DNA of 64,000 nt from positions 496,001 to 560,000 of the forward strand of contig NZ_AP024660.1 in assembly GCF_019977395.1 (NCBI RefSeq), read 5' to 3'. The translations under genes and the position numbers were made by a program. The stretch comes from Arthrobacter sp. NicSoilC5 (GTDB taxonomy: Bacteria; Actinomycetota; Actinomycetes; Actinomycetales; Micrococcaceae). The first letter of the stretch is position 1. Each line of letters starts with the position of its first letter. Below the pieces are notes generated by a model. The model was given only the letters and a program-made list of their open reading frames with translations, ran no database searches and had not been told where the DNA came from. Below, in pieces: positions 1 to 64,000 of the stretch.

Positions 1-351
1 TGTTGGCAGGTCCCAGTGGATGTCGAAGTCGTATGCGGCGGATCCGCCGGGTGCAAGGGTTACGGTTGCTGTTGCCGTGCGGGTGAGGGATTTTGATCCG
101 GGCAGGAGAGCTACTCCTGCCCGCCGGAGGTGGTCCTCTATCGATACTCCCCGGGCGTCGGGTGCGATGGCCGTGAGCAGGCCGGTATGCACGCCAAGAC
201 GTCCGAGTCCGTAGGCCACATTGGCGGGAGATCCGCCGGGATGCTCCACCTGGCTGTCCGGGGTGGTGACCACGTCGATCAGTGCTTCACCGACAACGAC
301 GGCGTCAAGGGGCTTCTGGGCTTCTTGGCGGGCTGCTTTGAGGTGTTCCAT
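1..351 (-). CDS. PfkB-family sugar kinase, N-terminal part (runs off the window)
   Basis: ATP-dependent cytoplasmic carbohydrate kinase of the PfkB/ribokinase family, probably a fructokinase acting on fructose released by the GH32 enzyme of the same operon. Only the first 117 codons are in the window; the C-terminal half with the catalytic GAGD motif lies beyond base 1. The ATG at 351 is preceded by GAGAGG at normal distance. Visible are the first strand VVVGEALIDVV and the sugar-binding loop HPGGSPANVAYGLG. It lies 99 bases after the aldo/keto reductase and is the last visible gene of the operon begun by LacI at 7777. It closely resembles, also in DNA sequence, the kinase at 26717-27721. Family is clear; the substrate is inferred from context. 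Confidence 0.9.
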   Translation of the reverse strand, partial: MEHLKAARQEAQKPLDAVVVGEALIDVVTTPDSQVEHPGGSPANVAYGLGRLGVHTGLLTAIAPDARGVSIEDHLRRAGVALLPGSKSLTRTATATVTLAPGGSAAYDFDIHWDLPT

Positions 352-450
352 GCTGTGCCTCTCGGGACAGGAGTCGGGGTCATCTGGCGGTCGTGGTCGG
401 ACCGCGGAAGGCGGCGCCGAATCGTGGGTCCAAGGTCTGGCTGTCAGTTT

Positions 451-1449
451 TCAAGGGCGCGTAAGGAAGGACTCGACCTTTTCCGGGTCCCTCTCGACCA
501 CGGGGCCGAGGATCTCATCGGCTTCTGCGAGCAGCTTCGGGTCCAGCCTTGCCCCGGACGCCTTCGTGTTGTCGACGAGTTGTTCGGGGCGTGAGGCGCC
601 GACAATCGCCGCGGACACGTTGGGGTTCTGCAGCACCCAGGCGACGGCGAATGCCGCCATGGACAGGCCGGCTTCCGCGGCCAGCGGCAGGAGTCGCTGG
701 ACGCGGGTGAGGATGTCGTGGCCAAGAAAGCGGTGGTCATCCTTGAGTTTTCCGTCGGGGCCGCGGAAACGGGAGCCTTGTGAAACTGCTGCGCCGGGTG
801 CGTATTTGCCGGTGAGGACTCCCTGGGCGAGGGGAGGCCAGCAGATTTGTCCAATCCCCAGGTCCTCGCTGAGGGGGACAACCTGTGCTTCGATGACGCG
901 CCAGAGCATGGAGTACTGGGGCTGGTTGGAGACGAGCTGAACGCCGTGTTCCTTTGCCAGGGCAGCCCCGGCGCTGATTTCGTCGGCCGTCCATTCGGAC
1001 ACTCCGATGTAGTGTGCTTTTCCGGCCCTGACGATGTCGGCGAAGGCCTGCATGGTCTCTTCCAGCGGCGTCTCGTAGTCGTAGCGGTGTGCCTGGTAGA
1101 GGTCCACGTACTCGGTCTGGAGCCGGCGAAGGGAGCCGTTCATTGACTCCATGATGTGTTTGCGTGAAAGGCCGCGGTCGTTTCGGCCTTCGCCGGTGGG
1201 GAAGTAGACCTTGGTACAGATTTCAACGCTCTCGCGCCTGACCCCCGCAAGTGCCTCGCCGAGAGTTGATTTCGCCCGGGTTCCGGCGTATGCGTCGGCG
1301 GTGTCGAAGGTGGTGATTCCCAGGTCCAGAGCCTGCTGGACACAAGCGGTGGCGGTGTCCTGGTCGATTTGCTCCCCGTGGGTGTACCAGTTGCCGTAGG
1401 CGATCTCACTGAGGTACATGCCGGACGAGCCAAGCTTGCGGTATTCCAC
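451..1449 (-). CDS. aldo/keto reductase (copy 1 of the GH32-AKR pair)
   Basis: NAD(P)H-dependent oxidoreductase of the aldo/keto reductase superfamily, 332 residues, cytoplasmic, similar to the potassium-channel-beta-like AKRs. The complete tetrad is visible: D49 and Y54 in DTADAYAG, K80 in CTK and H121 in YQAHRYD. The gene starts at GTG 1449, whose first base is the last base of the GH32 stop codon (TAGTG), so the two are translationally coupled. A paralogue at 36614-37612 also sits directly behind a GH32 gene; only about 19 of the first 130 residues differ. The conserved pairing suggests a role in processing a product of fructan or sucrose hydrolysis (a ketose or a side-product aldehyde), but the substrate cannot be read from the sequence. 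Confidence 0.93.
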   Translation of the reverse strand: MEYRKLGSSGMYLSEIAYGNWYTHGEQIDQDTATACVQQALDLGITTFDTADAYAGTRAKSTLGEALAGVRRESVEICTKVYFPTGEGRNDRGLSRKHIMESMNGSLRRLQTEYVDLYQAHRYDYETPLEETMQAFADIVRAGKAHYIGVSEWTADEISAGAALAKEHGVQLVSNQPQYSMLWRVIEAQVVPLSEDLGIGQICWPPLAQGVLTGKYAPGAAVSQGSRFRGPDGKLKDDHRFLGHDILTRVQRLLPLAAEAGLSMAAFAVAWVLQNPNVSAAIVGASRPEQLVDNTKASGARLDPKLLAEADEILGPVVERDPEKVESFLTRP

Positions 1450-2963
1450 TACGCGTTGCCCTGTCCGACTGCAGCCAGCTGTAGAAGTGCCTCGGCTGAA
1501 CCGTTGGCGGAGAACAGGGTGATGGCCGTTTGGGCCGGGTCCGGGAAGACCAACTCGGTAAGAGTCACGAGGCCGTCCTGCGCGAAGACCTCGACGGAGC
1601 AGCGGTCAATAAAGATCCGCAGCGAATAGGTACCGTCCAGTGCCCGCAAGGGTGCTTTGCTGACAGAAGGAAATGCCGGGTGGAAGCCGGAGTTGCCGGA
1701 GTTCGTCCGGTCCAGCACCAGTTCGCCCGCTCCAGGGCTGATGCTGATCCGGGTGCCGGAGGACCCGGCCGCTCCGTCAGTTGCGCCACGGACCACGAGA
1801 CCGAACTCGTCGGCCGTTCCGGGCGTAAAGGTGACGTCGACCAGCTGCACTGCTGCGCCGCCGTCGACCGCCACCGTCCCGCTCAGGGACACCCGCTGTG
1901 CCGGCCCGGGCCGCGACCCTGCGGTGCACTCGGGGGCTGGTTGTTGCACAAGCCGCGGCTGTCCGTCCACCATGGCCAGGGAAACTTCCCGGACAAGGCT
2001 CATGGGGCTGCGCCAGGGGGAGGTGGGAATCTGGTTGGCATATTGCCAGTTGTTCATCCAGCCGATCATGAGCCTGCGGCCGTCCGGGACGTTGCTGAAG
2101 GACACGGCAGCGTAGTAGTCCCGGCCCCAGTCCAGCCACTGGTACTGATCTACCAGCCCGGGGTCCTGCATGCCCTCGGTGAGGGTCGTTTCGGAACGGA
2201 AGCTCACGCCGTCGAACTCTCCCACGAAGTACTGTCCGGCGGAGCCCCCGTTGGGGCCGCCGGGATTCATGTTCACGGTAAGAACCCATTTTGTGGTCCC
2301 GGGAAGACCGTCGACCGGCAGCTCGAAGAGGTCGGGGCATTCCCAGATCCCGCCGGTGCCGTTTGCCGGACCGAATGTGCTCAGGTAGTCCCAGTGACGG
2401 AGGTCGTCGGAGCGGTAGAGAAGCACGGCGAAATCGTGGGCTTCGACGGCGGCCATCACCCAGTAGCTGCCGGCCGGGCCGTTGTAGCGGAAGACTTTGG
2501 GGTCGCGGAATTCGGGGGAGTTCCTGGTCAGGACAGGGTTGCCCGAGTATTTGGTCCAGGAGTAGCCGCCGTCGATGCTCCAGGCGAGGGATTGGGCCTG
2601 GATGCCGGGATGGGCCGAACCGGGCTTGTAGGCACTGGTGTAGATGGCCACCAGTGGTGCAACGCCTCCCACGCCGAAACCAGAGGAATTCCCATGGTCC
2701 ACCACGATGCTGCCCGAAAAGATCTCCTCGATGTCGTCACACGGGATGGCGACCTGATGCTCTTCCCAGTTGACGAGGTCGGTGGAGGTGGCGTGCCCCC
2801 ATGACATGTTGCTGTGGACGTTCCCGAAGGGATTGTTCTGGTAGTAAAGGTGGTACATGCCCTCATGGAAAACCAGGCCGTTGGGATCGTTGAGCCAGGT
2901 GTCCTTGGCCGTGTAGTGCATCGCAGGGCGATAAGCCTCAAGGGTGGGCGCAACGGTGTTCAT
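1449..2963 (-). CDS. intracellular GH32 beta-fructosidase (copy 1)
   Basis: Glycoside hydrolase family 32 enzyme of 504 residues that cleaves terminal beta-fructosides (sucrose, fructo-oligosaccharides, levan oligomers). The catalytic residues are present: nucleophile D26 in WLNDPNG, transition-state D154 in FRDPKV, acid/base E208 in WECPDLF. A five-bladed propeller region is followed by a beta-sandwich module from about residue 350. No signal peptide is visible, so it should act in the cytoplasm on oligosaccharides imported by the upstream ABC transporter. It is 120 bases from the binding-protein gene and overlaps the AKR start by one base. A close paralogue, with the same catalytic residue numbers, is at 37612-39120. 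Family certain; preferred chain length and linkage unknown. Confidence 0.95.
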   Translation of the reverse strand: MNTVAPTLEAYRPAMHYTAKDTWLNDPNGLVFHEGMYHLYYQNNPFGNVHSNMSWGHATSTDLVNWEEHQVAIPCDDIEEIFSGSIVVDHGNSSGFGVGGVAPLVAIYTSAYKPGSAHPGIQAQSLAWSIDGGYSWTKYSGNPVLTRNSPEFRDPKVFRYNGPAGSYWVMAAVEAHDFAVLLYRSDDLRHWDYLSTFGPANGTGGIWECPDLFELPVDGLPGTTKWVLTVNMNPGGPNGGSAGQYFVGEFDGVSFRSETTLTEGMQDPGLVDQYQWLDWGRDYYAAVSFSNVPDGRRLMIGWMNNWQYANQIPTSPWRSPMSLVREVSLAMVDGQPRLVQQPAPECTAGSRPGPAQRVSLSGTVAVDGGAAVQLVDVTFTPGTADEFGLVVRGATDGAAGSSGTRISISPGAGELVLDRTNSGNSGFHPAFPSVSKAPLRALDGTYSLRIFIDRCSVEVFAQDGLVTLTELVFPDPAQTAITLFSANGSAEALLQLAAVGQGNA

Positions 2964-3037
2964 GGAGCAGGTCTCATTTCATGGATGTGGCCCGTTCGCG
3001 TGGGGCCGGAAGATTTTATTGGGGGCAGGCCGGGGAT

Positions 3038-3060
3038 CGGGCACGGACGTTCCGTACCCG
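3038..3060 (-). promoter_or_regulatory. intercistronic hairpin between binding protein and GH32 genes
   Basis: The bases CGGGCACGGA and TCCGTACCCG pair around a CGT loop (9 of 10 pairs, one C/A mismatch). It lies 24 bases after the binding-protein stop. No U-run follows, so it is more likely an RNA-stabilising or partial-termination element that raises binding-protein mRNA relative to GH32/AKR than a full terminator. Function inferred. Confidence 0.5.
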
Positions 3061-3083
3061 GTCCGCTGTGGGAAATCAGATGG

Positions 3084-4694
3084 TCAGGAGTTGTTCTTGA
3101 ACCGGTTGTATGCCTGCTGGTAAACGTCGATCATTGTGTCGACGCCGACGTTCTTCAGCTGCGAAACGTAGCCGTCCCACTCCTGGTCGATGCCGCCGGA
3201 GACAATCCATTTAGCGGTGTTCTGCTTCACGAGAGTGGCAACGTCGGTCTCAATGGTGCTGATCTGCTGGAGTTCTTCGTTGGAGAGCGCCACTGGCGGG
3301 TATCCATCGTTTGCGGCGAACGGCTTGTAGTTTCCTTCAACCGTCTTCTGCCGTTCAGCGGCCCGGGGCTCGGGCGCTACGACTTTCTGGAAGTTTTCTG
3401 CGGTGTTGGCCTTGGGTCCTCCCGGTGCAACTTTTTGGCGCCGTTCGCCTTCACTCGTACCGGCCGGCGCCGGAATCTGGGTCAGCAGGCCGGTTGCCGG
3501 GTCTTTCTGCAGGGTCTCGCCGATGGGGCCCCAGTTGGCCTGGGCTGACTGGATGGGGTCATAGAGGTTGTCGGCCCAGCGCATGGTTGCGGCAGGGTAC
3601 TTATCGGCCCGGGTGATAGCGAAGGCTCCGCGGGCGATTTCCTGGTTATTGGACTGGCTGGCCAGCCTCTTGCCATCCACCCCCTCGAGCACGGGCAGCA
3701 GTTTGTAGTCGCCGGCGCGGTCAGCCCCGACCATTTCCTTGATTTCCCACCAGACGAAGGAGCCGAGGTTTTCTGTTCCGGCCTTTCCCTTGGCCAGGTA
3801 GGCCTTGTCGTCCTGCGAGAAGGATTCGGGATCGATCAGGCCTTCCTGGTACCACTGGTGCAGGGTCTGGATGGCTTTCTTGTAGCCGTCCTGGGTGGCC
3901 GTGTAGATGACTTTGCCGTCCTGGACGATGCGGTGGTCCATGTTGTCCGGAACGCCGCCAAGAGCTGCGATGAGGTCGACGATGTCCCCGCACCAGGAAC
4001 TGGGCATGAAGCTCAAGGGGATGGTCTTGCCGGTGCCCGAGGCGTCCTTGGTTTTGAAGGCGAGCAGGGCGTCGTGCAGTTCGTTCACGGTCTTCGGCAT
4101 CGGGATGCCGAGCTTGTCCAGCCATGCGGTATTGATGGCCATCTCGTTGGGGAATTGGACCAGGCCAAGTTCCTCGATGGAGGGCAGCGAGTAGATGTGG
4201 CCGTCAGATGAAGTGATGGCGGCCTTGATGTCCGGCCGCGCCGCGAGAAGTTTGGAAAGGTTGGGTGCGTTCTTCTCGATGAGGCCTTCGAGCGGAATGA
4301 GTGTGCCGTTTGCTGAGTAGGTGCCGATTTCGGCGTCGGTAAGGCCGCTGTTGAAAAAGGCGTCAGGGAGGTCGCCGCTGGCCAGGATCAGGTTCTTCTT
4401 TTCCTTGAAAACCGTCTCCGGGAGGTTCTGCCAGTCGATGTGGATGTTGGTGTCCTTTTCCCACTGCTGCACCAGGGTCATGGTGCTGTAGTCGGGAGCG
4501 AGGGCGGTCTTTGTTCCGGAGAACTTCAGGGTCAGCTGGTTCTTGACGATGGGGAAGCCGGTTTCCTGGAACCCGGCTTCTGCCGAGGAGTCCTTGATGT
4601 CGCCGGTTCCCTTGGAGTTGCCCGAGCATGCGGTGAACAGCATTGTTCCTGCCATGAGGGTGCCGAGGATGGCGAGTTTGCGGCTTGTAGCCAT
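3084..4694 (-). CDS. ABC sugar-binding lipoprotein (LplA/YtcQ type)
   Basis: Extracellular solute-binding lipoprotein of 536 residues, the length usual for the LplA/YtcQ/LipO subfamily of CUT1 binding proteins. The N-terminus is a lipoprotein signal: basic MATSRK, a hydrophobic stretch, and lipobox LFTAC with the lipidated Cys at 23. It should capture a fructo-oligosaccharide or sucrose outside the membrane and deliver it to the two permeases encoded just upstream (4784-5749 and 5757-6737). No ATPase gene is present in the operon, so a shared MsiK-type ATPase encoded elsewhere is presumed. The ligand is inferred from the GH32 gene next door. Confidence 0.92.
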   Translation of the reverse strand: MATSRKLAILGTLMAGTMLFTACSGNSKGTGDIKDSSAEAGFQETGFPIVKNQLTLKFSGTKTALAPDYSTMTLVQQWEKDTNIHIDWQNLPETVFKEKKNLILASGDLPDAFFNSGLTDAEIGTYSANGTLIPLEGLIEKNAPNLSKLLAARPDIKAAITSSDGHIYSLPSIEELGLVQFPNEMAINTAWLDKLGIPMPKTVNELHDALLAFKTKDASGTGKTIPLSFMPSSWCGDIVDLIAALGGVPDNMDHRIVQDGKVIYTATQDGYKKAIQTLHQWYQEGLIDPESFSQDDKAYLAKGKAGTENLGSFVWWEIKEMVGADRAGDYKLLPVLEGVDGKRLASQSNNQEIARGAFAITRADKYPAATMRWADNLYDPIQSAQANWGPIGETLQKDPATGLLTQIPAPAGTSEGERRQKVAPGGPKANTAENFQKVVAPEPRAAERQKTVEGNYKPFAANDGYPPVALSNEELQQISTIETDVATLVKQNTAKWIVSGGIDQEWDGYVSQLKNVGVDTMIDVYQQAYNRFKNNS

Positions 4695-4783
4695 GGGTCG
4701 TTTCCTTTTCTGGTTTGCGGGGGAGGGGTGATACCGGCGGAAGGTGGGTACCGCCGTCGGGCATTAGCGTCTGGTTCCGGGGC

Positions 4784-5749
4784 CTAGCTCTTGACGGCGC
4801 CGATCATGGTGCCTTTGGTGAAGTGTTTTTGCATGAAGGGCAGCGCAATCATCAGCGGCAGGCTGGAGACGACGATCATGGCGTACTTGGTCAGCTCACC
4901 GATGCGCTGCGCGGCGGCGTAGGACTCGATGTCGCCGCCGGTGGTGCCGGCGGAGGAGACATCGGACTGGATGAGGATGTTTCGTAGCACGAGCTGCAGG
5001 GGGTATTTGGTGTCGTCGTTGAGGAAGATCAAGGCGTCAAAGAACGAATTCCAGTGCGCCACCACATGGACCATGATCATGAGCATGATGAGCGGCTTGG
5101 ACAGGGGGAGCACCATCTTGAAGAAGAAGGTGAAATCGTTGGCGCCGTCCATCTGGGCAGCTTCCCGGAGCTCTCCGGGGATGGTGTTCTCGAAGAAGGA
5201 CCGGGCGATAATCAGGTTCCAGACTCCCACTGCCCCTGGCAGCACGACTGCCCAGACAGTGTCCAGCATGCCCAGGTCCCGCACTACCAGGTACTTGGTG
5301 ATCAGGCCGCCGTCGAAGAACATGGTGATGACGAAGAGCAGCATCAGGAACTTCCTGCCCGGCATGTCCTTGCGGGAAAGCGCGTAGGCACCGAACAGGA
5401 TAGTGGTCACGCTGATCGCTGTCCCCAGGACCGTATAGATGACCGTGTTGCCCAGACCGTTCCAGATCCGGCTGTCTGCGAGGATCCGCTGGTATCCCTC
5501 CAGCGTGACCCCGGAGGGGAACAGCCATACATTGCCTTCGTAAACGGCATTGGGATCGCTGATCGAGGCGATGACGATGAAGTACAAGGGATAGACGACG
5601 GCGACGATGGACAGCGCCAGGATGGTGACGGACGCGATGTTGAAGGCGGAGTCGGCCCATTTGTCGCGGAACGACGTCGACCGCCTGCGGAGGGGTTGGG
5701 GTTGGTTGACGGGGGCCGGGGCGGCCACGGCTTCGGTGTTCAAGGACAT
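4784..5749 (-). CDS. CUT1 ABC sugar permease (YtcP/AraQ type)
   Basis: Integral membrane subunit of a CUT1 sugar importer, 321 residues with about six transmembrane helices. The cytoplasmic EAA loop that docks the ATPase is visible as EAAQMDGANDFTFFFKMVLP. A roughly 30-residue soluble N-terminal tail rich in Pro and Arg precedes the first helix. The gene lies 7 bases after the partner permease and 89 bases before the binding-protein gene, all in one direction, so they form one transporter. The C-terminus FTKGTMIGAVKS is typical of this subfamily. Family certain, sugar inferred. Confidence 0.94.
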   Translation of the reverse strand: MSLNTEAVAAPAPVNQPQPLRRRSTSFRDKWADSAFNIASVTILALSIVAVVYPLYFIVIASISDPNAVYEGNVWLFPSGVTLEGYQRILADSRIWNGLGNTVIYTVLGTAISVTTILFGAYALSRKDMPGRKFLMLLFVITMFFDGGLITKYLVVRDLGMLDTVWAVVLPGAVGVWNLIIARSFFENTIPGELREAAQMDGANDFTFFFKMVLPLSKPLIMLMIMVHVVAHWNSFFDALIFLNDDTKYPLQLVLRNILIQSDVSSAGTTGGDIESYAAAQRIGELTKYAMIVVSSLPLMIALPFMQKHFTKGTMIGAVKS

Positions 5750-5756
5750 GACGGCA

Positions 5757-6737
5757 TCACCACAGGGTTGCTTGGTTGGCCCGGCGCGCTACCCAGTTGA
5801 AGGTCAGCAGCAACACGAGGTTGAGGACGGAATTGAACAGGCCAATGGCGGCCGAGTAGCTGAACTGCGCCTGCTGCAGGCCTGCGTGGTAGACGTACGT
5901 TTGGATGATTTCCGACGTCGGCAGGTTCAGGTTTGTTTGCATCAGCAGGGCTTTTTCGAATCCCACGTTGAGCAGGTTCCCGATGGCGAGGATGAACAGC
6001 ACCGTTATGACGGGCATGATGCCGGGCAGGTCGACGTGCCGGATGCGTTGCAGCTTGGAGGCGCCGTCAACCTTGGCGGCGTCATGCAGTGCGGGGTCGA
6101 TCCCCGACAAGGCAGCCAGATACACGATCATGGAAAAGCCCGCGTTTTGCCACACATCTGAAATGACGTACACGGGCCGGAACCACTCCGGGGAGCCCAT
6201 GAAGAAGACCGGTTGGCCGCCTGCCAGTTGAATGGCGTTGTTGACCAGGCCCGACCGCGGGGAAAGCAGGACGAACATGATGCCCACAACGACCACCGTC
6301 GAGATGAAAGCCGGCGAATAGAGCACGGTTTGGGTGAACTTCTTGAACCGTTCGCTCTGGAGTTGGTTGACCAGGAGCGCGAGGATGATCGGAATGGGGA
6401 AGGCCAGCAGCAGCCCCAGGACAGCGATCCAGAGGGTGTTACCAACCACCTGGCTGAACTGGTAGGAGTTGACGAACCGAATGAAGTGCTGCAGTCCAAC
6501 CCAGGGGCTTCCGGTGAATCCATCCACGGGGTTGTAGTTGCGGAAAGCTATTTGTACCCCGTACATCGGCCAATACTTGAAAACTGCGATGTAGAGGAGC
6601 GACGGGATTAGTAATACGTATAACTGCCACGCCCTCGCAACTCTCTTCAGGCGCAGCGAAAAGGCCTTCCGTTGGCGCGTTCGAGCCGGGGGCGCCGGGG
6701 GCGCTGCCGGCGTGGGCCGAGCCAGGACACGGCTCAT
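5757..6737 (-). CDS. CUT1 ABC sugar permease (LplB type)
   Basis: Second membrane subunit of the same importer, 326 residues with about six helices and an EAA loop reading DAAKVDGASKLQRIRHVDLP. The ATG at 6737 overlaps the LacI stop codon by four bases (ATGA), so it is translationally coupled to the regulator. The N-terminus holds a Pro/Ala-rich, then basic, cytoplasmic segment of about 30 residues before the first hydrophobic helix. Together with 4784-5749 it forms the channel for the 3084-4694 binding protein. Typical LplB length and motif; the substrate follows from the GH32 gene of the operon. Confidence 0.94.
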   Translation of the reverse strand: MSRVLARPTPAAPPAPPARTRQRKAFSLRLKRVARAWQLYVLLIPSLLYIAVFKYWPMYGVQIAFRNYNPVDGFTGSPWVGLQHFIRFVNSYQFSQVVGNTLWIAVLGLLLAFPIPIILALLVNQLQSERFKKFTQTVLYSPAFISTVVVVGIMFVLLSPRSGLVNNAIQLAGGQPVFFMGSPEWFRPVYVISDVWQNAGFSMIVYLAALSGIDPALHDAAKVDGASKLQRIRHVDLPGIMPVITVLFILAIGNLLNVGFEKALLMQTNLNLPTSEIIQTYVYHAGLQQAQFSYSAAIGLFNSVLNLVLLLTFNWVARRANQATLW

Positions 6738-7777
6738 GGCTTCTCCTTTGGATGTGTCACTGAGTTCCGTTCAATCAGCGGGCAGGTCATGAACTCGACC
6801 CGCCCGTCAGGTTCGGCGCCCTGCAGGATGAGGTCAACGGCACGGCGCCCCATCTCGACAAAAGGCAGCTCTAGAGTGGTGAGTCCCGGCCTCAGGTGCG
6901 GGGCCAGGGTCTCCTGGTTGTCGAAGCCGACGATGGATACATCGCCGGGGATCGAAAGGTGCAGCTCCGCGGCGGCCTGGTAGGCCCCCCATGCGGTGCG
7001 GTCATTGGCGCAGAAGATGGCGGTCGGGGGCTTGCCGGATGTCAGCAACTCCGTTGCATAGGTGAAACCGTCGTCTTCGTTGCCGGTGCCGAAGCGGACC
7101 AGCTCCGATGACACCGGGATGCCGGCCTCGGTCAGTGCTTTGGTGTAACCGTTGAAGCGTCCCACGGCCGCGGGGAGTTCACTTTCCAGGGTTTCGATGT
7201 TGATCATCGCTACCTGCGTATGTCCGGCTTCGATGAGGTGCCGGGTGGCGGTGTAACCCCCCAGTTCCTCATCCGGGGCGACGCTGGGAAGGCGCAGCTT
7301 TCGGTCCTGGGAATTCAGCACTACCGAGGGGACGGCCTCCAGTGCTTCAGGGACATCGAGCCGGCGGTGGTACATCCCCGCGTAAACGACGCCGGCAACC
7401 TTGTAGGAGAGCATGGAATCCAGCGACGCTGATTCCAGTGCCTTGTCTCCGCCGGTGTTCATGGTCAGCAGAAGCAAGCCGTCTTCCCATGCGCGTTCCT
7501 GTGCCCCTTCAATGATCTTTCCTGCAAAAGGTGTGGTGGCAACGGCGTCACCAAGGAACCCGATGATTCCGGAAATGCCTTCCCGGAGGGTTTTGGCGTG
7601 GGCGTTAGTACGGTAGCCAAGCTGCTGCACCGCGTCCTTCACCCGCTGGCGGGTTTCGTCCGAGAACCTGGAACCGGACGCTGAATTCAGGACCAGGGAG
7701 ACGGTGGCCTGGGAAACTCCTGCGGCAGCCGCCACGTCATGCATGGTGGGTCCGGAGTGGGGGCGGGACCGGGCCAT
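6734..7777 (-). CDS. LacI-family repressor of fructan/sucrose operon 1
   Basis: Transcriptional regulator of 347 residues: N-terminal LacI helix-turn-helix (TMHDVAAAAGVSQATVSLVL, about residues 11-30), hinge, then a periplasmic-binding-like sugar-sensing domain. I chose the ATG at 7777 because GGAGG sits 5 bases before it; the GTG two codons upstream would overlap that ribosome site. It is the first gene of the operon 7777-1 and overlaps the LplB-type permease by 4 bases, so it is co-transcribed with what it controls. Two operator-like dyads lie 22-48 bases upstream (7799-7825), indicating autoregulation. The inducer is presumably a fructose-containing sugar. Confidence 0.94.
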   Translation of the reverse strand: MARSRPHSGPTMHDVAAAAGVSQATVSLVLNSASGSRFSDETRQRVKDAVQQLGYRTNAHAKTLREGISGIIGFLGDAVATTPFAGKIIEGAQERAWEDGLLLLTMNTGGDKALESASLDSMLSYKVAGVVYAGMYHRRLDVPEALEAVPSVVLNSQDRKLRLPSVAPDEELGGYTATRHLIEAGHTQVAMINIETLESELPAAVGRFNGYTKALTEAGIPVSSELVRFGTGNEDDGFTYATELLTSGKPPTAIFCANDRTAWGAYQAAAELHLSIPGDVSIVGFDNQETLAPHLRPGLTTLELPFVEMGRRAVDLILQGAEPDGRVEFMTCPLIERNSVTHPKEKP

Positions 7778-7798
7778 GGGCACCTCCTTGGGCCGTTA

Positions 7799-7825
7799 GT
7801 TATGCGTATCAGTTATTCGTATAAC
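7799..7825 (-). promoter_or_regulatory. tandem LacI operator candidates in front of fructan operon 1
   Basis: A dyad with perfect half-sites, GTTAT-TCGT-ATAAC (7812-7825), is preceded by a degenerate copy, GTTATGCGTATCAG (7799-7812), with a 13-base period. Central CG and 5-base half-sites fit LacI-family operators. Position just upstream of the lacI-type gene suggests the regulator represses its own operon. Confidence 0.6.
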
Positions 7826-7958
7826 CGACAGAAAGAACAGTAACCTGCACCACACGGCGGCGTCAAGATGTTACTTATTCAGCCTGCACGCGGGGTCCCA
7901 ATGTTTGCAGGGCATGGAATGTGGGAGGCGGCGCACTCATCCCAAGCAGGCCGGACTC

Positions 7959-8882
7959 TCACTTCTGTGTGCGTTGGCGGTAGTGCCGCGGGGTTTCTCC
8001 CGTGTCGTTGAGGAAGTGTCGGTTGAAATTGGAGAGGTTGGTGAAGCCGACTTCGTAGCAAATGTCTGACACCGCCTTATCGCTGCGCTCGAGCAGGCGC
8101 CGGGCATGTGCCAGCCGCAGTTTCCGGACCAGGTCACTGAAGTTCTGTCCGGTGGCGCGCTTGAAGTACTTGGAAAAGGTGGGCTCCGGCATCCCCACCA
8201 GGGCAGCAGCCTCAGACATCCGGACGCTGCCGGAGTGATTGCTGAACACGTACTCCAGGACAAGGTCGACGACGGCGGCGGCCTGTCCGTCCAGCTGCGG
8301 CCTGAACCATTCTTCCGCGAGATACCGGCGGTCACCTTCCGGCGCCGCGGCAAGGAGTGCGAACAATTCAAACAGGTGCTGGAGGCGCTCCAGGCCGGTG
8401 GTCTGGCCCATGGCCTCAATGGCCACCGCCGCTGCCGCTGCGGTTTGTCCCAGGAATTCGATGCCACGCGCTGACTGTTCGAGCAACGGACGGACCTCGG
8501 CCAGCTCGGGGACCACGCCGGCCGCCTGCTCCACCCACTTCCCGTCGAACTGGATGACAGCGTCCCGGTTCTCCAGTACTTCGCCCGGCTCCAGGTCGCT
8601 GACCCAGTCGTGCGGCAGGCCAGACCCCACGATCGACACGTGGCCGGCCTCAAAGGTGCCGATGTGGTCGCCGACGATGAATTTTCCGGTGCCCTTGCGG
8701 ATGAGGTGGATCTCGTACTCAGGATGGTAGTTCCATCGCGCCAGCGGGCTTGGGTAGCTGTGCTGGTGCCACCGCACCGAGTGGTTGGGATCCGGGGGAA
8801 TCACTTCGCGGTTGGCCCGCATGCCCAGAAGTCTTTCGGCCAGCCGGGCAGTCGCTTCCTCGGCATCATCCACTGTGGCCAT
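7959..8882 (-). CDS. AraC-family regulator with cupin sensor domain
   Basis: Regulator of 307 residues with an N-terminal cupin-like sensor (about residues 35-130, histidines in HQHSYP and HPEYEIHL) and a C-terminal AraC DNA-binding domain with two helix-turn-helices (EAAALVGMPEPTFSKYFKRA and DICYEVGFTNLSNFNRHF). ATG at 8882 follows ACGGAG. It is transcribed divergently from the polyol operon starting at 9155, with 272 bases between them, so it most likely controls that operon, by analogy with AraC-type regulators of sorbitol/mannitol operons. The effector is inferred, not visible. Confidence 0.92.
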   Translation of the reverse strand: MATVDDAEEATARLAERLLGMRANREVIPPDPNHSVRWHQHSYPSPLARWNYHPEYEIHLIRKGTGKFIVGDHIGTFEAGHVSIVGSGLPHDWVSDLEPGEVLENRDAVIQFDGKWVEQAAGVVPELAEVRPLLEQSARGIEFLGQTAAAAAVAIEAMGQTTGLERLQHLFELFALLAAAPEGDRRYLAEEWFRPQLDGQAAAVVDLVLEYVFSNHSGSVRMSEAAALVGMPEPTFSKYFKRATGQNFSDLVRKLRLAHARRLLERSDKAVSDICYEVGFTNLSNFNRHFLNDTGETPRHYRQRTQK

Positions 8883-8951
8883 GGCAGTCTCCGTGTATCC
8901 GGTGGTTATGAATTTTGGACAGCATCCCCTCCGCCCTAACCAGCGTACCGG

Positions 8952-8987
8952 CTGATGAGGCTTATCGAATTGGAAAATAAGTATCAG
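8952..8987. promoter_or_regulatory. imperfect dyad in the AraC / polyol operon divergent region
   Basis: Two nested inverted repeats, CTGAT...ATCAG and CTTAT...ATAAG, lie in the 272-base divergent region with unequal spacers (4 and 1 bases between the nested half-sites). The block is A+T richer than its surroundings and could hold the AraC-type binding site or the polyol promoter. Weak evidence from symmetry and position only. The rest of 8883-9154 shows no other clear element apart from AAAGGAG ahead of the gene at 9155. Confidence 0.35.
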
Positions 8988-9154
8988 AAACGGGCAACGG
9001 TGACGCTAGTTGTGGCACATCCCCCACACCTACTGTTGAGGAACAAGAGCACGCCACCGGGATCCCGGAAGCTGGCCGCACACCAGACCGGCACCCTGAC
9101 GCAGCAGTCGGGTGCATCTGCCCTGAATCTTCCTGAAGAACAAAGGAGTCCTTA

Positions 9155-10501
9155 ATGCGCCCGAAAACGCGCGCTGCCGTCCTGTCCGCCGGAGCCCTCT
9201 GCATCGCTCTGGGCGCCACGGCCTGCGCAGGTGCCGGCGGAGGCAATTCCGCCGGCAACCCCAACAGCATCAACGTCCTGATGGTCAACAACCCCCAAAT
9301 GGAGGACCTGCAGAAGCTCACCGCAGACAACTTCACCAAAGAAACCGGCATTAACGTCAACTTCACGATCCTGCCGGAGAACGACGTCCGGGCCAAGATC
9401 AGCCAAGAGTTCTCCAGCCAGGCCGGTCAATACGATGTCGCATCGCTGTCCAACTACGAAATCCCGTTCTATTCCGCCAACGGCTGGCTGGCACCACTGG
9501 ACAGCGTGGCCAGGGACCCCGGCTTCGACCAGGCGGATATCCTCCCCGCCTACACTGCTTCCCTCACCGGTACGGACGGCAGGCTCTACGGCGAACCGTT
9601 CTATGGTGAATCGTCCTTCCTGATGTACCGGAAGGACATCCTCGAGGCCAAGGGCCTGACCATGCCGGACAAACCCACCTGGGACCAAGTGGCCGACATC
9701 GCGGGGAAAGTAGACGGCGCAGCACCCGGCATGAAAGGCATCTGCCTGCGCGGCCAGCCCGGCTGGGGCCAGGTCTTCGCGCCCCTGACCACAGTGGTGA
9801 ACACCTTTGGCGGCACCTGGTTCGACAAGGACTGGAATGCCCAGGTCAACAGCCCGGAGTTCACCGCCGCCACCGAGTTCTACACCAACCTGGTCCGCCA
9901 ACACGGTGAAGCAGGAGCCGCCCAGGCAGGCTTCACCGAGTGCCTGAACAACATGAGCCAGGGCAAAACGGCCATGTGGTACGACGCAACCTCGGCCGCG
10001 GGTGCCCTTGAAGCCGACTCCTCTCCGGTCAAAGGCAAAATCGGCTACGCCCAGGCTCCCATTAAGGAGACCAAGTCCTCGGGCTGGCTCTGGACCTGGT
10101 CCTGGGCCATGCAGGCCGCCTCCAAGAAACAGGATGCCGCCGGGAAGTTCGTAGCCTGGGCCAGCTCCAAGGACTACGAACATCTCGTGGCATCCAAGCT
10201 CGGCTGGGCCAAAGTCCCCTCCGGCAAACGCGTCTCCACCTATGAAAATGCGGAATTCCAGAAGGCTGCCCCCTTCTTCACCGCGGAGCGGTTCGCGATC
10301 GAGAACGCCGATCCCAAGAACCCCGGCACCCAGCCGCGACCCGCCGTCGGAATCCAGTTTGTGGGCATCCCCGAGTTCGCCGCCCTGGGCACAAACGTTT
10401 CGCAGGGCGTCAGTTCCGCCATCGCGGGGCAGGGCACGGTGGCGGACGCTTTGGCCAAGGGCCAGGACGCCGCCCAAAAAATCGGCAACAAGTACAAGTA
10501 G
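9155..10501 (+). CDS. ABC polyol-binding lipoprotein (SmoE type)
   Basis: Solute-binding lipoprotein of 448 residues with a signal peptide ending in lipobox GATAC (Cys 24). ATG at 9155 has AAAGGAG upstream. Sequence style (INVNFTILPENDVRAKISQEFS near the start, AGNKYK end) and length match binding proteins of sorbitol/mannitol CUT1 transporters. It is the first gene of a five-gene plus-strand operon with two permeases, a polyol-type dehydrogenase and a PfkB kinase, which together make import and oxidation of a sugar alcohol to a ketose plus its phosphorylation the likely pathway. Family sure, exact polyol inferred. Confidence 0.92.
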   Translation: MRPKTRAAVLSAGALCIALGATACAGAGGGNSAGNPNSINVLMVNNPQMEDLQKLTADNFTKETGINVNFTILPENDVRAKISQEFSSQAGQYDVASLSNYEIPFYSANGWLAPLDSVARDPGFDQADILPAYTASLTGTDGRLYGEPFYGESSFLMYRKDILEAKGLTMPDKPTWDQVADIAGKVDGAAPGMKGICLRGQPGWGQVFAPLTTVVNTFGGTWFDKDWNAQVNSPEFTAATEFYTNLVRQHGEAGAAQAGFTECLNNMSQGKTAMWYDATSAAGALEADSSPVKGKIGYAQAPIKETKSSGWLWTWSWAMQAASKKQDAAGKFVAWASSKDYEHLVASKLGWAKVPSGKRVSTYENAEFQKAAPFFTAERFAIENADPKNPGTQPRPAVGIQFVGIPEFAALGTNVSQGVSSAIAGQGTVADALAKGQDAAQKIGNKYK

Positions 10502-10527
10502 CACCAACCGAACCGCAGGAGAATCCC

Positions 10528-11496
10528 ATGACTACCGCAACGGCGCGTATCTCCCGACCGGGACACACCGCAGCCAAACCCACACGACGTGGGCCATCCC
10601 GTGAACGCGCCATGGCCTGGGCACGGCGTGCGCCGCTGCTCCCGGCCCTGATCTTCCTCATCGTGGTAACCCAGCTTCCTTTCGTGGTGACGTTGTTCAT
10701 CTCGTTCCTGAACTGGAACAGCCTTAGCCCCAGCAAGACGGCCTTCGCCGGGCTGGAAAACTACATCACCGTCCTCACCGACCCGGACCTGCGGCAGGCG
10801 ATCTTCACCACCATCGTCCTCACCGTCTCTGTGGTGCTCGCCAGCCTGCTCATCGGGCTGGGCCTGGCCCTGCTGCTGGACAAGAAGTTCCTGGGCAGGG
10901 GATTGGCACGAACCCTGCTGATCGCACCGTTCCTGGTGGTCCCCGTGGCTGCCGCGCTGATCTGGAAGCACGCCCTCCTGAACCCCGCTTACGGGCTGAT
11001 AAACGGCATCCTCACCTGGCTCTGGTCGCTTTTCGGCAGCAGCGCTGCCCCGCAGCTGGACCTGCTGTCCCAAGCACCCCTGGCAGCCGTCGTCGTCTCC
11101 CTCGTATGGCAGTGGACGCCGTTCATGATGCTCATCCTGCTCGCCGGTTTGCAGTCGCGACCCATGGACACAGTGGAAGCGGCCCAAATGGACGGCGCCA
11201 CACCTTGGGCGATCTTCCGGCACCTGACGCTGCCACATCTGCGCCAGTACCTGGAACTCGGCGGTCTGCTCGGCGCCATCTACATCGTGCAGAACTTTGA
11301 CTCCGTCTTCACCCTCACGGCGGGCGGCCTGGGCACCGCCAACCTGCCCTACGCCATCTACCAGACGTTCTACTACGCCAACGAATATGGCCTGGCCTCC
11401 GCCGCCGGCGTCGTGGTGGTCATCGGCACCATCATCGTGGCGACCTTCGCACTCCGCACCGTCTTTTCACTCTTCAAGAAGGAGGCAGCACGATGA
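10528..11496 (+). CDS. CUT1 ABC polyol permease (SmoF type)
   Basis: Membrane subunit of the polyol importer, 322 residues, about six helices; EAA loop visible as EAAQMDGATPWAIFRHLTLP. It starts 26 bases after the binding-protein gene with GGAGAA ahead of the ATG, and its last four bases overlap the next permease (ATGA), indicating coupled translation. The N-terminal 30 residues are a basic soluble tail. It pairs with 11493-12410 to form the channel. No ATPase gene follows, unlike classical smoK/mtlK operons, so the energising subunit must come from elsewhere. Confidence 0.94.
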   Translation: MTTATARISRPGHTAAKPTRRGPSRERAMAWARRAPLLPALIFLIVVTQLPFVVTLFISFLNWNSLSPSKTAFAGLENYITVLTDPDLRQAIFTTIVLTVSVVLASLLIGLGLALLLDKKFLGRGLARTLLIAPFLVVPVAAALIWKHALLNPAYGLINGILTWLWSLFGSSAAPQLDLLSQAPLAAVVVSLVWQWTPFMMLILLAGLQSRPMDTVEAAQMDGATPWAIFRHLTLPHLRQYLELGGLLGAIYIVQNFDSVFTLTAGGLGTANLPYAIYQTFYYANEYGLASAAGVVVVIGTIIVATFALRTVFSLFKKEAAR

Positions 11497-12410
11497 GCAC
11501 CCTTACCCCCGCTGCACCGCAGAGCACCCCACCTCGCCCCACAGCGCTGACCACCGGTAACCGCAAGCGCGGTAAAACGAGGATGGACCCCACGCGCAAC
11601 AACACCGCTGCCGGTGTCGCTGCGTGGCTGCTGGCCCTGCTCTTTGCATCCCCCGTGGTGTGGATGATCCTGACCTCGTTCCACTCCGAGACGGATGCGG
11701 CCACCAATCCGCCGTCGATCGCGGCAAGCCTGACCTTGGACGCCTACCGGGAATTCTTCGGCGAGACGTCCGGTGTCAGCCCGTGGCCGTCCCTGATCAA
11801 CTCCGCCACCGCATCCATCCTGTCCACGGTCCTGGTCCTGGTGCTGGCCATCCCCGCCGCCTACGCACTCTCCATCCGGCCGGTGAAGAAGTGGACCGAT
11901 GTCATGTTCTTCTTCCTCTCGACGAAGATGATGCCCGTGGTGGCTGCGATCCTGCCGCTTTACCTGTTCGCCCGCACTGTAGGGGCACTGGACAACATCT
12001 GGTTCCTGATCCTGATGTACACCTCCATGAACCTGCCCATCGCGGTGTGGATGATGCGGTCCTTCCTCGCCGAAGTTCCCGAAGAAATGCTGGAGGCGGC
12101 CCAAATCGACGGCGCCAACCTCCTGCTGATCCTGCGCAAGGTCATCGCCCCGGTCGCGATGCCGGGCATCGCCGCCACCGCCCTGATCTGCTTCATCTTC
12201 AGCTGGAACGAACTGCTCCTTGCCCGCGTCCTCACCGGCGTCGTGGCGGGCACCGCCCCGGTCTTCCTGACCGGCTTCGTGTCCGGGCAGGGATTGTTCC
12301 TCGCCAAAGTCTGCGCGGCCGCCGTCGTCATTTCCCTGCCGGTGCTGTTCGCCGGTTTTGCCGCCCAGGACAAACTCGTCCAGGGCCTCTCCCTGGGCGC
12401 TGTCAAGTAA
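11493..12410 (+). CDS. CUT1 ABC polyol permease (SmoG type)
   Basis: Second membrane subunit, 305 residues, about six helices; EAA loop EAAQIDGANLLLILRKVIAP. Its ATG lies inside the ATGA overlap with the upstream permease. The C-terminus LVQGLSLGAVK is typical of the MalG/SmoG branch. A variable polar N-terminus of about 35 residues precedes the first helix. It completes the polyol importer with the genes at 9155 and 10528, and the dehydrogenase follows 31 bases later in the same operon. Confidence 0.94.
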   Translation: MSTLTPAAPQSTPPRPTALTTGNRKRGKTRMDPTRNNTAAGVAAWLLALLFASPVVWMILTSFHSETDAATNPPSIAASLTLDAYREFFGETSGVSPWPSLINSATASILSTVLVLVLAIPAAYALSIRPVKKWTDVMFFFLSTKMMPVVAAILPLYLFARTVGALDNIWFLILMYTSMNLPIAVWMMRSFLAEVPEEMLEAAQIDGANLLLILRKVIAPVAMPGIAATALICFIFSWNELLLARVLTGVVAGTAPVFLTGFVSGQGLFLAKVCAAAVVISLPVLFAGFAAQDKLVQGLSLGAVK

Positions 12411-12441
12411 CGTGCACGCCGCTTTCGAAAGGATCGCTCCG

Positions 12442-13503
12442 ATGACAACTCCCACAACCCGGTTCCGCCCCCACGCCCACGCGAAACTGCCCGCGACCAT
12501 GCGGGCCAGCGTCCTGAAGAGCCAGGGCGACATGTCCATGGAAAGCTTGCCGCTCCCGCAACCCGATGCGGACCAGGTACTGGTGCAGGTCACCGCCGTC
12601 GGTGTCTGCGGCAGCGACGTCCACTACTACGAGCACGGCCGGATCGGCCCTTACGTTGTGGACCACCCGCTCATTTTGGGCCACGAACTCTCCGGCCGGA
12701 TCGCCGCCGTCGGCAGCTCCGTTGACCCCGCCCGCATCGGCCAGCGCGTCGCCGTCGAACCCCAACGGCCTTGCCGTACGTGCAAGCAGTGCAAGGCCGG
12801 CCGCTACAATCTATGCCCGGACATCGAGTTCTACGCCACACCGCCGGTCGACGGCGCGTTCGCCGAGTACGTGACGATTCAGTCGGACTTTGCCTACGAC
12901 ATCCCGGACAGCGTCAGCGACGAGGCCGCCGCCTTGATCGAACCTCTCTCCGTGGGTCTCTGGGCTTGCGAACGCGCCGGGATCAAGCCCGGCAGCCGGG
13001 TCCTGATCGCCGGAGCCGGGCCCATCGGCATTATCGCCGCCCAAGCCGCCCGCGCCTTCGGCGCCACCGAAATCTACATCTCCGATATCGCCGAGGACCG
13101 GCTCGCGTTCGCCCTCCAGCACGGCGCCACGCGCGCGCTCAACGCGAAGACCGACAGTGTGGAAGGGCTCGACGTCGATGCGTTCATTGACGCCTCCGGC
13201 GCACCCCAGGCGGTCCGCGCCGGGATCAAGGCAGTGGCACCCGCCGGCCGCGTCATCCTGGTGGGGCTCGGAGCTGACGACGTGGAGCTGCCCGTCTCCT
13301 ACATCCAGAACCGGGAGATCTGGCTCTCTGGCGTTTTCCGCTACACCAACACCTGGCCGCTGGCCATCCAGCTCATTGCTGACGGGAAAGTGGACCTGGA
13401 CATCCTGGTCACCGGCAAATTCAACCTCGCCCAGTCAGAAGAGGCACTTAAGGCCGGCAAGCTGCGTGGACAGCTTAAAGCCGTGGTCTACCCGGGCCGC
13501 TAG
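12442..13503 (+). CDS. zinc-dependent polyol (sorbitol/xylitol) dehydrogenase
   Basis: Medium-chain NAD-dependent dehydrogenase of 353 residues that should oxidise the imported polyol to a ketose. Catalytic zinc ligands C56 (VCGSD), H81 and E82 (GHE) are present, as are four structural-zinc cysteines C111, C114, C117 and C125, and the Rossmann motif GAGPIG. HYYEHGRIG after the first Cys is characteristic of sorbitol/xylitol dehydrogenases. I chose ATG 12442 because AAAGGA lies just upstream; the open frame extends back into the permease gene without a better start. It sits between permease and kinase genes of the polyol operon. Choice among sorbitol, xylitol or another polyol is open. Confidence 0.92.
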   Translation: MTTPTTRFRPHAHAKLPATMRASVLKSQGDMSMESLPLPQPDADQVLVQVTAVGVCGSDVHYYEHGRIGPYVVDHPLILGHELSGRIAAVGSSVDPARIGQRVAVEPQRPCRTCKQCKAGRYNLCPDIEFYATPPVDGAFAEYVTIQSDFAYDIPDSVSDEAAALIEPLSVGLWACERAGIKPGSRVLIAGAGPIGIIAAQAARAFGATEIYISDIAEDRLAFALQHGATRALNAKTDSVEGLDVDAFIDASGAPQAVRAGIKAVAPAGRVILVGLGADDVELPVSYIQNREIWLSGVFRYTNTWPLAIQLIADGKVDLDILVTGKFNLAQSEEALKAGKLRGQLKAVVYPGR

Positions 13504-13549
13504 ATCCATGTTCCCGGGACTGATGAAGAGAACTGCGAGGAAGCAAGCC

Positions 13550-14545
13550 ATGACCGATACCGGACCCACACCTGCGCGCCTACCGGCTGAACGGGGAGCC
13601 ATCGTCACCGTCATTGGTGAATCGCTCGTCGACGTCATCCGGGAAGCCGGACGGACAACTCCGGCCCGGGTACACGCGGGCGGGAGTCCCCTCAACGTCG
13701 CAGTCGGGGTGGCCCGCTTGGGCTTTGCCAGCAATTTGGTGACGCACTACGCCGATGATCAGTACGGTCTCATGATCGAAGAGCACCTCCAGTCCAACGG
13801 CGTCACGGTGATCAGGGGCGGCAGCGCACCGACGTCGACGGCCACCGCAACGTTAGGTGCCCGCGGTGCCGCCGCTTATGCGTTCGACATCAGCTGGGAC
13901 CTGGCGGGGGCAACACTGCCTGCGTTGGCCGCCGTCGAGACTTCCTCCCATGTGCACGCAGGATCAATTGGGGCTCTACTGGGGCCAGGGGACCAGGCCG
14001 TCCTTGGCCTTCTCGAGGCGGCGGGGGAGGGGGCAACGATCAGCTACGACCCCAACTGCCGGCCGGCCATCAGCCCTGATGTCACCGCAGCTCGTACACG
14101 GGCGGAACGGTTTGTGGCGGCCAGCGACATCGTTAAGGCCAGCGACGAAGACCTGGCCTGGCTGTACCCCGACCGCAGCCCGGAGGAAAGCCTTGCAGCC
14201 TGGCTGGAACTGGGACCGTCCATTGCAGCCCTGACCCGGGGCGCCGCTGGCCCGGTCATCATCACCCGGCGCGCGCGCATTGAAATGCAAGCAGAACCCG
14301 TCACCGTGGCTGACACCGAGGGCGCCGGCGACTCTTTCATGGCCGCTGTCATCGCCGGCCTTGCCCAGCTCGGAACGCTTGGGGCAGCCGGAAGACAACG
14401 CCTGCAGACGCTGGGCACGGACGAGCTCCATGCCCTGGCCGCATATGCCAACCGGGCCGGCGGGATCACCTGCTCCCGGCCGGGAGCCGACCCTCCCCAT
14501 ACCACTGAACTGGGACCGCTGTCCGCCGCAGCACCAGTGCGGTGA
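13550..14545 (+). CDS. PfkB-family sugar kinase of the polyol operon
   Basis: ATP-dependent kinase of 331 residues, probably a fructokinase or other ketose kinase acting after the polyol dehydrogenase. Visible are TVIGESLVDVI, the substrate loop HAGGSPLNVAVGVARLG and the catalytic motif DTEGAGDSFMAAV whose Asp is the general base. ATG 13550 follows GAGGAAG; an earlier in-frame ATG at 13508 lacks a ribosome site. It is clearly diverged from the two other PfkB kinases of the window (1-351 and 26717-27721). It is the last intact gene of the polyol operon; a decayed oxidoreductase gene follows. Confidence 0.9.
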   Translation: MTDTGPTPARLPAERGAIVTVIGESLVDVIREAGRTTPARVHAGGSPLNVAVGVARLGFASNLVTHYADDQYGLMIEEHLQSNGVTVIRGGSAPTSTATATLGARGAAAYAFDISWDLAGATLPALAAVETSSHVHAGSIGALLGPGDQAVLGLLEAAGEGATISYDPNCRPAISPDVTAARTRAERFVAASDIVKASDEDLAWLYPDRSPEESLAAWLELGPSIAALTRGAAGPVIITRRARIEMQAEPVTVADTEGAGDSFMAAVIAGLAQLGTLGAAGRQRLQTLGTDELHALAAYANRAGGITCSRPGADPPHTTELGPLSAAAPVR

Positions 14546-14608
14546 CTTCACCCTCCAGGACACATCCACACAGAATTGCGGCCATACATAGATAAGGAAC
14601 CATCTTTC

Positions 14609-15045
14609 GTGAACTCCGAGCAGCTACAAACCCCCGCACTGAAGGTCGGTGTCGTCGGCATCGGCTGGGAAGGCCAACAGCATTTGAAGGCCTACAGCAG
14701 CATCCCCGGTGTTGAGACCCTCGCCGTGGCGGGGATGGAAGAGGAGCCCCTGGCTGACATTGGCATCCACGTCCTCGACTACGCGCACCACCTGCTGGGC
14801 GAACCAAAGGTCCTGAGTGTCTCGGCGACCATCCACGCGGAGCTGTCGGCCAGCCCACGATCTTCACCGGCAAAGACGGGCAGAACGCCGACTACATTCC
14901 CGAAGCCCAGCCGGGCCTGGGTCTGGGCGCCATACGTGACGGTCAAGCCCCGTCACCATCGTTCGAGGAGGGGTTGCAGGTCCAGCGGGTCTTGGCAGCC
15001 ATCGAGGAATCAGCGGCCGCAAAATCGATTGTCGTTCAGATCTGA
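14609..15045 (+). pseudogene. collapsed Gfo/Idh/MocA oxidoreductase gene
   Basis: Remains of an NAD(P)-dependent sugar oxidoreductase of about 350-390 residues, reduced to 145 codons. The GTG start at 14609 with AAGGAAC upstream leads into the Rossmann motif VGVVGIGWEG, then jumps straight to the central DIGIHVLDYAHHLLGEPK segment, so about 130 codons are missing. Near 14845 the frame shifts, and the true C-terminus (EEGLQVQRVLAAIEESAAAK) continues in another frame to the TGA at 15045. At least one large deletion plus one frameshift. It lies 63 bases behind the polyol kinase and was probably once part of that operon. Confidence 0.8.
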
Positions 15046-15111
15046 AAGAGCAGGCAACCGCGCCCGACCCGGTGGCCGTGGCCGTACGGACAGCAGGACA
15101 GGGCAAAGAGA

Positions 15112-15147
15112 GGGAGAGCGGGGCATGTATCCATGCGCCGCTCTCCC
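15112..15147. terminator. bidirectional terminator hairpin
   Basis: A 15-pair stem with one mismatch: GGGAGAGCGG pairs with CCGCTCTCCC, and inner GCATG pairs with CATGC around a TATC loop. It lies between the convergent polyol operon/pseudogene and the phosphodiester glycosidase gene, where a shared terminator is expected. Confidence 0.8.
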
Positions 15148-15156
15148 TTGGTGTAT

Positions 15157-16821
15157 CTAGTTCTTTCGGCCGGGCAGGAGCAGGAGCGCGTCACCGATGG
15201 GGCGTTCGCCGGTGGCGTCCGACGGTGAGTTCATGACTTGGCCATCCTCGACCATGGTGGTGGATCCGCCGCCGTCGAGGTTCATGGCGTTGACCATGCC
15301 GAGCGATTTGGCCACGTCTGCTTCCTCGTTCAGGCTCAGGCCCAAGGAGGTGGTTTGGCGGCCGTCGGCGGTGACCAGCAGGGTCCGGCCCTGGGCGTCC
15401 ACGCCGGCGAAGGTGCGGGGGTTGCGCTTGTGGACCCAGCCGTAGAAGAAGCTGTTGCTGTCGTTGGTCCGGACCATGCCGTCGCGCTTGGCGGTGACGT
15501 CCAGCTGGCCGTTCCGGACCAGAGTCGGGCCGCCGTTGACAACGTCCGTAGTCGGCGTGGTGGTCAAGGTTTTGCCATTTTCGGTGAGCAAGTCCGTGTC
15601 GACTTTCAGCTTCTTGCCGGGCACGGCCAGGGCGGCGAGCTTGTCGACGTCCGAGCCGATCGCCTGCAGGGTCTGGCCGCCGGCGGGGATGGCGCTGCCG
15701 CGGGTGGGGTTGACCGCGGTGACGGTGCCCTGCGCGTCCAGGACGGCCTCGAGTCCGGGGCCGGCCGGGGTGGTGGGGCCGTACTCGGGGGTAAAGGCGA
15801 CGATTTCGTTGGCGTCCGTGCAGGTGAAGTCGTGCAGCGGAAGGTTGGTCGGGGTGTCGTCGGTGCCGCCGCAGTTGCGGATGAGCCCGGGCACGCGGTC
15901 GACCCCGTCCAGGGGGAGTTCTGCCGAGCCGGGCGCGGTGACGGTGCCGTGCCAGTGCAGGCGCTCGATAGTGGTGCCGTTCTTGTCCAGAACCAGGGAA
16001 GGCCGGTCGCCGACGGGTTCGCTGAGGACCTTCCCGTCGTGGACTGCGGCTCCGGCTGGGTCCCCTGGGGCGCCTGCTGCCGGGTCCATGGTGAAGAATC
16101 CGCCGTTCACCGCTGCCAGCGCACCGGAAGCAGCGGAGAGCTGGCTTGTCGCTTCGCGGTCTTCGAGGTTGGGGCCGAAGGAGGAGGTGAGGTCTCCGTG
16201 GAATTCCTTCGGGTCAATGGTGAGGACCTGCAGGTTCCAGGGGCCGCGGTCGTCCTCGCTGGTACCGGCATCGCCGTCCCAGCCTGTGTAGATCACCGAG
16301 GCTTTGTAGCCGGTGGCCTTGATCTGGTCGAGGGTGGGGGAGCCGTCGGCCTTGGACCCGAACTGGCCCACGCGGACCCGGTAGCCGAGGTCGCCGCCGG
16401 CGTCGGCCAACTGGGGTGACTGGACGTGTTCGACCCGGGCAGTAAGGCCGGCGGCGTTGAGCTTGTCGGCGACCATCTGGGCCTGCGACTGGGTGGACAG
16501 CGCGGAGGCGGGGGCGTCAGGGTCCGGCGACGTGGATGGGACCGCGACTTCGGCGGTCCAGAAGAAGTCCTGGTTGGGGGTGCCGCGGGTGATTGTGGTC
16601 CGGGTCAGGCCCGGGGCCAGGGTGGTTACGTTGCGGGTCTCGGGGAGGTCCTTGGCGCCGAGGTCCAGGTGGGTGGACGACGGCGCGGCGGCCTTCTGAT
16701 CGGGAGCCGGTGCCGTGGGTGCCGCGGTGGAGGGGCCTGCGGGGGTGAGGAAGGCGAAGGGGAGGGACACGGCCAGTGCGGTGATGACCGCACGGCGGTG
16801 ACGCTGATTGGGGGTGATCAT
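15157..16821 (-). CDS. secreted phosphodiester glycosidase (NAGPA-like) with SPOR-like region
   Basis: Exported protein of 554 residues. A Sec signal peptide occupies about residues 1-34. Residues about 105-165 look like a SPOR/sporulation-related repeat (AQMVADKLNAAGLTARVEHV then YRVRVGQF). The rest is the phosphodiester glycosidase domain (family of N-acetylglucosamine-1-phosphodiester alpha-N-acetylglucosaminidase), with AVNGGFFTMDP and the hallmark NLDGGGSTTM near the C-terminus. It may act on cell-wall or extracellular glycophosphates; the substrate is unknown. It stands alone, convergent with the polyol operon and divergent from bioY. Many actinobacterial relatives have the same SPOR-plus-NAGPA layout (general knowledge). 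Confidence 0.85.
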   Translation of the reverse strand: MITPNQRHRRAVITALAVSLPFAFLTPAGPSTAAPTAPAPDQKAAAPSSTHLDLGAKDLPETRNVTTLAPGLTRTTITRGTPNQDFFWTAEVAVPSTSPDPDAPASALSTQSQAQMVADKLNAAGLTARVEHVQSPQLADAGGDLGYRVRVGQFGSKADGSPTLDQIKATGYKASVIYTGWDGDAGTSEDDRGPWNLQVLTIDPKEFHGDLTSSFGPNLEDREATSQLSAASGALAAVNGGFFTMDPAAGAPGDPAGAAVHDGKVLSEPVGDRPSLVLDKNGTTIERLHWHGTVTAPGSAELPLDGVDRVPGLIRNCGGTDDTPTNLPLHDFTCTDANEIVAFTPEYGPTTPAGPGLEAVLDAQGTVTAVNPTRGSAIPAGGQTLQAIGSDVDKLAALAVPGKKLKVDTDLLTENGKTLTTTPTTDVVNGGPTLVRNGQLDVTAKRDGMVRTNDSNSFFYGWVHKRNPRTFAGVDAQGRTLLVTADGRQTTSLGLSLNEEADVAKSLGMVNAMNLDGGGSTTMVEDGQVMNSPSDATGERPIGDALLLLPGRKN

Positions 16822-17184
16822 GGTTACCGACCTTAGGGTGCCTCGAAGTCAGAGCGGGCTCCCACGCGCCGGGGTTAAACATGCTTTCGGCAAGTGTTCA
16901 TCACGCGTTGGGAAGACCGTGTCCGGATGTTCCGTGCGGCTGTGACGCCGATGAAGTTCCTCGACTCCCCACGCGGCCCCACGCGTCGGCACAGATGGTG
17001 TTGATTTCGATGAGTTCCTGGCCGGGGCCAGCGCCGCCCTTCGGTGTCGGCTCGACGGGCCGTCCGCTTTTGTAGTGGTTGGTCCAAAGATCACCGGCAT
17101 GGTGGTGGCCTCGCTACAAAAAGGCCGGAGGCAGGGCTGTGTAGCCTTCTTCGCAGGACCCCGTCCAACACCACAGGAGGAACC
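16822..17184. promoter_or_regulatory. divergent intergenic region with an inverted repeat upstream of bioY
   Basis: 363 bases without a supported gene, between the secreted glycosidase (minus) and bioY (plus). It holds an 8-base perfect inverted repeat, TTTTGTAG (17068-17075) and CTACAAAA (17114-17121), with a 38-base spacer, about 64 bases before the bioY ATG. No biotin-repressor type site that I recognise is present. The repeat may be an operator or a looped mRNA leader; unproven. Confidence 0.4.
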
Positions 17185-17850
17185 ATGACCCGACCGGCGA
17201 CGCCGAGCCCGGCCCCGTCCCAGTCCCCGGCCCAGGCACCGCGCCCCGCGGCCGGGACCGGACCCCGCACGACCCGCCGGATATGGGATGCGCAGTCACT
17301 GGCCCTTATTTCCGTGTTCGCCGCGTTGATCGCAGCCTCGGCGATCGTCCCGGGCATCCCTGTCGGCGGCTTCGGGGTGCCCATCACCCTGCAGACCCTG
17401 GCCATCATGGTGACCGGCCTCGTCCTGGGCGGACCGCGTGCCGCAGCCGCCGTAGCGCTGTACCTCCTCCTGGCGTTCGCTGGCCTGCCGATCTTCTCCG
17501 GCGGCCGGGCGGGACTGCAGGTCCTCGCCGGCGGATCGGCCGGATACATCGCGGGGTTCATCCTCGCCGCCCTGCTTGTCGGCATGGCCGCGGAGCAGGT
17601 CATCCGGCGCGTCCCGGCCAAGCGGCGCGGCCTCTGGTTCTTCCTCTCCGCCGTCGTGGTTACCGTGGTGGCATCACACCTGCCCGGCGTGCTCGGCATG
17701 ATGGTCAACCTCAAGCTGTCGTGGCCGGCTGCCTTCGCCAGTGACCTGATCTTCTACCCGGGCGACATTGTGAAGGACGCGGTGGCGTCCGCAGCAGCGG
17801 TGGCCGCGCACCGAGCCTTCCCGGACATCCTCGTGCGCCGGGTGAAGTGA
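17185..17850 (+). CDS. bioY: BioY biotin transporter S component
   Basis: Membrane substrate-capture protein for biotin uptake, 221 residues, about six helices. The BioY core is recognisable: VPGIPVGGFGVPITLQTLAI, GGPRAAAAVALYLLLAFAGLP, a Gly-rich GGRAGLQVLAGGSAGYIAGF, and LIFYPGDIVKDAVAS at the end. ATG 17185 has AGGAGGAA upstream. A Pro/Ala-rich 35-residue N-terminal tail makes it longer than the usual 180-200 residues. No bioM/bioN energising genes are adjacent; solitary BioY proteins are known to work alone or with a shared ECF module. Its stop codon overlaps the CHY zinc-finger gene by four bases (GTGA). Confidence 0.93.
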   Translation: MTRPATPSPAPSQSPAQAPRPAAGTGPRTTRRIWDAQSLALISVFAALIAASAIVPGIPVGGFGVPITLQTLAIMVTGLVLGGPRAAAAVALYLLLAFAGLPIFSGGRAGLQVLAGGSAGYIAGFILAALLVGMAAEQVIRRVPAKRRGLWFFLSAVVVTVVASHLPGVLGMMVNLKLSWPAAFASDLIFYPGDIVKDAVASAAAVAAHRAFPDILVRRVK

Positions 17851-18176
17851 GCGGGGCCGGACCCATGATGATCTTCGGCAGGACCGTGGACGACCAAACC
17901 CGCTGCATTCACTACCACACCCAGGAAGACGTGATAGCGATCAAGTTCAAGTGCTGTCGTCGGTACTATCCCTGCCATCTATGCCATGAGGAGGCAGATC
18001 ACCGGGCCCAAACGTGGCCGCGGAACGAGTGGTCCGAGCCGGCAGTTCTCTGCGGTGTCTGCAAAGGTGAGATGTCCATCCATACCTATCTGGCAACCTC
18101 ATCGTGCCCCTACTGCGGCGCGCGTTTTAACGAACGGTGTGGCGCCCACACGCACCTGTACTTCCAAACGACGTAA
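17847..18176 (+). CDS. CHY zinc-finger protein
   Basis: Small protein of up to 109 residues containing a CHY-type zinc finger: RCIHYHTQEDVIAIKFKCC, YYPCHLCHEE, CGVCKGEM and CPYCGARFNERC supply the Cys/His ligands. The GTG at 17847 overlaps the bioY stop (GTGA), pointing to translational coupling; ATG 17865 or 17868 are alternatives, and the family core begins near them. The molecular role of bacterial CHY proteins is not established. The coupling to bioY suggests a link to vitamin or metal metabolism, but that is inference. Its 3' end overlaps a convergent frame at 18099. Confidence 0.85.
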   Translation: MSGAGPMMIFGRTVDDQTRCIHYHTQEDVIAIKFKCCRRYYPCHLCHEEADHRAQTWPRNEWSEPAVLCGVCKGEMSIHTYLATSSCPYCGARFNERCGAHTHLYFQTT

Positions 18177-18512
18177 CGCCGGGCAACCGGGATGGATCCA
18201 AATCTGGCGACTCATCTGCGAGAGGGCCATGATGCAGATCCCGCCGCCAAGCAGGATGAAAATCCCGAGGCCAAAAAGCAGACCCGCGCCCAGTCCGGAC
18301 GTAGGTGGCCTGACCGCGAGCACACCGGCAAGGGCCAAATAGACCCCGATGGGGATGAAGACTGCAGGTCCCGCGAGGAAGGTCTTGGCCAGCAGGTAGC
18401 CGAACAAGCCCAGTCTTGCCAGCAGGATCAGCCACCTGAGCGCATCAGCATTCACTGTCCGCCCTACGCTCCGTCTTGCCCGGCGACGCCAGTCAAAAGT
18501 TGACCGATCCAC
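18099..18512 (-). CDS. putative small membrane protein
   Basis: Unrecognised protein of up to 137 residues with three likely transmembrane helices: WLILLARLGLFGYLLAKTF, VFIPIGVYLALAGVLAV and LGAGLLFGLGIFILLGGG. The hydrophobic pattern is regular and fits a real membrane protein, while the opposite strand gives only a low-complexity polar product. The start is uncertain: GTG 18512, or GTG 18455 close to the first helix. The C-terminal 25 codons lie under the 3' end of the CHY gene on the other strand, which weakens the call. No function assigned. Confidence 0.45.
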   Translation of the reverse strand: MDRSTFDWRRRARRSVGRTVNADALRWLILLARLGLFGYLLAKTFLAGPAVFIPIGVYLALAGVLAVRPPTSGLGAGLLFGLGIFILLGGGICIMALSQMSRQIWIHPGCPALRRLEVQVRVGATPFVKTRAAVGAR

Positions 18513-18709
18513 TACACGAAGCCCATGCAGGCCACGAAGATTCCAACTACGGCCACGTCAGCCATCAGCCACCTCGCCCATGACAAAGCCGTCACGTGCG
18601 CCGCGGTCGCCGGGCCGTTATCTTTCCGGTCCCCAGCATTCCCCGTCTCCTGAGTCCTAGAATGGCGTCAAGGCTTGATCCCGCACCACTGACCGAAGGG
18701 TTCATCAGC

Positions 18710-19288
18710 GTGAGTAATGAAAATGTAACGCCGGCCGCCACCACTGCGGCCCGTACCCTGTTCCGTGCCGCGCTTGGCGGTGTGCTCGTCGCACACGGGT
18801 CGCAGAAACTCTTCGGTTGGTTTGGCGGCGGCGGTATTGAGGAGACCAGCAAGGGCATGGATGCCATGGGCTTCCGCCCTGCGAAGACCAGTGCCATGCT
18901 GGCTGGTCTCGGTGAAGCCGGTGCCGGGCTGGCGCTTGCCCTGGGGTTCGCCACGCCTGCGGCGGGAGCGGCCGCTGCTACCACCATGGGGGTGGCGGCC
19001 AGTGTGCACGCGCCGAACGGCTTCTTCGCCATGGACGGCGGCCTGGAATACCCCGCAGTGCTCGGGCTCGCGGCCACGTCCTTCGCGATCGGGGGACCAG
19101 GGCGGGTTTCCCTGGATGCCCTCACCGGTCATGTTTTGGACAGGCCGTGGATGCGGGCAGTCGCCGTCACTGCCATACCGGTGGCTATCGGTATCCAGAT
19201 TTACCGTCGCCGCCAGGCGCTTGCTGCAGACCACACGCCTGCCTCGAGCGCCACGCCGGCGGAGGACGGGTCCTCTCAACCGTCCTGA
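18710..19288 (+). CDS. DoxX-family membrane protein
   Basis: Integral membrane protein of 192 residues with four helices of the DoxX type. The first helix region ARTLFRAALGGVLVAHGSQK and the following KLFGWFGGGGIEETSKGM are characteristic. I chose GTG 18710 because GAAGGG lies nine bases upstream; the frame is open further back without a ribosome site. The C-terminal 25 residues are polar. DoxX proteins are linked to quinone or thiosulfate metabolism and redox stress in some bacteria, but the role here is not evident. It is monocistronic and convergent with the LacI-HTH protein at 19403. Confidence 0.88.
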   Translation: MSNENVTPAATTAARTLFRAALGGVLVAHGSQKLFGWFGGGGIEETSKGMDAMGFRPAKTSAMLAGLGEAGAGLALALGFATPAAGAAAATTMGVAASVHAPNGFFAMDGGLEYPAVLGLAATSFAIGGPGRVSLDALTGHVLDRPWMRAVAVTAIPVAIGIQIYRRRQALAADHTPASSATPAEDGSSQPS

Positions 19289-19402
19289 ACCAGCATGCCG
19301 GTGCGCCACGCCAGCCCCCTCCCTTCTCGCTGCGTGATCCGGCTGCAGTACTTATCAGGCAGCACGGCAGCCCGGTTGGCACTGGATTCTTGAAGGTCAC
19401 GG

Positions 19403-19906
19403 CTACTCCTTGCGCGTCGTAGCCTCACCAAGGGTGGGCCGTCCCCGCCGGAGCTTTCCGGCAGGAATACCGGGCCAGGTCTGACCCTCGTTGTATTTGC
19501 GTTGGAGTCGCTTGACTTCCTCCATCGTCGCGGCAACCACGAGATCAGAGAGCGAGGCGTACCCTTCCCCGGGTCCGGCGGCCTGAAGGGCCGCCCGGAC
19601 CTGGTCAGCCTGATCGGCGGTGAAATATGGGTTGATGTGAGCAGCCGATTTCGCCTTTGAAAATGAACACGTTCCCCACTCGGTCGCCCCCGCGGGGTTA
19701 GGTTTGGGGTGGCGTGTCCCCGGCTCTTGCTCGGAACGACGTACCACCTGGGCGGGCGGCGTATATTGCAGGGCGCGCATCGCTTCCCTTACTTTCTCGC
19801 GGGTATCCGGAGCGACAACGTCCGGCTGGTTGAGAACATTGGAAACGGTCGCCACTGAGACGCCCGCTGCCACGGCCACATCTGCCATGCGTGCTGTAGT
19901 CGGCAA
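19403..19906 (-). CDS. short LacI-HTH regulator with ParB-like ribbon-helix-helix tail
   Basis: Small DNA-binding protein of 167 residues. Residues 6-50 are a LacI helix-turn-helix (MADVAVAAGVSVATVSNVLN), but no sugar-binding domain follows. After a Pro-rich linker the C-terminal half (FTADQADQVRAALQ, YASLSDLVVAATMEEVKRLQ, then KYNEGQTWPGIPAGKLRRGR) resembles the ribbon-helix-helix C-terminal domain of actinobacterial ParB-like centromere-binding proteins. The TTG at 19906 is preferred because GGAG precedes it by five bases; ATG 19888 would cut into the HTH. It is 103 bases downstream of the GH42 gene, same strand, behind a hairpin. Function unknown; two DNA-binding modules and no visible effector domain. 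Confidence 0.75.
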   Translation of the reverse strand: MPTTARMADVAVAAGVSVATVSNVLNQPDVVAPDTREKVREAMRALQYTPPAQVVRRSEQEPGTRHPKPNPAGATEWGTCSFSKAKSAAHINPYFTADQADQVRAALQAAGPGEGYASLSDLVVAATMEEVKRLQRKYNEGQTWPGIPAGKLRRGRPTLGEATTRKE

Positions 19907-19960
19907 TTGGTCTCCATCGTGAGTTTTTGATTGAGAGCCGGTCGTAAGAACGGCCCGTAA

Positions 19961-19991
19961 GGCGGAGGACCCGAGTGTCCGGCCCTCCGCC
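19961..19991 (-). terminator. hairpin after the GH42 gene
   Basis: GGCGGAGG pairs with CCTCCGCC (8 perfect pairs, 15-base loop) 19 bases beyond the GH42 stop. A second weaker hairpin (around 19937-19954) follows on the same strand. Likely terminates or attenuates the galactoside operon before the short LacI-HTH gene. Confidence 0.6.
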
Positions 19992-20009
19992 TCCCGATGC
20001 TCCGACAAG

Positions 20010-22130
20010 TTAGCCCTTGCCGTCCTGCTTCGAGGCCTCAAGGAGGACCCGTACGTCCCAGGCCCCCAGCTCGATCTTGGTGAGGCTGGTCTTCTCCGCA
20101 TCGAGCAGGTCGTCCATGGAAGCCGGCGCGGCAACCGTGGCTGGTTCCCAGCCCCAGTTGTGCACGAAGTGGAGACGGCCGCCGTCAGCACTTGTCGCGG
20201 AGTGGACGGTTACAGTCTCCGGCAAGTCTTCCCAGCCTGAGGCGTTTTCCGGGGCCAGCCAGCGCACCAGGTCCGCTGCAAGTTCCGTATTGGGCAACGT
20301 GCCGACGCTGGTGATCCTGCCGCCCCCCGCCGTCGTCGTGGTGATGGCGGGGTAGCGGCCGAATTGCGGGTGGACGTAGCTGGCAAGGGCTGTGCCATTC
20401 TGCTGCTCGAGGTAGTCGATCCACTGGGTCGCGAGGCTGCCCGTTGAAAGATGGAATCCTTCTGCCGCTTCCAGTTTGAGCGGTTCGGCGAGCTGCGAGA
20501 ATTCCTGGTAGCTGACCCCTGCTTGTTCGGCGAGGCGGGAAGGTTTGGTTTCGAGCCGGGCCCGGGCTTCATGGTCCGCGTATGCGGTGCGCATTCCCAA
20601 TACGAGGTGGCCGCCGGCTTCGGCGTAAGCCCGCAGCCAGTCCAGGAGTTCGTCGTCCGCAATGTACAGGCCCGCGGCAATCAGGACTGGCAGTTCCTTA
20701 GCCACATGGGCAGGGTCCATTCTCTGGCCCTCCGTGCCGGTGATCTGGCGGTCGTGCAGGATCCGAACGGGAGTTCCCGCCCGGAAGGCACCTTGGTAGA
20801 AGGCTTCGAAGATCTTCTGGTAGGAGCGTTCGTCTCCCGTCATGGGCGGCTCGGACAGGAAGCAGGGCTGGCCGGCCAGGCCCCACTTGGAGTCGTTGGA
20901 GTAGATCATGCCCACTTTCGCATCCGGTGTGAGGCCGACCAGGGCTTTGTCTGCAGTTTTGAGCTCGGCTCCGAGCTGGGCAAGTTCCCGATAGACGCGT
21001 CCGGGTTTCTGGTCGTGTGGAAGGACACCAACCCAGTAGGTTTCAGCGCCGTAGTGGTTGGTGGCCCAATGCCAGTATTCGATCATTTCGGCGCCCCGCG
21101 AGATGAACGCATAAGCAGCCTGTCGCCACTGCCCATCAAACGCCGGGTACTGCATTGCTGACCCGCCGATTGCTCCTGCGTTGGTCTCGGTAACCAGGAA
21201 CGGTGCCTGTTTGGATGAGTACATACGGTCGCCGCTCTGGAAGAGCGTCCAGGCGCCGCTGGTCGCCCACCCCTGGGGTGAGCTTTTCGACGGCGGGATG
21301 GCGAACGCGTCCTGCATGGCGTAATAGGGGTTACCTGCCGTGACATCGAAATCCCGGGTCATGTCCTGATCGTGCTGCGAGGGACGGTCGTACGCGATGC
21401 AGGTGGTGACAAACTGCTCCGGGGTGGAGTACTCCCTCACGATGGCGGCCTGCCATTGAAGGAATTCGGTGGTGAGCCGCGCTTGAAACCGGCGCCAGGC
21501 CAGATCGTATTGCGGTTGGGCGTTGTTATCCGGTGTCCAGAGGTCCGCCCACGTGGAGAGCTGATGGGACCAGTAGACCAGGCCCCATTCCTTGTTGAGG
21601 TTCTCCACCGTTCCGTACTGGTGCCGGAGTTCGTCTGTGAAGCGTTGGAAGACGCCGCGGTTGTGGAATGCGAGGAGGCCCGGCTCGTTGTCGACCTGGT
21701 AGCCGATTACCGCAGGGTGCGTCGCGAAGCGTTGGACGATTTTGCGGATGATCCGTTCGGCGTGGAATTTGAAAGCGGGATGGGTGTAGTCCACTTCCTG
21801 CCTGGCACCCCATCCCAGTTGCTGGCCGGTCTTCGGCTCTCCCGCGATTTCCGGGTAGCGGCGGGCAAGCCACATCGGAATGGCGTAGGTCGGGGTACCC
21901 AGGACCACGGAGATGCCGCGTTCGTGGGCTCCGTCCAGGACCGGGGCCATCCATTCCAGGGCAAATTTGCCGTCCTCGGGCTCCCATTGGGACCAGGTGG
22001 ATTCACCAACTCGGATGACGGTCATGTTGGCCGCTGCCATGAGGTCGAGGTCCTGCTGGAGGCGGGGGGAGGGCTGGTATTCGTGGTAGTAGGCGGCGCC
22101 GAAGAGTACTTTGCGGGGTCGTTCAGTCAT
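20010..22130 (-). CDS. GH42 beta-galactosidase
   Basis: Cytoplasmic beta-galactosidase of glycoside hydrolase family 42, 706 residues, the usual length. The N-terminal TIM barrel has the acid/base E149 in YQVDNEPG and the nucleophile E315 in FLVTETNAG; the trimerisation domain and small C-terminal beta domain follow. GAAYYHEYQP at the start is typical. No signal peptide, so it acts on lactose or galacto-oligosaccharides brought in by the ABC importer encoded upstream (22164-25367). It is 33 bases from the permease gene, within the LacI-controlled operon that begins at 26545. Confidence 0.95.
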   Translation of the reverse strand: MTERPRKVLFGAAYYHEYQPSPRLQQDLDLMAAANMTVIRVGESTWSQWEPEDGKFALEWMAPVLDGAHERGISVVLGTPTYAIPMWLARRYPEIAGEPKTGQQLGWGARQEVDYTHPAFKFHAERIIRKIVQRFATHPAVIGYQVDNEPGLLAFHNRGVFQRFTDELRHQYGTVENLNKEWGLVYWSHQLSTWADLWTPDNNAQPQYDLAWRRFQARLTTEFLQWQAAIVREYSTPEQFVTTCIAYDRPSQHDQDMTRDFDVTAGNPYYAMQDAFAIPPSKSSPQGWATSGAWTLFQSGDRMYSSKQAPFLVTETNAGAIGGSAMQYPAFDGQWRQAAYAFISRGAEMIEYWHWATNHYGAETYWVGVLPHDQKPGRVYRELAQLGAELKTADKALVGLTPDAKVGMIYSNDSKWGLAGQPCFLSEPPMTGDERSYQKIFEAFYQGAFRAGTPVRILHDRQITGTEGQRMDPAHVAKELPVLIAAGLYIADDELLDWLRAYAEAGGHLVLGMRTAYADHEARARLETKPSRLAEQAGVSYQEFSQLAEPLKLEAAEGFHLSTGSLATQWIDYLEQQNGTALASYVHPQFGRYPAITTTTAGGGRITSVGTLPNTELAADLVRWLAPENASGWEDLPETVTVHSATSADGGRLHFVHNWGWEPATVAAPASMDDLLDAEKTSLTKIELGAWDVRVLLEASKQDGKG

Positions 22131-22163
22131 GGATTTTAACTTTCGTGGAGGAGGAGGGGTGCG

Positions 22164-23072
22164 TCACGCTTTGACGGCACCGGTGCCGAGGCCGGACTGC
22201 CAATACCGCTGAAGGAACAGGAACGCGGCCATGAGGGGGAGTACCGAAACCAGTGACCCGGTGATGACGGTGGAGAACAGCGCCTGGGATCCGGAACCGG
22301 CTGCCGATGCTGCCTGCCATTGGGCAAGTCCGACCGGAAGAGGGAACAGTTCAGGGCTGTTGAGCATGATCAGGGGGAGGAAGTAGTTGTTCCAGGAGGC
22401 GACGAGTGCGAACAGCAGCACCGTGATCGAGCCGGGTACGAGGAGCCGGAGGACGATTTGGAAGAAGATGCGCATTTCACCCGCCCCATCGACGCGGGCG
22501 GCTTCGATGAGTGAGTCCGGGACTGCGTCGGCGGCGTAGACCCTCATGAGGTACACGCCGAACGGGCTGACAAGGGACGGCAGGATTACTGCCCAGGGGG
22601 TGTTGGTCAGGTTTGCCCCGGCGAAGAGCAAGTACGTGGGGATGGCGAGGGCCGTCATGGGAATCATCACGGCGCCCAACACGAGGGTGAACATCGCGTC
22701 ACCACCGGGGAACTTGTATTTAGCGAAGGCATACCCCGCGGCAGTAGCCAGAGATGATGCGCCCAGGCCACTGACGACGGCGTAGACCAGGCTGTTGATC
22801 ATCCAGTGGAGGAAGACGCCGTTTTGGAAGGTGAAGACATTGTGCAGGTTTTCGGCCAGGTTCATGTGGGAGAACCAGAGGCCGAAACTGCTGAACAGGT
22901 CTTCGTTTGCCTTGGTGGAGGCAACGACGAGCCAGAACATCGGCAGGAGGAAATAGACCAGGCACAGCAGCATGGCGACGGTCAGGAGCGTGCTCCGGCC
23001 CGAGCGTCTGCGCCGCGCCGGCGCCGTAGCCTGGGTTCCTGTTGCGGGTCGGTCGGCGACTGTAGCCGTCAT
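22164..23072 (-). CDS. CUT1 ABC galactoside permease (LacG/AraQ type)
   Basis: Membrane subunit of 302 residues, about six helices, EAA loop EAARVDGAGEMRIFFQIVLR. The ATG overlaps the stop of the partner permease by four bases. A basic, Ala-rich N-terminal tail of about 25 residues precedes the first helix. With 23069-24007 and the binding protein 23997-25367 it forms an importer for the substrate of the GH42 enzyme. No ATPase gene is present. Confidence 0.94.
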   Translation of the reverse strand: MTATVADRPATGTQATAPARRRRSGRSTLLTVAMLLCLVYFLLPMFWLVVASTKANEDLFSSFGLWFSHMNLAENLHNVFTFQNGVFLHWMINSLVYAVVSGLGASSLATAAGYAFAKYKFPGGDAMFTLVLGAVMIPMTALAIPTYLLFAGANLTNTPWAVILPSLVSPFGVYLMRVYAADAVPDSLIEAARVDGAGEMRIFFQIVLRLLVPGSITVLLFALVASWNNYFLPLIMLNSPELFPLPVGLAQWQAASAAGSGSQALFSTVITGSLVSVLPLMAAFLFLQRYWQSGLGTGAVKA

Positions 23073-24007
23073 AATGCCTTTTCCCTTCTGTTCGCGGTCA
23101 GTTGAACCCCATAGCTGACGGCCATAATCACGATTCCAAGCAGGAAGGCGATGGCCGCTGCATAGTTGGCATCCTGATTGACGAAGGAAAGCTGAAAGGC
23201 GTACATGTTCGGCGTGTAATCCTGACCGATGGCTGCGGGGGCGATCACCCGCAGGAGGTTCGGTTCATTGAAGAGCTGGAATGATCCGATGACGGAGAAG
23301 ATCGTGGTCAGCAGCAAGGCACCTTTGATGGCGGGTATCTTGATGGACCACGCCACCCTCCACTCACTGGCGCCGTCGACCCGCGCCGCCTCGTACAGTT
23401 CGGCGGGGATGGACCTGAGGGCCGCATACATCACGATCATGTTGTAACCGACGAATCCCCACGTCACGATGTTCATGATCGAGAAAAGGACGTTACCCCC
23501 GGCGAGGAAGTCCGGCGCCGGAAGCCCAAGCGACTTGGCCAGTTGCGCGAAGGGGCCGAAGTCTTTCCCGTAAAGGTAACCCCACATCAGTGTGGCGATC
23601 ACGCTGGGAATCGCGTACGGCAGGAACACCCCGAGACGAATGAACTTTTGCAGGCGCAGCATCCCGCTGTCCAGGATGAGGGCGAAGAGCAGTGACAGGC
23701 CAAGCATGACCGGAACCTGGATTACAAGGAACAGCGCCATACGGCCGACTCCACTCAGGAAGGACGGGTCAGTCAGGGCGCGGGCGTAGTTGTCCATGCC
23801 GACAAACGAGATGCCTCCGATGAGTTGCTTCTTGAAGAGGGAGAGATAGCCTGCATAGCCGAGAGGTACCGCGACCATCAGAATGAAGGTGACCATGAAG
23901 GGCATGGACAGCGCATAGGCTGCCACGTACTGGCGCCGCCGCGCGATGTTCGCCGTCTTCCTGCGCGGGGTCCGCTGTGCTTGCCGGGGAGCGGTTTCAG
24001 CTTGCAA
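23069..24007 (-). CDS. CUT1 ABC galactoside permease (LacF type)
   Basis: Membrane subunit of about 312 residues with six helices and EAA loop EAARVDGASEWRVAWSIKIP. The open frame runs far back into the binding-protein gene, so the start must be inferred: TTG 24007, which overlaps the end of that gene by 11 bases and has AGGG seven bases upstream, gives a normal LacF-length protein. A shorter GTG start further in is possible but would remove part of the basic N-terminus. Partner of 22164-23072 in the galactoside transporter. Confidence 0.88.
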   Translation of the reverse strand: MQAETAPRQAQRTPRRKTANIARRRQYVAAYALSMPFMVTFILMVAVPLGYAGYLSLFKKQLIGGISFVGMDNYARALTDPSFLSGVGRMALFLVIQVPVMLGLSLLFALILDSGMLRLQKFIRLGVFLPYAIPSVIATLMWGYLYGKDFGPFAQLAKSLGLPAPDFLAGGNVLFSIMNIVTWGFVGYNMIVMYAALRSIPAELYEAARVDGASEWRVAWSIKIPAIKGALLLTTIFSVIGSFQLFNEPNLLRVIAPAAIGQDYTPNMYAFQLSFVNQDANYAAAIAFLLGIVIMAVSYGVQLTANRREKAL

Positions 24008-25367
24008 CGGTGAAGCCCTGTCCCTTGGCGTATTGCACCAGGTCATCCTGCCAAGCGGACAAGGCAGCGTTGAGATCGCCCCGGTCGCCGATGGCTTTGC
24101 CCATGGTCTTGTCGTAGCTGCTGGCGGCGTAGTCGTTGAACGGCAGGAACTGGAAGCCCTCCTGCACGGTCGAAGCGATGTCAGTGAACTCCTTGTTGAC
24201 CTTCTGGCCACCGTAGAAGCTTGCTGCCGCATCGGCGAAGGCGGGGTTCTTGAGGGTTTTCGTCGACGGCGGGAACAGGAACTGTTCGTTGGCCAGGGTC
24301 AGTGCCGCCTTGTCATCCGTGTTGACGAAGCGGGCCAGCATGGCAGCGGCAATGGGGTTCTCGCTTGACTTCAGGACGGCGTCGGTTGAACCGCCGTAGT
24401 TGCCGCTGGCGGGCTTCGAGGGGTCCCACTGCGGCAGTGGTGCGGCGCGCCATTTGCCGGCCGTGCTCTTCGCGGTTCCCTGCAGGAACACCGGGCCCCA
24501 CGCACCTGTCAGCCATGCCGCGTACTTTCCGTTGTTCAGGCCCTGGTACCAGGCGTCGGCAAAGTCGGGTTCGTTACCGATGTTCCCGGAACGGAAGAGA
24601 TCGTTCCAGTAGGCGGTGACCTTCTTGCACGCGGCGTCGCCGGCGAGGTTGATTTTGACGTTCTTTGTTCCGTCGTATGAGAAGGGCCGGCCCCCGGCCT
24701 GCCAGAAGAGGCCCAGCATGTTCGCCTCCGAGCTGGGTGCCCAGTTCACGAGCATGCTCGATGGGTTCTTGCCCCGATAGTTCGAAACTGCGGCCGCGAA
24801 GTCGTCCCACGTCTTGGGGATGACGATTCCGGCGGCCGTGAACAGGTCCTCGCGGTACAGCATCCCCATGGGGCCGGTGTCCTGCGGAACGCCGTAGATC
24901 CCCTTGCCACCGGGCGTCACGCCGTCCCAAACCCAGGCCGGGTAGTCGGCCTTCAGGTCACCGATGCCGTACGGGGACAGGTCCAACAGGTTGTCTGTAA
25001 GGGTGAACGAAGGAAGTTTGTCGAACTCCATCTGCACCACGTCCGGTGCACCCTTTCCAGCCTGTATCGCTGCCCGCAGCTTCTGGTAGTGCGCCCCGCC
25101 CTGGCCGACGTTCACTACCTCGACTTTGACGGCAGGGTACTTGGCCTGGAACAGGTCGACTTCTTTTTGGATGTCCGGCACCCACGTCCAGAAGGTCAGC
25201 TTCGTGTCCTTTTTCATGGCCGCATCAATATCAGCCTGGGATACGGGGGAGGAGGGGCCGCCCGACGCCGGGGACGTCCCACCGCCACAAGCGGTGAGAG
25301 CGCTAACACTTAGCGCAGCCAAAGGGAACGCGGCCAGGATGGAGCGACGTGAAATATCTCGTGACAT
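23997..25367 (-). CDS. ABC galactoside-binding lipoprotein
   Basis: CUT1 solute-binding lipoprotein of 456 residues. The signal peptide has SRRSILAAF followed by lipobox LTAC (Cys 27); the double Arg suggests possible Tat export, although Sec export is also compatible. It lies directly upstream of, and overlaps, the LacF-type permease gene. Expected to bind lactose or another beta-galactoside for the GH42 enzyme. The gene is separated from the LacI gene by 122 bases, which may contain its own promoter. Confidence 0.92.
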   Translation of the reverse strand: MSRDISRRSILAAFPLAALSVSALTACGGGTSPASGGPSSPVSQADIDAAMKKDTKLTFWTWVPDIQKEVDLFQAKYPAVKVEVVNVGQGGAHYQKLRAAIQAGKGAPDVVQMEFDKLPSFTLTDNLLDLSPYGIGDLKADYPAWVWDGVTPGGKGIYGVPQDTGPMGMLYREDLFTAAGIVIPKTWDDFAAAVSNYRGKNPSSMLVNWAPSSEANMLGLFWQAGGRPFSYDGTKNVKINLAGDAACKKVTAYWNDLFRSGNIGNEPDFADAWYQGLNNGKYAAWLTGAWGPVFLQGTAKSTAGKWRAAPLPQWDPSKPASGNYGGSTDAVLKSSENPIAAAMLARFVNTDDKAALTLANEQFLFPPSTKTLKNPAFADAAASFYGGQKVNKEFTDIASTVQEGFQFLPFNDYAASSYDKTMGKAIGDRGDLNAALSAWQDDLVQYAKGQGFTVAS

Positions 25368-25489
25368 GACTTCTGCTTTCTATTGGGAGGGTGACGTGGG
25401 TGCGGCGGCTCGCCCGTAAGGTTGGCGCGCCGCTGCGCCAGTGAACGTGGGTGGTGTTCGTTCTTACGGGAGGTGGTGAAGCTGGCCAG

Positions 25490-26545
25490 TCAGGCCAGAC
25501 TGCCGAAGTAGGGTGCGGTGGATGCCCGCACGATCAGTTCGGTGGGAAGGTGAATGCTGGTGTTTTCCGCTTCGCGTCCCTCAATGAGATGAATGAGTTC
25601 GCGGACGGAACGTTCTGCGACGGAGGAAAAGTTTTGGCGAACCGTCGTGAGGGGAACCATTTGGTAGGCGGCTTCGGGAACGTCGTCGAAGCCGATCACT
25701 GATATGTCATTTGGGATGCGCATGCCCTGCTCGGTGAAGGCGCGGATGGCGCCCATCGCCATGTGATCGTTGGCGACAACGATGGCAGTCGCGGCCGCCC
25801 GATCGAGGGTCAGTGCCGCTTCGTATCCGGACTTGGGTGACCAATCACCTTCAAGGAGGGGGCCCGGGTTTAGTCCCAGGTCCTCCACTTCCTGCAGCCA
25901 TCCGTCGCGGCGCTGGGCTGCTGAGTCCCAACTAAGCGGTCCGGCAAGGTGCGCAATCCGACGATGCCCGGAGTTGTAAAGATGGCGGACGGCAGTCCTC
26001 GTGCCTGCCACCTGATCCGAGTCGACCAGCACGTACTTGGCTGACTCGGTCGTTATGGGGCTCGTGGTGACCAAGGGCATGTCAGTCAGGGCAGACGCTT
26101 CGAGATGGAGGGCTCCCGCCACACCGGAAACAATCACTCCCTCAACGCCACGCACCATCAGATAATGAATGGCTTCTTCAAGTTGCGCCTCGGACGCCTC
26201 TCTGACCGTGGTGAGTGTCAGGCCATAGCCAGCCTTCCAGGCAGCCTGTTCCAGGCTGAACAATCCCGCGGTGGGCCCGTAAAGAGAGCTTGCGGTTGCG
26301 ATCAGCCCGATTTGATGGGTCCGTTGCGTAACCAGGGCACGGGCAGCTGCGTTCGGGCGATAACCCAAGGCCGCCACCGAACGCAGGACCTGGGCGCGGA
26401 CCTGCGGCCGCACATTGGCTTCGTTGTTGACGACACGGGACACCGTCTTGGCGGAAACCCCGGCATGAGCTGCGACGTCCGCAAGTCGGGGCAACGCCTG
26501 TTTTGATGCTTCTTTCGGTGATGCTCCGACAGCGCTGTCATTCAT
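25490..26545 (-). CDS. LacI-family repressor of the galactoside operon
   Basis: Regulator of 351 residues with an N-terminal LacI HTH (RLADVAAHAGVSAKTVSRVV, about residues 20-39) and a sugar-binding core ending in the dimerisation region. The first 19 residues are a polar extension. It heads the operon of binding protein, two permeases and GH42 enzyme on the same strand. One perfect operator lies 23 bases upstream of the start codon and another covers codons 2-6, so strong autorepression is expected. The inducer is presumably a galactoside or a transglycosylation product. Confidence 0.94.
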   Translation of the reverse strand: MNDSAVGASPKEASKQALPRLADVAAHAGVSAKTVSRVVNNEANVRPQVRAQVLRSVAALGYRPNAAARALVTQRTHQIGLIATASSLYGPTAGLFSLEQAAWKAGYGLTLTTVREASEAQLEEAIHYLMVRGVEGVIVSGVAGALHLEASALTDMPLVTTSPITTESAKYVLVDSDQVAGTRTAVRHLYNSGHRRIAHLAGPLSWDSAAQRRDGWLQEVEDLGLNPGPLLEGDWSPKSGYEAALTLDRAAATAIVVANDHMAMGAIRAFTEQGMRIPNDISVIGFDDVPEAAYQMVPLTTVRQNFSSVAERSVRELIHLIEGREAENTSIHLPTELIVRASTAPYFGSLA

Positions 26546-26581
26546 GAGTGTGATCTAACTCGCTTACTGACAGCGCTGTCA
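26528..26581. promoter_or_regulatory. twin LacI operators TGACAGCGCTGTCA, one inside the coding start
   Basis: TGACAGCGCTGTCA (26568-26581) is a perfect 14-base palindrome upstream of the LacI gene. GACAGCGCTGTC recurs at 26528-26539, inside codons 2-6 of the same gene. Centres are 41 bases apart, about four helical turns, so two dimers would sit on the same face and could loop or block transcription. Confidence 0.8.
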
Positions 26582-26716
26582 ATGATAAGGCGCGTCTTCG
26601 TGACCCATTCGTTATAGTCCGACGTTGCGCGGACTTCGTTGAGGTGAGTGAAGCTGCGCCCAGCCCACCGACGTCGGTGGACTCGAGACCCTCTTCACCT
26701 TCCGGGTCGAAGCATG

Positions 26717-27721
26717 TCAGGGCAAAGAAGCCACTACAGGAGTGCTCCCGTGGGTTTGTTCTGTTGCGGGTCTCGATGTTGCGGAGTCCGGTGCTTCGAC
26801 TGCACCTTTCAGTTCGTCCAAAGTTGGCGGGTTGGCTCCGGCCCGCTGTACGGTGATGGCCGCCGCTGTGGCTGCAGTGCGTCCCAGCTGCTCCAGGACA
26901 GCAGGGGCGAAGCCTTCAGTTCCGCGGGTGAGGAGACCAAGGATGAGCGCGGCCATGTAGGAGTCCCCAGCGCCAATGGTGTCCACGACCGAGGTCCTCA
27001 CCGCAGGGATTGTGACGCCTGCGGCAGCGGAGGTGAATTGGGACCCTTCGGCCCCTTTTGTTATGACCGCCAGGCCGGTGCCGAGCCGGAGGATATGGTC
27101 GGCGATTTCCTCAAGGGTCTTGTTGGGATAGAGCCAGTGGGCGTCTTCGTCGCTGAGTTTCACGACGTCGGTCAGGGATACGAGTTCTTCGAAAATCCCT
27201 TTCGCTTCTGCATGGCTGCCCAGCAACGAGGGACGGATGCTCGGATCGTAGGTCACGGTGCACTGTGCGTGGGCTTGTTCCATCAGGGCTTTGACCACGC
27301 CCGCCCCCGGGCCCAGGAAGGTGGCTATGGAACCCGTGTGGAGGATTTTCGGCAAGTAGGCAGGCGTTGCTGGTGGCAGTTCCCAGTGGATGTCGAAGTC
27401 GTACTCCGCGGAGCCGTCAGACCCAAGGATTGCTGCGGTCGTTGCCGTGCGCGCGAGAAGCTTTGATCCCGGCAGGAGAGTCACTCCTGCCCGGTGTAGG
27501 TGCTCTTCTATCAGTGTGCCGCGTGCATCCGGGGCGATGGCCGTCAGCAGCCCGGTGGCGACGCCCAAAAGCCCTAGGCCGTAGGCGACGTTGGCCGGCG
27601 ATCCACCGGGATGCTCAACCTGGCCGTCCGGAGTGGTGACCACGTCGACGAGTGCTTCGCCGACGACCAGGACGTCCAGGAAGCGTTGGGTGTCATGGGG
27701 AGTTGTTTTGGGGTTTGCCAT
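26717..27721 (-). CDS. PfkB-family kinase (probable fructokinase) of fructan locus 2
   Basis: ATP-dependent sugar kinase of 334 residues. VLVVGEALVDVV, the substrate loop HPGGSPANVAYGLGLLG and the catalytic VDTIGAGDSYMAALI are visible, making a fructokinase-like enzyme that would phosphorylate the fructose set free by the GH32 enzymes. ATG 27721 follows GGAGAGAAG; upstream in-frame codons lie under the hairpin and the GH32 gene. The C-terminal 25 residues are polar and not part of the fold. It is the last gene of fructan locus 2 and is close to the kinase cut off at base 1. Confidence 0.92.
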   Translation of the reverse strand: MANPKTTPHDTQRFLDVLVVGEALVDVVTTPDGQVEHPGGSPANVAYGLGLLGVATGLLTAIAPDARGTLIEEHLHRAGVTLLPGSKLLARTATTAAILGSDGSAEYDFDIHWELPPATPAYLPKILHTGSIATFLGPGAGVVKALMEQAHAQCTVTYDPSIRPSLLGSHAEAKGIFEELVSLTDVVKLSDEDAHWLYPNKTLEEIADHILRLGTGLAVITKGAEGSQFTSAAAGVTIPAVRTSVVDTIGAGDSYMAALILGLLTRGTEGFAPAVLEQLGRTAATAAAITVQRAGANPPTLDELKGAVEAPDSATSRPATEQTHGSTPVVASLP

Positions 27722-27752
27722 GATCTTCTCTCCGGCAGGTGATGGTAGCGGA

Positions 27753-27796
27753 GCGGGCAGGCCATTCGGCGGCTGATGGCAGGACGGCCTGCCCGC
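27753..27796 (-). terminator. strong hairpin between secreted GH32 and kinase genes
   Basis: GCGGGCAGGCC (27753-27763) pairs perfectly with GGCCTGCCCGC (27786-27796), 11 pairs, 22-base loop, 17 bases beyond the GH32 stop. No clear U-run, so it may be a partial terminator or an mRNA-stabilising structure that sets a lower level of kinase expression. Confidence 0.6.
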
Positions 27797-27812
27797 AGCG
27801 TTTTGCGTTGGG

Positions 27813-29408
27813 TTATGACAACGCGCTGATTTCGTTGATCGTGAGGTTGCCGAAGGTGGCAGTTCCCTCGTGTGCGTAAAGACGGATGCCATTGTCGCCG
27901 TCAAGGGGGAACACCCGGTGTGAGTGCACTACCCGTCCGTCTCCTACGAACAGTTCGACGCTTGTCCGGTCAACGAGGATACGGAGCGTTAGGCGCCCTG
28001 CCGAGGGGTCGAAGGGCGTCTGGCTTTCCCCGCCGGTTGGGTTGATGGTGGGTCGCCGGTTCACGTACACGAAGGGGCCGCGGAGGAATGCGCCGGCTGC
28101 GACGTGCCGGCCCCCGCCGGCTGCACGGCAGATCTCAAGGCCAACGTTGGCGGGCGGGCTGGCCGGATCCCACCTCAGCTCACAGTTCAGGTCATAGGCC
28201 AGTGAGTTGATATCGAGGTCCCGGGTGCCGGTGACAGTGACGTCACCAAGGCGGTGGCTTTGCTTAACGTGGTCGCTCAGGCCGGCTGTCGGGGCTGAGA
28301 CGAGGTGGTAGCTGGTGCCGTCCTTCTTCAGCCGGACATCGCGCACGATCATGTCGTCACCGTTGTACGCGTCAGTCGCCAGGGTCGGAGTGTTGTGGGG
28401 GTAGTCCCAGAAGTTCGCCCACCCGAGCGCCCGGCGCAGGGTGGCATCCTCTGCTCCGGAGGTGTCGTGGTGTGGGTAGGTGACTGCTCCGTAGAAGTCA
28501 TAGCCGTAGTCCAGCCATTCCGGCTCGGCCTGGTCGGGAACAAACGAGGTGCCGTTGAATGACCCAATCCAGTACGCGTAGGTTGCGGGCAGGCCGCGGC
28601 CTTTGCCGTTGGCGCTGGTGCCGAGGACCCAGTGCGAAGTACCGTCGTCGGCGGTCATTTGAAAAAGGTCGGGGCACTCAAGCAGCCCCAGATCAGTGCG
28701 GATGAACTCGCCGACCCGCTGCCAGGAGCGCAGGTTCGGGGATGTATAGAAGCCGAGCTTCTGCCCTTCGGCGTTGACCATGAACCACTGACCCCGGTCG
28801 GCGTCCCAGATCACTTTCGGGTCGCGGAAGTCCTGTACTCCGGGGTTGGGCAGGACCGGGGCCGGGTCACCGGGCTGGAACGAGCGCCCACGGTCCGTGG
28901 AGTACCAGAGGTATTGGGCCTGGCGGCCTTGGGGCGCCTGCGTTACGAGGGCAATCACGGCGTTCTCGCCGTATCCGGCAGTGTTTCGTTCGTCGATGAC
29001 AAGGCATCCTGACCAGCAGTCGCCGTTGTCGTTGCTGAACTTTGGAATGGCGACGCCGCGGTCGCGGAAGGAGACGTGGTCGGTGGTGGTCGCGCGGCGC
29101 CACGATGTGCCTCCACCACCCTGCAGGTAATCGCCGTTGTAGAGGTAGTAGTAGTGGTATTCGCCATCGATGTAGATGGGCCGCTGAGGGTCGTTTTTCC
29201 AGTTGTCGGGGACGCTGAAGTGATAAGTCGGGCGCATGCGGATTGGTCCTTTAAAGGGCGGCTTGGCCGGAGTGGCGCTTGGGGTCTCTGGTGGTGCTGC
29301 TCCTGCCGGCTGGGCCAGGGAGGCGGAGAGTGCGAGCGATCCTGTGAAGGCAACCGCTCCACTTCCGGTGAGGAGGGCGCGCCGGGAGACAGGGGGTAAA
29401 TTTTGCAT
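27813..29408 (-). CDS. Tat-exported GH32 levanase / levan fructotransferase-like enzyme
   Basis: Secreted GH32 enzyme of 531 residues. A twin-arginine signal (SRRALLTGSGAVAF) ends near PAGAAPP at about residue 39. Catalytic residues: D73 in WKNDPQRP, D196 in FRDPKV, E244 in LLECPDLF. The block WKNDPQRP rather than WMNDPNG, together with YAYWIGSFNG and YDFYGAVTYP, is closer to levan fructotransferases and levan-specific exo-enzymes of Arthrobacter than to invertases. It therefore probably degrades extracellular levan, giving levan oligomers or difructose anhydride, taken up by the Opp-type importer encoded upstream. Levanase versus fructotransferase cannot be settled by eye. Confidence 0.88.
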   Translation of the reverse strand: MQNLPPVSRRALLTGSGAVAFTGSLALSASLAQPAGAAPPETPSATPAKPPFKGPIRMRPTYHFSVPDNWKNDPQRPIYIDGEYHYYYLYNGDYLQGGGGTSWRRATTTDHVSFRDRGVAIPKFSNDNGDCWSGCLVIDERNTAGYGENAVIALVTQAPQGRQAQYLWYSTDRGRSFQPGDPAPVLPNPGVQDFRDPKVIWDADRGQWFMVNAEGQKLGFYTSPNLRSWQRVGEFIRTDLGLLECPDLFQMTADDGTSHWVLGTSANGKGRGLPATYAYWIGSFNGTSFVPDQAEPEWLDYGYDFYGAVTYPHHDTSGAEDATLRRALGWANFWDYPHNTPTLATDAYNGDDMIVRDVRLKKDGTSYHLVSAPTAGLSDHVKQSHRLGDVTVTGTRDLDINSLAYDLNCELRWDPASPPANVGLEICRAAGGGRHVAAGAFLRGPFVYVNRRPTINPTGGESQTPFDPSAGRLTLRILVDRTSVELFVGDGRVVHSHRVFPLDGDNGIRLYAHEGTATFGNLTINEISALS

Positions 29409-29557
29409 GGGTTCCCTTTCGGTAGACAGCTTCGGTGCTGCTACAGCATGGATATTGATGTTTTCGGGCAGCGCAGGGCGGTGCTGCTGTCGTATTCGAT
29501 GTACCGTGCACCTGCCAGGACAGACGGGACGGGTAGCCCGTTTGTGAAACAGGAATT

Positions 29558-30628
29558 TCAGGTTGCAGGCTGCGGTTCCGTTGAAAGTGCGTGGCCGCCG
29601 CCGGCGCCTGGCCGGTAGAGGTGGCAGCGGACCCAGTGGCGGTCCAGCGGATCGCCCACCTGGTGCCGGACGGGTTCCTCGGCTGAGCAGCGCTGACCCG
29701 GATCGCCTTCGAAGGGGCAGGTGGTGGAATCCATGACAGCCTGCCGGAGCCGGGCGCGCTGAACGGGGTCGTAGGAGCCGGCACGGGCCGGATCCGGAAC
29801 AGCCGAGACCAGCAATTGGGTGTAGGGGTGGGCCGGGTTGGCCAGCAGGTCCAGGGATTCGCCCTCTTCCACGATTTCGCCGGCGAACATGACAGCCGTC
29901 CGGTCCGCGAGGTACCGGGCTGAGGCGAGGTCGTGGGTGATGTAGAGCATGGAGATGCCCTGTTCATCGCGTAGTTTCCGCATCAGGTTCAGCACGCCGA
30001 TGCGAACTGAGACGTCCAGCATGGACGTTGGTTCGTCGGCCAGGATGACTTGAGGTTCGACGGCGAGCGCGCGTGCGATGGCGACCCGTTGACGTTGCCC
30101 GCCTGAGAGTTCGTGGGGGTAGGAGTTGAGCATGTCAGCCTGCAGCCCGACGGTGGTCATGAGCTCCTCGAGACGATGCCGGGTCTGCTCTTCGGTTCCG
30201 CGCCGGCCGGAGCCGCCTTTGCCGTGAATCACGAGTGACCGTCGCAGGAAGTGCTCGACCCGGTGTACGGGGTTGAGGGAGCCGAAGGGGTCCTGGAAGA
30301 CCATCTGAAGCCGGGAGCGGAACGTGCGTGAGGCCTGGAAGCGGTCGCGTTTGAGGACGTCGACGCCGTCGAGGAGTATGGCGCCTTCGCTGGGTTTCTC
30401 AAGCCTCGCGACACAGCGGGCCAGGGTGCTTTTGCCGGAACCTGATTCCCCGACGAGTGCCACGATTTCTCCGCGGCCGATGGTGAGGTCTACATGGTGC
30501 AGTGCCCGGACGGTCTGGCTGGAGAACAGGCCGCCGGTGTGGAATGACTTTCCCAGTCCGCGCACCTCCAGGGCCGGGGTCCGGGTGGAAACATCCGGCC
30601 GTGTTGGGGAGTGGACGGTGTGGCTCAT
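29558..30628 (-). CDS. Opp/Dpp-type ABC ATPase (OppF/DppF type)
   Basis: ATP-binding subunit of 356 residues: Walker A GESGSGKST, signature LSGGQRQR, Walker B VILADEPTSMLD, then the oligopeptide/dipeptide transporter C-terminal region with Cys residues (STTCPFEGDPGQRC) of the oligo_HPY type. Its start overlaps the stop of the partner ATPase by four bases. It belongs to a complete five-gene importer (29558-35273). Sequence family alone would suggest peptides, but the locus context (secreted GH32, intracellular GH32, LacI, fructokinase) argues for fructo-oligosaccharides. Confidence 0.93.
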   Translation of the reverse strand: MSHTVHSPTRPDVSTRTPALEVRGLGKSFHTGGLFSSQTVRALHHVDLTIGRGEIVALVGESGSGKSTLARCVARLEKPSEGAILLDGVDVLKRDRFQASRTFRSRLQMVFQDPFGSLNPVHRVEHFLRRSLVIHGKGGSGRRGTEEQTRHRLEELMTTVGLQADMLNSYPHELSGGQRQRVAIARALAVEPQVILADEPTSMLDVSVRIGVLNLMRKLRDEQGISMLYITHDLASARYLADRTAVMFAGEIVEEGESLDLLANPAHPYTQLLVSAVPDPARAGSYDPVQRARLRQAVMDSTTCPFEGDPGQRCSAEEPVRHQVGDPLDRHWVRCHLYRPGAGGGHALSTEPQPAT

Positions 30629-31572
30629 TGTGCTGCTCCTTCAAAGACGGCGGCTTCGGCGTCAAACGGTGCCACGAAGTGGCCCGGCGCAATTTCGGTA
30701 AGGTCCGGGATGTTCCGGAACTTCACGCCTTCGGGCAGGCCCTTGAGCGGGACCCGCGGGCCCGTGAGCGGCGGGAAAGCGCCCATGAGGGCCTGGGTGT
30801 AGGGGTGCCCGGGGGTGGTGTAGATGTCGTGGGCTTTGGCGGTCTCCACGATGCGGCCGCCGTACATGACGGCCATGCGGTGGGAGAGTTCCACCATCAG
30901 GGACATGTCGTGGGTGATGAACAGGACGGAGAAGCCCAGTTCGCGCTGGAGGTCCTTGATCTGCGCCATGATTTCCTGTTGCACCACCACATCCAGCGCG
31001 GTGGTTGGCTCGTCCAGAATCAGCAGTGACGGCTTCAGGGCGACGGCCATGGCGATAACGGCGCGTTGCCGCATCCCGCCGCTGAGTTGATGCGGATACG
31101 ACTTGAGGCGGCCCGGATCGATTCTCACCAGCTCCAGCAGCTGTGCAGCGCGTCGAAGGGATTCCTGGCGCGAGTAACCGGCGTGCGTGGTGAAAATGTC
31201 GGCCATCTGCTCCCCGATGGTCAGCACCGGGTTCAGCGAGTTCATGGCGGACTGGAACACCATGGCAACGTCCTGCCAGCGAAAACGGCGCAACTCGTCC
31301 TGGCTCATCGCCAGCACGTTCCTGCCTCCGAAGGAGATGCTGCCGGCAGCGATCTTCGCCGGGTCCTTGAGCAGCCGCATGATTGAGTTGGCGATGGTCG
31401 ACTTTCCACAACCCGATTCGCCGGCCAGCCCGAACACCTCGCCGGCGCCGATGCTGAAGGAGACGTTGTCCACGGCCGTGGTCGAGCGGGTGTCTCCGAT
31501 GTACTTGACGGTGAGGTTCTTGACGTCGAGGACTGGTTCGTGGGAGCCGAAGGAGGTCTGGGAGACGGTCAC
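30625..31572 (-). CDS. Opp/Dpp-type ABC ATPase (OppD/DppD type)
   Basis: ATP-binding subunit of 315 residues: Walker A GESGCGKST, signature LSGGMRQR, Walker B LLILDEPTTALD and the C-terminal PPLTGPRVPLKGLPEG region of the OppD family. I set the start at GTG 31572, which overlaps the upstream permease stop by four bases (GTGA) and has AAAGGAG ahead; the frame is open further back inside the permease gene. It works as a heterodimer with 29558-30628. Confidence 0.92.
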   Translation of the reverse strand: MTVSQTSFGSHEPVLDVKNLTVKYIGDTRSTTAVDNVSFSIGAGEVFGLAGESGCGKSTIANSIMRLLKDPAKIAAGSISFGGRNVLAMSQDELRRFRWQDVAMVFQSAMNSLNPVLTIGEQMADIFTTHAGYSRQESLRRAAQLLELVRIDPGRLKSYPHQLSGGMRQRAVIAMAVALKPSLLILDEPTTALDVVVQQEIMAQIKDLQRELGFSVLFITHDMSLMVELSHRMAVMYGGRIVETAKAHDIYTTPGHPYTQALMGAFPPLTGPRVPLKGLPEGVKFRNIPDLTEIAPGHFVAPFDAEAAVFEGAAQ

Positions 31573-32495
31573 TGTGCCGCGCTCCTTTCGGTGGTTGCGG
31601 GTTTGCGGATCTTCCGCAGCCGCGGGTTGGTTACTTCGTCGACTGCGTAGTTGATGAGTGCCAGGGCGAATGCCACCAGGGCGATGCAGAGGCCGGAGGG
31701 GACGAAGACCCACCAGCTTCCGGTGAGCAGGGCGCCTTCGTTTCCGGCCCAGAAGAGGTTGTTTCCCCAGGAGACGGTGCTGACGTCCCCCAGGCCAAGG
31801 AATTCGAGGCCGGCCTGGGCTCCGATGCCGTAGATGACGCAGGCAAGCAGTGTCCCCATCACGATTGATGCCATGTTCGGCAGGATTTCGCGGAACATGA
31901 TCCTTCCGGCGCGCTCTCCGGACACGACGGCGGCAGCTACGAAGTCCTTGGAACGGATGGACAGGGCCTGTGACCGGAGAACGCGAGCCGAGCCGGCCCA
32001 TCCGGTGACGGTGAGTACCAGGACCACGGTGCCCAGTCCCGGGGGCAGGAAGGCGGCCAGGATGACGAGCAGCGGCAGGCCGGGAAGGAGGAGGAAGACG
32101 TTGGTCAGCAGCGACAGTGTTTCGTCGACGAATTTCCCGAAATAGGCCGATGCCAGCCCGACGAGGATACCGACGAAGGTTGACGCAAACCCGACGGTAA
32201 GGCCCACGAACAGGGAACTCCGGGCGCCGTGGACGGTCAGGGCGAGCACGTCCTGGCCCTTGGCAGTGGTTCCGAGCCAGTGCTCGCCGTCCGGTTCCAG
32301 TGAGGCCATGCCGGTGATCCGGGAGGGGTCGCCCGGGAACAGCATGGGCGCGGCCAGCGCCAGGACGATGAAGACGAGCATGATGGCCATGCCGGTCATG
32401 GCCTTCTTGTTGGTGGTGAGTCCGTGGATGAAGCCGCGGTTGGTTTTGCGGGCAGCTTTTGCTTCGGTTGGCTGCTGGAGGATAACGCTGGTCAT
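31569..32495 (-). CDS. Opp/Dpp-type ABC permease (DppC type)
   Basis: Membrane subunit of 308 residues, about six helices, with the N-terminal KAMTGMAIMLVFIVLALAAP segment and EPDGEHWLGTTAKGQDVLA loop of DppC/OppC proteins, and a central TGWAGSARVLRSQALSIRSK coupling region. It lies 32 bases after the DppB-type gene and overlaps the following ATPase by four bases. Channel half of the presumed fructo-oligosaccharide importer. Confidence 0.93.
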   Translation of the reverse strand: MTSVILQQPTEAKAARKTNRGFIHGLTTNKKAMTGMAIMLVFIVLALAAPMLFPGDPSRITGMASLEPDGEHWLGTTAKGQDVLALTVHGARSSLFVGLTVGFASTFVGILVGLASAYFGKFVDETLSLLTNVFLLLPGLPLLVILAAFLPPGLGTVVLVLTVTGWAGSARVLRSQALSIRSKDFVAAAVVSGERAGRIMFREILPNMASIVMGTLLACVIYGIGAQAGLEFLGLGDVSTVSWGNNLFWAGNEGALLTGSWWVFVPSGLCIALVAFALALINYAVDEVTNPRLRKIRKPATTERSAAQ

Positions 32496-32527
32496 GGTCG
32501 GTCCCTTGGTTACTGGGTACGCAGTGC

Positions 32528-33505
32528 TCAGTTGCTGCGCACGCGGGGGTCGAGGCGGACGTAGAGGATGTCCACCAGGAAGTTCGCCAGCAGCACGGCG
32601 GCGGTGATGGTCAGGAACAGGCCCTGCATGAGTGGGTAGTCAAGGCCCTGGACGGCGTTGAGGAGCTGGTAGCCGACGCCGGGGTAGGCGAACACCACCT
32701 CGGTGAGAAGGGCGCCGCCCACGACGAAGCCCAGGCCCATGCCGAAGCTGGTGACGGACGGAAGCATCGCGTTCCTGGCGGCGTACCGGAGCATGATGCG
32801 GGCCGGGCGGAGGCCCTTGGCTTCGGCCATGGTGATGTAGTCCTCGGAGTTGGTGGCGATCATGGTGTTCCGCATTCCAAGCATCCAGCCACCGATGGAG
32901 ACCAGCACGATGGTCAGCGCCGGGAGTACGAGGTGGGCGGCGACGTCTCCGAGGAACTCAGTGGTGAACGCCGGCTCCAGGCCGTCCGTGAACGCGTGCC
33001 GGATCGGGAACCAGCCCAACACCACGCCGAACAGGTACAGCGCGCCCATCGCGAGCCAGAAGTATGGAAACGAACCGATGAAGACCAACACGGGAGGCAG
33101 GGCTGAATCGACCGCGCCGCCGCGGCGCCACGCTGCCAGGATGCCCAGCAGGTTACCGACGACGGCGGCAATCACCAGGGCGGTCCCGCCGAGCAGCAGG
33201 GTCCAGCCGATCTGGGACGAGATGACCTCGGTGACCGGGGTGGGGAACCGTGAAATCGATACCCCCATCTGCCCGGTGAGGATGTTCTGGAGGTAGCCGG
33301 CGTACTGTTCCCAGATGGGCCGGTCGTCTACGCCAAGCAACTTGCGCAGGGCCTCAATCTGTTCGGGCTGCATACGGTCCTGGGAGCGGGCGAACATTCG
33401 GGAGACGGGGTCCCCGGGCATGAAGCGGGGGAGCAGGAAATTCAGGGTGATGGATGCCCAGAAGGCGATCAGGTAGAAACCCAGGCGGCGCAGGATGAAG
33501 CGCAC
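32528..33505 (-). CDS. Opp/Dpp-type ABC permease (DppB type)
   Basis: Membrane subunit of 325 residues with six helices. N-terminus MRFILRRLGFYLIAFWASIT and the PRFMPGDPVSRMF loop are typical DppB/OppB features, and the coupling helix region YITMAEAKGLRPARIMLRYA is intact. ATG 33505 follows GGAGGGAAA. A strong hairpin lies between this gene and the binding-protein gene, which would allow higher binding-protein expression. Confidence 0.93.
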   Translation of the reverse strand: MRFILRRLGFYLIAFWASITLNFLLPRFMPGDPVSRMFARSQDRMQPEQIEALRKLLGVDDRPIWEQYAGYLQNILTGQMGVSISRFPTPVTEVISSQIGWTLLLGGTALVIAAVVGNLLGILAAWRRGGAVDSALPPVLVFIGSFPYFWLAMGALYLFGVVLGWFPIRHAFTDGLEPAFTTEFLGDVAAHLVLPALTIVLVSIGGWMLGMRNTMIATNSEDYITMAEAKGLRPARIMLRYAARNAMLPSVTSFGMGLGFVVGGALLTEVVFAYPGVGYQLLNAVQGLDYPLMQGLFLTITAAVLLANFLVDILYVRLDPRVRSN

Positions 33506-33543
33506 GGTTTCCCTCCAATTCGGGAGTTGTGAAAAGTGTGGGG

Positions 33544-33572
33544 GCTGGCCGCCGGATAGTCCGGCGGCCAGC
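33544..33572 (-). promoter_or_regulatory. 13-pair intercistronic hairpin after the binding-protein gene
   Basis: GCTGGCCGCCGGA pairs perfectly with TCCGGCGGCCAGC around a TAG loop, 27 bases after the stop of the family-5 binding protein. A short T-rich stretch (ACTTTTC) follows on the transcribed strand. Likely partial terminator or 3'-end stabiliser giving excess binding protein over permeases and ATPases. Confidence 0.75.
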
Positions 33573-33599
33573 GGTGTCGCGCGGTGGGCGGCCAGGCCC

Positions 33600-35273
33600 T
33601 TACTTGCGCGGTTCCAGGCTGGTCAGCACCAGAACCGTGGTGGGTGCGCGAACCGAGAGGGTGGCGTAGGGATTGTCCTGGGTGGGCCAGCCAATAAAGC
33701 GGGTGTCGTTGTAGGCACCCCACTCCGGGCCGGAGAAGAGCGGCACCAGCGGTGCGGCGTCGTTGTACTCTTCCTGCAGCTTGTGGGCAATATCCTTCTG
33801 CTTGGACTGGTCCGTGGCGGTAGCGAACTCCGTCAGCAGGGCATCGGCTTTGGGGTCGCCGAAACGGTGGTAGTTGTCGAACGTCTTGGTACCCACCGGC
33901 TTCACCGTGGAGGAGCCCATGGAGGTGTTGAAGTACTTGTACGGGCTGGGGTCGTTGGCGCTCCAGACGATGCCGGAGTCAAAGTCACCGGTTTCGTAGC
34001 CTGACACAACAGCGGCCCAGTCCGGGGAGTCCACTTTCGCGGTCACACCGACTTCTGCCAGGTTCTGGGAGATCACGTTGGCAACCGAGAGCCAGTCGGA
34101 CGAGCTTGAACCCACGGAGATCTTGAACTCGAACGGCTTGCCGTCCTTGAGCGTGCGCTTGCCGTCGGCGCCCTTGGCGTAGCCCGCCTTGTCCAGCAGC
34201 TCATTGGCTTTCTGGACGTCGTGGTTGGTCCAGGTGCAGTTGTCCTTGACCTGGCTGTTCTTCCAGGTTTCGTAGTTGCCGGACAGGCCGGTGCAGTCCG
34301 CGGGCTGGGCGTAGCCGCTCATGCCGATCTTGGTGACCTGGTCCCGGTCCACGGCCATGCTCAGCGCCTTGCGGACGTCCACGTCGTTGAACGGCGCCCT
34401 GGTGGTGTTCAGCTGCCAGTTGATCATGGCGCCCGTGGGCGGGAACCAGTAGTGCCGGTGGTCCTTGTCCTTTGAGACGAAGGTCTTCCCGATGTTCGGG
34501 ATGTACTGCGGAGCCCAGTCCACGTCGCCGTTGGCTGCGGCGAGGTTGGCGCCGTCGTTCCCGGCGAAGGCGAGCATCTTGATGCCGGCGATCTTCTGTT
34601 TCTCCGGCTGCCAGTAGTTGGGGTTCTTCTTCAGCACGAAGGACTGGGCCTGGAAGCTGTCCACCTCGGTGTACGGCCCGGTGCCTACCGGTTTGGCGTT
34701 GGCCTCCTTCTCCGGATCGGCCAGTGCGGCCCAGATGTGTTTGGGCAGGACGCTGAGTTGGCCGACGTCGTAGAGTGCGGGGGACCAGGGCTTGTTGAAG
34801 TTGAACGTGACCTTGTTGCCTTCTGCGCTCACGCCGTCGAGGTACTCGTAGCCGCCCTTGAGCTTCTTCTGAAGCTCGAACGTGTAAGCCACGTCGTCGG
34901 CAACCAGGGGCTGGCCATCGGACCACTTCACACCATCACGCAAGGTGAAGGTGATGGACCTGCCGTCGTCGGCGGCCTTCCAGTCGGTGGCCAGCCACGG
35001 CACGGTGTCTCCCTTGGCCGGGTTGAAGATCAGGAGTGACTCGTAAATGGACTGCTGGACCATGGGGTTAACGGTCGGTGCGAACGGGTTGAAGTTCTGC
35101 ACGAACGTGCCCATGTCTTCGCGGGGGATGGTGAGGAACGCGCCGGCGTTGGCTGCGGCGTCGGTGCCGCCGGGCTTGTTGCCCGTGGCAGAGCAGCCGG
35201 TCAGCAGCATCGCGCCTACGGCCAGTCCGGCCGCGGCAATGCGGGCAGACGTGAAGAACCTGGTTTGTGTCAT
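33600..35273 (-). CDS. family-5 solute-binding lipoprotein
   Basis: Extracellular binding lipoprotein of 557 residues, SBP family 5 (oligopeptide/dipeptide/nickel and some oligosaccharide binders). The signal peptide ends at lipobox LLTGC (Cys 27). The family segment WSDGQPLVADDVAYTFELQK is clear. ATG 35273 has GGAAGAG ten bases upstream. It lies between the LacI gene and the DppB-type permease. Family-5 proteins mostly bind peptides, but some bind oligosaccharides; here the fructan context makes a levan or inulin oligomer, or a difructose anhydride, the best guess. Its first bases and leader recur at 39227-39408. Confidence 0.92.
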   Translation of the reverse strand: MTQTRFFTSARIAAAGLAVGAMLLTGCSATGNKPGGTDAAANAGAFLTIPREDMGTFVQNFNPFAPTVNPMVQQSIYESLLIFNPAKGDTVPWLATDWKAADDGRSITFTLRDGVKWSDGQPLVADDVAYTFELQKKLKGGYEYLDGVSAEGNKVTFNFNKPWSPALYDVGQLSVLPKHIWAALADPEKEANAKPVGTGPYTEVDSFQAQSFVLKKNPNYWQPEKQKIAGIKMLAFAGNDGANLAAANGDVDWAPQYIPNIGKTFVSKDKDHRHYWFPPTGAMINWQLNTTRAPFNDVDVRKALSMAVDRDQVTKIGMSGYAQPADCTGLSGNYETWKNSQVKDNCTWTNHDVQKANELLDKAGYAKGADGKRTLKDGKPFEFKISVGSSSSDWLSVANVISQNLAEVGVTAKVDSPDWAAVVSGYETGDFDSGIVWSANDPSPYKYFNTSMGSSTVKPVGTKTFDNYHRFGDPKADALLTEFATATDQSKQKDIAHKLQEEYNDAAPLVPLFSGPEWGAYNDTRFIGWPTQDNPYATLSVRAPTTVLVLTSLEPRK

Positions 35274-35432
35274 GATGGTTTATCTCTTCCTGTCTTCATC
35301 AGCAAGGTGAAGGGTGGGTGGGGGATTTGCTCTTCGACGTTGATTTCGCGGTCAGACCGAAGAGCGTTCTAGCAGCGGACAGTCGACCAACTGCTGGCCG
35401 GCAGTGATCGGCTGTCCTGCTGTAAGGGCGGC
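35253..35432. repeat. direct repeat, copy A (LacI 3' end / binding-protein 5' end)
   Basis: This 180-base block spans the last 27 codons of the LacI gene, the gap and the first seven codons of the binding-protein gene. It recurs with few changes at 39227-39408, about 4 kb away in the same orientation. Copy A is the functional version. Confidence 0.85.
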
Positions 35433-36422
35433 AAGCGTCTGGACTCCCAGAGCGCCCATCTTTTCGAACGGCAACGCAACCGTGGTCAGCTTGGGCCTGA
35501 GGTAGGCCGCGATGAGTTCCTGGTTGTCGAAGCCGATCACGGCGATGTCACCGGGGATGGCCAGGCCACGTTCTTTTATGGCGTCGTAAGCGCCCATGGC
35601 CATGCGGTCATTGAGGCAAAAGAGTGCGGTTGGCCTCTCCTTGGCCGGGTACCGGTCGAGGATTTGGCAGGCAGCGTCGTAGCCGCCGTCTGCCGTTGCA
35701 TACCCGGCCACCACCAGCTCCGGATCGAGCTCAAGGCCTGCGTCGGCCAGGGATTCCCGGACCCCCTGCAGACGCCCGACAGCTGCAGGGATGCCCGGGT
35801 CCAGGTTGATCACACCGATCCTGGTGTGGCCGGCCTGGAGGAGGCGTTCGATGGCCACCCGTCCGCCGGCCCTTTCGTCGGGAACGATCGAGGGCAGCTT
35901 TCCGTCCAGGTCGAAACAGTTGACGAGCACCGTGGGCACTTCGTGCGCGCTTGGGGGCACATGTACACCGCGGTGGTGCGTTGCCGCGTACAGCAGGCCT
36001 TCCACCCGCTGCTCCAGCAACTTCTCAACGGCAGCCTCCTCCATTCCTTGGTTGGGGCCGGCCGTATCGCCCTGGTCCGACGGGGCAATAAGGAGGAATC
36101 GATGGTCGATCCAGGCCTGGTCCTGGGCACCTTTGATGATGTCCACTGCGAACGGTGCGGTCACGATCTCGGTGACAATCCCGTACCAGTCGCTGCGCTG
36201 GGATGCCAACGCCCTGGCCCCGGCATTTGGACGGTAGCCCAAGGCTTGGACGGCGTCGGCGATCCGGGTCCGCGTCTCTTCCGAGATGCTGGCGTTTTCG
36301 CGGTTGCTCAGCACGAATGAGACAGCCGTCCGGGAGACTCCGGCATGCTTGGCGACGTCACTCATGGTGACACCACGCTGCCGTGCAGCAACGGGTTTGC
36401 TTGAGGAGGCGTTTTTCGCCAT
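35352..36422 (-). CDS. LacI-family repressor of fructan locus 2
   Basis: Regulator of 356 residues: polar 17-residue extension, LacI HTH (VTMSDVAKHAGVSRTAVSFV, about residues 18-37), hinge and sugar-binding core. It stands at the head of the importer genes (binding protein 78 bases later) and has a pair of operator-like dyads at 36499-36544, about 80-120 bases upstream. The same operator pair precedes the GH32-AKR pair at 39578-39620, so one regulator probably controls both transcription units. Inducer presumably a fructo-oligosaccharide or fructose derivative. Confidence 0.94.
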   Translation of the reverse strand: MAKNASSSKPVAARQRGVTMSDVAKHAGVSRTAVSFVLSNRENASISEETRTRIADAVQALGYRPNAGARALASQRSDWYGIVTEIVTAPFAVDIIKGAQDQAWIDHRFLLIAPSDQGDTAGPNQGMEEAAVEKLLEQRVEGLLYAATHHRGVHVPPSAHEVPTVLVNCFDLDGKLPSIVPDERAGGRVAIERLLQAGHTRIGVINLDPGIPAAVGRLQGVRESLADAGLELDPELVVAGYATADGGYDAACQILDRYPAKERPTALFCLNDRMAMGAYDAIKERGLAIPGDIAVIGFDNQELIAAYLRPKLTTVALPFEKMGALGVQTLAALTAGQPITAGQQLVDCPLLERSSV

Positions 36423-36498
36423 TGAATGCTCCAGTGGTCTTCATTGAGCCGGGTAGTGCCAGTTCTGCCGGGAGGACATCTGTCCTGCCCGATTGCAG

Positions 36499-36544
36499 GT
36501 AACTCGCGTTACCTTGCGCGCGTGATCCAAGTTACTCGCGTTAC
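36499..36544. promoter_or_regulatory. paired LacI operators upstream of the LacI / importer operon
   Basis: GTAACTCGCGTTAC (36499-36512) and GTTACTCGCGTTAC (36531-36544) have centres 32 bases apart, about three helical turns. Central CG and GTAAC/GTTAC half-sites fit LacI-family operators. The pair recurs at 39578-39620. Confidence 0.75.
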
Positions 36545-36613
36545 TAAGAGGTGTCAATAGCCGCTAATGGGCGCGGACATCACCAGCCCTCTTCCGGCCG
36601 GGACGTGTGGCGG

Positions 36614-37612
36614 TTAGGGGCGGTTCTTGAAGGACTCGACCTTCCCCGGGTCTCTTTCGACCACCGGGCCGAGGATCTTATCGATCCTCACGAGCAGTTC
36701 CGGGTCAAGCTTGACTCCTGCAGCCTGGACGTTGTCGACGAGTTGCCCGGGCCGGGATGCTCCCACGATGGCTGCCGAGACGTTGGGGTTCTGCAGTACC
36801 CATGCGACAGCGAAGGCTGCCATCGACAGTCCGGTCTCTTCGGCCAGGGGTTTCAGCTGCTGGACACGGGTGAGGATGTCCTCGCTGAGAAAGCGGTGGT
36901 CGTTTTTCAGGCCGCCGTTGTCGGCGCGGAAGCGGGAACCCTGTGGGGCCGCGGCGCCGGGAGCGTACTTGCCGGTGAGGACTCCCTGGGCGAGCGGAGA
37001 CCAACAGATCTGGCTTATGCCCAGCTCCTCGCTCAGTGGAACGATTTCCTGTTCGATAACGCGCCAGAGCATGGAATACTGCGGCTGGTTGGAGATGAGC
37101 TGGATGCCAAGTTCGTTGGCCAGGGCGGCGCCCGACCGTAGCTCGTCCGTCGTCCACTCTGAGACCCCGATATAGTGCGCTTTCCCGGCCCGGACGATAT
37201 CGGCAAAGGCCTGCATGGTCTCTTCCAGCGGGGTCTCGTAGTCGTATCTGTGGGCTTGGTAGAGGTCGACGTAGTCGGTTTGGAGACGGCGCAGCGATGA
37301 GTTGATGGACTCCATGAGGTGTTTTCGTGACAGGCCGCGGTCGTTCCGGCCGTCCCCCGTAGGGAAGTAGGCCTTGGTGAAGATCTCGACGCTTTCACGG
37401 CGGGTCCCTTTGAGCGCCTCGCCCAACGCTCGCTCGGCCCGGGTTCCGGCATAGGCATCGGCGGTGTCGAAGGTGGTGATGCCCAAATCCAGTGCTTGCT
37501 TGACGCACTGCGTCGCTGCATCCTGGTCAATCTGCTCACCGTGTGTGAACCAGTTTCCGTACGCGATTTCGCTGATGTATAGGCCGGAGGATCCCAGCTT
37601 GCGGTGTTCCAT
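36614..37612 (-). CDS. aldo/keto reductase (copy 2 of the GH32-AKR pair)
   Basis: NAD(P)H-dependent aldo/keto reductase of 332 residues, with the complete tetrad D49, Y54, K80 and H121 at the same positions as copy 1 (451-1449). ATG 37612 shares one base with the GH32 stop codon (TGATG), so translation is coupled. It is cytoplasmic and without signal peptide. Conserved pairing of this enzyme with a GH32 hydrolase in two separate operons suggests a specific step in fructan catabolism, for example reduction of a ketose or anhydro-sugar product, but no substrate can be named. The operators of the LacI operon lie just beyond its 3' end. Confidence 0.93.
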   Translation of the reverse strand: MEHRKLGSSGLYISEIAYGNWFTHGEQIDQDAATQCVKQALDLGITTFDTADAYAGTRAERALGEALKGTRRESVEIFTKAYFPTGDGRNDRGLSRKHLMESINSSLRRLQTDYVDLYQAHRYDYETPLEETMQAFADIVRAGKAHYIGVSEWTTDELRSGAALANELGIQLISNQPQYSMLWRVIEQEIVPLSEELGISQICWSPLAQGVLTGKYAPGAAAPQGSRFRADNGGLKNDHRFLSEDILTRVQQLKPLAEETGLSMAAFAVAWVLQNPNVSAAIVGASRPGQLVDNVQAAGVKLDPELLVRIDKILGPVVERDPGKVESFKNRP

Positions 37613-39120
37613 CAGGCTTTTTCCTTTCCTAAATCGATGAGTTGGAGCGCAGCGTCGGCCGTGCCACCAGTGGAGTACAGGGTGAGGGATGTCTGGGCAC
37701 GGTCAGGGAAGATCAGTTCAGTCACGGTGGCGAGCCCATCGTTGGCGAAAATTTCCACGGAGCAGTGGTCAACGAAGATCTGGAGCGCGTAACTGCCGTC
37801 CTGCCGGGCGGCAATCGGAGCGAGGCTGGTGGAGGGGAAAGCTTCGTGAAAGCCGGTGTCCCCGGAGCGGGTACGGTCCACGATGAGTTCTCCGCTGCGG
37901 GGCCGGATCCCGATCCGCGTCCCGGCCGTGCCGTCGGCTGAACCCCTGACAACAAGGCCGAACTCCTCGGCACCGCCCGGCGTAAAGATGATGTCAATGG
38001 CCTGTACTGCTGCGCCGCCCTCGACTGCTGCCTGGCCGTTTATGGTTAGCCACTGCAAGGGGCCGGACTCCGACGTTGCTTTTACTTCCGGCGCGGGTTG
38101 CTGAACGAGCCGGGGTTGACCGTTCACGGAAACAAGGGAAATGTCCCTGACCAGGCTCATGGGACTGCGCCAGGGAGCGGTGGGAATGTGGTTGGCGTAC
38201 TGCCAGTTGTTCATCCAGCCGATCATCAACCGCCGGCCTTTTGGAACGTTGCTGAACGAGACGGCTGCATAGTAGTCCCGGCCCCAGTCAAGCCACTGGT
38301 AGTCGGGTACGCGCTCCGGATCCTGCATACCCTCGGTGAGGCTTGTCTCGGAGCGGAACGTGGCGCCGTCGAACTCTCCCACAAAATACTGGCCTGCCGA
38401 CCCGCCGTTCGGGCCTCCGGGGTTCATGTTCACCGTCAGGACCCATTTCCTGACCGAGGTGTCACCGTTCAGCGGCAGCTCGAAGAGGTCCGGGCACTCC
38501 CAGATCCCGCCGGTGCCGTTTGCAGGGCCGAAGGTGCTGAGGTATTCCCAGTTCTTGAGGTCTTCCGAGCGGTAAAGCAGGACAGTGAAGTCATGTGCTT
38601 CGACGGCCACCATGACCCAGTAGCTGCCGCCCGGGCCGTCATAGCGGAAGACTTTTGGGTCCCGGAATTCCGGTGAGTTCCTGGTGAGGACCGGGTTGCC
38701 GGCATACTTCGTCCAGGCGTAGCCGCCGTCAGTGCTCCATGCGATGGACTGGGCCTGGGTGCCCTGATGGGGGGAACCCGGTTTGTATGCACTCGTGTAG
38801 ATGGCCACCAAGGGGGCTTTTCCGTCTGCGCCGAATCCACTGGTGTTGCCGGTGTCCACCACGACGCTGCCGGAGAAGATTTCCTCGGTTTTATCGCAGG
38901 GGATTGCTACCGGTTGTTCCTCCCAGCTGACCAGGTCTGCTGAGGTGGCATGGCCCCACGACATGTTGCTGTGAACGTTTCCGTAGGGGTTGTTCTGGTA
39001 ATAGAGATGGTAGACGCCCTCGTGGAAGACCAGTCCGTTGGGATCGTTAAGCCATGTGTTCCTGGCAGCGTAGTGGATGGCAGGCCGGTAGGTGTCGAGG
39101 GTCGGGGTGACGCTGTTCAT
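37612..39120 (-). CDS. intracellular GH32 beta-fructosidase (copy 2)
   Basis: GH32 enzyme of 502 residues with nucleophile D26 (WLNDPNG), D154 (FRDPKV) and acid/base E208 (WECPDLF), no signal peptide. It would split imported fructo-oligosaccharides in the cytoplasm. The N-terminal 200 residues align without gaps to copy 1 at 1449-2963. Unlike copy 1 it is the first real gene of its unit. Its ATG overlaps by four bases (ATGA) the stop of a 43-codon leader frame derived from a binding-protein gene start, so its translation may depend on that leader. Confidence 0.95.
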   Translation of the reverse strand: MNSVTPTLDTYRPAIHYAARNTWLNDPNGLVFHEGVYHLYYQNNPYGNVHSNMSWGHATSADLVSWEEQPVAIPCDKTEEIFSGSVVVDTGNTSGFGADGKAPLVAIYTSAYKPGSPHQGTQAQSIAWSTDGGYAWTKYAGNPVLTRNSPEFRDPKVFRYDGPGGSYWVMVAVEAHDFTVLLYRSEDLKNWEYLSTFGPANGTGGIWECPDLFELPLNGDTSVRKWVLTVNMNPGGPNGGSAGQYFVGEFDGATFRSETSLTEGMQDPERVPDYQWLDWGRDYYAAVSFSNVPKGRRLMIGWMNNWQYANHIPTAPWRSPMSLVRDISLVSVNGQPRLVQQPAPEVKATSESGPLQWLTINGQAAVEGGAAVQAIDIIFTPGGAEEFGLVVRGSADGTAGTRIGIRPRSGELIVDRTRSGDTGFHEAFPSTSLAPIAARQDGSYALQIFVDHCSVEIFANDGLATVTELIFPDRAQTSLTLYSTGGTADAALQLIDLGKEKA

Positions 39121-39248
39121 TGTTCTCGTTTGATGGCCGTGTGCGCGGTCCGCAGTGCCATGGAGAGGCCGTGGGTTGGCATGAAGATACTGCCCTGACC
39201 CGGACAGGCGGCGCCTGGGCCGGCCTGAAGAATCGGGTTTTGTGTCAT
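39117..39248 (-). CDS. 43-codon leader frame coupled to GH32 copy 2 (relic of a binding-protein start)
   Basis: Starts at ATG 39248 in the repeat copy of the family-5 binding-protein translation start, with the same AGGAAAGAG ribosome site (copy A has AGGAAGAG) and the same first codons (MTQ). After this it runs through unrelated sequence (MTQNPILQAGPGAA...TAIKREQ) and ends in a TGA overlapping the GH32 ATG as ATGA. It has no lipoprotein signal. It is either a meaningless relic or a translated leader that couples ribosomes into GH32. The frame and overlap are seen directly; translation is inferred. Confidence 0.5.
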   Translation of the reverse strand: MTQNPILQAGPGAACPGQGSIFMPTHGLSMALRTAHTAIKREQ

Positions 39249-39408
39249 GATGGAATATCTCTTTCCTGTCTTCATCAGCAAGGTGAAGGGTGGGTGGGGG
39301 ATGTGCTCTTCGACGTTGATTTCGCGGTCAGACCGCAGAGCGTTTTAGCGGCGGACAGTCGACCAACTGCTGGCCGGCAGTGGTCGACTGTCCTGCTGTC
39401 AGGGCGGC
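39227..39408. repeat. direct repeat, copy B (relic)
   Basis: Same block as 35253-35432 with scattered substitutions and small indels: end of a LacI gene including its stop, the gap, and the ribosome site and ATG of a binding-protein gene. The flanks differ, so the copy is truncated on both sides. Confidence 0.85.
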
Positions 39409-39507
39409 GTCCACCAGGTGCCACGTTCTGGAAGGCGCTCACCGTCATATCTCCGGAGGTGGCTAAACGGCGTCCTTCGACGACGCCGCATTTCCCGCCG
39501 CCGCCAT
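39328..39507 (-). pseudogene. collapsed LacI gene: both ends kept, middle deleted
   Basis: The 3' part (39328-39408) matches the last codons of the LacI gene at 35352 (VDCPPLKRSAV and stop against VDCPLLERSSV and stop). The 5' part beginning at ATG 39507 reads MAAAGNAASSKDAV then stop, similar to MAKNASSSKPVA of the intact gene. About 900 bases of coding sequence are missing between them. The upstream region with the operator pair is retained. So this was a duplicate LacI gene that lost its coding body but left its promoter in front of the GH32-AKR pair. Confidence 0.75.
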
Positions 39508-39577
39508 TGAACCGTCACCTGTACTTCTTGAGAAAACGCGCCCTCTCCCGGGAGGGCTTGTGGCCAAACACCTTTAG

Positions 39578-39620
39578 GTAACGCGCGTTACTTTGATGTG
39601 ATCCACGTTACCCGCGTTAC
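39578..39620. promoter_or_regulatory. paired LacI operators upstream of GH32-AKR copy 2
   Basis: GTAACGCGCGTTAC (39578-39591, perfect palindrome) and GTTACCCGCGTTAC (39607-39620), centres 29 bases apart. The linker between them (ending GTGATCCA) matches that of the pair at 36499-36544 apart from a 3-base gap. Probably the promoter/operator for the leader frame, GH32 and AKR. Confidence 0.75.
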
Positions 39621-39703
39621 CCCTCGGTTGTCAAAGAGCGCCAGGGTGTGGAGCCCGCTCGGCGATGCTGCTATCCGGGTCGGCGGCCGGAGCCCTGTGC
39701 GCG

Positions 39704-40837
39704 TCAGACCTTTGCGTTGTAGACGTCAAGTCCGAACCGGTTGAGTCCGGGCGTTCCGGCGTACCCCAGGTACGGCAGGCCGAATGTGTCCTCGATGCTG
39801 GCCAGCAGGCTGTAGTGGTTGTAGGGGGTGGTGGACCATGTCCCGCCCTTGGTGAACGGAGACAGCACCAGGGCTCCCACCCTGCCGCCGCCCATCCCTG
39901 TGATGCCGGGCAGCGCAGCGTTCGGTCCGGGACCTTCCCCGCAGCAGGCACTCGCGTCCGACTGCGGCCCGTCGGACTCGTCGAAGGTAATGACCAGGAC
40001 GCCGTCCTGCTTGAACGCGGGGGAGGACGTGATGGCCGGAACCCACTGCTTGAGCCATTCGTCGGCGCTCGCAAGCCCGCCCGGATGTCCGTCAACGCAG
40101 GGGGAATCGTGCCCGTCGTGGCACAGGTTGGGGGTGATCATCGACAGGTTGGGCGTGGTGGCAGCGGAGGCGAGGTCGGTTGCTAAGGCGGTCAGGTCGA
40201 CGTCGTTCGCGGCGCAGTCGGGCGATCCGGTGATCCCCGCGAAGTACACGAACGGGTTGTGCCGCGCCGCATACTGGTCGCCCACCCGCGCCTTCTGCGT
40301 ATCATCGACGGCGCCCAGGGCAGGGTGCCGGCAGGGAGAGCCCATGTCCTCCATGTAGCCCTTCCAGGTTTTGCCGGCCGCTTTCAGCTGACCGGCGACG
40401 GTGGGAACGCCAGTGGGGAAGACGCACCCGTCACCGACGGCCTGGCCGGGGCTCGCGGTGCCGGCGCCCACGAACGGCGTGTAGGTCTGGCAGTCGGCCT
40501 GCATCTGGGCGTTGGGGCCCTGCCCGGAAATCTGGGCAACATAGTTGGGCTGGGAGTTGTGCGCTGTGCCGTAGTACTGGTTCAGCAGGACGCCCTGGCT
40601 GCGCAGGGTCTGGGAGAGGTAGGGAGCGGCCGACGCCGGGCCCCACGTTTCGTCGTAGCCCTTGTTTTCGAGGTTGATGACGAAGACGTGGTTGGCTCCT
40701 GGCAGGTAGCCCTGGCTTGGTGTCGACGCGGTGGGGGCGCTGATGGCGGCGGCGGGGTTGAGGGTGGCCGCAGTTCCGCCGAGGGCGGCGGCAAGCACGG
40801 CCATGGCGGCCAGGGCGGGGCGGAGTTTGATTTTCAC
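39704..40837 (-). CDS. secreted phosphoesterase (PF04185-like), Sec signal
   Basis: Exported phosphoesterase of about 377 residues in the phospholipase C / acid phosphatase superfamily. Signal peptide of about 35 residues, then HVFVINLENKGYDETWG, where the Asn/Glu after the hydrophobic strand is the metal and nucleophile region, and VLVITFDESDGPQSDASACC near residue 300 with metal-binding acidic residues. Start set at GTG 40837, which overlaps the upstream gene's stop (GTGA) and has GGAAG five bases upstream; ATG 40849 is the alternative. It may release phosphate from lipids or organic esters. Six or more Cys suggest disulfides. Coupled to the homologous gene upstream. Confidence 0.85.
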   Translation of the reverse strand: MKIKLRPALAAMAVLAAALGGTAATLNPAAAISAPTASTPSQGYLPGANHVFVINLENKGYDETWGPASAAPYLSQTLRSQGVLLNQYYGTAHNSQPNYVAQISGQGPNAQMQADCQTYTPFVGAGTASPGQAVGDGCVFPTGVPTVAGQLKAAGKTWKGYMEDMGSPCRHPALGAVDDTQKARVGDQYAARHNPFVYFAGITGSPDCAANDVDLTALATDLASAATTPNLSMITPNLCHDGHDSPCVDGHPGGLASADEWLKQWVPAITSSPAFKQDGVLVITFDESDGPQSDASACCGEGPGPNAALPGITGMGGGRVGALVLSPFTKGGTWSTTPYNHYSLLASIEDTFGLPYLGYAGTPGLNRFGLDVYNAKV

Positions 40838-42102
40838 GGGAGCTTCCATCCGTCAGCAAGTGCTTTTTCTTTCAGGCCGGACCATTCCTCGGCCGGAGGC
40901 GGGCCCACCGGGGTGCAGGCAGGGCCGGCCACAAAGGGCGGGACCAGATACGTGGGGGCGGCAAGGTTTGCGGGCGTTCCGAAGTCCAGGACCTCGGCAA
41001 TATTGCGTGCGGCCTGGTCCCGGGGTGTCAGGGGAGGCAGGTTCCAGCGCCACTCGATGGCCTTCAGGACCGAGGTGTGGTCGTAGACGTCGTGCGCAAC
41101 GTATCGGCGGCGTGCGCGGGGTGAGACCACCAAGGAGGGAACACGGAATCCGCGCAACGCTGTTTCCGGGCTGGTGTCCGGTGCCGTCGCCGGGGGCACG
41201 TGGTCGTAGAAACCGCCCCATTCGTCGTAATTGACCACCAGCATGGTGTTCGCCCAGCCTGGGCCGGACGTGACCGCGTTGTAGACCTCGGCGAGGAACG
41301 TTTCGCCCGAGCGGATGTCCGCGTGCGGATGGTCGTCGCCGGAGGTTCCTGAGCCTTCGTCCGTGAAGCGCGGGTCAACAAAAGAGACGGAAGGCAGAGC
41401 GCCGGCGGAGCAGTCCGCAAGGAACTCCGCGTACGGACGGGAGATGCCCTGGTACATGGTTCCCCACAGTGCCGTGAACGGGATGTCGCCGTAGTAGTAC
41501 TTGCCTGAAACACCTGCCGCGGCCAGCCGGTCCCAGATGGTGGGAAGGGTGGAGGTGGTGGAGGAGTTGTGGATCCGGTCCGTGGCCGCAGCGTGTTGGT
41601 AGAAGCGGTTCGGGTACGTTTCGGCCATGGTGGCGGCGAAGTATCGGTCGCAGACAGTCCAGTCCGGTCCGGCCTGGCGCCAGAAGTCAAGATCCGGCTC
41701 GCTGTAGTAACCCACGGAGAACTCGTCGTTCTCACCCGCCCGCAGCCAACCGTCGTTTTTGCCGCTGTTGTACTGGATCCGGCCGCCCTCGTAGGAGTGG
41801 TCGGGGTCAGGGTGGCCGCAGCCTTGAAAGTCGGTCAAATGGTAGGTGGAGTGGGGGATGCCGTAGCGGTCGATGTAGCTGAGGCCGGACTGCGTGCCGT
41901 CAGCACCGGGCAGCCAGCCCAGGAAGTGGTCGAAGGAGCGGTTTTCCATCATCACGACAACGATGTGCTCGATGCCCGAGTCGCTGGGCGCCGGAAGCGT
42001 GGACGGTGCGGCGGCGGCCGGCCGGAAGGCGCTGCCGGCGGCCAAGGTGGTCGCGGCAGCGGTTCCTGCGGCGCCAAGGAAGTGGCGTCTGGAGAGGTTC
42101 AC
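40834..42102 (-). CDS. Tat-exported phosphoesterase / phospholipase C family protein
   Basis: Phosphoesterase family (phospholipase C type) protein of 422 residues. Tat signal NLSRRHFLGAAGTAAATTL, cleavage near residue 32. The family motif VVVMMENRSFDHFLGWLPGA follows, then QGCGHPDPDHSYE, and VVNYDEWGGFYDHVPP with metal-binding residues. It would hydrolyse phosphodiesters of lipids or other organic phosphate outside the cell. It overlaps the Sec-exported relative at 39704-40837 by four bases, so two family members with different export routes are made from one mRNA. No Pho-type regulator is adjacent. Confidence 0.9.
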   Translation of the reverse strand: MNLSRRHFLGAAGTAAATTLAAGSAFRPAAAAPSTLPAPSDSGIEHIVVVMMENRSFDHFLGWLPGADGTQSGLSYIDRYGIPHSTYHLTDFQGCGHPDPDHSYEGGRIQYNSGKNDGWLRAGENDEFSVGYYSEPDLDFWRQAGPDWTVCDRYFAATMAETYPNRFYQHAAATDRIHNSSTTSTLPTIWDRLAAAGVSGKYYYGDIPFTALWGTMYQGISRPYAEFLADCSAGALPSVSFVDPRFTDEGSGTSGDDHPHADIRSGETFLAEVYNAVTSGPGWANTMLVVNYDEWGGFYDHVPPATAPDTSPETALRGFRVPSLVVSPRARRRYVAHDVYDHTSVLKAIEWRWNLPPLTPRDQAARNIAEVLDFGTPANLAAPTYLVPPFVAGPACTPVGPPPAEEWSGLKEKALADGWKLP

Positions 42103-42311
42103 GTCTGGTTCCTTGCAGGTGAGGAGGACGGCGACGCGGGCACGCCCCCCGCCTTGGGCCGGTCGCCGGACCTGAAGTTACTGGTCGGTAAGATTTTGCG
42201 CTCACCAGTAGATCACGGCTTGTCACGGTCTTGGCTCCGAACCGGGGCTGTTCATGGAATGTTCACTGGAGGTTCTGCGGGAGCGGACTGGTCCGTCCCT
42301 GGAGCCAGTCC

Positions 42312-42896
42312 TCAGTCACGCTCCATCTGAATGGTGATTTCGTAGGAATCTGAGCCTTCGGGAGACTCCTCGATGCACAGTGACTCCCGGCTTGTTCCAC
42401 CAGTTCCGGTCCTGATGCAACCCACGTACCGTCCCAGGGCGGCGTCGCCCGTTCCGGACGTCATGCCGAACCTGCTTGCCGCAGATTCAAGGCTGACCTT
42501 GTGGGCCACGGACCACCGTGCGCTCAGCCGCAAACAGGATGTGTCGATGGAGAGACACCCGGGATCAACCTTGGGGTCGAGGCGGGAGACCTCCACCCAA
42601 TCATTCTCCGGTAGGTTGTCCGCGCGGGCCCGCATGGCACTCGCCTTCTCTTCCTGGGAGCCGCCGCCACCGTTGATCTCCTGGGCCAGCGCCGAGCATC
42701 CCGCGAAGACGAGAATGCACAGCAGGGCCACTGCCAGCGCGACACCGCCGAGGATCCATCCAAGCCGGCTTTTCTTTTTCGGCGGAGGCCCCGGCCAGCC
42801 TGGCTGCGGGTATCCGTACGGCTGGTGCTGATACTGGACCCGCGGAGAATGACGCGGCTGGGGAGGGTGGGCTGGCTGCTGCTGGCCGTCATTCAC
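42312..42896 (-). CDS. membrane-anchored hypothetical protein with Pro/Gln-rich N-terminus
   Basis: Unrecognised protein of about 194 residues. A Pro/Gln/Tyr-rich cytoplasmic tail (QQQPAHPPQPRHSP, then KKKSR) is followed by one transmembrane helix (LGWILGGVALAVALLCILVF) and an extracellular domain of about 110 residues with five cysteines. The layout is common for actinobacterial DUF-type exported proteins. GTG 42896 is my choice because the tail starts naturally there; the frame is open to 42998. It stands alone on the minus strand. No function assigned. Confidence 0.65.
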   Translation of the reverse strand: MNDGQQQPAHPPQPRHSPRVQYQHQPYGYPQPGWPGPPPKKKSRLGWILGGVALAVALLCILVFAGCSALAQEINGGGGSQEEKASAMRARADNLPENDWVEVSRLDPKVDPGCLSIDTSCLRLSARWSVAHKVSLESAASRFGMTSGTGDAALGRYVGCIRTGTGGTSRESLCIEESPEGSDSYEITIQMERD

Positions 42897-43186
42897 TTCG
42901 GAGCCCCAGTGAGGACCGGCCCCGGCCGCCGGAAGAGGAAGCCAGCCTTGTGCGAGGCGGCCGAGCTCCCGTACCGTCCAGATGCCTGCCTTCGGCAAAG
43001 AACCACGCGTCCCCCAGTGTGTTGATCTTCCGGCAATCCTACGCGGGCAGGCTCAACTGTTGGCCAGTACTGACCGGACCCGGACGAGTGGCTCCGGGAT
43101 CAGCCATTGAACGGCACTGGAGATTGATGCAACTGTGGAGCTCCGGTGATTAGTCCGGGTGGCCCGCTGGCTGGTCATCGTCCTGA

Positions 43187-43378
43187 TTAAAGGGCGGCGC
43201 GTGAGGTCCGCGCTGCCGCCGCCTCAGCTTTTTGGGCTTCCGGACCCCCAACGCCATTGCCTGCCCGGGTTCGCGACCGCCGTCGGGCCTTCGCCAAAGA
43301 CACCAGCAAGATCACTACGGTACCCATCCAGGCAAATCCGGTGAGGAACACCAGGCCGATCGACACTAAGGGGTGCAT
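43187..43378 (-). CDS. possible small membrane protein
   Basis: A 63-codon frame whose first part is one strong transmembrane segment (LVSIGLVFLTGFAWMGTVVI) followed by a basic, Ala-rich tail. ATG 43378 has no clear ribosome site; the frame is open to 43459. Weak call based on hydrophobicity only. I see nothing convincing in the rest of the stretch 42897-43490. Confidence 0.3.
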   Translation of the reverse strand: MHPLVSIGLVFLTGFAWMGTVVILLVSLAKARRRSRTRAGNGVGGPEAQKAEAAAARTSRAAL

Positions 43379-43490
43379 AGCCAGAGCATAGGACCACGCG
43401 GCCGGGACATCCGGGCGAAACTCCGCATGATTGGCGCCGGGATTTGCGCGGGCAGGCACCGGTGGTTGGAGTCCCGGCGATGGACACAGA

Positions 43491-43522
43491 AAAGGCGCGC
43501 CCCGTTCGCTGAGCGCGCCTTT
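43491..43522 (-). terminator. intrinsic terminator of csbD-like gene
   Basis: AAAGGCGCGC pairs with GCGCGCCTTT (10 pairs, 12-base loop) 12 bases after the CsbD stop; on the minus strand the stem is followed by TTTTCTGT, a proper U-rich tail. Confidence 0.85.
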
Positions 43523-43534
43523 CCCTTGATCCGG

Positions 43535-43708
43535 TCAGTGCTTGAAAGCATCCTTGACCTTTTCCCCGGCCTGCTTCAAGTCACCCTTGGCCTGGTCTGC
43601 CTGGCCTTCGGCCCGCAGGCTCTCATCGCCGCTGGCTGCGCCTGCAGCTTCCTTGGCCTTGCCGCCTGCCTTCTCGGCAGCATTATCGATCTTGTCACCC
43701 AGTCCCAT
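43535..43708 (-). CDS. CsbD-family stress protein
   Basis: Small hydrophilic protein of 57 residues, rich in Lys, Glu, Ala and Gly, with the CsbD pattern MGLGDKIDNAAEKAGGKAKE and EGQADQAKGDLKQAGEKVKD. CsbD-like proteins are induced by general stress in many bacteria; the molecular role is unknown. ATG 43708 has a perfect AGGAGG eight bases upstream, which decides the start over an in-frame codon at 43753. Monocistronic with its own terminator. Confidence 0.92.
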   Translation of the reverse strand: MGLGDKIDNAAEKAGGKAKEAAGAASGDESLRAEGQADQAKGDLKQAGEKVKDAFKH

Positions 43709-43962
43709 GGTCTTACCTCCTGTGGTGTGGCAGCCGTTCGCATTCGGCTGCATCCATAGTAAGCATGCTTAGGTTCCAAATTTCAAGTGTTGTCGCTGCT
43801 TTGCCCGCTTCCCGGATGCCCCCCGGCTGGCGAAAGCGGCTGCAGGCCAGGTCCCATTCGAGGGCCGGTAACTGCTATGCGGCTCCCAATTAATCATCGT
43901 GGTTCAGATGGTGTTTGCCATCACGTCGCTTCCCGTTCGGTCCGCATCGTGAGACTCGGGCG

Positions 43963-45525
43963 GTGAGTTCACCATGTAAAGCCCACGAGGCTGAAAGTGT
44001 TTTCCTGTCCCCCTCCCGCCGTGGATTCCTTGCCGCCGCACTGGCCGGTGCTGCCGTGACCCTGGCCCCGATGTCCTTTGCCGCTGCCGACTCGGGCAGC
44101 AGCAGGACCAAGACCATCACCGGCCACTTGGATCCCGGTGCCGCGGACTTTGTGTACCTGCCGGTCGAGGTCCCCGCCGGCGTTAACAAGATCAGCGTGT
44201 CCTACAGCTACAGCAAACCCACAGTTACCCCCGGACTGTTGTCCAACGCCTGCGACATCGGCGTCTTCGACGAGAAGGGCACCGATCTCGCCGGGAAGGG
44301 TTTCCGCGGCTGGTCCGGCGGCTTCCGCACCGAATTCTTCATCAGCGCCGCTGAAGCAACCCCTGGCTACCTGCCCGGACCGGTGGGCAAAGGCACCTGG
44401 AATATTGCCCTGGGCCCTTATCAGGTGGCCGACCAGGGCATGGACTACACCGTCAATGTCACCCTCGAGTACGGGCCCGACGCTGCCCCGTTCCGTCCCC
44501 AGTACCCGCCCAAGCAGGCCAAGGGCCGTGGCCCCGCCTGGTACCGCGGTGACGCCCATCTGCACACCATTTACTCGGATGGCAAGCGCACGCCGGCAGA
44601 GGTGGCCGCCGGCGCGAGGGCAGCGGAACTCGACTTCATGATCAGCACCGACCACAACACTCCTGCCTCCCACGGCGTATGGGGTCCGCTGGCCGGCGAC
44701 GACCTGCTCATCCTCACCGGTGAGGAAGTTACCACCCGCAACGGTCACTACCTCGCCCTTGGGATCGAGCCGGGAGACTGGATCGACTGGCGCTACCGCG
44801 CCCGCGACAAGGGCTTCGAGCAGGAGGCCCAGCACATCCACGCCTCCGGTGGCCTGGTCGTCCCCGCCCACCCGTACTGCCCCTATGTCGCATGCCGCTG
44901 GAAATTCGGCTACGACGATGCGGACGCGGTTGAAGTCTGGACCGGTCCATGGACCGCGGACGATGAGTACGCCATCAACACGTGGGACTCCATGCTCGCC
45001 AGTTCAGTGCGCACCGGCGGCCGCTGGGTCCCTGCGATGGGCAACAGCGACGCACACAGCGAGCCGCAGGTCATCGGCCTGCCGCATAACGTCGTTAACG
45101 CCGCAGCGCTTTCCCACGACGCCATCCTGGACGGCATCCGCAACGGCCGCAGCTGGATTGCCGAGTCCGCCGGCATCTCCCTGGACTTCACCGTGTCCGC
45201 AGCCGGCCGGAAGGCAGGAGTGGGGGAGCGGCTCGACGTCAAAGCCGATGCCCCGGTGACAGTCAGCATCGACGTCAGTGGTGTTCCCAACGGTGTCATC
45301 CGGATCATCACTGATGAAGGGCAGACCCAGCAGGTGACGCTCCCGGCCTCCGGCCAGGGCACCCACACCTGGATCACCACCGCCCAGCTCTCCGCCTACG
45401 TGCGGGCCGAGGTGCGCCATCCCATGGCCGACGGCACGGCGAGCAACGGGACCAATATGGGGACGACGCTGCTGCTGGGTCCAATGGCCGCATTGACCAA
45501 CCCGATCTTCCTCGGCGCCAAATAG
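43963..45525 (+). CDS. Tat-exported PHP-domain metal-dependent phosphoesterase (CehA/McbA-like)
   Basis: Exported protein of about 520 residues. Tat signal SPSRRGFLAAALAGAAVTL, cleavage near AAADS. A beta-rich N-terminal domain of about 150 residues is followed by a PHP domain with metal ligands in GDAHLHTIYSDG, STDHNTP, HASGGLVVPAHPY and MGNSDAH, then a C-terminal beta domain. CehA/McbA relatives hydrolyse esters or phosphoesters. Start uncertain: GTG 43963 places the Tat motif near the N-terminus; TTG 43915 is also in frame; neither has a good ribosome site. Monocistronic, terminated by the hairpin at 45540-45590. Confidence 0.85.
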   Translation: MSSPCKAHEAESVFLSPSRRGFLAAALAGAAVTLAPMSFAAADSGSSRTKTITGHLDPGAADFVYLPVEVPAGVNKISVSYSYSKPTVTPGLLSNACDIGVFDEKGTDLAGKGFRGWSGGFRTEFFISAAEATPGYLPGPVGKGTWNIALGPYQVADQGMDYTVNVTLEYGPDAAPFRPQYPPKQAKGRGPAWYRGDAHLHTIYSDGKRTPAEVAAGARAAELDFMISTDHNTPASHGVWGPLAGDDLLILTGEEVTTRNGHYLALGIEPGDWIDWRYRARDKGFEQEAQHIHASGGLVVPAHPYCPYVACRWKFGYDDADAVEVWTGPWTADDEYAINTWDSMLASSVRTGGRWVPAMGNSDAHSEPQVIGLPHNVVNAAALSHDAILDGIRNGRSWIAESAGISLDFTVSAAGRKAGVGERLDVKADAPVTVSIDVSGVPNGVIRIITDEGQTQQVTLPASGQGTHTWITTAQLSAYVRAEVRHPMADGTASNGTNMGTTLLLGPMAALTNPIFLGAK

Positions 45526-45539
45526 GGGTCGATTGACGG

Positions 45540-45590
45540 AAAAAGGCCCAGGGGCCGGCTCCTGCGAGGGACCGGCCCCGGGACCTTCTT
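45540..45590. terminator. bidirectional terminator
   Basis: GGGGCCGG (45551-45558) pairs with CCGGCCCC (45572-45579), flanked by AAAAAGG on the left and CCTTCTT on the right, between the convergent PHP-domain and monooxygenase-like genes. Confidence 0.75.
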
Positions 45591-45606
45591 CAGCTGTTGG
45601 GCTCCG

Positions 45607-45930
45607 TCACTGCTGCGCCGGGACCGACGTCCTGAGGCTGTCGGTATTGGACGTAAGGTAATTGTGCACCTCATGGAAAGTCAGTTTCGGGGGTGCCGCA
45701 AAGCCCAATTCCATGCTGAGAGGTCCGATCTTTTCCTGGGCGAAGGTGTCGAACTGCTCACGGCTTTCCCAGACGTCGGTGACTTGGAATCCTTTATCCG
45801 TAGCCGTGGCCCAGTGGGATATCGAACCTGCGGGACCGGGACCGCCGGGGGTCAAGCCCATTTTCTTGTTGATCTCGTCATATTGTTCAAGCGTCGACCC
45901 GTCGAACTCCATGATGATTGCGACTGCCAT
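45607..45930 (-). CDS. small monooxygenase-like (ABM-fold) protein
   Basis: Protein of 107 residues resembling small antibiotic-biosynthesis-monooxygenase-fold proteins (dimeric alpha/beta barrels): VAIIMEFDGSTLEQYDEINK, ISHWATATDKGFQVTDVWES and REQFDTFAQEKIGPL. ATG 45930 follows AAGGAGAAG. Such proteins act as oxygenases, isomerases or heme binders; no activity can be assigned here. Before the IS481 insertion it was directly divergent from the LuxR-type gene at 47241, so that regulator may control it. Confidence 0.75.
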   Translation of the reverse strand: MAVAIIMEFDGSTLEQYDEINKKMGLTPGGPGPAGSISHWATATDKGFQVTDVWESREQFDTFAQEKIGPLSMELGFAAPPKLTFHEVHNYLTSNTDSLRTSVPAQQ

Positions 45931-46117
45931 GATCTTCTCCTTCTTGGGTCGGGTCCGTTTCTTGCAGACGCGCGGGTGGATGGCCTGCCACGTCCGGCAA
46001 GGCGAATATAGAACCCCTTGCATGCGGCTTACATACGCAATTCTGCGCATAGCGGGTGCGGAGCAAATGGGGTAGCCCCTACAACTGGCAAACCCTTGAA
46101 TGTGCCGAATTCCGGCC

Positions 46118-46123
46118 CCTAGC
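46118..46123. repeat. 6-bp target-site duplication, left copy (CCTAGC)
   Basis: CCTAGC immediately left of the IS end; the identical hexamer is at 47197-47202 immediately right of the element. Confidence 0.85.
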
Positions 46124-47196
46124 TGTACTGAGTCAGGACGTTGGTTACATCGTGAATAGGTGAAGACCTCTTAGGTTGGTGGTTACCACACACAGCCAAC
46201 GACTAAGAGGTCTTCATGTCCCACCGTAACGCCCGCCTGACTCCGAACGGTAGGCGGATCATTATCGAGCGCGTCCTTGCCGGCCGGCCAGTGGCCCATG
46301 TAGCCAAAGAGATGGGCATCTCAAGGACCTGTGCGCACCGCTGGATCAGCAGGTACCGCGCGGATGGCTGGGCTGGTTTGGACGACCGCAGCTCCCGTCC
46401 GAGGTCATGCCCGCACGCCACCTCCGCGGAAGTCGTAGCGGATGTTCTCACCCAGCGCGTCGAGCATCGCGAGGGACCAGCGGACCTGGCCGTGCGCTGC
46501 GGCACGAGCGCCCGGACGGTCTCCCGGATTCTGGTCCGCGCGGGCATGCCCAGGTTGTGGGACCTGGACCCAGTGACCGGGGCACGAATCCGCGCGTCCC
46601 GGGCCACCGACCGCCGCTACGAACGCGACGCCCCAGGCGACATGATCCACATCGACGTCAAGAAACTAGGCCGGATCCCGGACGGCGGCGGTTGGCGGAC
46701 CGACCCGGCGCAAAGCCGCGCCAACCACCGCAAATCACCTCAGAAAGTCGGTTTTGACTACGTCCACGTGGCCGTCGATGATCATTCCCGCTTCGCCTAT
46801 GCCGAGGTCCTGCCCGACGAGAAAGGCCCGACCTGCGCCGAATTCCTCACCAGGGCCGCAGCCGCCATGGCCGCCAACGGAGCACCGGTGAAACGGGTCA
46901 TGACAGACAACGCCTTCGCCTACCGGCTCTCCCGCGACTTCCAGGACGCACTCGCTGCCCTGGGCGCCAAACACATCCTGATCAAACCCCGCCACCCCTG
47001 GCAAAACGGCAAAGCAGAACGCTTCAACCGCACCCTCCAAGAAGGCTGGGCCTACCGCCAACCCTTCACATCCAACCAAGCCCGCGTCGACGCTCTGCAG
47101 CCCTGGCTAAACTTCTACAACAACCACCGCCCCCCACGGCAGCCTCGGAGGCAAACCACCTATCAGCAGGTGCAACCAACCTACTGGCTGAGTACA
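46124..47196 (+). mobile_element. IS481-family insertion sequence, complete
   Basis: 1073-base element with terminal inverted repeats: the left end begins TGTACTGAGTCAGGACGTTG and the right end, read inward, TGTACTCAGCCAGTAGGTTG; 21 of the first 26 positions match. It is flanked by a perfect 6-base duplication (CCTAGC). It carries one transposase frame (46216-47191) with a frameshift near the end. The intact duplication and ends suggest recent insertion. It separates the small monooxygenase-like gene from the LuxR-type regulator and lies 44 bases before the latter's start codon. Confidence 0.9.
46216..47191 (+). pseudogene. IS481-family DDE transposase, frameshifted near the C-terminus
   Basis: Transposase with N-terminal helix-turn-helix (VAHVAKEMGISRTCAHRWIS) and DDE core: D147 in IHIDVKK, D231 in MTDNAFAY, E268 in NGKAERFNRT, about 36 residues apart as usual. 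At 47130-47135 there are six Cs; with five, the frame would read HRPHGSLGGKPPISRCNQPT and stop at TGA 47189, as normal IS481 proteins do. The extra C instead makes the frame leave the element and run to 47304. Catalytic residues are intact, so partial activity cannot be excluded; a sequencing error in the C-run is the alternative. Confidence 0.85.
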
Positions 47197-47202
47197 CCTA
47201 GC
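47197..47202. repeat. 6-bp target-site duplication, right copy (CCTAGC)
   Basis: Identical to 46118-46123; marks the right boundary of the IS481 insertion. Confidence 0.85.
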
Positions 47203-47207
47203 CTTGG

Positions 47208-47226
47208 AAAACGAACCATTCGTTTT
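47208..47226. promoter_or_regulatory. perfect inverted repeat before the LuxR-type gene
   Basis: AAAACGAA and TTCGTTTT around CCA (8 perfect pairs), followed by one more T, 14 bases before the ATG at 47241. It could be an operator for the regulator itself or a small terminator-like hairpin. The IS ends 11 bases to the left. Confidence 0.5.
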
Positions 47227-48040
47227 TGGTGGGCAGAAGAATGGATGCTGTTGGTGACCTTGCCGGCGAGCTCGTCCGGCTGCCGGACCGCGGGACTTAT
47301 CTGAAAGCGGCGAGCGAGCTCCTGTCGAAGCTTTTCCCCTGCGATGGGCTGGCATGGAATGAGCTGGATATGCAGCAGGTCCGAGCGGAGGTCTACGCCC
47401 GCCCCGGGAACCACCCGTTCGGTGATCTTGCCCGAAAACTGCTTGAATTCCGAAACGACCATCCGCTCGTCACAAGCGCCTTAGGCGACTCCATGGCCGG
47501 CGTGTGGCGCCCGCGGCGCCTCAGCGACATTGTTTCCGACCGGGAGTTCCACGAATCGAGGCTTTATCGTGAAGGCTTCCGGGAGATGCGGATTAACCGT
47601 CAATTGTCGCTACGGACGGCACTGGCGGGCCCGGGAACATTGCACAGTTGGGTCATGAACCGCTGGAATCAAGATTTCAGCGACAGGGAAATGGACCTTG
47701 CCAGGGAAATCCAGCCTTTGCTGTGCCTCCTCGACACGGCCTATTCACAGCCGCCGCCTACTGCAACGAACAATCCGTGGCCTGCCGACGAGTTCGGTCT
47801 GACAGACCGCGAGGCAGAAATCCTGGCGCTTGTGGCGCAAGGCCTCAAAAGCACAGCTGTCGGCCACCTTCTGGGAATCAGCCCGCGGACGGTATCCAAA
47901 CACCTGGAACACTCCTACTCGAAGCTCAGGTGCACCAACCGCGTGGACGCCGTCAGGCTGTTTACAGCGGCCCCAGCCAGGCCCCGGGTACCGGTAACTT
48001 CAGCGTCCCGGCGTGAGCCGCGCATCCCCCGTTGCACCGG

Positions 48041-50017
<1,977 letters not shown>

Positions 50018-50360
50018 CGGGTTCTTCCGTTGGGGTCTGGAACCACGGGCCCGAGGCGGAGCCCATGAAACCGGGCAGTACTGGTCCGGATCGCCGGACC
50101 TAAGCTGCTCTTACCCGGGGGTCAGGAGTTCCAGACAATAAAGAGAGGCATGTTGTCTTGGGGCCGGCGGAGGGCAGGGCCGGAAGCCGGGCGCGGCTCC
50201 ACCGGCGCCAGCAAGTGCGGGGGCTGAAGGTCAATGCTGGTACTCATGGGGGCCTGGCTCTTAATGACTGCCGATCAGCTGACTGCATAGCCCGGTACCT
50301 CAAGTTTCCGCTGATCAGGCAGGTGAGGCAAGGGCTTCCGGGAGGGTGCATACTTTGGAG
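50018..50360. other. divergent intergenic region with a leader hairpin (50083-50100)
   Basis: 343 bases without a gene between the APC permease (minus) and the DUF1905 gene (plus). GGTCCGG and CCGGACC (7 perfect pairs, ATCG loop) at 50083-50100 would form a hairpin in the permease mRNA leader, 66 bases before its ATG. I looked for a recognised riboswitch here and found none. Confidence 0.4.
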
Positions 50361-50804
50361 ATGAAATTCAGCACCACCCTCCGGGGGAGCGGAAACAAGG
50401 TGGGCATCGAGGTTCCCGAGGACATTGTTCGGGCGCTTGATGCAGGAAAGCGGCCGCCCGTGGTCGTGACTGTAAACGGAAAGAGTTACCGCAGTACCGT
50501 CGCCGTGATGGGCGGGCTCAACATGATCGGGCTCAGCGCCGCCAACCGGGAGCTTACCGGTACCTCTGCCGGGGACGTCGTGGAGGTGGACCTGGAGCTG
50601 GACACCCAGCCGCGGAGCGTCGACGTTCCGCCGGACCTTGCTGCCGCCTTGGATGCCGACCCCGAGGCGAAAGCTTTCTACCAGGCCCTGAGCTACAGCA
50701 GCCAGCGCCGCTACGTGGAACCGATTGCCGGGTCCAAGACCGCCGACACGCGGTCACGCCGGATCGCGAAGGTTTTAAGCGACCTGAAGGCCGGCAGGAA
50801 GTAG
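50361..50804 (+). CDS. DUF1905 / YdeI-like protein
   Basis: Cytoplasmic protein of 147 residues with an N-terminal DUF1905 beta-barrel (MKFSTTLRG, VGIEVPEDIVRALDAGKRPP, VTVNGKSYRSTVAVMGG) and a C-terminal helical YdeI/OmpD-associated tail (FYQALSYSSQRRYVEPIAGS...RIAKVLSDLK). Family function is unclear; YdeI-like proteins have been linked to resistance to antimicrobial peptides. Start: ATG 50361 matches the family N-terminus, whereas TTG 50355 has a better spaced GGAGGG; the difference is two codons. Monocistronic. Confidence 0.88.
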   Translation: MKFSTTLRGSGNKVGIEVPEDIVRALDAGKRPPVVVTVNGKSYRSTVAVMGGLNMIGLSAANRELTGTSAGDVVEVDLELDTQPRSVDVPPDLAAALDADPEAKAFYQALSYSSQRRYVEPIAGSKTADTRSRRIAKVLSDLKAGRK

Positions 50805-50949
50805 GACCATAAGGTCCGACGCCGTTAAATGCAGTGAGACGAACTTCCAGCGCCGGCGGGTCTTACCGGGAATGTTGCGGGTGCCGGAGGCCGCAGGACA
50901 GCCGCGCAGTGGCGGAGTGCCCCGGACCCCCGGCTTCCCTCGTCTCCTC

Positions 50950-52167
50950 CTACGCCTTCACATAGCCGTTGGGGTTCAGCACGAACTTTGTTGCGGCTCC
51001 AGCGTCAAATTCGGCGTAGCCGCGCGGAGCATCTTCGAGCGGGATGGCCTTGGCGTTGACGGCCTTTGCGATCTGGACCTTGTCATGCAGGATGGCCATC
51101 ATCAGTTGACGGTTGTACTTCATCACCGGGCATTGGCCTGTCGTGAAGGACAAGGACTTCGCCCAACCAGTGCCCAGGGAGAGCGAGAGGGAGCCGTGCT
51201 TGGCTGCTTCATCAATTCCACCGGGATCTCCGGTGACGTAGAGGCCGGGAATGCCAAGGGCACCGCCGGCGGCCGTGATGTCCATAAGGGAATTCAGGAC
51301 CGTGGCAGGCGCCTCGTGGGAGGCATCCTTTCCGTGGCCGCGGGCTTCGAAGCCGACGGCGTCCACGCCACAGTCCACCTCGGGAACTCCCAGGATCTGT
51401 TCAATCTGGTCCTTCGGGTCGCCCTTCGTCACGTTGACGGTTTCGCAGCCGAACGACCTCGCCTGCGCCAGGCGGTCTTCATTCATGTCGCCCACAATCA
51501 CGACGGCGGCGCCAAGCAACTGCGCGCCCACGGCCGCAGCAAGGCCCACCGGTCCGGCGCCTGCCACGTAAACGGTGGAGCCAACACCGACGCCGGCGGT
51601 CACGGCCCCGTGGAAGCCCGTGGGGAAGATGTCCGAGAGCATGGTCAGGTCCAGGATCTTTTCCAGGGCCTGGTCCCGGTCCGGGAAGCGCAGCAGGTTC
51701 CAGTCGGCGTACGGGACCAGTACATACTCGGCCTGTCCGCCCACCCAGCCTCCCATGTCGACGTAGCCGTAGGCGCTGCCCGGGCGGTCCGGGTTGACGT
51801 TCAGGCAGATGCCAGTTTTTCGCTCCTTGCAGTTTCGGCAGCGGCCGCAGGAGATATTGAACGGCACGGAGACAATGTCGCCCACTTTGATGAATTCGAC
51901 GTCGGGCCCCACCTCCACCACCTCGCCGGTGATTTCGTGGCCAAGGACCAGGTTCTGCGGAGCGGTGGTGCGCCCCCGGACCATGTGCTGGTCCGAGCCG
52001 CAAATGTTGGTGGTCACCGTGCGGAGGATCGCGCCATGGGGTACCTTGCGGCCAACGTTGGCCGGGTTGACGCCCGGGCCGTCCTTGAGTTCGAACGTCG
52101 GATAGTCCGTGTCGATGATTTCGACGACGCCGGGTTCCTTGTAGGCAACTGCTCTGTTTCCTGACAT
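50950..52167 (-). CDS. fdhA: glutathione-independent formaldehyde dehydrogenase
   Basis: Zinc medium-chain dehydrogenase of 405 residues that oxidises formaldehyde to formate with tightly bound NAD, without glutathione. It closely follows the Pseudomonas putida enzyme as I recall it: MSGNRAVAYKEPG start, TTNICGSDQHMVRGRTTAPQ with catalytic Cys, LVLGHEITGEV, four structural-zinc cysteines in CGRCRNCKERKTGIC, and AVDAVGFEARGHGKDASHEA. ATG 52167 follows AAGGAAG. It neighbours, across the LysR gene, a Rieske demethylase expected to release formaldehyde, and the formate dehydrogenase that would take the product. Some homologues are formaldehyde dismutases, which cannot be excluded. Confidence 0.93.
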   Translation of the reverse strand: MSGNRAVAYKEPGVVEIIDTDYPTFELKDGPGVNPANVGRKVPHGAILRTVTTNICGSDQHMVRGRTTAPQNLVLGHEITGEVVEVGPDVEFIKVGDIVSVPFNISCGRCRNCKERKTGICLNVNPDRPGSAYGYVDMGGWVGGQAEYVLVPYADWNLLRFPDRDQALEKILDLTMLSDIFPTGFHGAVTAGVGVGSTVYVAGAGPVGLAAAVGAQLLGAAVVIVGDMNEDRLAQARSFGCETVNVTKGDPKDQIEQILGVPEVDCGVDAVGFEARGHGKDASHEAPATVLNSLMDITAAGGALGIPGLYVTGDPGGIDEAAKHGSLSLSLGTGWAKSLSFTTGQCPVMKYNRQLMMAILHDKVQIAKAVNAKAIPLEDAPRGYAEFDAGAATKFVLNPNGYVKA

Positions 52168-52486
52168 GGCCACTTCCTTATCGGTAGGTGTTGCGGAGCG
52201 TGTGGAAGCCCGGGATATCCGGTCATGGACGGTGAACTCCATGTTGGGCGGGTCTGCGATGGAGAACAGTGCTTTCCCGGGGATGGCCGCGGGTCGCAGG
52301 GGAAGGCGGAGCGGGGGTGCTCGCAATCACCACCCCTTGGGAGATATATATGGACTACGTCGACTGATATACCAAGGCTGGGTTTAGCGTATATGGGGTA
52401 TTACAGCAGGTCAACAGGGTTTTAATGCCTTTGCTGCGCCATCCTCCACCAGCCGGCGTCGAGTCTTTCCGTTCAGCAGTGCGGCG
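52168..52486. other. intergenic region upstream of the formaldehyde dehydrogenase gene
   Basis: 319 bases without a supported gene. An A+T-rich block (52338-52405, GATATATATGG ... TGATATACC ... GTATATGGGG) stands out in G+C-rich surroundings and probably holds the promoter of the dehydrogenase gene. GACT is repeated around ACGTC at 52353-52365. No clear terminator for the LysR gene. Confidence 0.35.
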
Positions 52487-53419
52487 TCACAGGTCGTCTT
52501 CCGGGCGGGCGGCGAGGATCCGCTTGGCGTTGGTCTGCAGGATGCTGAGTGACTCCTGGATCAGGGGGGATCCGATGCTCCCCCGGCGAGCGACAGCTAC
52601 AATCCGCCGGACGGGCCGCCCTTTGCCGGTTATGCGCAGCCGCACGACGTTTTCTGCGCTATGGAGAGGCGCCAGTCGTGGCAGCAGGCCCACGCCCAGC
52701 CCCGCACCGACGAAGGCGATCTGAGTCTCCCACTCCACAGCCTCGTGGGCAATCCGCGGGGTCACCCCCACTGCGGTGAACGCAGCGGTGAAAAGGGCGT
52801 GGTACGTGGAACCGGCAGCTTCGGTGATCCAGGGTTCCGAGGCCAGCTCTTCAAGCGTCACAGTTTCCCGCGATGCCAACGGATGGTCGGACGGAATGAT
52901 CACGTCAAGGGGGTCGTCAAGCAAAACAGTCTGCTCGAAGCGCAAATCATCGTCACTATAGGTGTTGGACTGCATCGCGACGATGACAGCAAGATCGATC
53001 CGCTCGGCCACCAGCAAATCGAAGCAGCGGGCCGGATTGGCCTCGAGTACCTGCACCTCCAGCTGGGGGCGCGTGGAGCGGAGGGTGGCGGCCAAAGGGG
53101 CCAGCAACTGGGCGGCAGCCGTAGAAAATCCACCGAGGCCGAAACGCGACTGCACTTGGTCGCCGGCCTCCATTGCCGCCGCGCGCAGGCTCTCCCAATC
53201 CGCGATGAGGGTGTCCGAACCCGCCACGATGAAGCGGCCCGTGGCGGTCAGCCGGACACCCCGACCGTCCTTCGTCAGCAGCTGCAGACCGAGTACCCGC
53301 TGGAGCTCACGCAGTTGCGCTGAGACTGCGGAAGGAGAGTACCCCGTAAGCTCCGCGGTTCCGCTGACGGTGCCGCATCTGGCGAATACTCGAAGCGTTA
53401 TGAGCCTTGGATCGATCAT
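52487..53419 (-). CDS. LysR-family regulator, divergent from gbcAB-like genes
   Basis: Regulator of 310 residues: N-terminal winged HTH (MIDPRLITLRVFARCGTVSG, TELTGYSPSAVSAQLRELQR) and a C-terminal effector-binding domain of the periplasmic-binding fold. ATG 53419 is the natural family start; the frame is open further upstream, but that part lies over the divergent promoter and the other gene. 157 bases separate it from the Rieske oxygenase gene on the plus strand, the usual LysR arrangement, so it likely activates those genes in response to their substrate or a product. Confidence 0.92.
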   Translation of the reverse strand: MIDPRLITLRVFARCGTVSGTAELTGYSPSAVSAQLRELQRVLGLQLLTKDGRGVRLTATGRFIVAGSDTLIADWESLRAAAMEAGDQVQSRFGLGGFSTAAAQLLAPLAATLRSTRPQLEVQVLEANPARCFDLLVAERIDLAVIVAMQSNTYSDDDLRFEQTVLLDDPLDVIIPSDHPLASRETVTLEELASEPWITEAAGSTYHALFTAAFTAVGVTPRIAHEAVEWETQIAFVGAGLGVGLLPRLAPLHSAENVVRLRITGKGRPVRRIVAVARRGSIGSPLIQESLSILQTNAKRILAARPEDDL

Positions 53420-53576
53420 GCATATATTGTGCACGGTTATCCGCTGATTCTTGCGCTTTTGTTGCAGACCCGGCAGCCCTAATGTGACTACAACGACTTT
53501 TGGCAACGGGCTGCGGAAACGCAACCCTCGTCTTCGCAAACCAGCACACTGACCCACGCTTCTCGGGAGAAAAACC

Positions 53577-54881
53577 ATGACTGCTCCAGTGCACCAGCCC
53601 CTCAACGCACGCGGAAAACTCGCTTCATCCTTGCCTGCAGAGCAGCTGGCGGAGATCACCGAATTGTTTGCGTTCCGCCGCACGGGATATTCACTCGACG
53701 CCCCTTTCTACACAGACCCCACGATTTTCAAAATCGACATGGAAGCCATCTTTGGCCAGCACTGGATCTTCGCCGGCAGCGTTGCCGAGCTGCCCGAGCC
53801 AGGCGATTACATCACGGTCGACTACGGCCCCTACTCCCTGATCGTGCTGCGCAACGACGACGGCGGCGTCAACGTCCTGCACAACGTGTGCCGGCACCGC
53901 GGGGCCCGCGTCCTTACCGAAGCCACCGGGTCCACCGGCAACCTGGTCTGCGGCTACCACTCCTGGACCTACTCCCCTGAGGGCAACCTGATCCACGCTT
54001 CCGCTCCCGGCGAGGCCAAGTTTGACAAGAACTGCTTCGCCCTCAAGCGGGCCCACAGCCGCGAGGTGGCCGGACTCATCTTCGTCTGCATCGCTGACGA
54101 GCCGCCCACAGACTTCGATGAAACCTCAAAAATCTTTGAGCCTTACCTCGCACCCCACGACCTGTCGAAGACGAAAATTGCCTACCAGCAGAACATCATC
54201 GAAGAGGGCAACTGGAAGCTCGTCATGGAGAACAACCGTGAGTGCTACCACTGCGACGGACACCCGGAACTGGCCTGCTCGCTCTTTCCCACGTGGGGCC
54301 TGACCGAGGGCCTGATCCCGGCCCACCTCGAAGAGGTCTGGGACCGCAACAAGGAAGCCCAGTCCTCCCTCGAGGAGCGGTGCCGCCGCTACGGCCTGCC
54401 CTACGGGGTGGTTGAAGAACTCGATACCCGCATTGCCGGTATCCGCATATCCCGCGAATCCCTGGATGGGGAAGGCGAATCGTTCTCGGCCGACGGCCGC
54501 AGGCTCTCCAAGAAGCTGCTCGGCGACCTGCCGGACTTCCGCCTGGGCCGCTGCTCGATGCACCTGCAGCCCAACAGCTGGTTCCACTTCCTGGGCGACC
54601 ACGTCATCACGTTCGGCGTTTTCCCCATCAACGAGCACCAATCACTGGTACGCACCACCTGGCTGGTAGCGGACGACGCCGAAGAAGGCGTCGATTACGA
54701 CCTGGACAAGCTCACCTACACCTGGAAGCAAACAAACCTGCAGGACAAGGCGTTCGTTGAGCTCTGCCAGCAGGGTGCCGGCAGCCCCGCCTACCAGCCC
54801 GGCCCCTACATGAAGAGCGAATACCAGGTAGAGGCATTCATCAACTGGTACGTACAGCGTGTGCAGGAGCACCTGGCATGA
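53577..54881 (+). CDS. Rieske oxygenase, GbcA-like (glycine betaine or related N-demethylase)
   Basis: Ring-hydroxylating-type oxygenase subunit of 434 residues. Rieske 2Fe-2S ligands C105 and H107 (NVCRHRGA) with C125 and H128 (CGYHSW). The mononuclear iron region is ENNRECYHCDGHPEL with H225 and H229. The ENNRECYHC block is that of GbcA and related quaternary-amine demethylases rather than aromatic-ring dioxygenases. Such enzymes split a methyl group from glycine betaine (or stachydrine, carnitine-type compounds) as formaldehyde. ATG 53577 follows GGGAGA. It overlaps the reductase gene by four bases. Reaction class well supported, exact amine inferred. Confidence 0.88.
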   Translation: MTAPVHQPLNARGKLASSLPAEQLAEITELFAFRRTGYSLDAPFYTDPTIFKIDMEAIFGQHWIFAGSVAELPEPGDYITVDYGPYSLIVLRNDDGGVNVLHNVCRHRGARVLTEATGSTGNLVCGYHSWTYSPEGNLIHASAPGEAKFDKNCFALKRAHSREVAGLIFVCIADEPPTDFDETSKIFEPYLAPHDLSKTKIAYQQNIIEEGNWKLVMENNRECYHCDGHPELACSLFPTWGLTEGLIPAHLEEVWDRNKEAQSSLEERCRRYGLPYGVVEELDTRIAGIRISRESLDGEGESFSADGRRLSKKLLGDLPDFRLGRCSMHLQPNSWFHFLGDHVITFGVFPINEHQSLVRTTWLVADDAEEGVDYDLDKLTYTWKQTNLQDKAFVELCQQGAGSPAYQPGPYMKSEYQVEAFINWYVQRVQEHLA

Positions 54882-56293
54882 CGGAACTCCTCACCGAGAC
54901 GGTAATCCAGGAGCCTCAGCGCATCCGCGGCCTGGAAATGCCGTGGAACAGGGTCATGGGCAGCGCCGAGGCCCCGGCCCGCGCGGCCCGCGTTCTGGGT
55001 CCCTGGCATCCGCAGGAGTTCATGGCGGAATGCGTCGAAACCATCCCCGAGGCCGGCGGCATGATGACGTTCGTGTTCCGCCGGTGCGACGGTGCGCCCC
55101 TGGCATTCCGCGCGGGCCAGTACGTCAACATTGCCTTCCCGGTGAACGGTGAGGAGCACGAGCCCGTGGACCGCAGCTACTCGCTGTCCAGTTCGCCCAC
55201 GGAACCGTGGACCTTCAGCGTCACCGTCAAGCGCGACCCGGGCGGACTGGTGTCGCCGTGGGTGCACGACAATGTCAGGCCCGGCACCGTCCTGGACATG
55301 CTGGGACCCGTGGGGGCCTTCCACCTGCCCGATGCCGACCGGCGCGCACGCTACCTTTTCCTGGCCGCGGGCGCGGGCATCACCCCCATCATGTCGATGC
55401 TGCGGACCATCCACTCGCTGCCCGGGACCGCCAACGTCGTGGTGCTCTACCACGGTGCGGAAGCCGGCGGCTTCGCATTCGACCGGGAGCTGGCCTACAT
55501 CGCTTCCGTTGACTCGCGCGTCAAGGTCTTTTACGCGCTGGGCGACCGCGGCAGGCCTGAGGAGTGGGAGGGCTTCAGCGGACGGCTGAGCTCGGCAATG
55601 ATCGAGGAGGTGGCCCCCGACGCCAACGGCCGGCAGGTCTACGCCTGCGGCCCCGAGGGTTACCTGAACACCGCTACTGAACTGCTCAAGAAGGTCGGCG
55701 TCGACGACACCTCGATCTACATGGAGTTCTTCTCCGGAGATCGCAAAACCCTCCTTGAATACCAGGCAGAGATCGCGCTGGCATCGGACATCGCGGAGGA
55801 AATTGCCGAGGAAATCGCAGATTCGGCAGAGGACTACTACGAAAGCCAGCCCGCCGCGTTCGGGCTATACGAACCCGGCTATGACGCTGACGGTACCTTG
55901 GAGGCATCAGGGCTGCCGCTGGAGGTTGTCGAACCGGAGGCACCCTCGACCGAAGCCGCCAAGGGCGGTTCGGAGGCGGATTCCGCAGCCCCGTCCCCTG
56001 ATGCGTCAAGCTTTGACACCGTGGGAACGGGAAGCCTCACCCTCTCCTTCATGCGCACCGGCATCAATGTGCGGATCGACCCCGAAGAACACATCCTCGG
56101 TGCCGCCCAGCGCGCGGGCGTGCGGATCGGTGCCAACTGCAAGGAAGGAATGTGCGGCTCCTGCAAGGTAGTCAAACTTTCGGGTGAGGTCGAAATGAAC
56201 CACCAGGGCGGGATTCGGAAGCGGGAAATCGATGCAGGCAAGTTCTTGCCCTGCTGTTCCACCGCCCAGACGGACCTGGTGATCGATGCCTAG
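54878..56293 (+). CDS. GbcB-like ferredoxin reductase with acidic linker
   Basis: Electron-transfer partner of the Rieske oxygenase, 471 residues against about 370 in usual GbcB proteins. Order: FAD domain (RSYSLSSSPTE, about residues 90-100), NAD domain (FLAAGAGITPIMSM; CGPEGYLNTATELLKK), a Glu/Ala/Ser/Pro-rich linker of about 100 residues (IAEEIAEEIADSAEDYYES onward), then a plant-type 2Fe-2S ferredoxin with C421, C426, C429 and C459. It passes electrons from NAD(P)H to the oxygenase. Start overlaps the oxygenase stop (ATGA). The long linker is the unusual feature. Confidence 0.9.
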   Translation: MTELLTETVIQEPQRIRGLEMPWNRVMGSAEAPARAARVLGPWHPQEFMAECVETIPEAGGMMTFVFRRCDGAPLAFRAGQYVNIAFPVNGEEHEPVDRSYSLSSSPTEPWTFSVTVKRDPGGLVSPWVHDNVRPGTVLDMLGPVGAFHLPDADRRARYLFLAAGAGITPIMSMLRTIHSLPGTANVVVLYHGAEAGGFAFDRELAYIASVDSRVKVFYALGDRGRPEEWEGFSGRLSSAMIEEVAPDANGRQVYACGPEGYLNTATELLKKVGVDDTSIYMEFFSGDRKTLLEYQAEIALASDIAEEIAEEIADSAEDYYESQPAAFGLYEPGYDADGTLEASGLPLEVVEPEAPSTEAAKGGSEADSAAPSPDASSFDTVGTGSLTLSFMRTGINVRIDPEEHILGAAQRAGVRIGANCKEGMCGSCKVVKLSGEVEMNHQGGIRKREIDAGKFLPCCSTAQTDLVIDA

Positions 56294-56365
56294 CTGAACT
56301 GGCCGGTCCCGGCTTCATTAGCAGCCATAGGGGTCCAGATTGCGCCATATCTGCAAGGCGGCCCG

Positions 56366-56402
56366 GGTGGGTCATCCTCAGGTGACTGCGGGATGCCCCA
56401 CC
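56366..56402. terminator. hairpin between convergent GbcB-like and rhodanese genes
   Basis: GGTGGG-T-CATCC pairs with GGATG-C-CCCACC (11 pairs with one mismatch, 13-base loop) 72 bases after the reductase stop. No U-run is present, so it may be a factor-assisted or bidirectional terminator. Confidence 0.5.
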
Positions 56403-56485
56403 AGGGCGGCTGGGGACGTGGAGCCGGAGCTGGTCTGCCCGCTGACCCTTCATCGTCCTCGCGGTGGCCCTGCGCCGAAGAAATT

Positions 56486-56932
56486 TCAGGAATCAGCGCG
56501 CAGGGCAGCCCAGGCCTGGAAGCCACCGATGAGGTCAGTCGCGCGGCTCAACCCCAGACGCTGCAGTGTATGTGCAGCGAGGCTGGAGCTGTAGCCCTCA
56601 TTGCAGACCACCACTATCCGCCGGGCCGGGTCGCCGGCGGTGGGGATCCGGTGGGGGCTGGAAGGGTCAAGCCGCCACTCCAGAACGTTTCGGTCGATAA
56701 CCACTGCGCCCGGAAGATCGCCGTCGCGGTCCCGCTGGTCGACGGGCCGGGTGTCAACGACCAGTGCGCCCGCTGCCATCTCCCGCTCAAGATCCGACGG
56801 GTGCACCCGCTCAAGCCCGGCGCGGCTCTCGAGCAGCAGTTGGTCCACTGTAAGTGGTGCCTGCGAACTGCCCGGGCCTGAACTGCATGGGAATGCCGCG
56901 GCGCCCTCCTTGACTATGTGAGGCTGTTCCAC
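56486..56932 (-). CDS. rhodanese-domain protein
   Basis: Single rhodanese-domain protein of about 148 residues: GALVVDTRPVDQRDRDGDLP, AVVIDRNVLEWRLDP and the active-site loop VVVCNEGYSSSLAA with the persulfide-carrying Cys, ending DLIGGFQAWA. The start is uncertain; GTG 56932 has GAGGA six bases upstream, and TTG 56995 and GTG 56848 are also in frame. It may carry sulfur for formate dehydrogenase maturation, or help with selenium or thiosulfate handling, given the adjacent selenoenzyme genes, but this is inference. Confidence 0.8.
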   Translation of the reverse strand: MEQPHIVKEGAAAFPCSSGPGSSQAPLTVDQLLLESRAGLERVHPSDLEREMAAGALVVDTRPVDQRDRDGDLPGAVVIDRNVLEWRLDPSSPHRIPTAGDPARRIVVVCNEGYSSSLAAHTLQRLGLSRATDLIGGFQAWAALRADS

Positions 56933-57168
56933 CGTGTTCCTCGCTTTGCCTGCTGATCGTTCGTGCGTTCCGCGGTGCAGCGGAGCGACGCTCAATTCCT
57001 ACGGTATGGGCAGAGCCAGGGTCAACACGCTTCCGCCACGCGACCGCGGCGGGCAAGGCCCTCCGTGACGTCCGCCTCCTTCGGGCCCGGACGGGAATAC
57101 CACGGCCTGCTTTTGCCTTGTTACCGGTGAGGCCCCCACCGCCGGCTGCCTCGCTCGAAAGGACCCCC

Positions 57169-57441
57169 TTGCCCGTAGCCTTCATTCCGTTCACCATGCA
57201 CGCCTCCGCGCAGCATGACCACCGACGCACCTTCCGCACCGACATCGAACGCTTGACCGACGGTCATCTCCGGTCAACGCCCCTGGACGTACTCAGGTCG
57301 ACGAATACCCAGGCTGTCTTCCGCGGTGCCGTCCCGAAAGGCGCCCACACCGCAACCGACGCGAGCCTCGCTCAGTACCTCCAGGACCGTCTCGCCCGTG
57401 AGGACATCCACCTGGATCTCAGCGTCAGCATCGAGCGGTAA
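57169..57441 (+). CDS. small hypothetical protein upstream of formate dehydrogenase
   Basis: Unrecognised hydrophilic protein of about 90 residues. TTG 57169 is favoured because AAAGGA stands five bases upstream; ATG 57196 is the alternative. Predicted mixed composition with a helical C-terminal part (ASLAQYLQDRLAREDIHLDL). It points toward the formate dehydrogenase operon, 146 bases ahead, and could be part of it. No motif recognised and no function proposed. Confidence 0.5.
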   Translation: MPVAFIPFTMHASAQHDHRRTFRTDIERLTDGHLRSTPLDVLRSTNTQAVFRGAVPKGAHTATDASLAQYLQDRLAREDIHLDLSVSIER

Positions 57442-57506
57442 GCAAGTCTGCGAAGCCCGGCCCCCGGTGTCCCACCCCGGGCCCGTGCAGGGGCTCCTGT
57501 AGCCAC

Positions 57507-57520
57507 CCGGCCCGGGCCGG
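57507..57520. promoter_or_regulatory. 14-bp perfect palindrome upstream of formate dehydrogenase
   Basis: CCGGCCCGGGCCGG lies between the small gene and the formate dehydrogenase start, 67 bases before the ATG. Possible operator or short terminator; in such G+C-rich DNA chance symmetry is not negligible. Confidence 0.3.
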
Positions 57521-57587
57521 ACGTTGCCGTGGGACACGCCCAACCTTTTCCTGTTGCTCCCGCCGCCGTCTGGGATATGCTCCAGAA

Positions 57588-60500
57588 ATGGCACCGCGAA
57601 GTTTTCTTCAATGGCCGGTCGTCCGTCAGCTAAGCACGGGCGACCTCTTGGGCCGTGGGCCGGCAGTGACGTCGGCCAAGACAAAAGCAATAGCCCCCCG
57701 GACTGCCACCGCCGACCGCGTCGTGCAGAGCGTGTGTCCTTACTGTGCCGTCGGTTGTGGGCAGCGTGTCTACGTCAAGGACGAGAAAGTGGTCCAGATC
57801 GAGGGCGATCCGGACTCACCCATTTCACGCGGCCGCCTGTGCCCAAAGGGCTCTGCGAGCGAGCAGCTGGTCAACTCACCGGGCCGCCAGACCAAAGTGC
57901 TTTACCGTGCGCCGCGTTCCACTGAGTGGCAGCACCTGGACCTGGCCACGGCCGTTGAGATGGTGGCGGACCGCTTCATCGAAACCCGCCGCAGGACCTG
58001 GCAGCAGGAAGACGACCAAGGCCGGCTGCTGCGCCGCACCATGGGCATCGCCTCCCTGGGCGGCGCAACCCTGGACAACGAAGAAAACTACCTGATCAAA
58101 AAGCTCTTTACAGCTGCCGGGGCGGTGCAGACCGAGAACCAGGCGCGTATTTGACACTCCGCAACGGTTCCCAGTTTGGGAGCCTCGTTTGGACGCGGTG
58201 GTGCTACGCAATCACTGCAGGACATGGCCAACGCCGACTGCATCGTCATCCAGGGTTCCAACATGGCCGAATGCCATCCCGTGGGGTACCAGTGGGTGGC
58301 GGAGGCTAAGGCCCGCGGAGCGAAGGTCATCCATATCGACCCCCGGTTCACGCGGACCTCGGCAGTGTCGGATAAGCACATCCCCATCAGGGCGGGTTCT
58401 GACGTCGTGCTGCTGGGCGCGCTCATCAACTACGTCATCGCCAATGACCTGTGGTTCAAGGAGTACGTGACCGCGTACACCAACGCGGCCACCCTGGTCC
58501 ACGAGGACTACCGGGACGCCGAGGACCTGGGCGGCCTCTTCTCCGGATTCGACCCGGAAAAGGGTGCCTACGACAACTCGTCATGGGCCTACGACGAAGG
58601 CGAGGACGGCTCCATCGACGAACCGGCCGGTCCCGAGCACGGCGCCGAAGCCGGCGCCCGGGCCTCCGGCGATGCCTACGGCAGCGGTGGTCCGCCCCTC
58701 GAACACGCGGAGGTGCTGCGGGATGACACGCTCCAGAACCCCAGGACCGTCTTCCAGATCGTGAAGCGGCACTACGCCCGCTACACCCCGGAAATGGTGC
58801 GCGACATGTGCGGCATCAGCGAAGCCGACTTCGCCTACCTGGCGAAGACCATCACGGAGAACTCCGGCCGCGACCGGACCACCTGCTTCGCGTACGCCGT
58901 GGGCTGGACCCAGCACTCTCTGGGTGCCCAGTTCATCCGGGCCGCCGCCATCCTGCAGCTGCTGCTGGGGAACGTGGGGCGCCCTGGCGGCGGGATCATG
59001 GCCCTCCGGGGCCATGCGAGCATCCAGGGCTCCACCGACATTCCCACGCTGTTCAACCTGCTCCCCGGCTACCTGCCCATGCCCAGTGCCGGCCGCCACG
59101 ACACTCTGGAGGAGTACCTGGCGGCCAACGCCTCGAAGAACCAAAAGGGATTCTGGGCCGACGCCGACGCGTACACCATCAGCTTGCTGAAGGCGTGGTG
59201 GGGTGACGCTGCGACGGCGGACAACGACTGGGCCTACGACTACCTGCCGCGGCTGACCGGTGCGCACGGGACCTATGAGACCGTGATGAGTATGCTCCGC
59301 GACGAGGTGGAAGGCTACTTCCTGCTCGGCCAGAACCCGGCGGTCGGCTCGGCCCATGGGCGGATGCAGCGGCTCGGAATGTCCCACCTGAAGTGGCTCG
59401 TGGTCCGGGACCTGAACATGATCGAGTCCGCGACGTGGTGGAAGGACGGCCCGGAAATCGAGTCCGGGGAACTCCGCACCGAGGATATCGAGACCGAAGT
59501 CTTCTTCCTGCCGGCGGCGACCCACGTGGAGAAGGCCGGATCCTTCACCCAGACCCAGCGGCTGCTGCAGTGGCGCCACCAGGCGGTGGCCCCGCCGGGG
59601 GAGTGCCAGAGCGAACTCCAGTTCTTCTATGAACTGGGGCACCGGATCCGGGAGAAGCTCGCCGATTCCCAGGACGAAAGGGACCGGCCGCTGCTGGACC
59701 TGACGTGGGATTACCCCACGGACGACCACGGCGATCCGGACCCCGAGTCGGTGCTTGCCGAGATCAACGGCCGCCACCTGACCGGTCCGGATGCCGGCAA
59801 GCCGCTCTCCGCCTACACCGAACTCCGCGCCGACGGCTCTACGACGGCGGGCTGCTGGATCTACACCGGCGTCTACGCTGAGGGGATCAACCACGCTGCC
59901 AACCGGAAACCGGGCCAGGAGCAAGGCCCGGCAGCGCCGGAATGGGGCTGGGCGTGGCCGGCCAACCGACGGATCCTGTACAACCGGGCCTCCGCCGATC
60001 CGGCCGGTAAGCCGTGGAGCGAACGCAAGAAATACGTTTGGTGGGACGCGGAGCAGGGGAAGTGGGTGGGCGACGACGTCCCCGACTTCCCGCCGACCCT
60101 CGCACCCGGCAGCAAACCCGACCCCTCGGTGGGCGGCCCGGCCGCGCTCAGCGGGGACGATCCGTTCATCATGCAGTCCGACGGCAAGGGCTGGCTGTTC
60201 GCGCCCAAGGGGCTCGTGGACGGCCCGCTGCCGACTCACTACGAGGCCCAGGAATCACCGGTGGCCAACGGGCTGTATCCGCAGCAGCAGAGTCCGGCAC
60301 GACTGAGGTATGCCCGGTTGGACAACCTGAGCGCACCGAGTGCCGGTACCCCGGGGGCGGATGTCTATCCGTTCGTGTTCACCACGTACCGGCTCACGGA
60401 GCACCACACTGCGGGCGGGATGAGCCGCTGGCTGCCGTACCTCTCTGAACTGCAGCCGGAGATGTTCTGCGAAGTGTCGCCCGAACTGGCCGCTGAGCGC

Positions 60501-60917
60501 GGACTGGAACCCTATGGGTGGGCCACCATCATCTCGCCCCGCTCTGCCATTGAGGCAAAGGTGCTGGTGACCGACCGGATGAGGCCGCTGGCCGTCGGCG
60601 GCCACACCGTGCACCAGATCGGGCTGCCCTACCACTGGGGCGTCGGCAGCAACGCTGTGGTCAGCGGTGACGCGGCCAACGACCTGCTGGGCGTGACCCT
60701 GGATCCCAACGTCCAGATCCAGGAATCCAAGGTGGCCTCCTGCGACATCCGTCCAGGCCGCCGGCCGCGCGGGGAGGACCTCCTTGCCCTTGTTGCCGAA
60801 TACCAGGCGAGGGCCGGGCTGACCATCGAGACCAGCAACCGCGCCGTCACCAACCCCGCGGCGGAAGGCATTGATCCCATGTGGCCTGGCAGCCACGCCA
60901 AGGGCGGCGGGGAATGA
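57588..60917 (+). CDS. selenocysteine-containing formate dehydrogenase, catalytic (alpha) subunit
   Basis: Molybdopterin-dependent formate dehydrogenase of 1109 residues, read through an in-frame UGA at codon 189 (58152-58154). N-terminal 4Fe-4S ligands C50, C53, C57 and C85 (CPYCAVGC, LCPKG), then NQARI-Sec-HSATVP, the position at which FdnG-type enzymes carry Sec or Cys, followed by SFGRGGATQS and GSNMAECHPVGYQW. The C-terminal cofactor-capping domain contains GGHTVHQIGLPYHW. It oxidises formate to CO2. No Tat signal is visible, so the complex probably faces the cytoplasm. First of three genes with iron-sulfur and NrfD-type subunits. Gene callers will split it at the UGA. Confidence 0.93.
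58152..58184 (+). promoter_or_regulatory. selenocysteine UGA codon and bacterial SECIS hairpin
   Basis: UGA at 58152-58154; 11 bases later GGTTCCC (58166-58172) pairs with GGGAGCC (58178-58184), including one G-U pair, around an AGTTT loop. The loop with GU about 19 bases after the UGA fits the layout known for bacterial SECIS elements recognised by SelB. Confidence 0.88.
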
Positions 60918-61015
60918 CCGTCGTCATTCCCGGCGGGGCCCGCACCTACTTTGCCCGGCCCGGAACGCTGCCCAGCGGCAGCGTTCCGGGCACCGATCCC
61001 ACCTTGGAGAACTAG

Positions 61016-62026
61016 ATGGGCCAGCTGTCCGGACCAACCGACCCCACCGCCGATGCCCACTGGGAACACAACCATCCGCGCAAGGGCTTCTTCACTGACA
61101 CTTCGATATGTATCGGCTGCAAGGCCTGCGAAGTCGCCTGCAAGGAATGGAACCACAACCCGCAGGACGGCAACCTCGAACTGCTCGGATCCTCCTACGA
61201 CAACACCGGATCCCTTGGCGCCAGCACCTGGCGGCATGTCGCCTTCATCGAGCAGGGCCAGGACCGGATTGTCGAGGCACGGGAATCAGGCCGGGCCCTG
61301 GTCAGCCTGGGCATGCCCCGCATCGGTCCCCCCACCCCCGCAGCGTCCGCCCCGGCGGATCTGGCTGCGGCGGACACAACGCCGCCTGACACAGCAGACT
61401 TCCGCTGGCTGATGTCCTCCGACGTCTGCAAGCATTGCACCCACGCCGGCTGCCTTGACGTCTGCCCCACCGGAGCGCTGTTCCGCACCGAGTTCGGCAC
61501 CGTGGTGGTCCAGGACGACGTCTGCAACGGCTGCGGAACGTGCGTGGCCGGGTGCCCCTTCGGCGTGATCGAGCGCCGCAGCAACGGCACGGTCAAGGTG
61601 GCCACCAGCAGGGAAGACCAGCACGCCGGGCATCCCGCCGTCCCCAACGTGGGCATCGCCCAGAAGTGCACCCTCTGCTACGACCGTCTGGTGGCGGACG
61701 AGACGCCCGCCTGCGCCAAGGCCTGCCCGACGACGTCCATCAAGTTCGGCGACCACGACGACATGGTGGAGGCGGCCCGGGAACGGGTTGCCGACCTGCA
61801 CGCCAAAGGCCTCACTGAGGCGAGGCTTTACGGGGCAAACGAAAACGACGGCGTCGGCGGAACCGGATCCGTCTTCCTGCTGCTGGACGAACCGGAGGTC
61901 TACGGACTTCCGCCGGACCCGCGCGTACCCACAGCTGATCTGCCAAAGATGTACCGGCGGGCCGGCATGGCGGTAGCAGGCATGGCCGCCGCCGCTGCGC
62001 TGGCTTTCCTGGGAGGACGCGCGTGA
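61016..62026 (+). CDS. formate dehydrogenase iron-sulfur (beta) subunit
   Basis: Electron-transfer subunit of 336 residues with four 4Fe-4S clusters: CIGCKACEVACKEWNHNP, CKHCTHAGCLDVCPTGAL, CNGCGTCVAGCPFGVI and CTLCYDRL...CAKACPTTSI. A C-terminal hydrophobic stretch (AGMAVAGMAAAAALAFLGG) is probably the single membrane anchor seen in FdnH/FdoH-type subunits. It carries electrons from the molybdenum subunit to the membrane subunit. ATG 61016 has TTGGAG nearby. It lies 98 bases after the alpha subunit and overlaps the next gene by four bases (GTGA). Confidence 0.95.
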   Translation: MGQLSGPTDPTADAHWEHNHPRKGFFTDTSICIGCKACEVACKEWNHNPQDGNLELLGSSYDNTGSLGASTWRHVAFIEQGQDRIVEARESGRALVSLGMPRIGPPTPAASAPADLAAADTTPPDTADFRWLMSSDVCKHCTHAGCLDVCPTGALFRTEFGTVVVQDDVCNGCGTCVAGCPFGVIERRSNGTVKVATSREDQHAGHPAVPNVGIAQKCTLCYDRLVADETPACAKACPTTSIKFGDHDDMVEAARERVADLHAKGLTEARLYGANENDGVGGTGSVFLLLDEPEVYGLPPDPRVPTADLPKMYRRAGMAVAGMAAAAALAFLGGRA

Positions 62027-63114
62027 CACTTTCCGAGTTCGACAGTTTCCGGCCAACAGAGCCCGCACGCCGTCGCCGGGAGGGCGGCAAGCGGGGGACG
62101 GGCCGCCGCCGGGACAACGGTGACGGCTCCCGGGAAATGCCGATGGTGCCGGAGCCGGAATTCACCTCGTACTACGGCCGTTCCGTCGTGAAACCCGCCC
62201 CCTGGGGCGATGACGTGGCGATCTACCTCTTCCTGGGTGGCGTGGCAGCCGGTTCGGCCCTCCTGGGCGCCGGCGGCCAACTGACCGGACGCCCGGTGCT
62301 GCGCCGGAACGCCCGGCTGGGTGCCCTGGCAGCGGTGAGCGCGGGTGCGGTTGCCCTGGTGAAGGACCTTGGCCGGCCGGAGCGTTTCCTGCACATGCTG
62401 CGGACTTTCAAGGTCACCTCCCCGATGAGTGTGGGCTCGTGGATCCTCAGCGCCTTCAGCGCCGGCGCCGGCGTCTCCGCCGTGGCGGAAATCGACCGGA
62501 TGAGCGGAGACCGGCTGCCCCTGGGTCCGTTGCGCAAGGTCCTGCGCGCTGTCGAAGGACCGGCAGGCATCGAAGCTGCGGTGTTCGCCGGGCCGCTGGC
62601 GGCGTACACGGCCGTCCTGCTGGGTGACACTGCCACACCGACGTGGAACGCAGCCCACGAGGAACTGCCTTTCGTTTTCGTGAGTTCGGCCTGCCTCGCG
62701 TCTGCCGGGCTCGCGATGGTCACCACGCCCGTGCACGAGACGGGTCCTGCGCGCAACCTCGCCGTGCTCGGCGTCCTGGGGGATGTGGTGGCCATGAAGG
62801 TGATGGAGCACCGGATGGACCCGGTAGCCGCGGAACCACTGCACCAGGGCAAAGCCGGCGCCATGCTGAAGTGGAGCGAGCGGCTGGCGGTCGCCGGAGG
62901 CCTGGGCACACTGCTGGGCGGACGAAACCGGATGGTCGCCGCCGCGTCGGGTCTGGCACTGCTGGCCGCCTCGGCCCTGACCCGGTTTGGTGTGTTCGAG
63001 GCAGGCCTCGCCTCTGCCAGGGATCCGCGGTACACCATCGAACCGCAGAAGAACCGGCTCGCAGCGCGCCGCGCCGCCGGCGTTACCGGCGACGCAATCA
63101 CCACCGGCAGCTGA
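62023..63114 (+). CDS. NrfD-type membrane subunit of formate dehydrogenase
   Basis: Polytopic membrane protein of 363 residues in the NrfD/PsrC family, with about eight helices after a polar 60-residue N-terminus. Visible are DDVAIYLFLGGVAAGSALLG, VKDLGRPERFLHMLRTFK and SPMSVGSWILSAFSAGAGVS. It likely replaces the cytochrome b gamma subunit of FdnI-type complexes and hands electrons to menaquinone without heme. GTG 62023 overlaps the beta-subunit stop. Last gene of the formate dehydrogenase operon, convergent with selD. Confidence 0.92.
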   Translation: MTLSEFDSFRPTEPARRRREGGKRGTGRRRDNGDGSREMPMVPEPEFTSYYGRSVVKPAPWGDDVAIYLFLGGVAAGSALLGAGGQLTGRPVLRRNARLGALAAVSAGAVALVKDLGRPERFLHMLRTFKVTSPMSVGSWILSAFSAGAGVSAVAEIDRMSGDRLPLGPLRKVLRAVEGPAGIEAAVFAGPLAAYTAVLLGDTATPTWNAAHEELPFVFVSSACLASAGLAMVTTPVHETGPARNLAVLGVLGDVVAMKVMEHRMDPVAAEPLHQGKAGAMLKWSERLAVAGGLGTLLGGRNRMVAAASGLALLAASALTRFGVFEAGLASARDPRYTIEPQKNRLAARRAAGVTGDAITTGS

Positions 63115-63129
63115 GGCAGCTGCCCGGTT

Positions 63130-64000
63130 TCAGCGGATCTGGATACCCTGTCCCACAGTGGTGTGACCGATGACGGGGTGGCCCGGCAACTCGCCGACCA
63201 CCAGCAGGCCGCCGGACGTCTGCGCATCGGCCAGCAGCAGCAGATCGTCCTCGGTGATGCCCGGTGCGGCCTCCAGGTGCGGACGCACCCAGTCGAGGTT
63301 GCGCCGGGTCCCGCCGGAAACGAAGCCGTCCCGGAGCGCCTCGCGGGCTCCGCCAAGAAGGGGAACGGCATTCATGTCGATCACCGCGCCCACTTCCGAG
63401 GCACGGACCATCTTGTGGAGGTGTCCAAGCAGGCCGAAGCCGGTCACGTCCGTCGCCGCACGGACGCCGGCGGCCACCGCCGCCTCGGAGGCGTCGCGGT
63501 TGAGCGCCGCCATCGTCTCCACGGCTTCGGCAAACACTTCACCGGTCTGCTTGTGCCGGTTGTTCAGGAGACCGACGCCGAGTGGCTTGGTCAGCGTAAT
63601 GGGCAGCCCCGGCCGGGCGGCGTCGTTGCGCAGCAAGCGGTCAGGATGGGCGACGCCGGTGACGGCCATGCCGTACTTGGGCTCCGGGTCATCAATGGAG
63701 TGCCCGCCGAGCACGGGGCACCCCGCCTGGGATGCCACGCTCAAGCCACCACGCAGGACCTCAGTCATCAATTCCATCGGCAGGACGCCGCGGGGCCAGC
63801 CGACCAGGTTGATCGCAGTGACCGGCCGGCCGCCCATGGCATAGATGTCCGACAGGGCATTGGCGGCGGCAATGCGGCCCCAGTCATATGCATCGTTGAC
63901 TACGGGGGTGAAGAAGTCAGCGGTGGTCAGGACCGCAAGATCTTCGCGCACCAGGACCGCCGCAGCGTCGTCGCCGCTGTCAAGGCCCACCAGGACCTCC
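63130..64000 (-). CDS. selD: selenide, water dikinase (selenophosphate synthetase), partial
   Basis: Makes monoselenophosphate, the selenium donor for selenocysteinyl-tRNA. About 290 C-terminal codons are in the window; the N-terminus with the catalytic Cys/Sec and Lys lies beyond base 64000. Visible are VGLDSGDDAAAVLV, LTTADFFTPVVND, AANALSDIYAMGGRPVTAIN, GGHSIDDPEPKYGMAVTG and TDVTGFGLLGHLHKMV, all typical SelD blocks. It ends 15 bases from the convergent formate dehydrogenase operon. Its presence supports the selenocysteine reading of the UGA in the alpha subunit. The other sel genes may lie just outside the window. Confidence 0.95.
   Translation of the reverse strand, partial: EVLVGLDSGDDAAAVLVREDLAVLTTADFFTPVVNDAYDWGRIAAANALSDIYAMGGRPVTAINLVGWPRGVLPMELMTEVLRGGLSVASQAGCPVLGGHSIDDPEPKYGMAVTGVAHPDRLLRNDAARPGLPITLTKPLGVGLLNNRHKQTGEVFAEAVETMAALNRDASEAAVAAGVRAATDVTGFGLLGHLHKMVRASEVGAVIDMNAVPLLGGAREALRDGFVSGGTRRNLDWVRPHLEAAPGITEDDLLLLADAQTSGGLLVVGELPGHPVIGHTTVGQGIQIR

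Follow-up and report, generated by a model that had tools for sequence, protein, structure and literature searches.

A predicted selenocysteine-containing formate dehydrogenase with an in-frame UGA, encoded beside its selenocysteine machinery in an Arthrobacter genome

The 64,000-nucleotide stretch of the Arthrobacter sp. NicSoilC5 genome analysed here (the window) carries on its plus strand, at positions 57588–60917, a gene that almost certainly encodes the selenocysteine (Sec)-containing catalytic subunit of a membrane-anchored, molybdopterin-dependent formate dehydrogenase (FDH), in which the UGA at 58152 would be read as Sec by means of the hairpin that follows it. The frame is interrupted solely by this TGA (58152–58154), and the terminal stop (60915–60917) is also a TGA. 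When read through, it gives an alpha subunit of 1109 residues with Sec at position 189. The two mechanically called open reading frames, 57588–58154 and 58176–60917, do share one phase, and the context of the TGA is NQARI-stop-HSATVP, as had been pointed out originally; the TTG at 58176, with which the second of them starts, is merely the first start-like codon past the TGA.

In profile searches, the read-through protein scored 1962.9 bits against NF041513 (formate_DH_Act, the NCBIfam model of actinobacterial formate dehydrogenase; cut-off 1400), while the left and right pieces taken separately scored 336.1 and 1583.3 bits. It also passed the cut-off of TIGR01553, the model for FDH-N alpha (943.4 bits; cut-off 814.2), and the 13 top-scoring sequences of solved structure are, without exception, named formate dehydrogenase. 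In an alignment to solved formate dehydrogenases, the residue encoded by the TGA falls under the X of 1kqf_A and 1h0h_A, within the motifs NQARV-X-H and HQARI-X-H; we take this X to be Sec. The original prediction of a selenoprotein with UGA at the Sec position is therefore supported at the level of sequence by the aligned site, by the SECIS-type hairpin behind it and by the adjacent genes for tRNA-Sec, SelA, SelB and SelD. The gene was further expected to be split by standard annotation, which is not necessarily so: NF041513 matches over the full length, and the gene of plasmid pYA7-1a, which is 92% identical to that of the window, is annotated in the NCBI record of the plasmid as one CDS across the TGA, so that for this record the claim fails.

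The codon at the site was TGA in 115 and TGC in five of the 120 loci read. All the 82 loci of relatives (80 genome contigs and two plasmids) have TGA, and the same is true of all 105 distinct genes compared. The existence in five genomes of the genus of a Cys version of the gene, whose TGC is one base from TGA, could suggest that a Cys-type formate dehydrogenase has acquired a nonsense mutation or was misread in sequencing, and that the gene is a pseudogene. With TGA retained throughout the relatives, with the hairpin behind it under synonymous constraint (see below) and with the Sec machinery adjoining, we regard this explanation as extremely improbable; the conservation by itself would make a pseudogene very unlikely.

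The element that would direct Sec insertion is a SECIS-type hairpin on the plus strand at 58166–58184, 11 nt past the TGA. It had been described as a perfect 7-pair hairpin with a GU loop at this distance; the hairpin and the 11 nt are as described, but it has 8 pairs, including one G.U pair, and the loop is GUU (5' arm 58166–58173, loop 58174–58176, 3' arm 58177–58184; −13.0 kcal/mol). A 29-nt stretch folds better than expected (z −3.73; one of 200 shuffles folds equally well), but with wider flanks the energy is unremarkable (40 nt, z −1.83, equalled by 10 of 200 shuffles; 61 nt, z −1.20, equalled by 23 of 200). The SECIS check proposed with the original prediction was likewise only partly favourable: Rfam SECIS_3 matches 58149–58207 with an E value of 2.7e-4, but the 33.3 bits lie under the gathering score of 63. 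Among 30 chosen sequences, 97.9% of the cells are paired, and two pairs change on both sides, which is reached by 8 of 500 shuffles; the covariation score, however, is weak (reached by 71 of 500). The low SECIS_3 score, the ordinary energy with wide flanks and the weak covariation are the points that speak against our reading. A better argument for the hairpin than folding energy or Rfam score is the constraint on codon choice. When the 105 distinct genes are compared, each of which has the TGA, synonymous conservation is highest, among 702 overlapping windows, in the ten codons that directly follow it; GTT is found there in 104 of 105 genes and CCC in 105 of 105, compared with average codon identities of 0.53 and 0.51 for conserved Val and Pro columns.

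A SECIS model (R1) was also built from the FDH hairpins of the same 30 chosen sequences. Applied to the whole genome, it found one good site, that of the window, with 85.2 bits, a score that is partly a matter of construction because the site is itself one of the 30. There was no second good site for this model in the genome (runner-up 16.2 bits, E 6.1), and as R1 was built on FDH hairpins only, other SECIS types could escape it. At the five Cys genes it scored just 19.9–25.1 bits.

The genes needed for Sec insertion lie directly to the right of the FDH genes. At the right edge of the window, selD (selenide water dikinase; TIGR00476, 384.4 bits, cut-off 125) occupies 63130–64000 of the minus strand, and its frame extends past the window to about 64155. 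The motif GGGCACK of its product contains Cys, not Sec, and this Cys is presumably the active residue. The gene for tRNA-Sec (selC; plus strand, G000:C1:560200-560290; 78.3 bits, cut-off 47), with anticodon TCA, is located 200 bases right of the window, and is followed on the same strand by selA (411.0 bits, cut-off 267.9) and then selB (281.6 bits, cut-off 242.25), all three lying at most 3.5 kb right of the window. The search right of base 64000 that had been proposed thus recovered selA, selB and selC, and with selB and tRNA-Sec present an objection raised in advance, that the genome might lack selB or selC, falls. The gene order is FDH alpha, beta and NrfD-type anchor (plus strand), selD (minus), and selC, selA and selB (plus). 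Although selD had been placed at the end of the operon, it converges on the FDH genes and diverges from selC-selA-selB; selD and selC stand back to back, with some 45 bases between their starts, and selD therefore lies outside the FDH operon.

In the proposed mechanism, SelB carrying Sec-tRNA-Sec would bind the hairpin at 58166–58184, so that the ribosome would read the UGA at 58152 as selenocysteine, whereas at the UGA at 60915, which has no such hairpin behind it, translation would end; SelD, SelA, tRNA-Sec and SelB would be supplied by the genes directly to the right. Because the inserted residue is predicted from the sequence, one might think of plain read-through or of a suppressor tRNA placing another amino acid, with no selenium involved. 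This is hardly credible for a gene clustered with selA, selB, selD and a tRNA-Sec whose anticodon is TCA, all the more as tRNA-Sec is missing from the five genomes that have the Cys gene.

Two further genes on the plus strand would complete the enzyme. The iron–sulphur (beta) subunit (61016–62026) has 4Fe-4S Pfam domains, and its 164.7 bits against TIGR01582 (FDH-beta) are under the cut-off of 334.7; the membrane anchor subunit (62023–63114) is of the NrfD type (PF03916, 68.7 bits, cut-off 25.8). This third gene matches NrfD models only, and is not an FdnI-type cytochrome b anchor. The partner subunits are thus not of the FdnH/FdnI type, and the complex is not a textbook FdnGHI. FdhD is encoded elsewhere in the genome (155.8 bits, cut-off 140.9). 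The enzyme would bind molybdopterin and its metal, and would oxidise formate, the electrons probably passing by way of the iron–sulphur subunit to the NrfD-type anchor. The same anchor and low-scoring beta subunit would also suit a selenoprotein with a different substrate, a relative of the molybdopterin oxidoreductases that has taken on another reaction. We consider this very improbable, since alpha passes the cut-offs of two curated formate dehydrogenase models and finds nothing but formate dehydrogenases among its 13 best-scoring solved sequences, and since Amycolatopsis chiangmaiensis, with reported Sec-type FDHs, is described as removing formate in a selenium-dependent way (PMC7176365).

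Left of the FDH genes, at 50950–56293, the window encodes a LysR-type regulator, a formaldehyde dehydrogenase of the glutathione-independent kind (752.2 bits, cut-off 636.95) and a Rieske oxygenase with its reductase. This last pair is matched best by the glycine betaine monooxygenase models GbcA (382.8 bits, cut-off 670) and GbcB (241.9 bits, cut-off 500), in both cases below cut-off. This suggests a one-carbon oxidation neighbourhood, and a route from demethylation through formaldehyde and formate to the FDH appears plausible. A rhodanese-domain protein is encoded at 56489–56995 (minus strand); in L012, L014, L015, L019, L020 and L137, a relative of it likewise lies upstream of the cassette. 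Just upstream of the FDH gene, at 57118–57441 (plus strand), there is a 107-residue open reading frame that matches no Pfam family and has 93% identity to its counterpart in the close relative L136.

FDH was found in 47 of the 198 genomes of the window's genus, 42 of them with the Sec type (including G018 and G193, in which the gene is fragmented) and five with the Cys type. Direct reading of the site covered the five Cys loci and those Sec loci that were retrieved, while for the other Sec genomes the in-frame TGA is that reported by the genus search. tRNA-Sec is present in 43 and SelB in 42 of the 198; the discordant genomes are G118 (tRNA-Sec and SelB with no FDH match; 63% complete) and G193 (no SelB match; 78% complete), and when only the 187 good-quality genomes are counted, Sec-type FDH, tRNA-Sec and SelB occur in an identical set of 40. 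Wherever FDH and tRNA-Sec occur together (42 genomes), a single contig carries them, 3184–3392 bases from each other. The Cys-type gene (TGC; 63–65% identity) belongs to G183, G133, G108, G078 and G064 (L122–L126), and neither tRNA-Sec nor SelB was matched in any of these five genomes. Four of them (G064, G108, G133 and G183) had been considered as cases of Sec-FDH without tRNA-Sec; this was rejected on reading TGC at the site, as in G078, and the TGA counted in L123 (G133) is the normal gene end.

Among the 82 loci of relatives, 57 have the gene order of the window and 7 end before selC is reached. In the remaining 18, all titled Mycobacterium or Mycolicibacterium, the sel genes are on the other side of the FDH genes; in L033–L035, for example, selB, selA and selC (minus strand) and selD (plus strand) are left of the FDH. 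In L127 (G018:C1:2752000-2768000), the FDH gene is in two pieces in different frames, and tRNA-Sec has a low score (68.6 bits) and an odd anticodon call, tcaa. This cassette is possibly decaying, or a sequencing error may be involved.

More interesting than the UGA itself is the presence of the cassette on a conjugative plasmid. The genes for the three FDH subunits, selD, selC, selA and selB are found together (L010 15001-28065) on pYA7-1a of Arthrobacter sp. YA7-1 (NZ_CP110115.1), a plasmid of 129,773 bp typed as conjugative (MOBP, MPF_T). The alignment of the plasmid cassette to that of the window has 85.1% identity and covers 96% of a query of 6,691 bases, and a Tn3-family transposase gene ends about 225 bases from its selB. 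The same cassette is carried by a 239 kb Tsukamurella plasmid (NZ_LR134459.1; L011 12001-21553), which is typed as non-mobilizable and so lends no support to transfer by that plasmid. In a FastTree tree of 48 chosen sequences, the pYA7-1a copy falls among Arthrobacter/Pseudarthrobacter copies (support 0.986, the next node having just 0.3); as a gene tree taken alone, this is not proof of transfer.

The chromosomal neighbours of the cassette vary. The window's downstream neighbours lie near it in L012, L014, L015, L136 and L137, and were not found in L013, L016, L018, L023 and L026 within the 3–4 kb or so of flank covered past selB; absence from such short flanks is weak evidence, because in L137 the neighbours sit 6.6 kb off. 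Three places with the downstream neighbour but without the cassette's tRNA-Sec (L133, L134 and L135) gave no clean empty insertion site, the upstream neighbour being missing. Taken with the block-wise presence and absence within one genus, and with the few relatives whose enzyme is the Cys form and in which the Sec machinery is absent, these data are consistent with a self-contained cassette of about 10 kb (three FDH subunits, selD, selC, selA and selB) that would bring an enzyme together with the codon reassignment it needs, and that conjugative plasmids would spread among actinobacteria, a Tn3-family transposase adjoining one of the copies. To us the case for and against such spread is evenly balanced. 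In the literature searched we found no plasmid-borne copy, although one may exist in print elsewhere or under other wording. With Sec-FDH, Cys-FDH and no strong FDH match side by side in one genus, and with the whole Sec cassette on a conjugative plasmid, the group offers a natural experiment, which would permit testing what a cell gains or pays on acquiring the 21st amino acid in one step.

The enzyme and the reading of UGA as Sec are already well known, and the gene is one further case of the most widespread bacterial selenoprotein family, formate dehydrogenase (PMC5029168, PMC13188914). The finding is correct but ordinary, because a comparable cluster in Corynebacterium aurimucosum, the selenium requirement of A. 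chiangmaiensis and the transfer of the Sec trait with fdhA have all been described before. The likeness to the NF041513 family extends over the full length, the position of the Sec-coding UGA is shared by all 82 relatives, and no feature was found that sets the window's gene apart from it. The alpha subunit of the window's enzyme is homologous to that of E. coli FdnGHI (1kqf), with the Sec sites aligned, and passes the TIGR01553 cut-off; the enzyme differs in its NrfD-type third subunit, in the beta subunit under the TIGR01582 cut-off, and in having no twin-arginine (RR) pair, as an export signal of that kind would have, in the first 40 residues of alpha, as counted from the predicted start codon at 57588. 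As described in 2010, the fdnG of C. aurimucosum ATCC 700975 contains an internal UGA and lies in a cluster with selA, selB, selD and selC (PMC2830990), a likeness at the level of gene content. The membrane-bound Sec FDH of A. chiangmaiensis is similarly clustered with SelA and SelB in its FDH1 cluster, for which SelD is not listed, and formate removal was shown to need selenium; three Sec FDH systems are reported there, compared with one strong FDH match (E <= 1e-100) here (PMC7176365). Finally, the genes of the Sec trait are reported to lie close to that of a selenoprotein, in many cases fdhA, and by inference to move jointly with it, with two Arthrobacter strains listed as recipients of the Sec trait (PMC1794560, PMC5029168). 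The Sec genes of the window likewise stand beside the selenoprotein gene; whereas no conjugative plasmid is mentioned as a carrier in the available parts of those two reports, the whole cassette is found here on such a plasmid.
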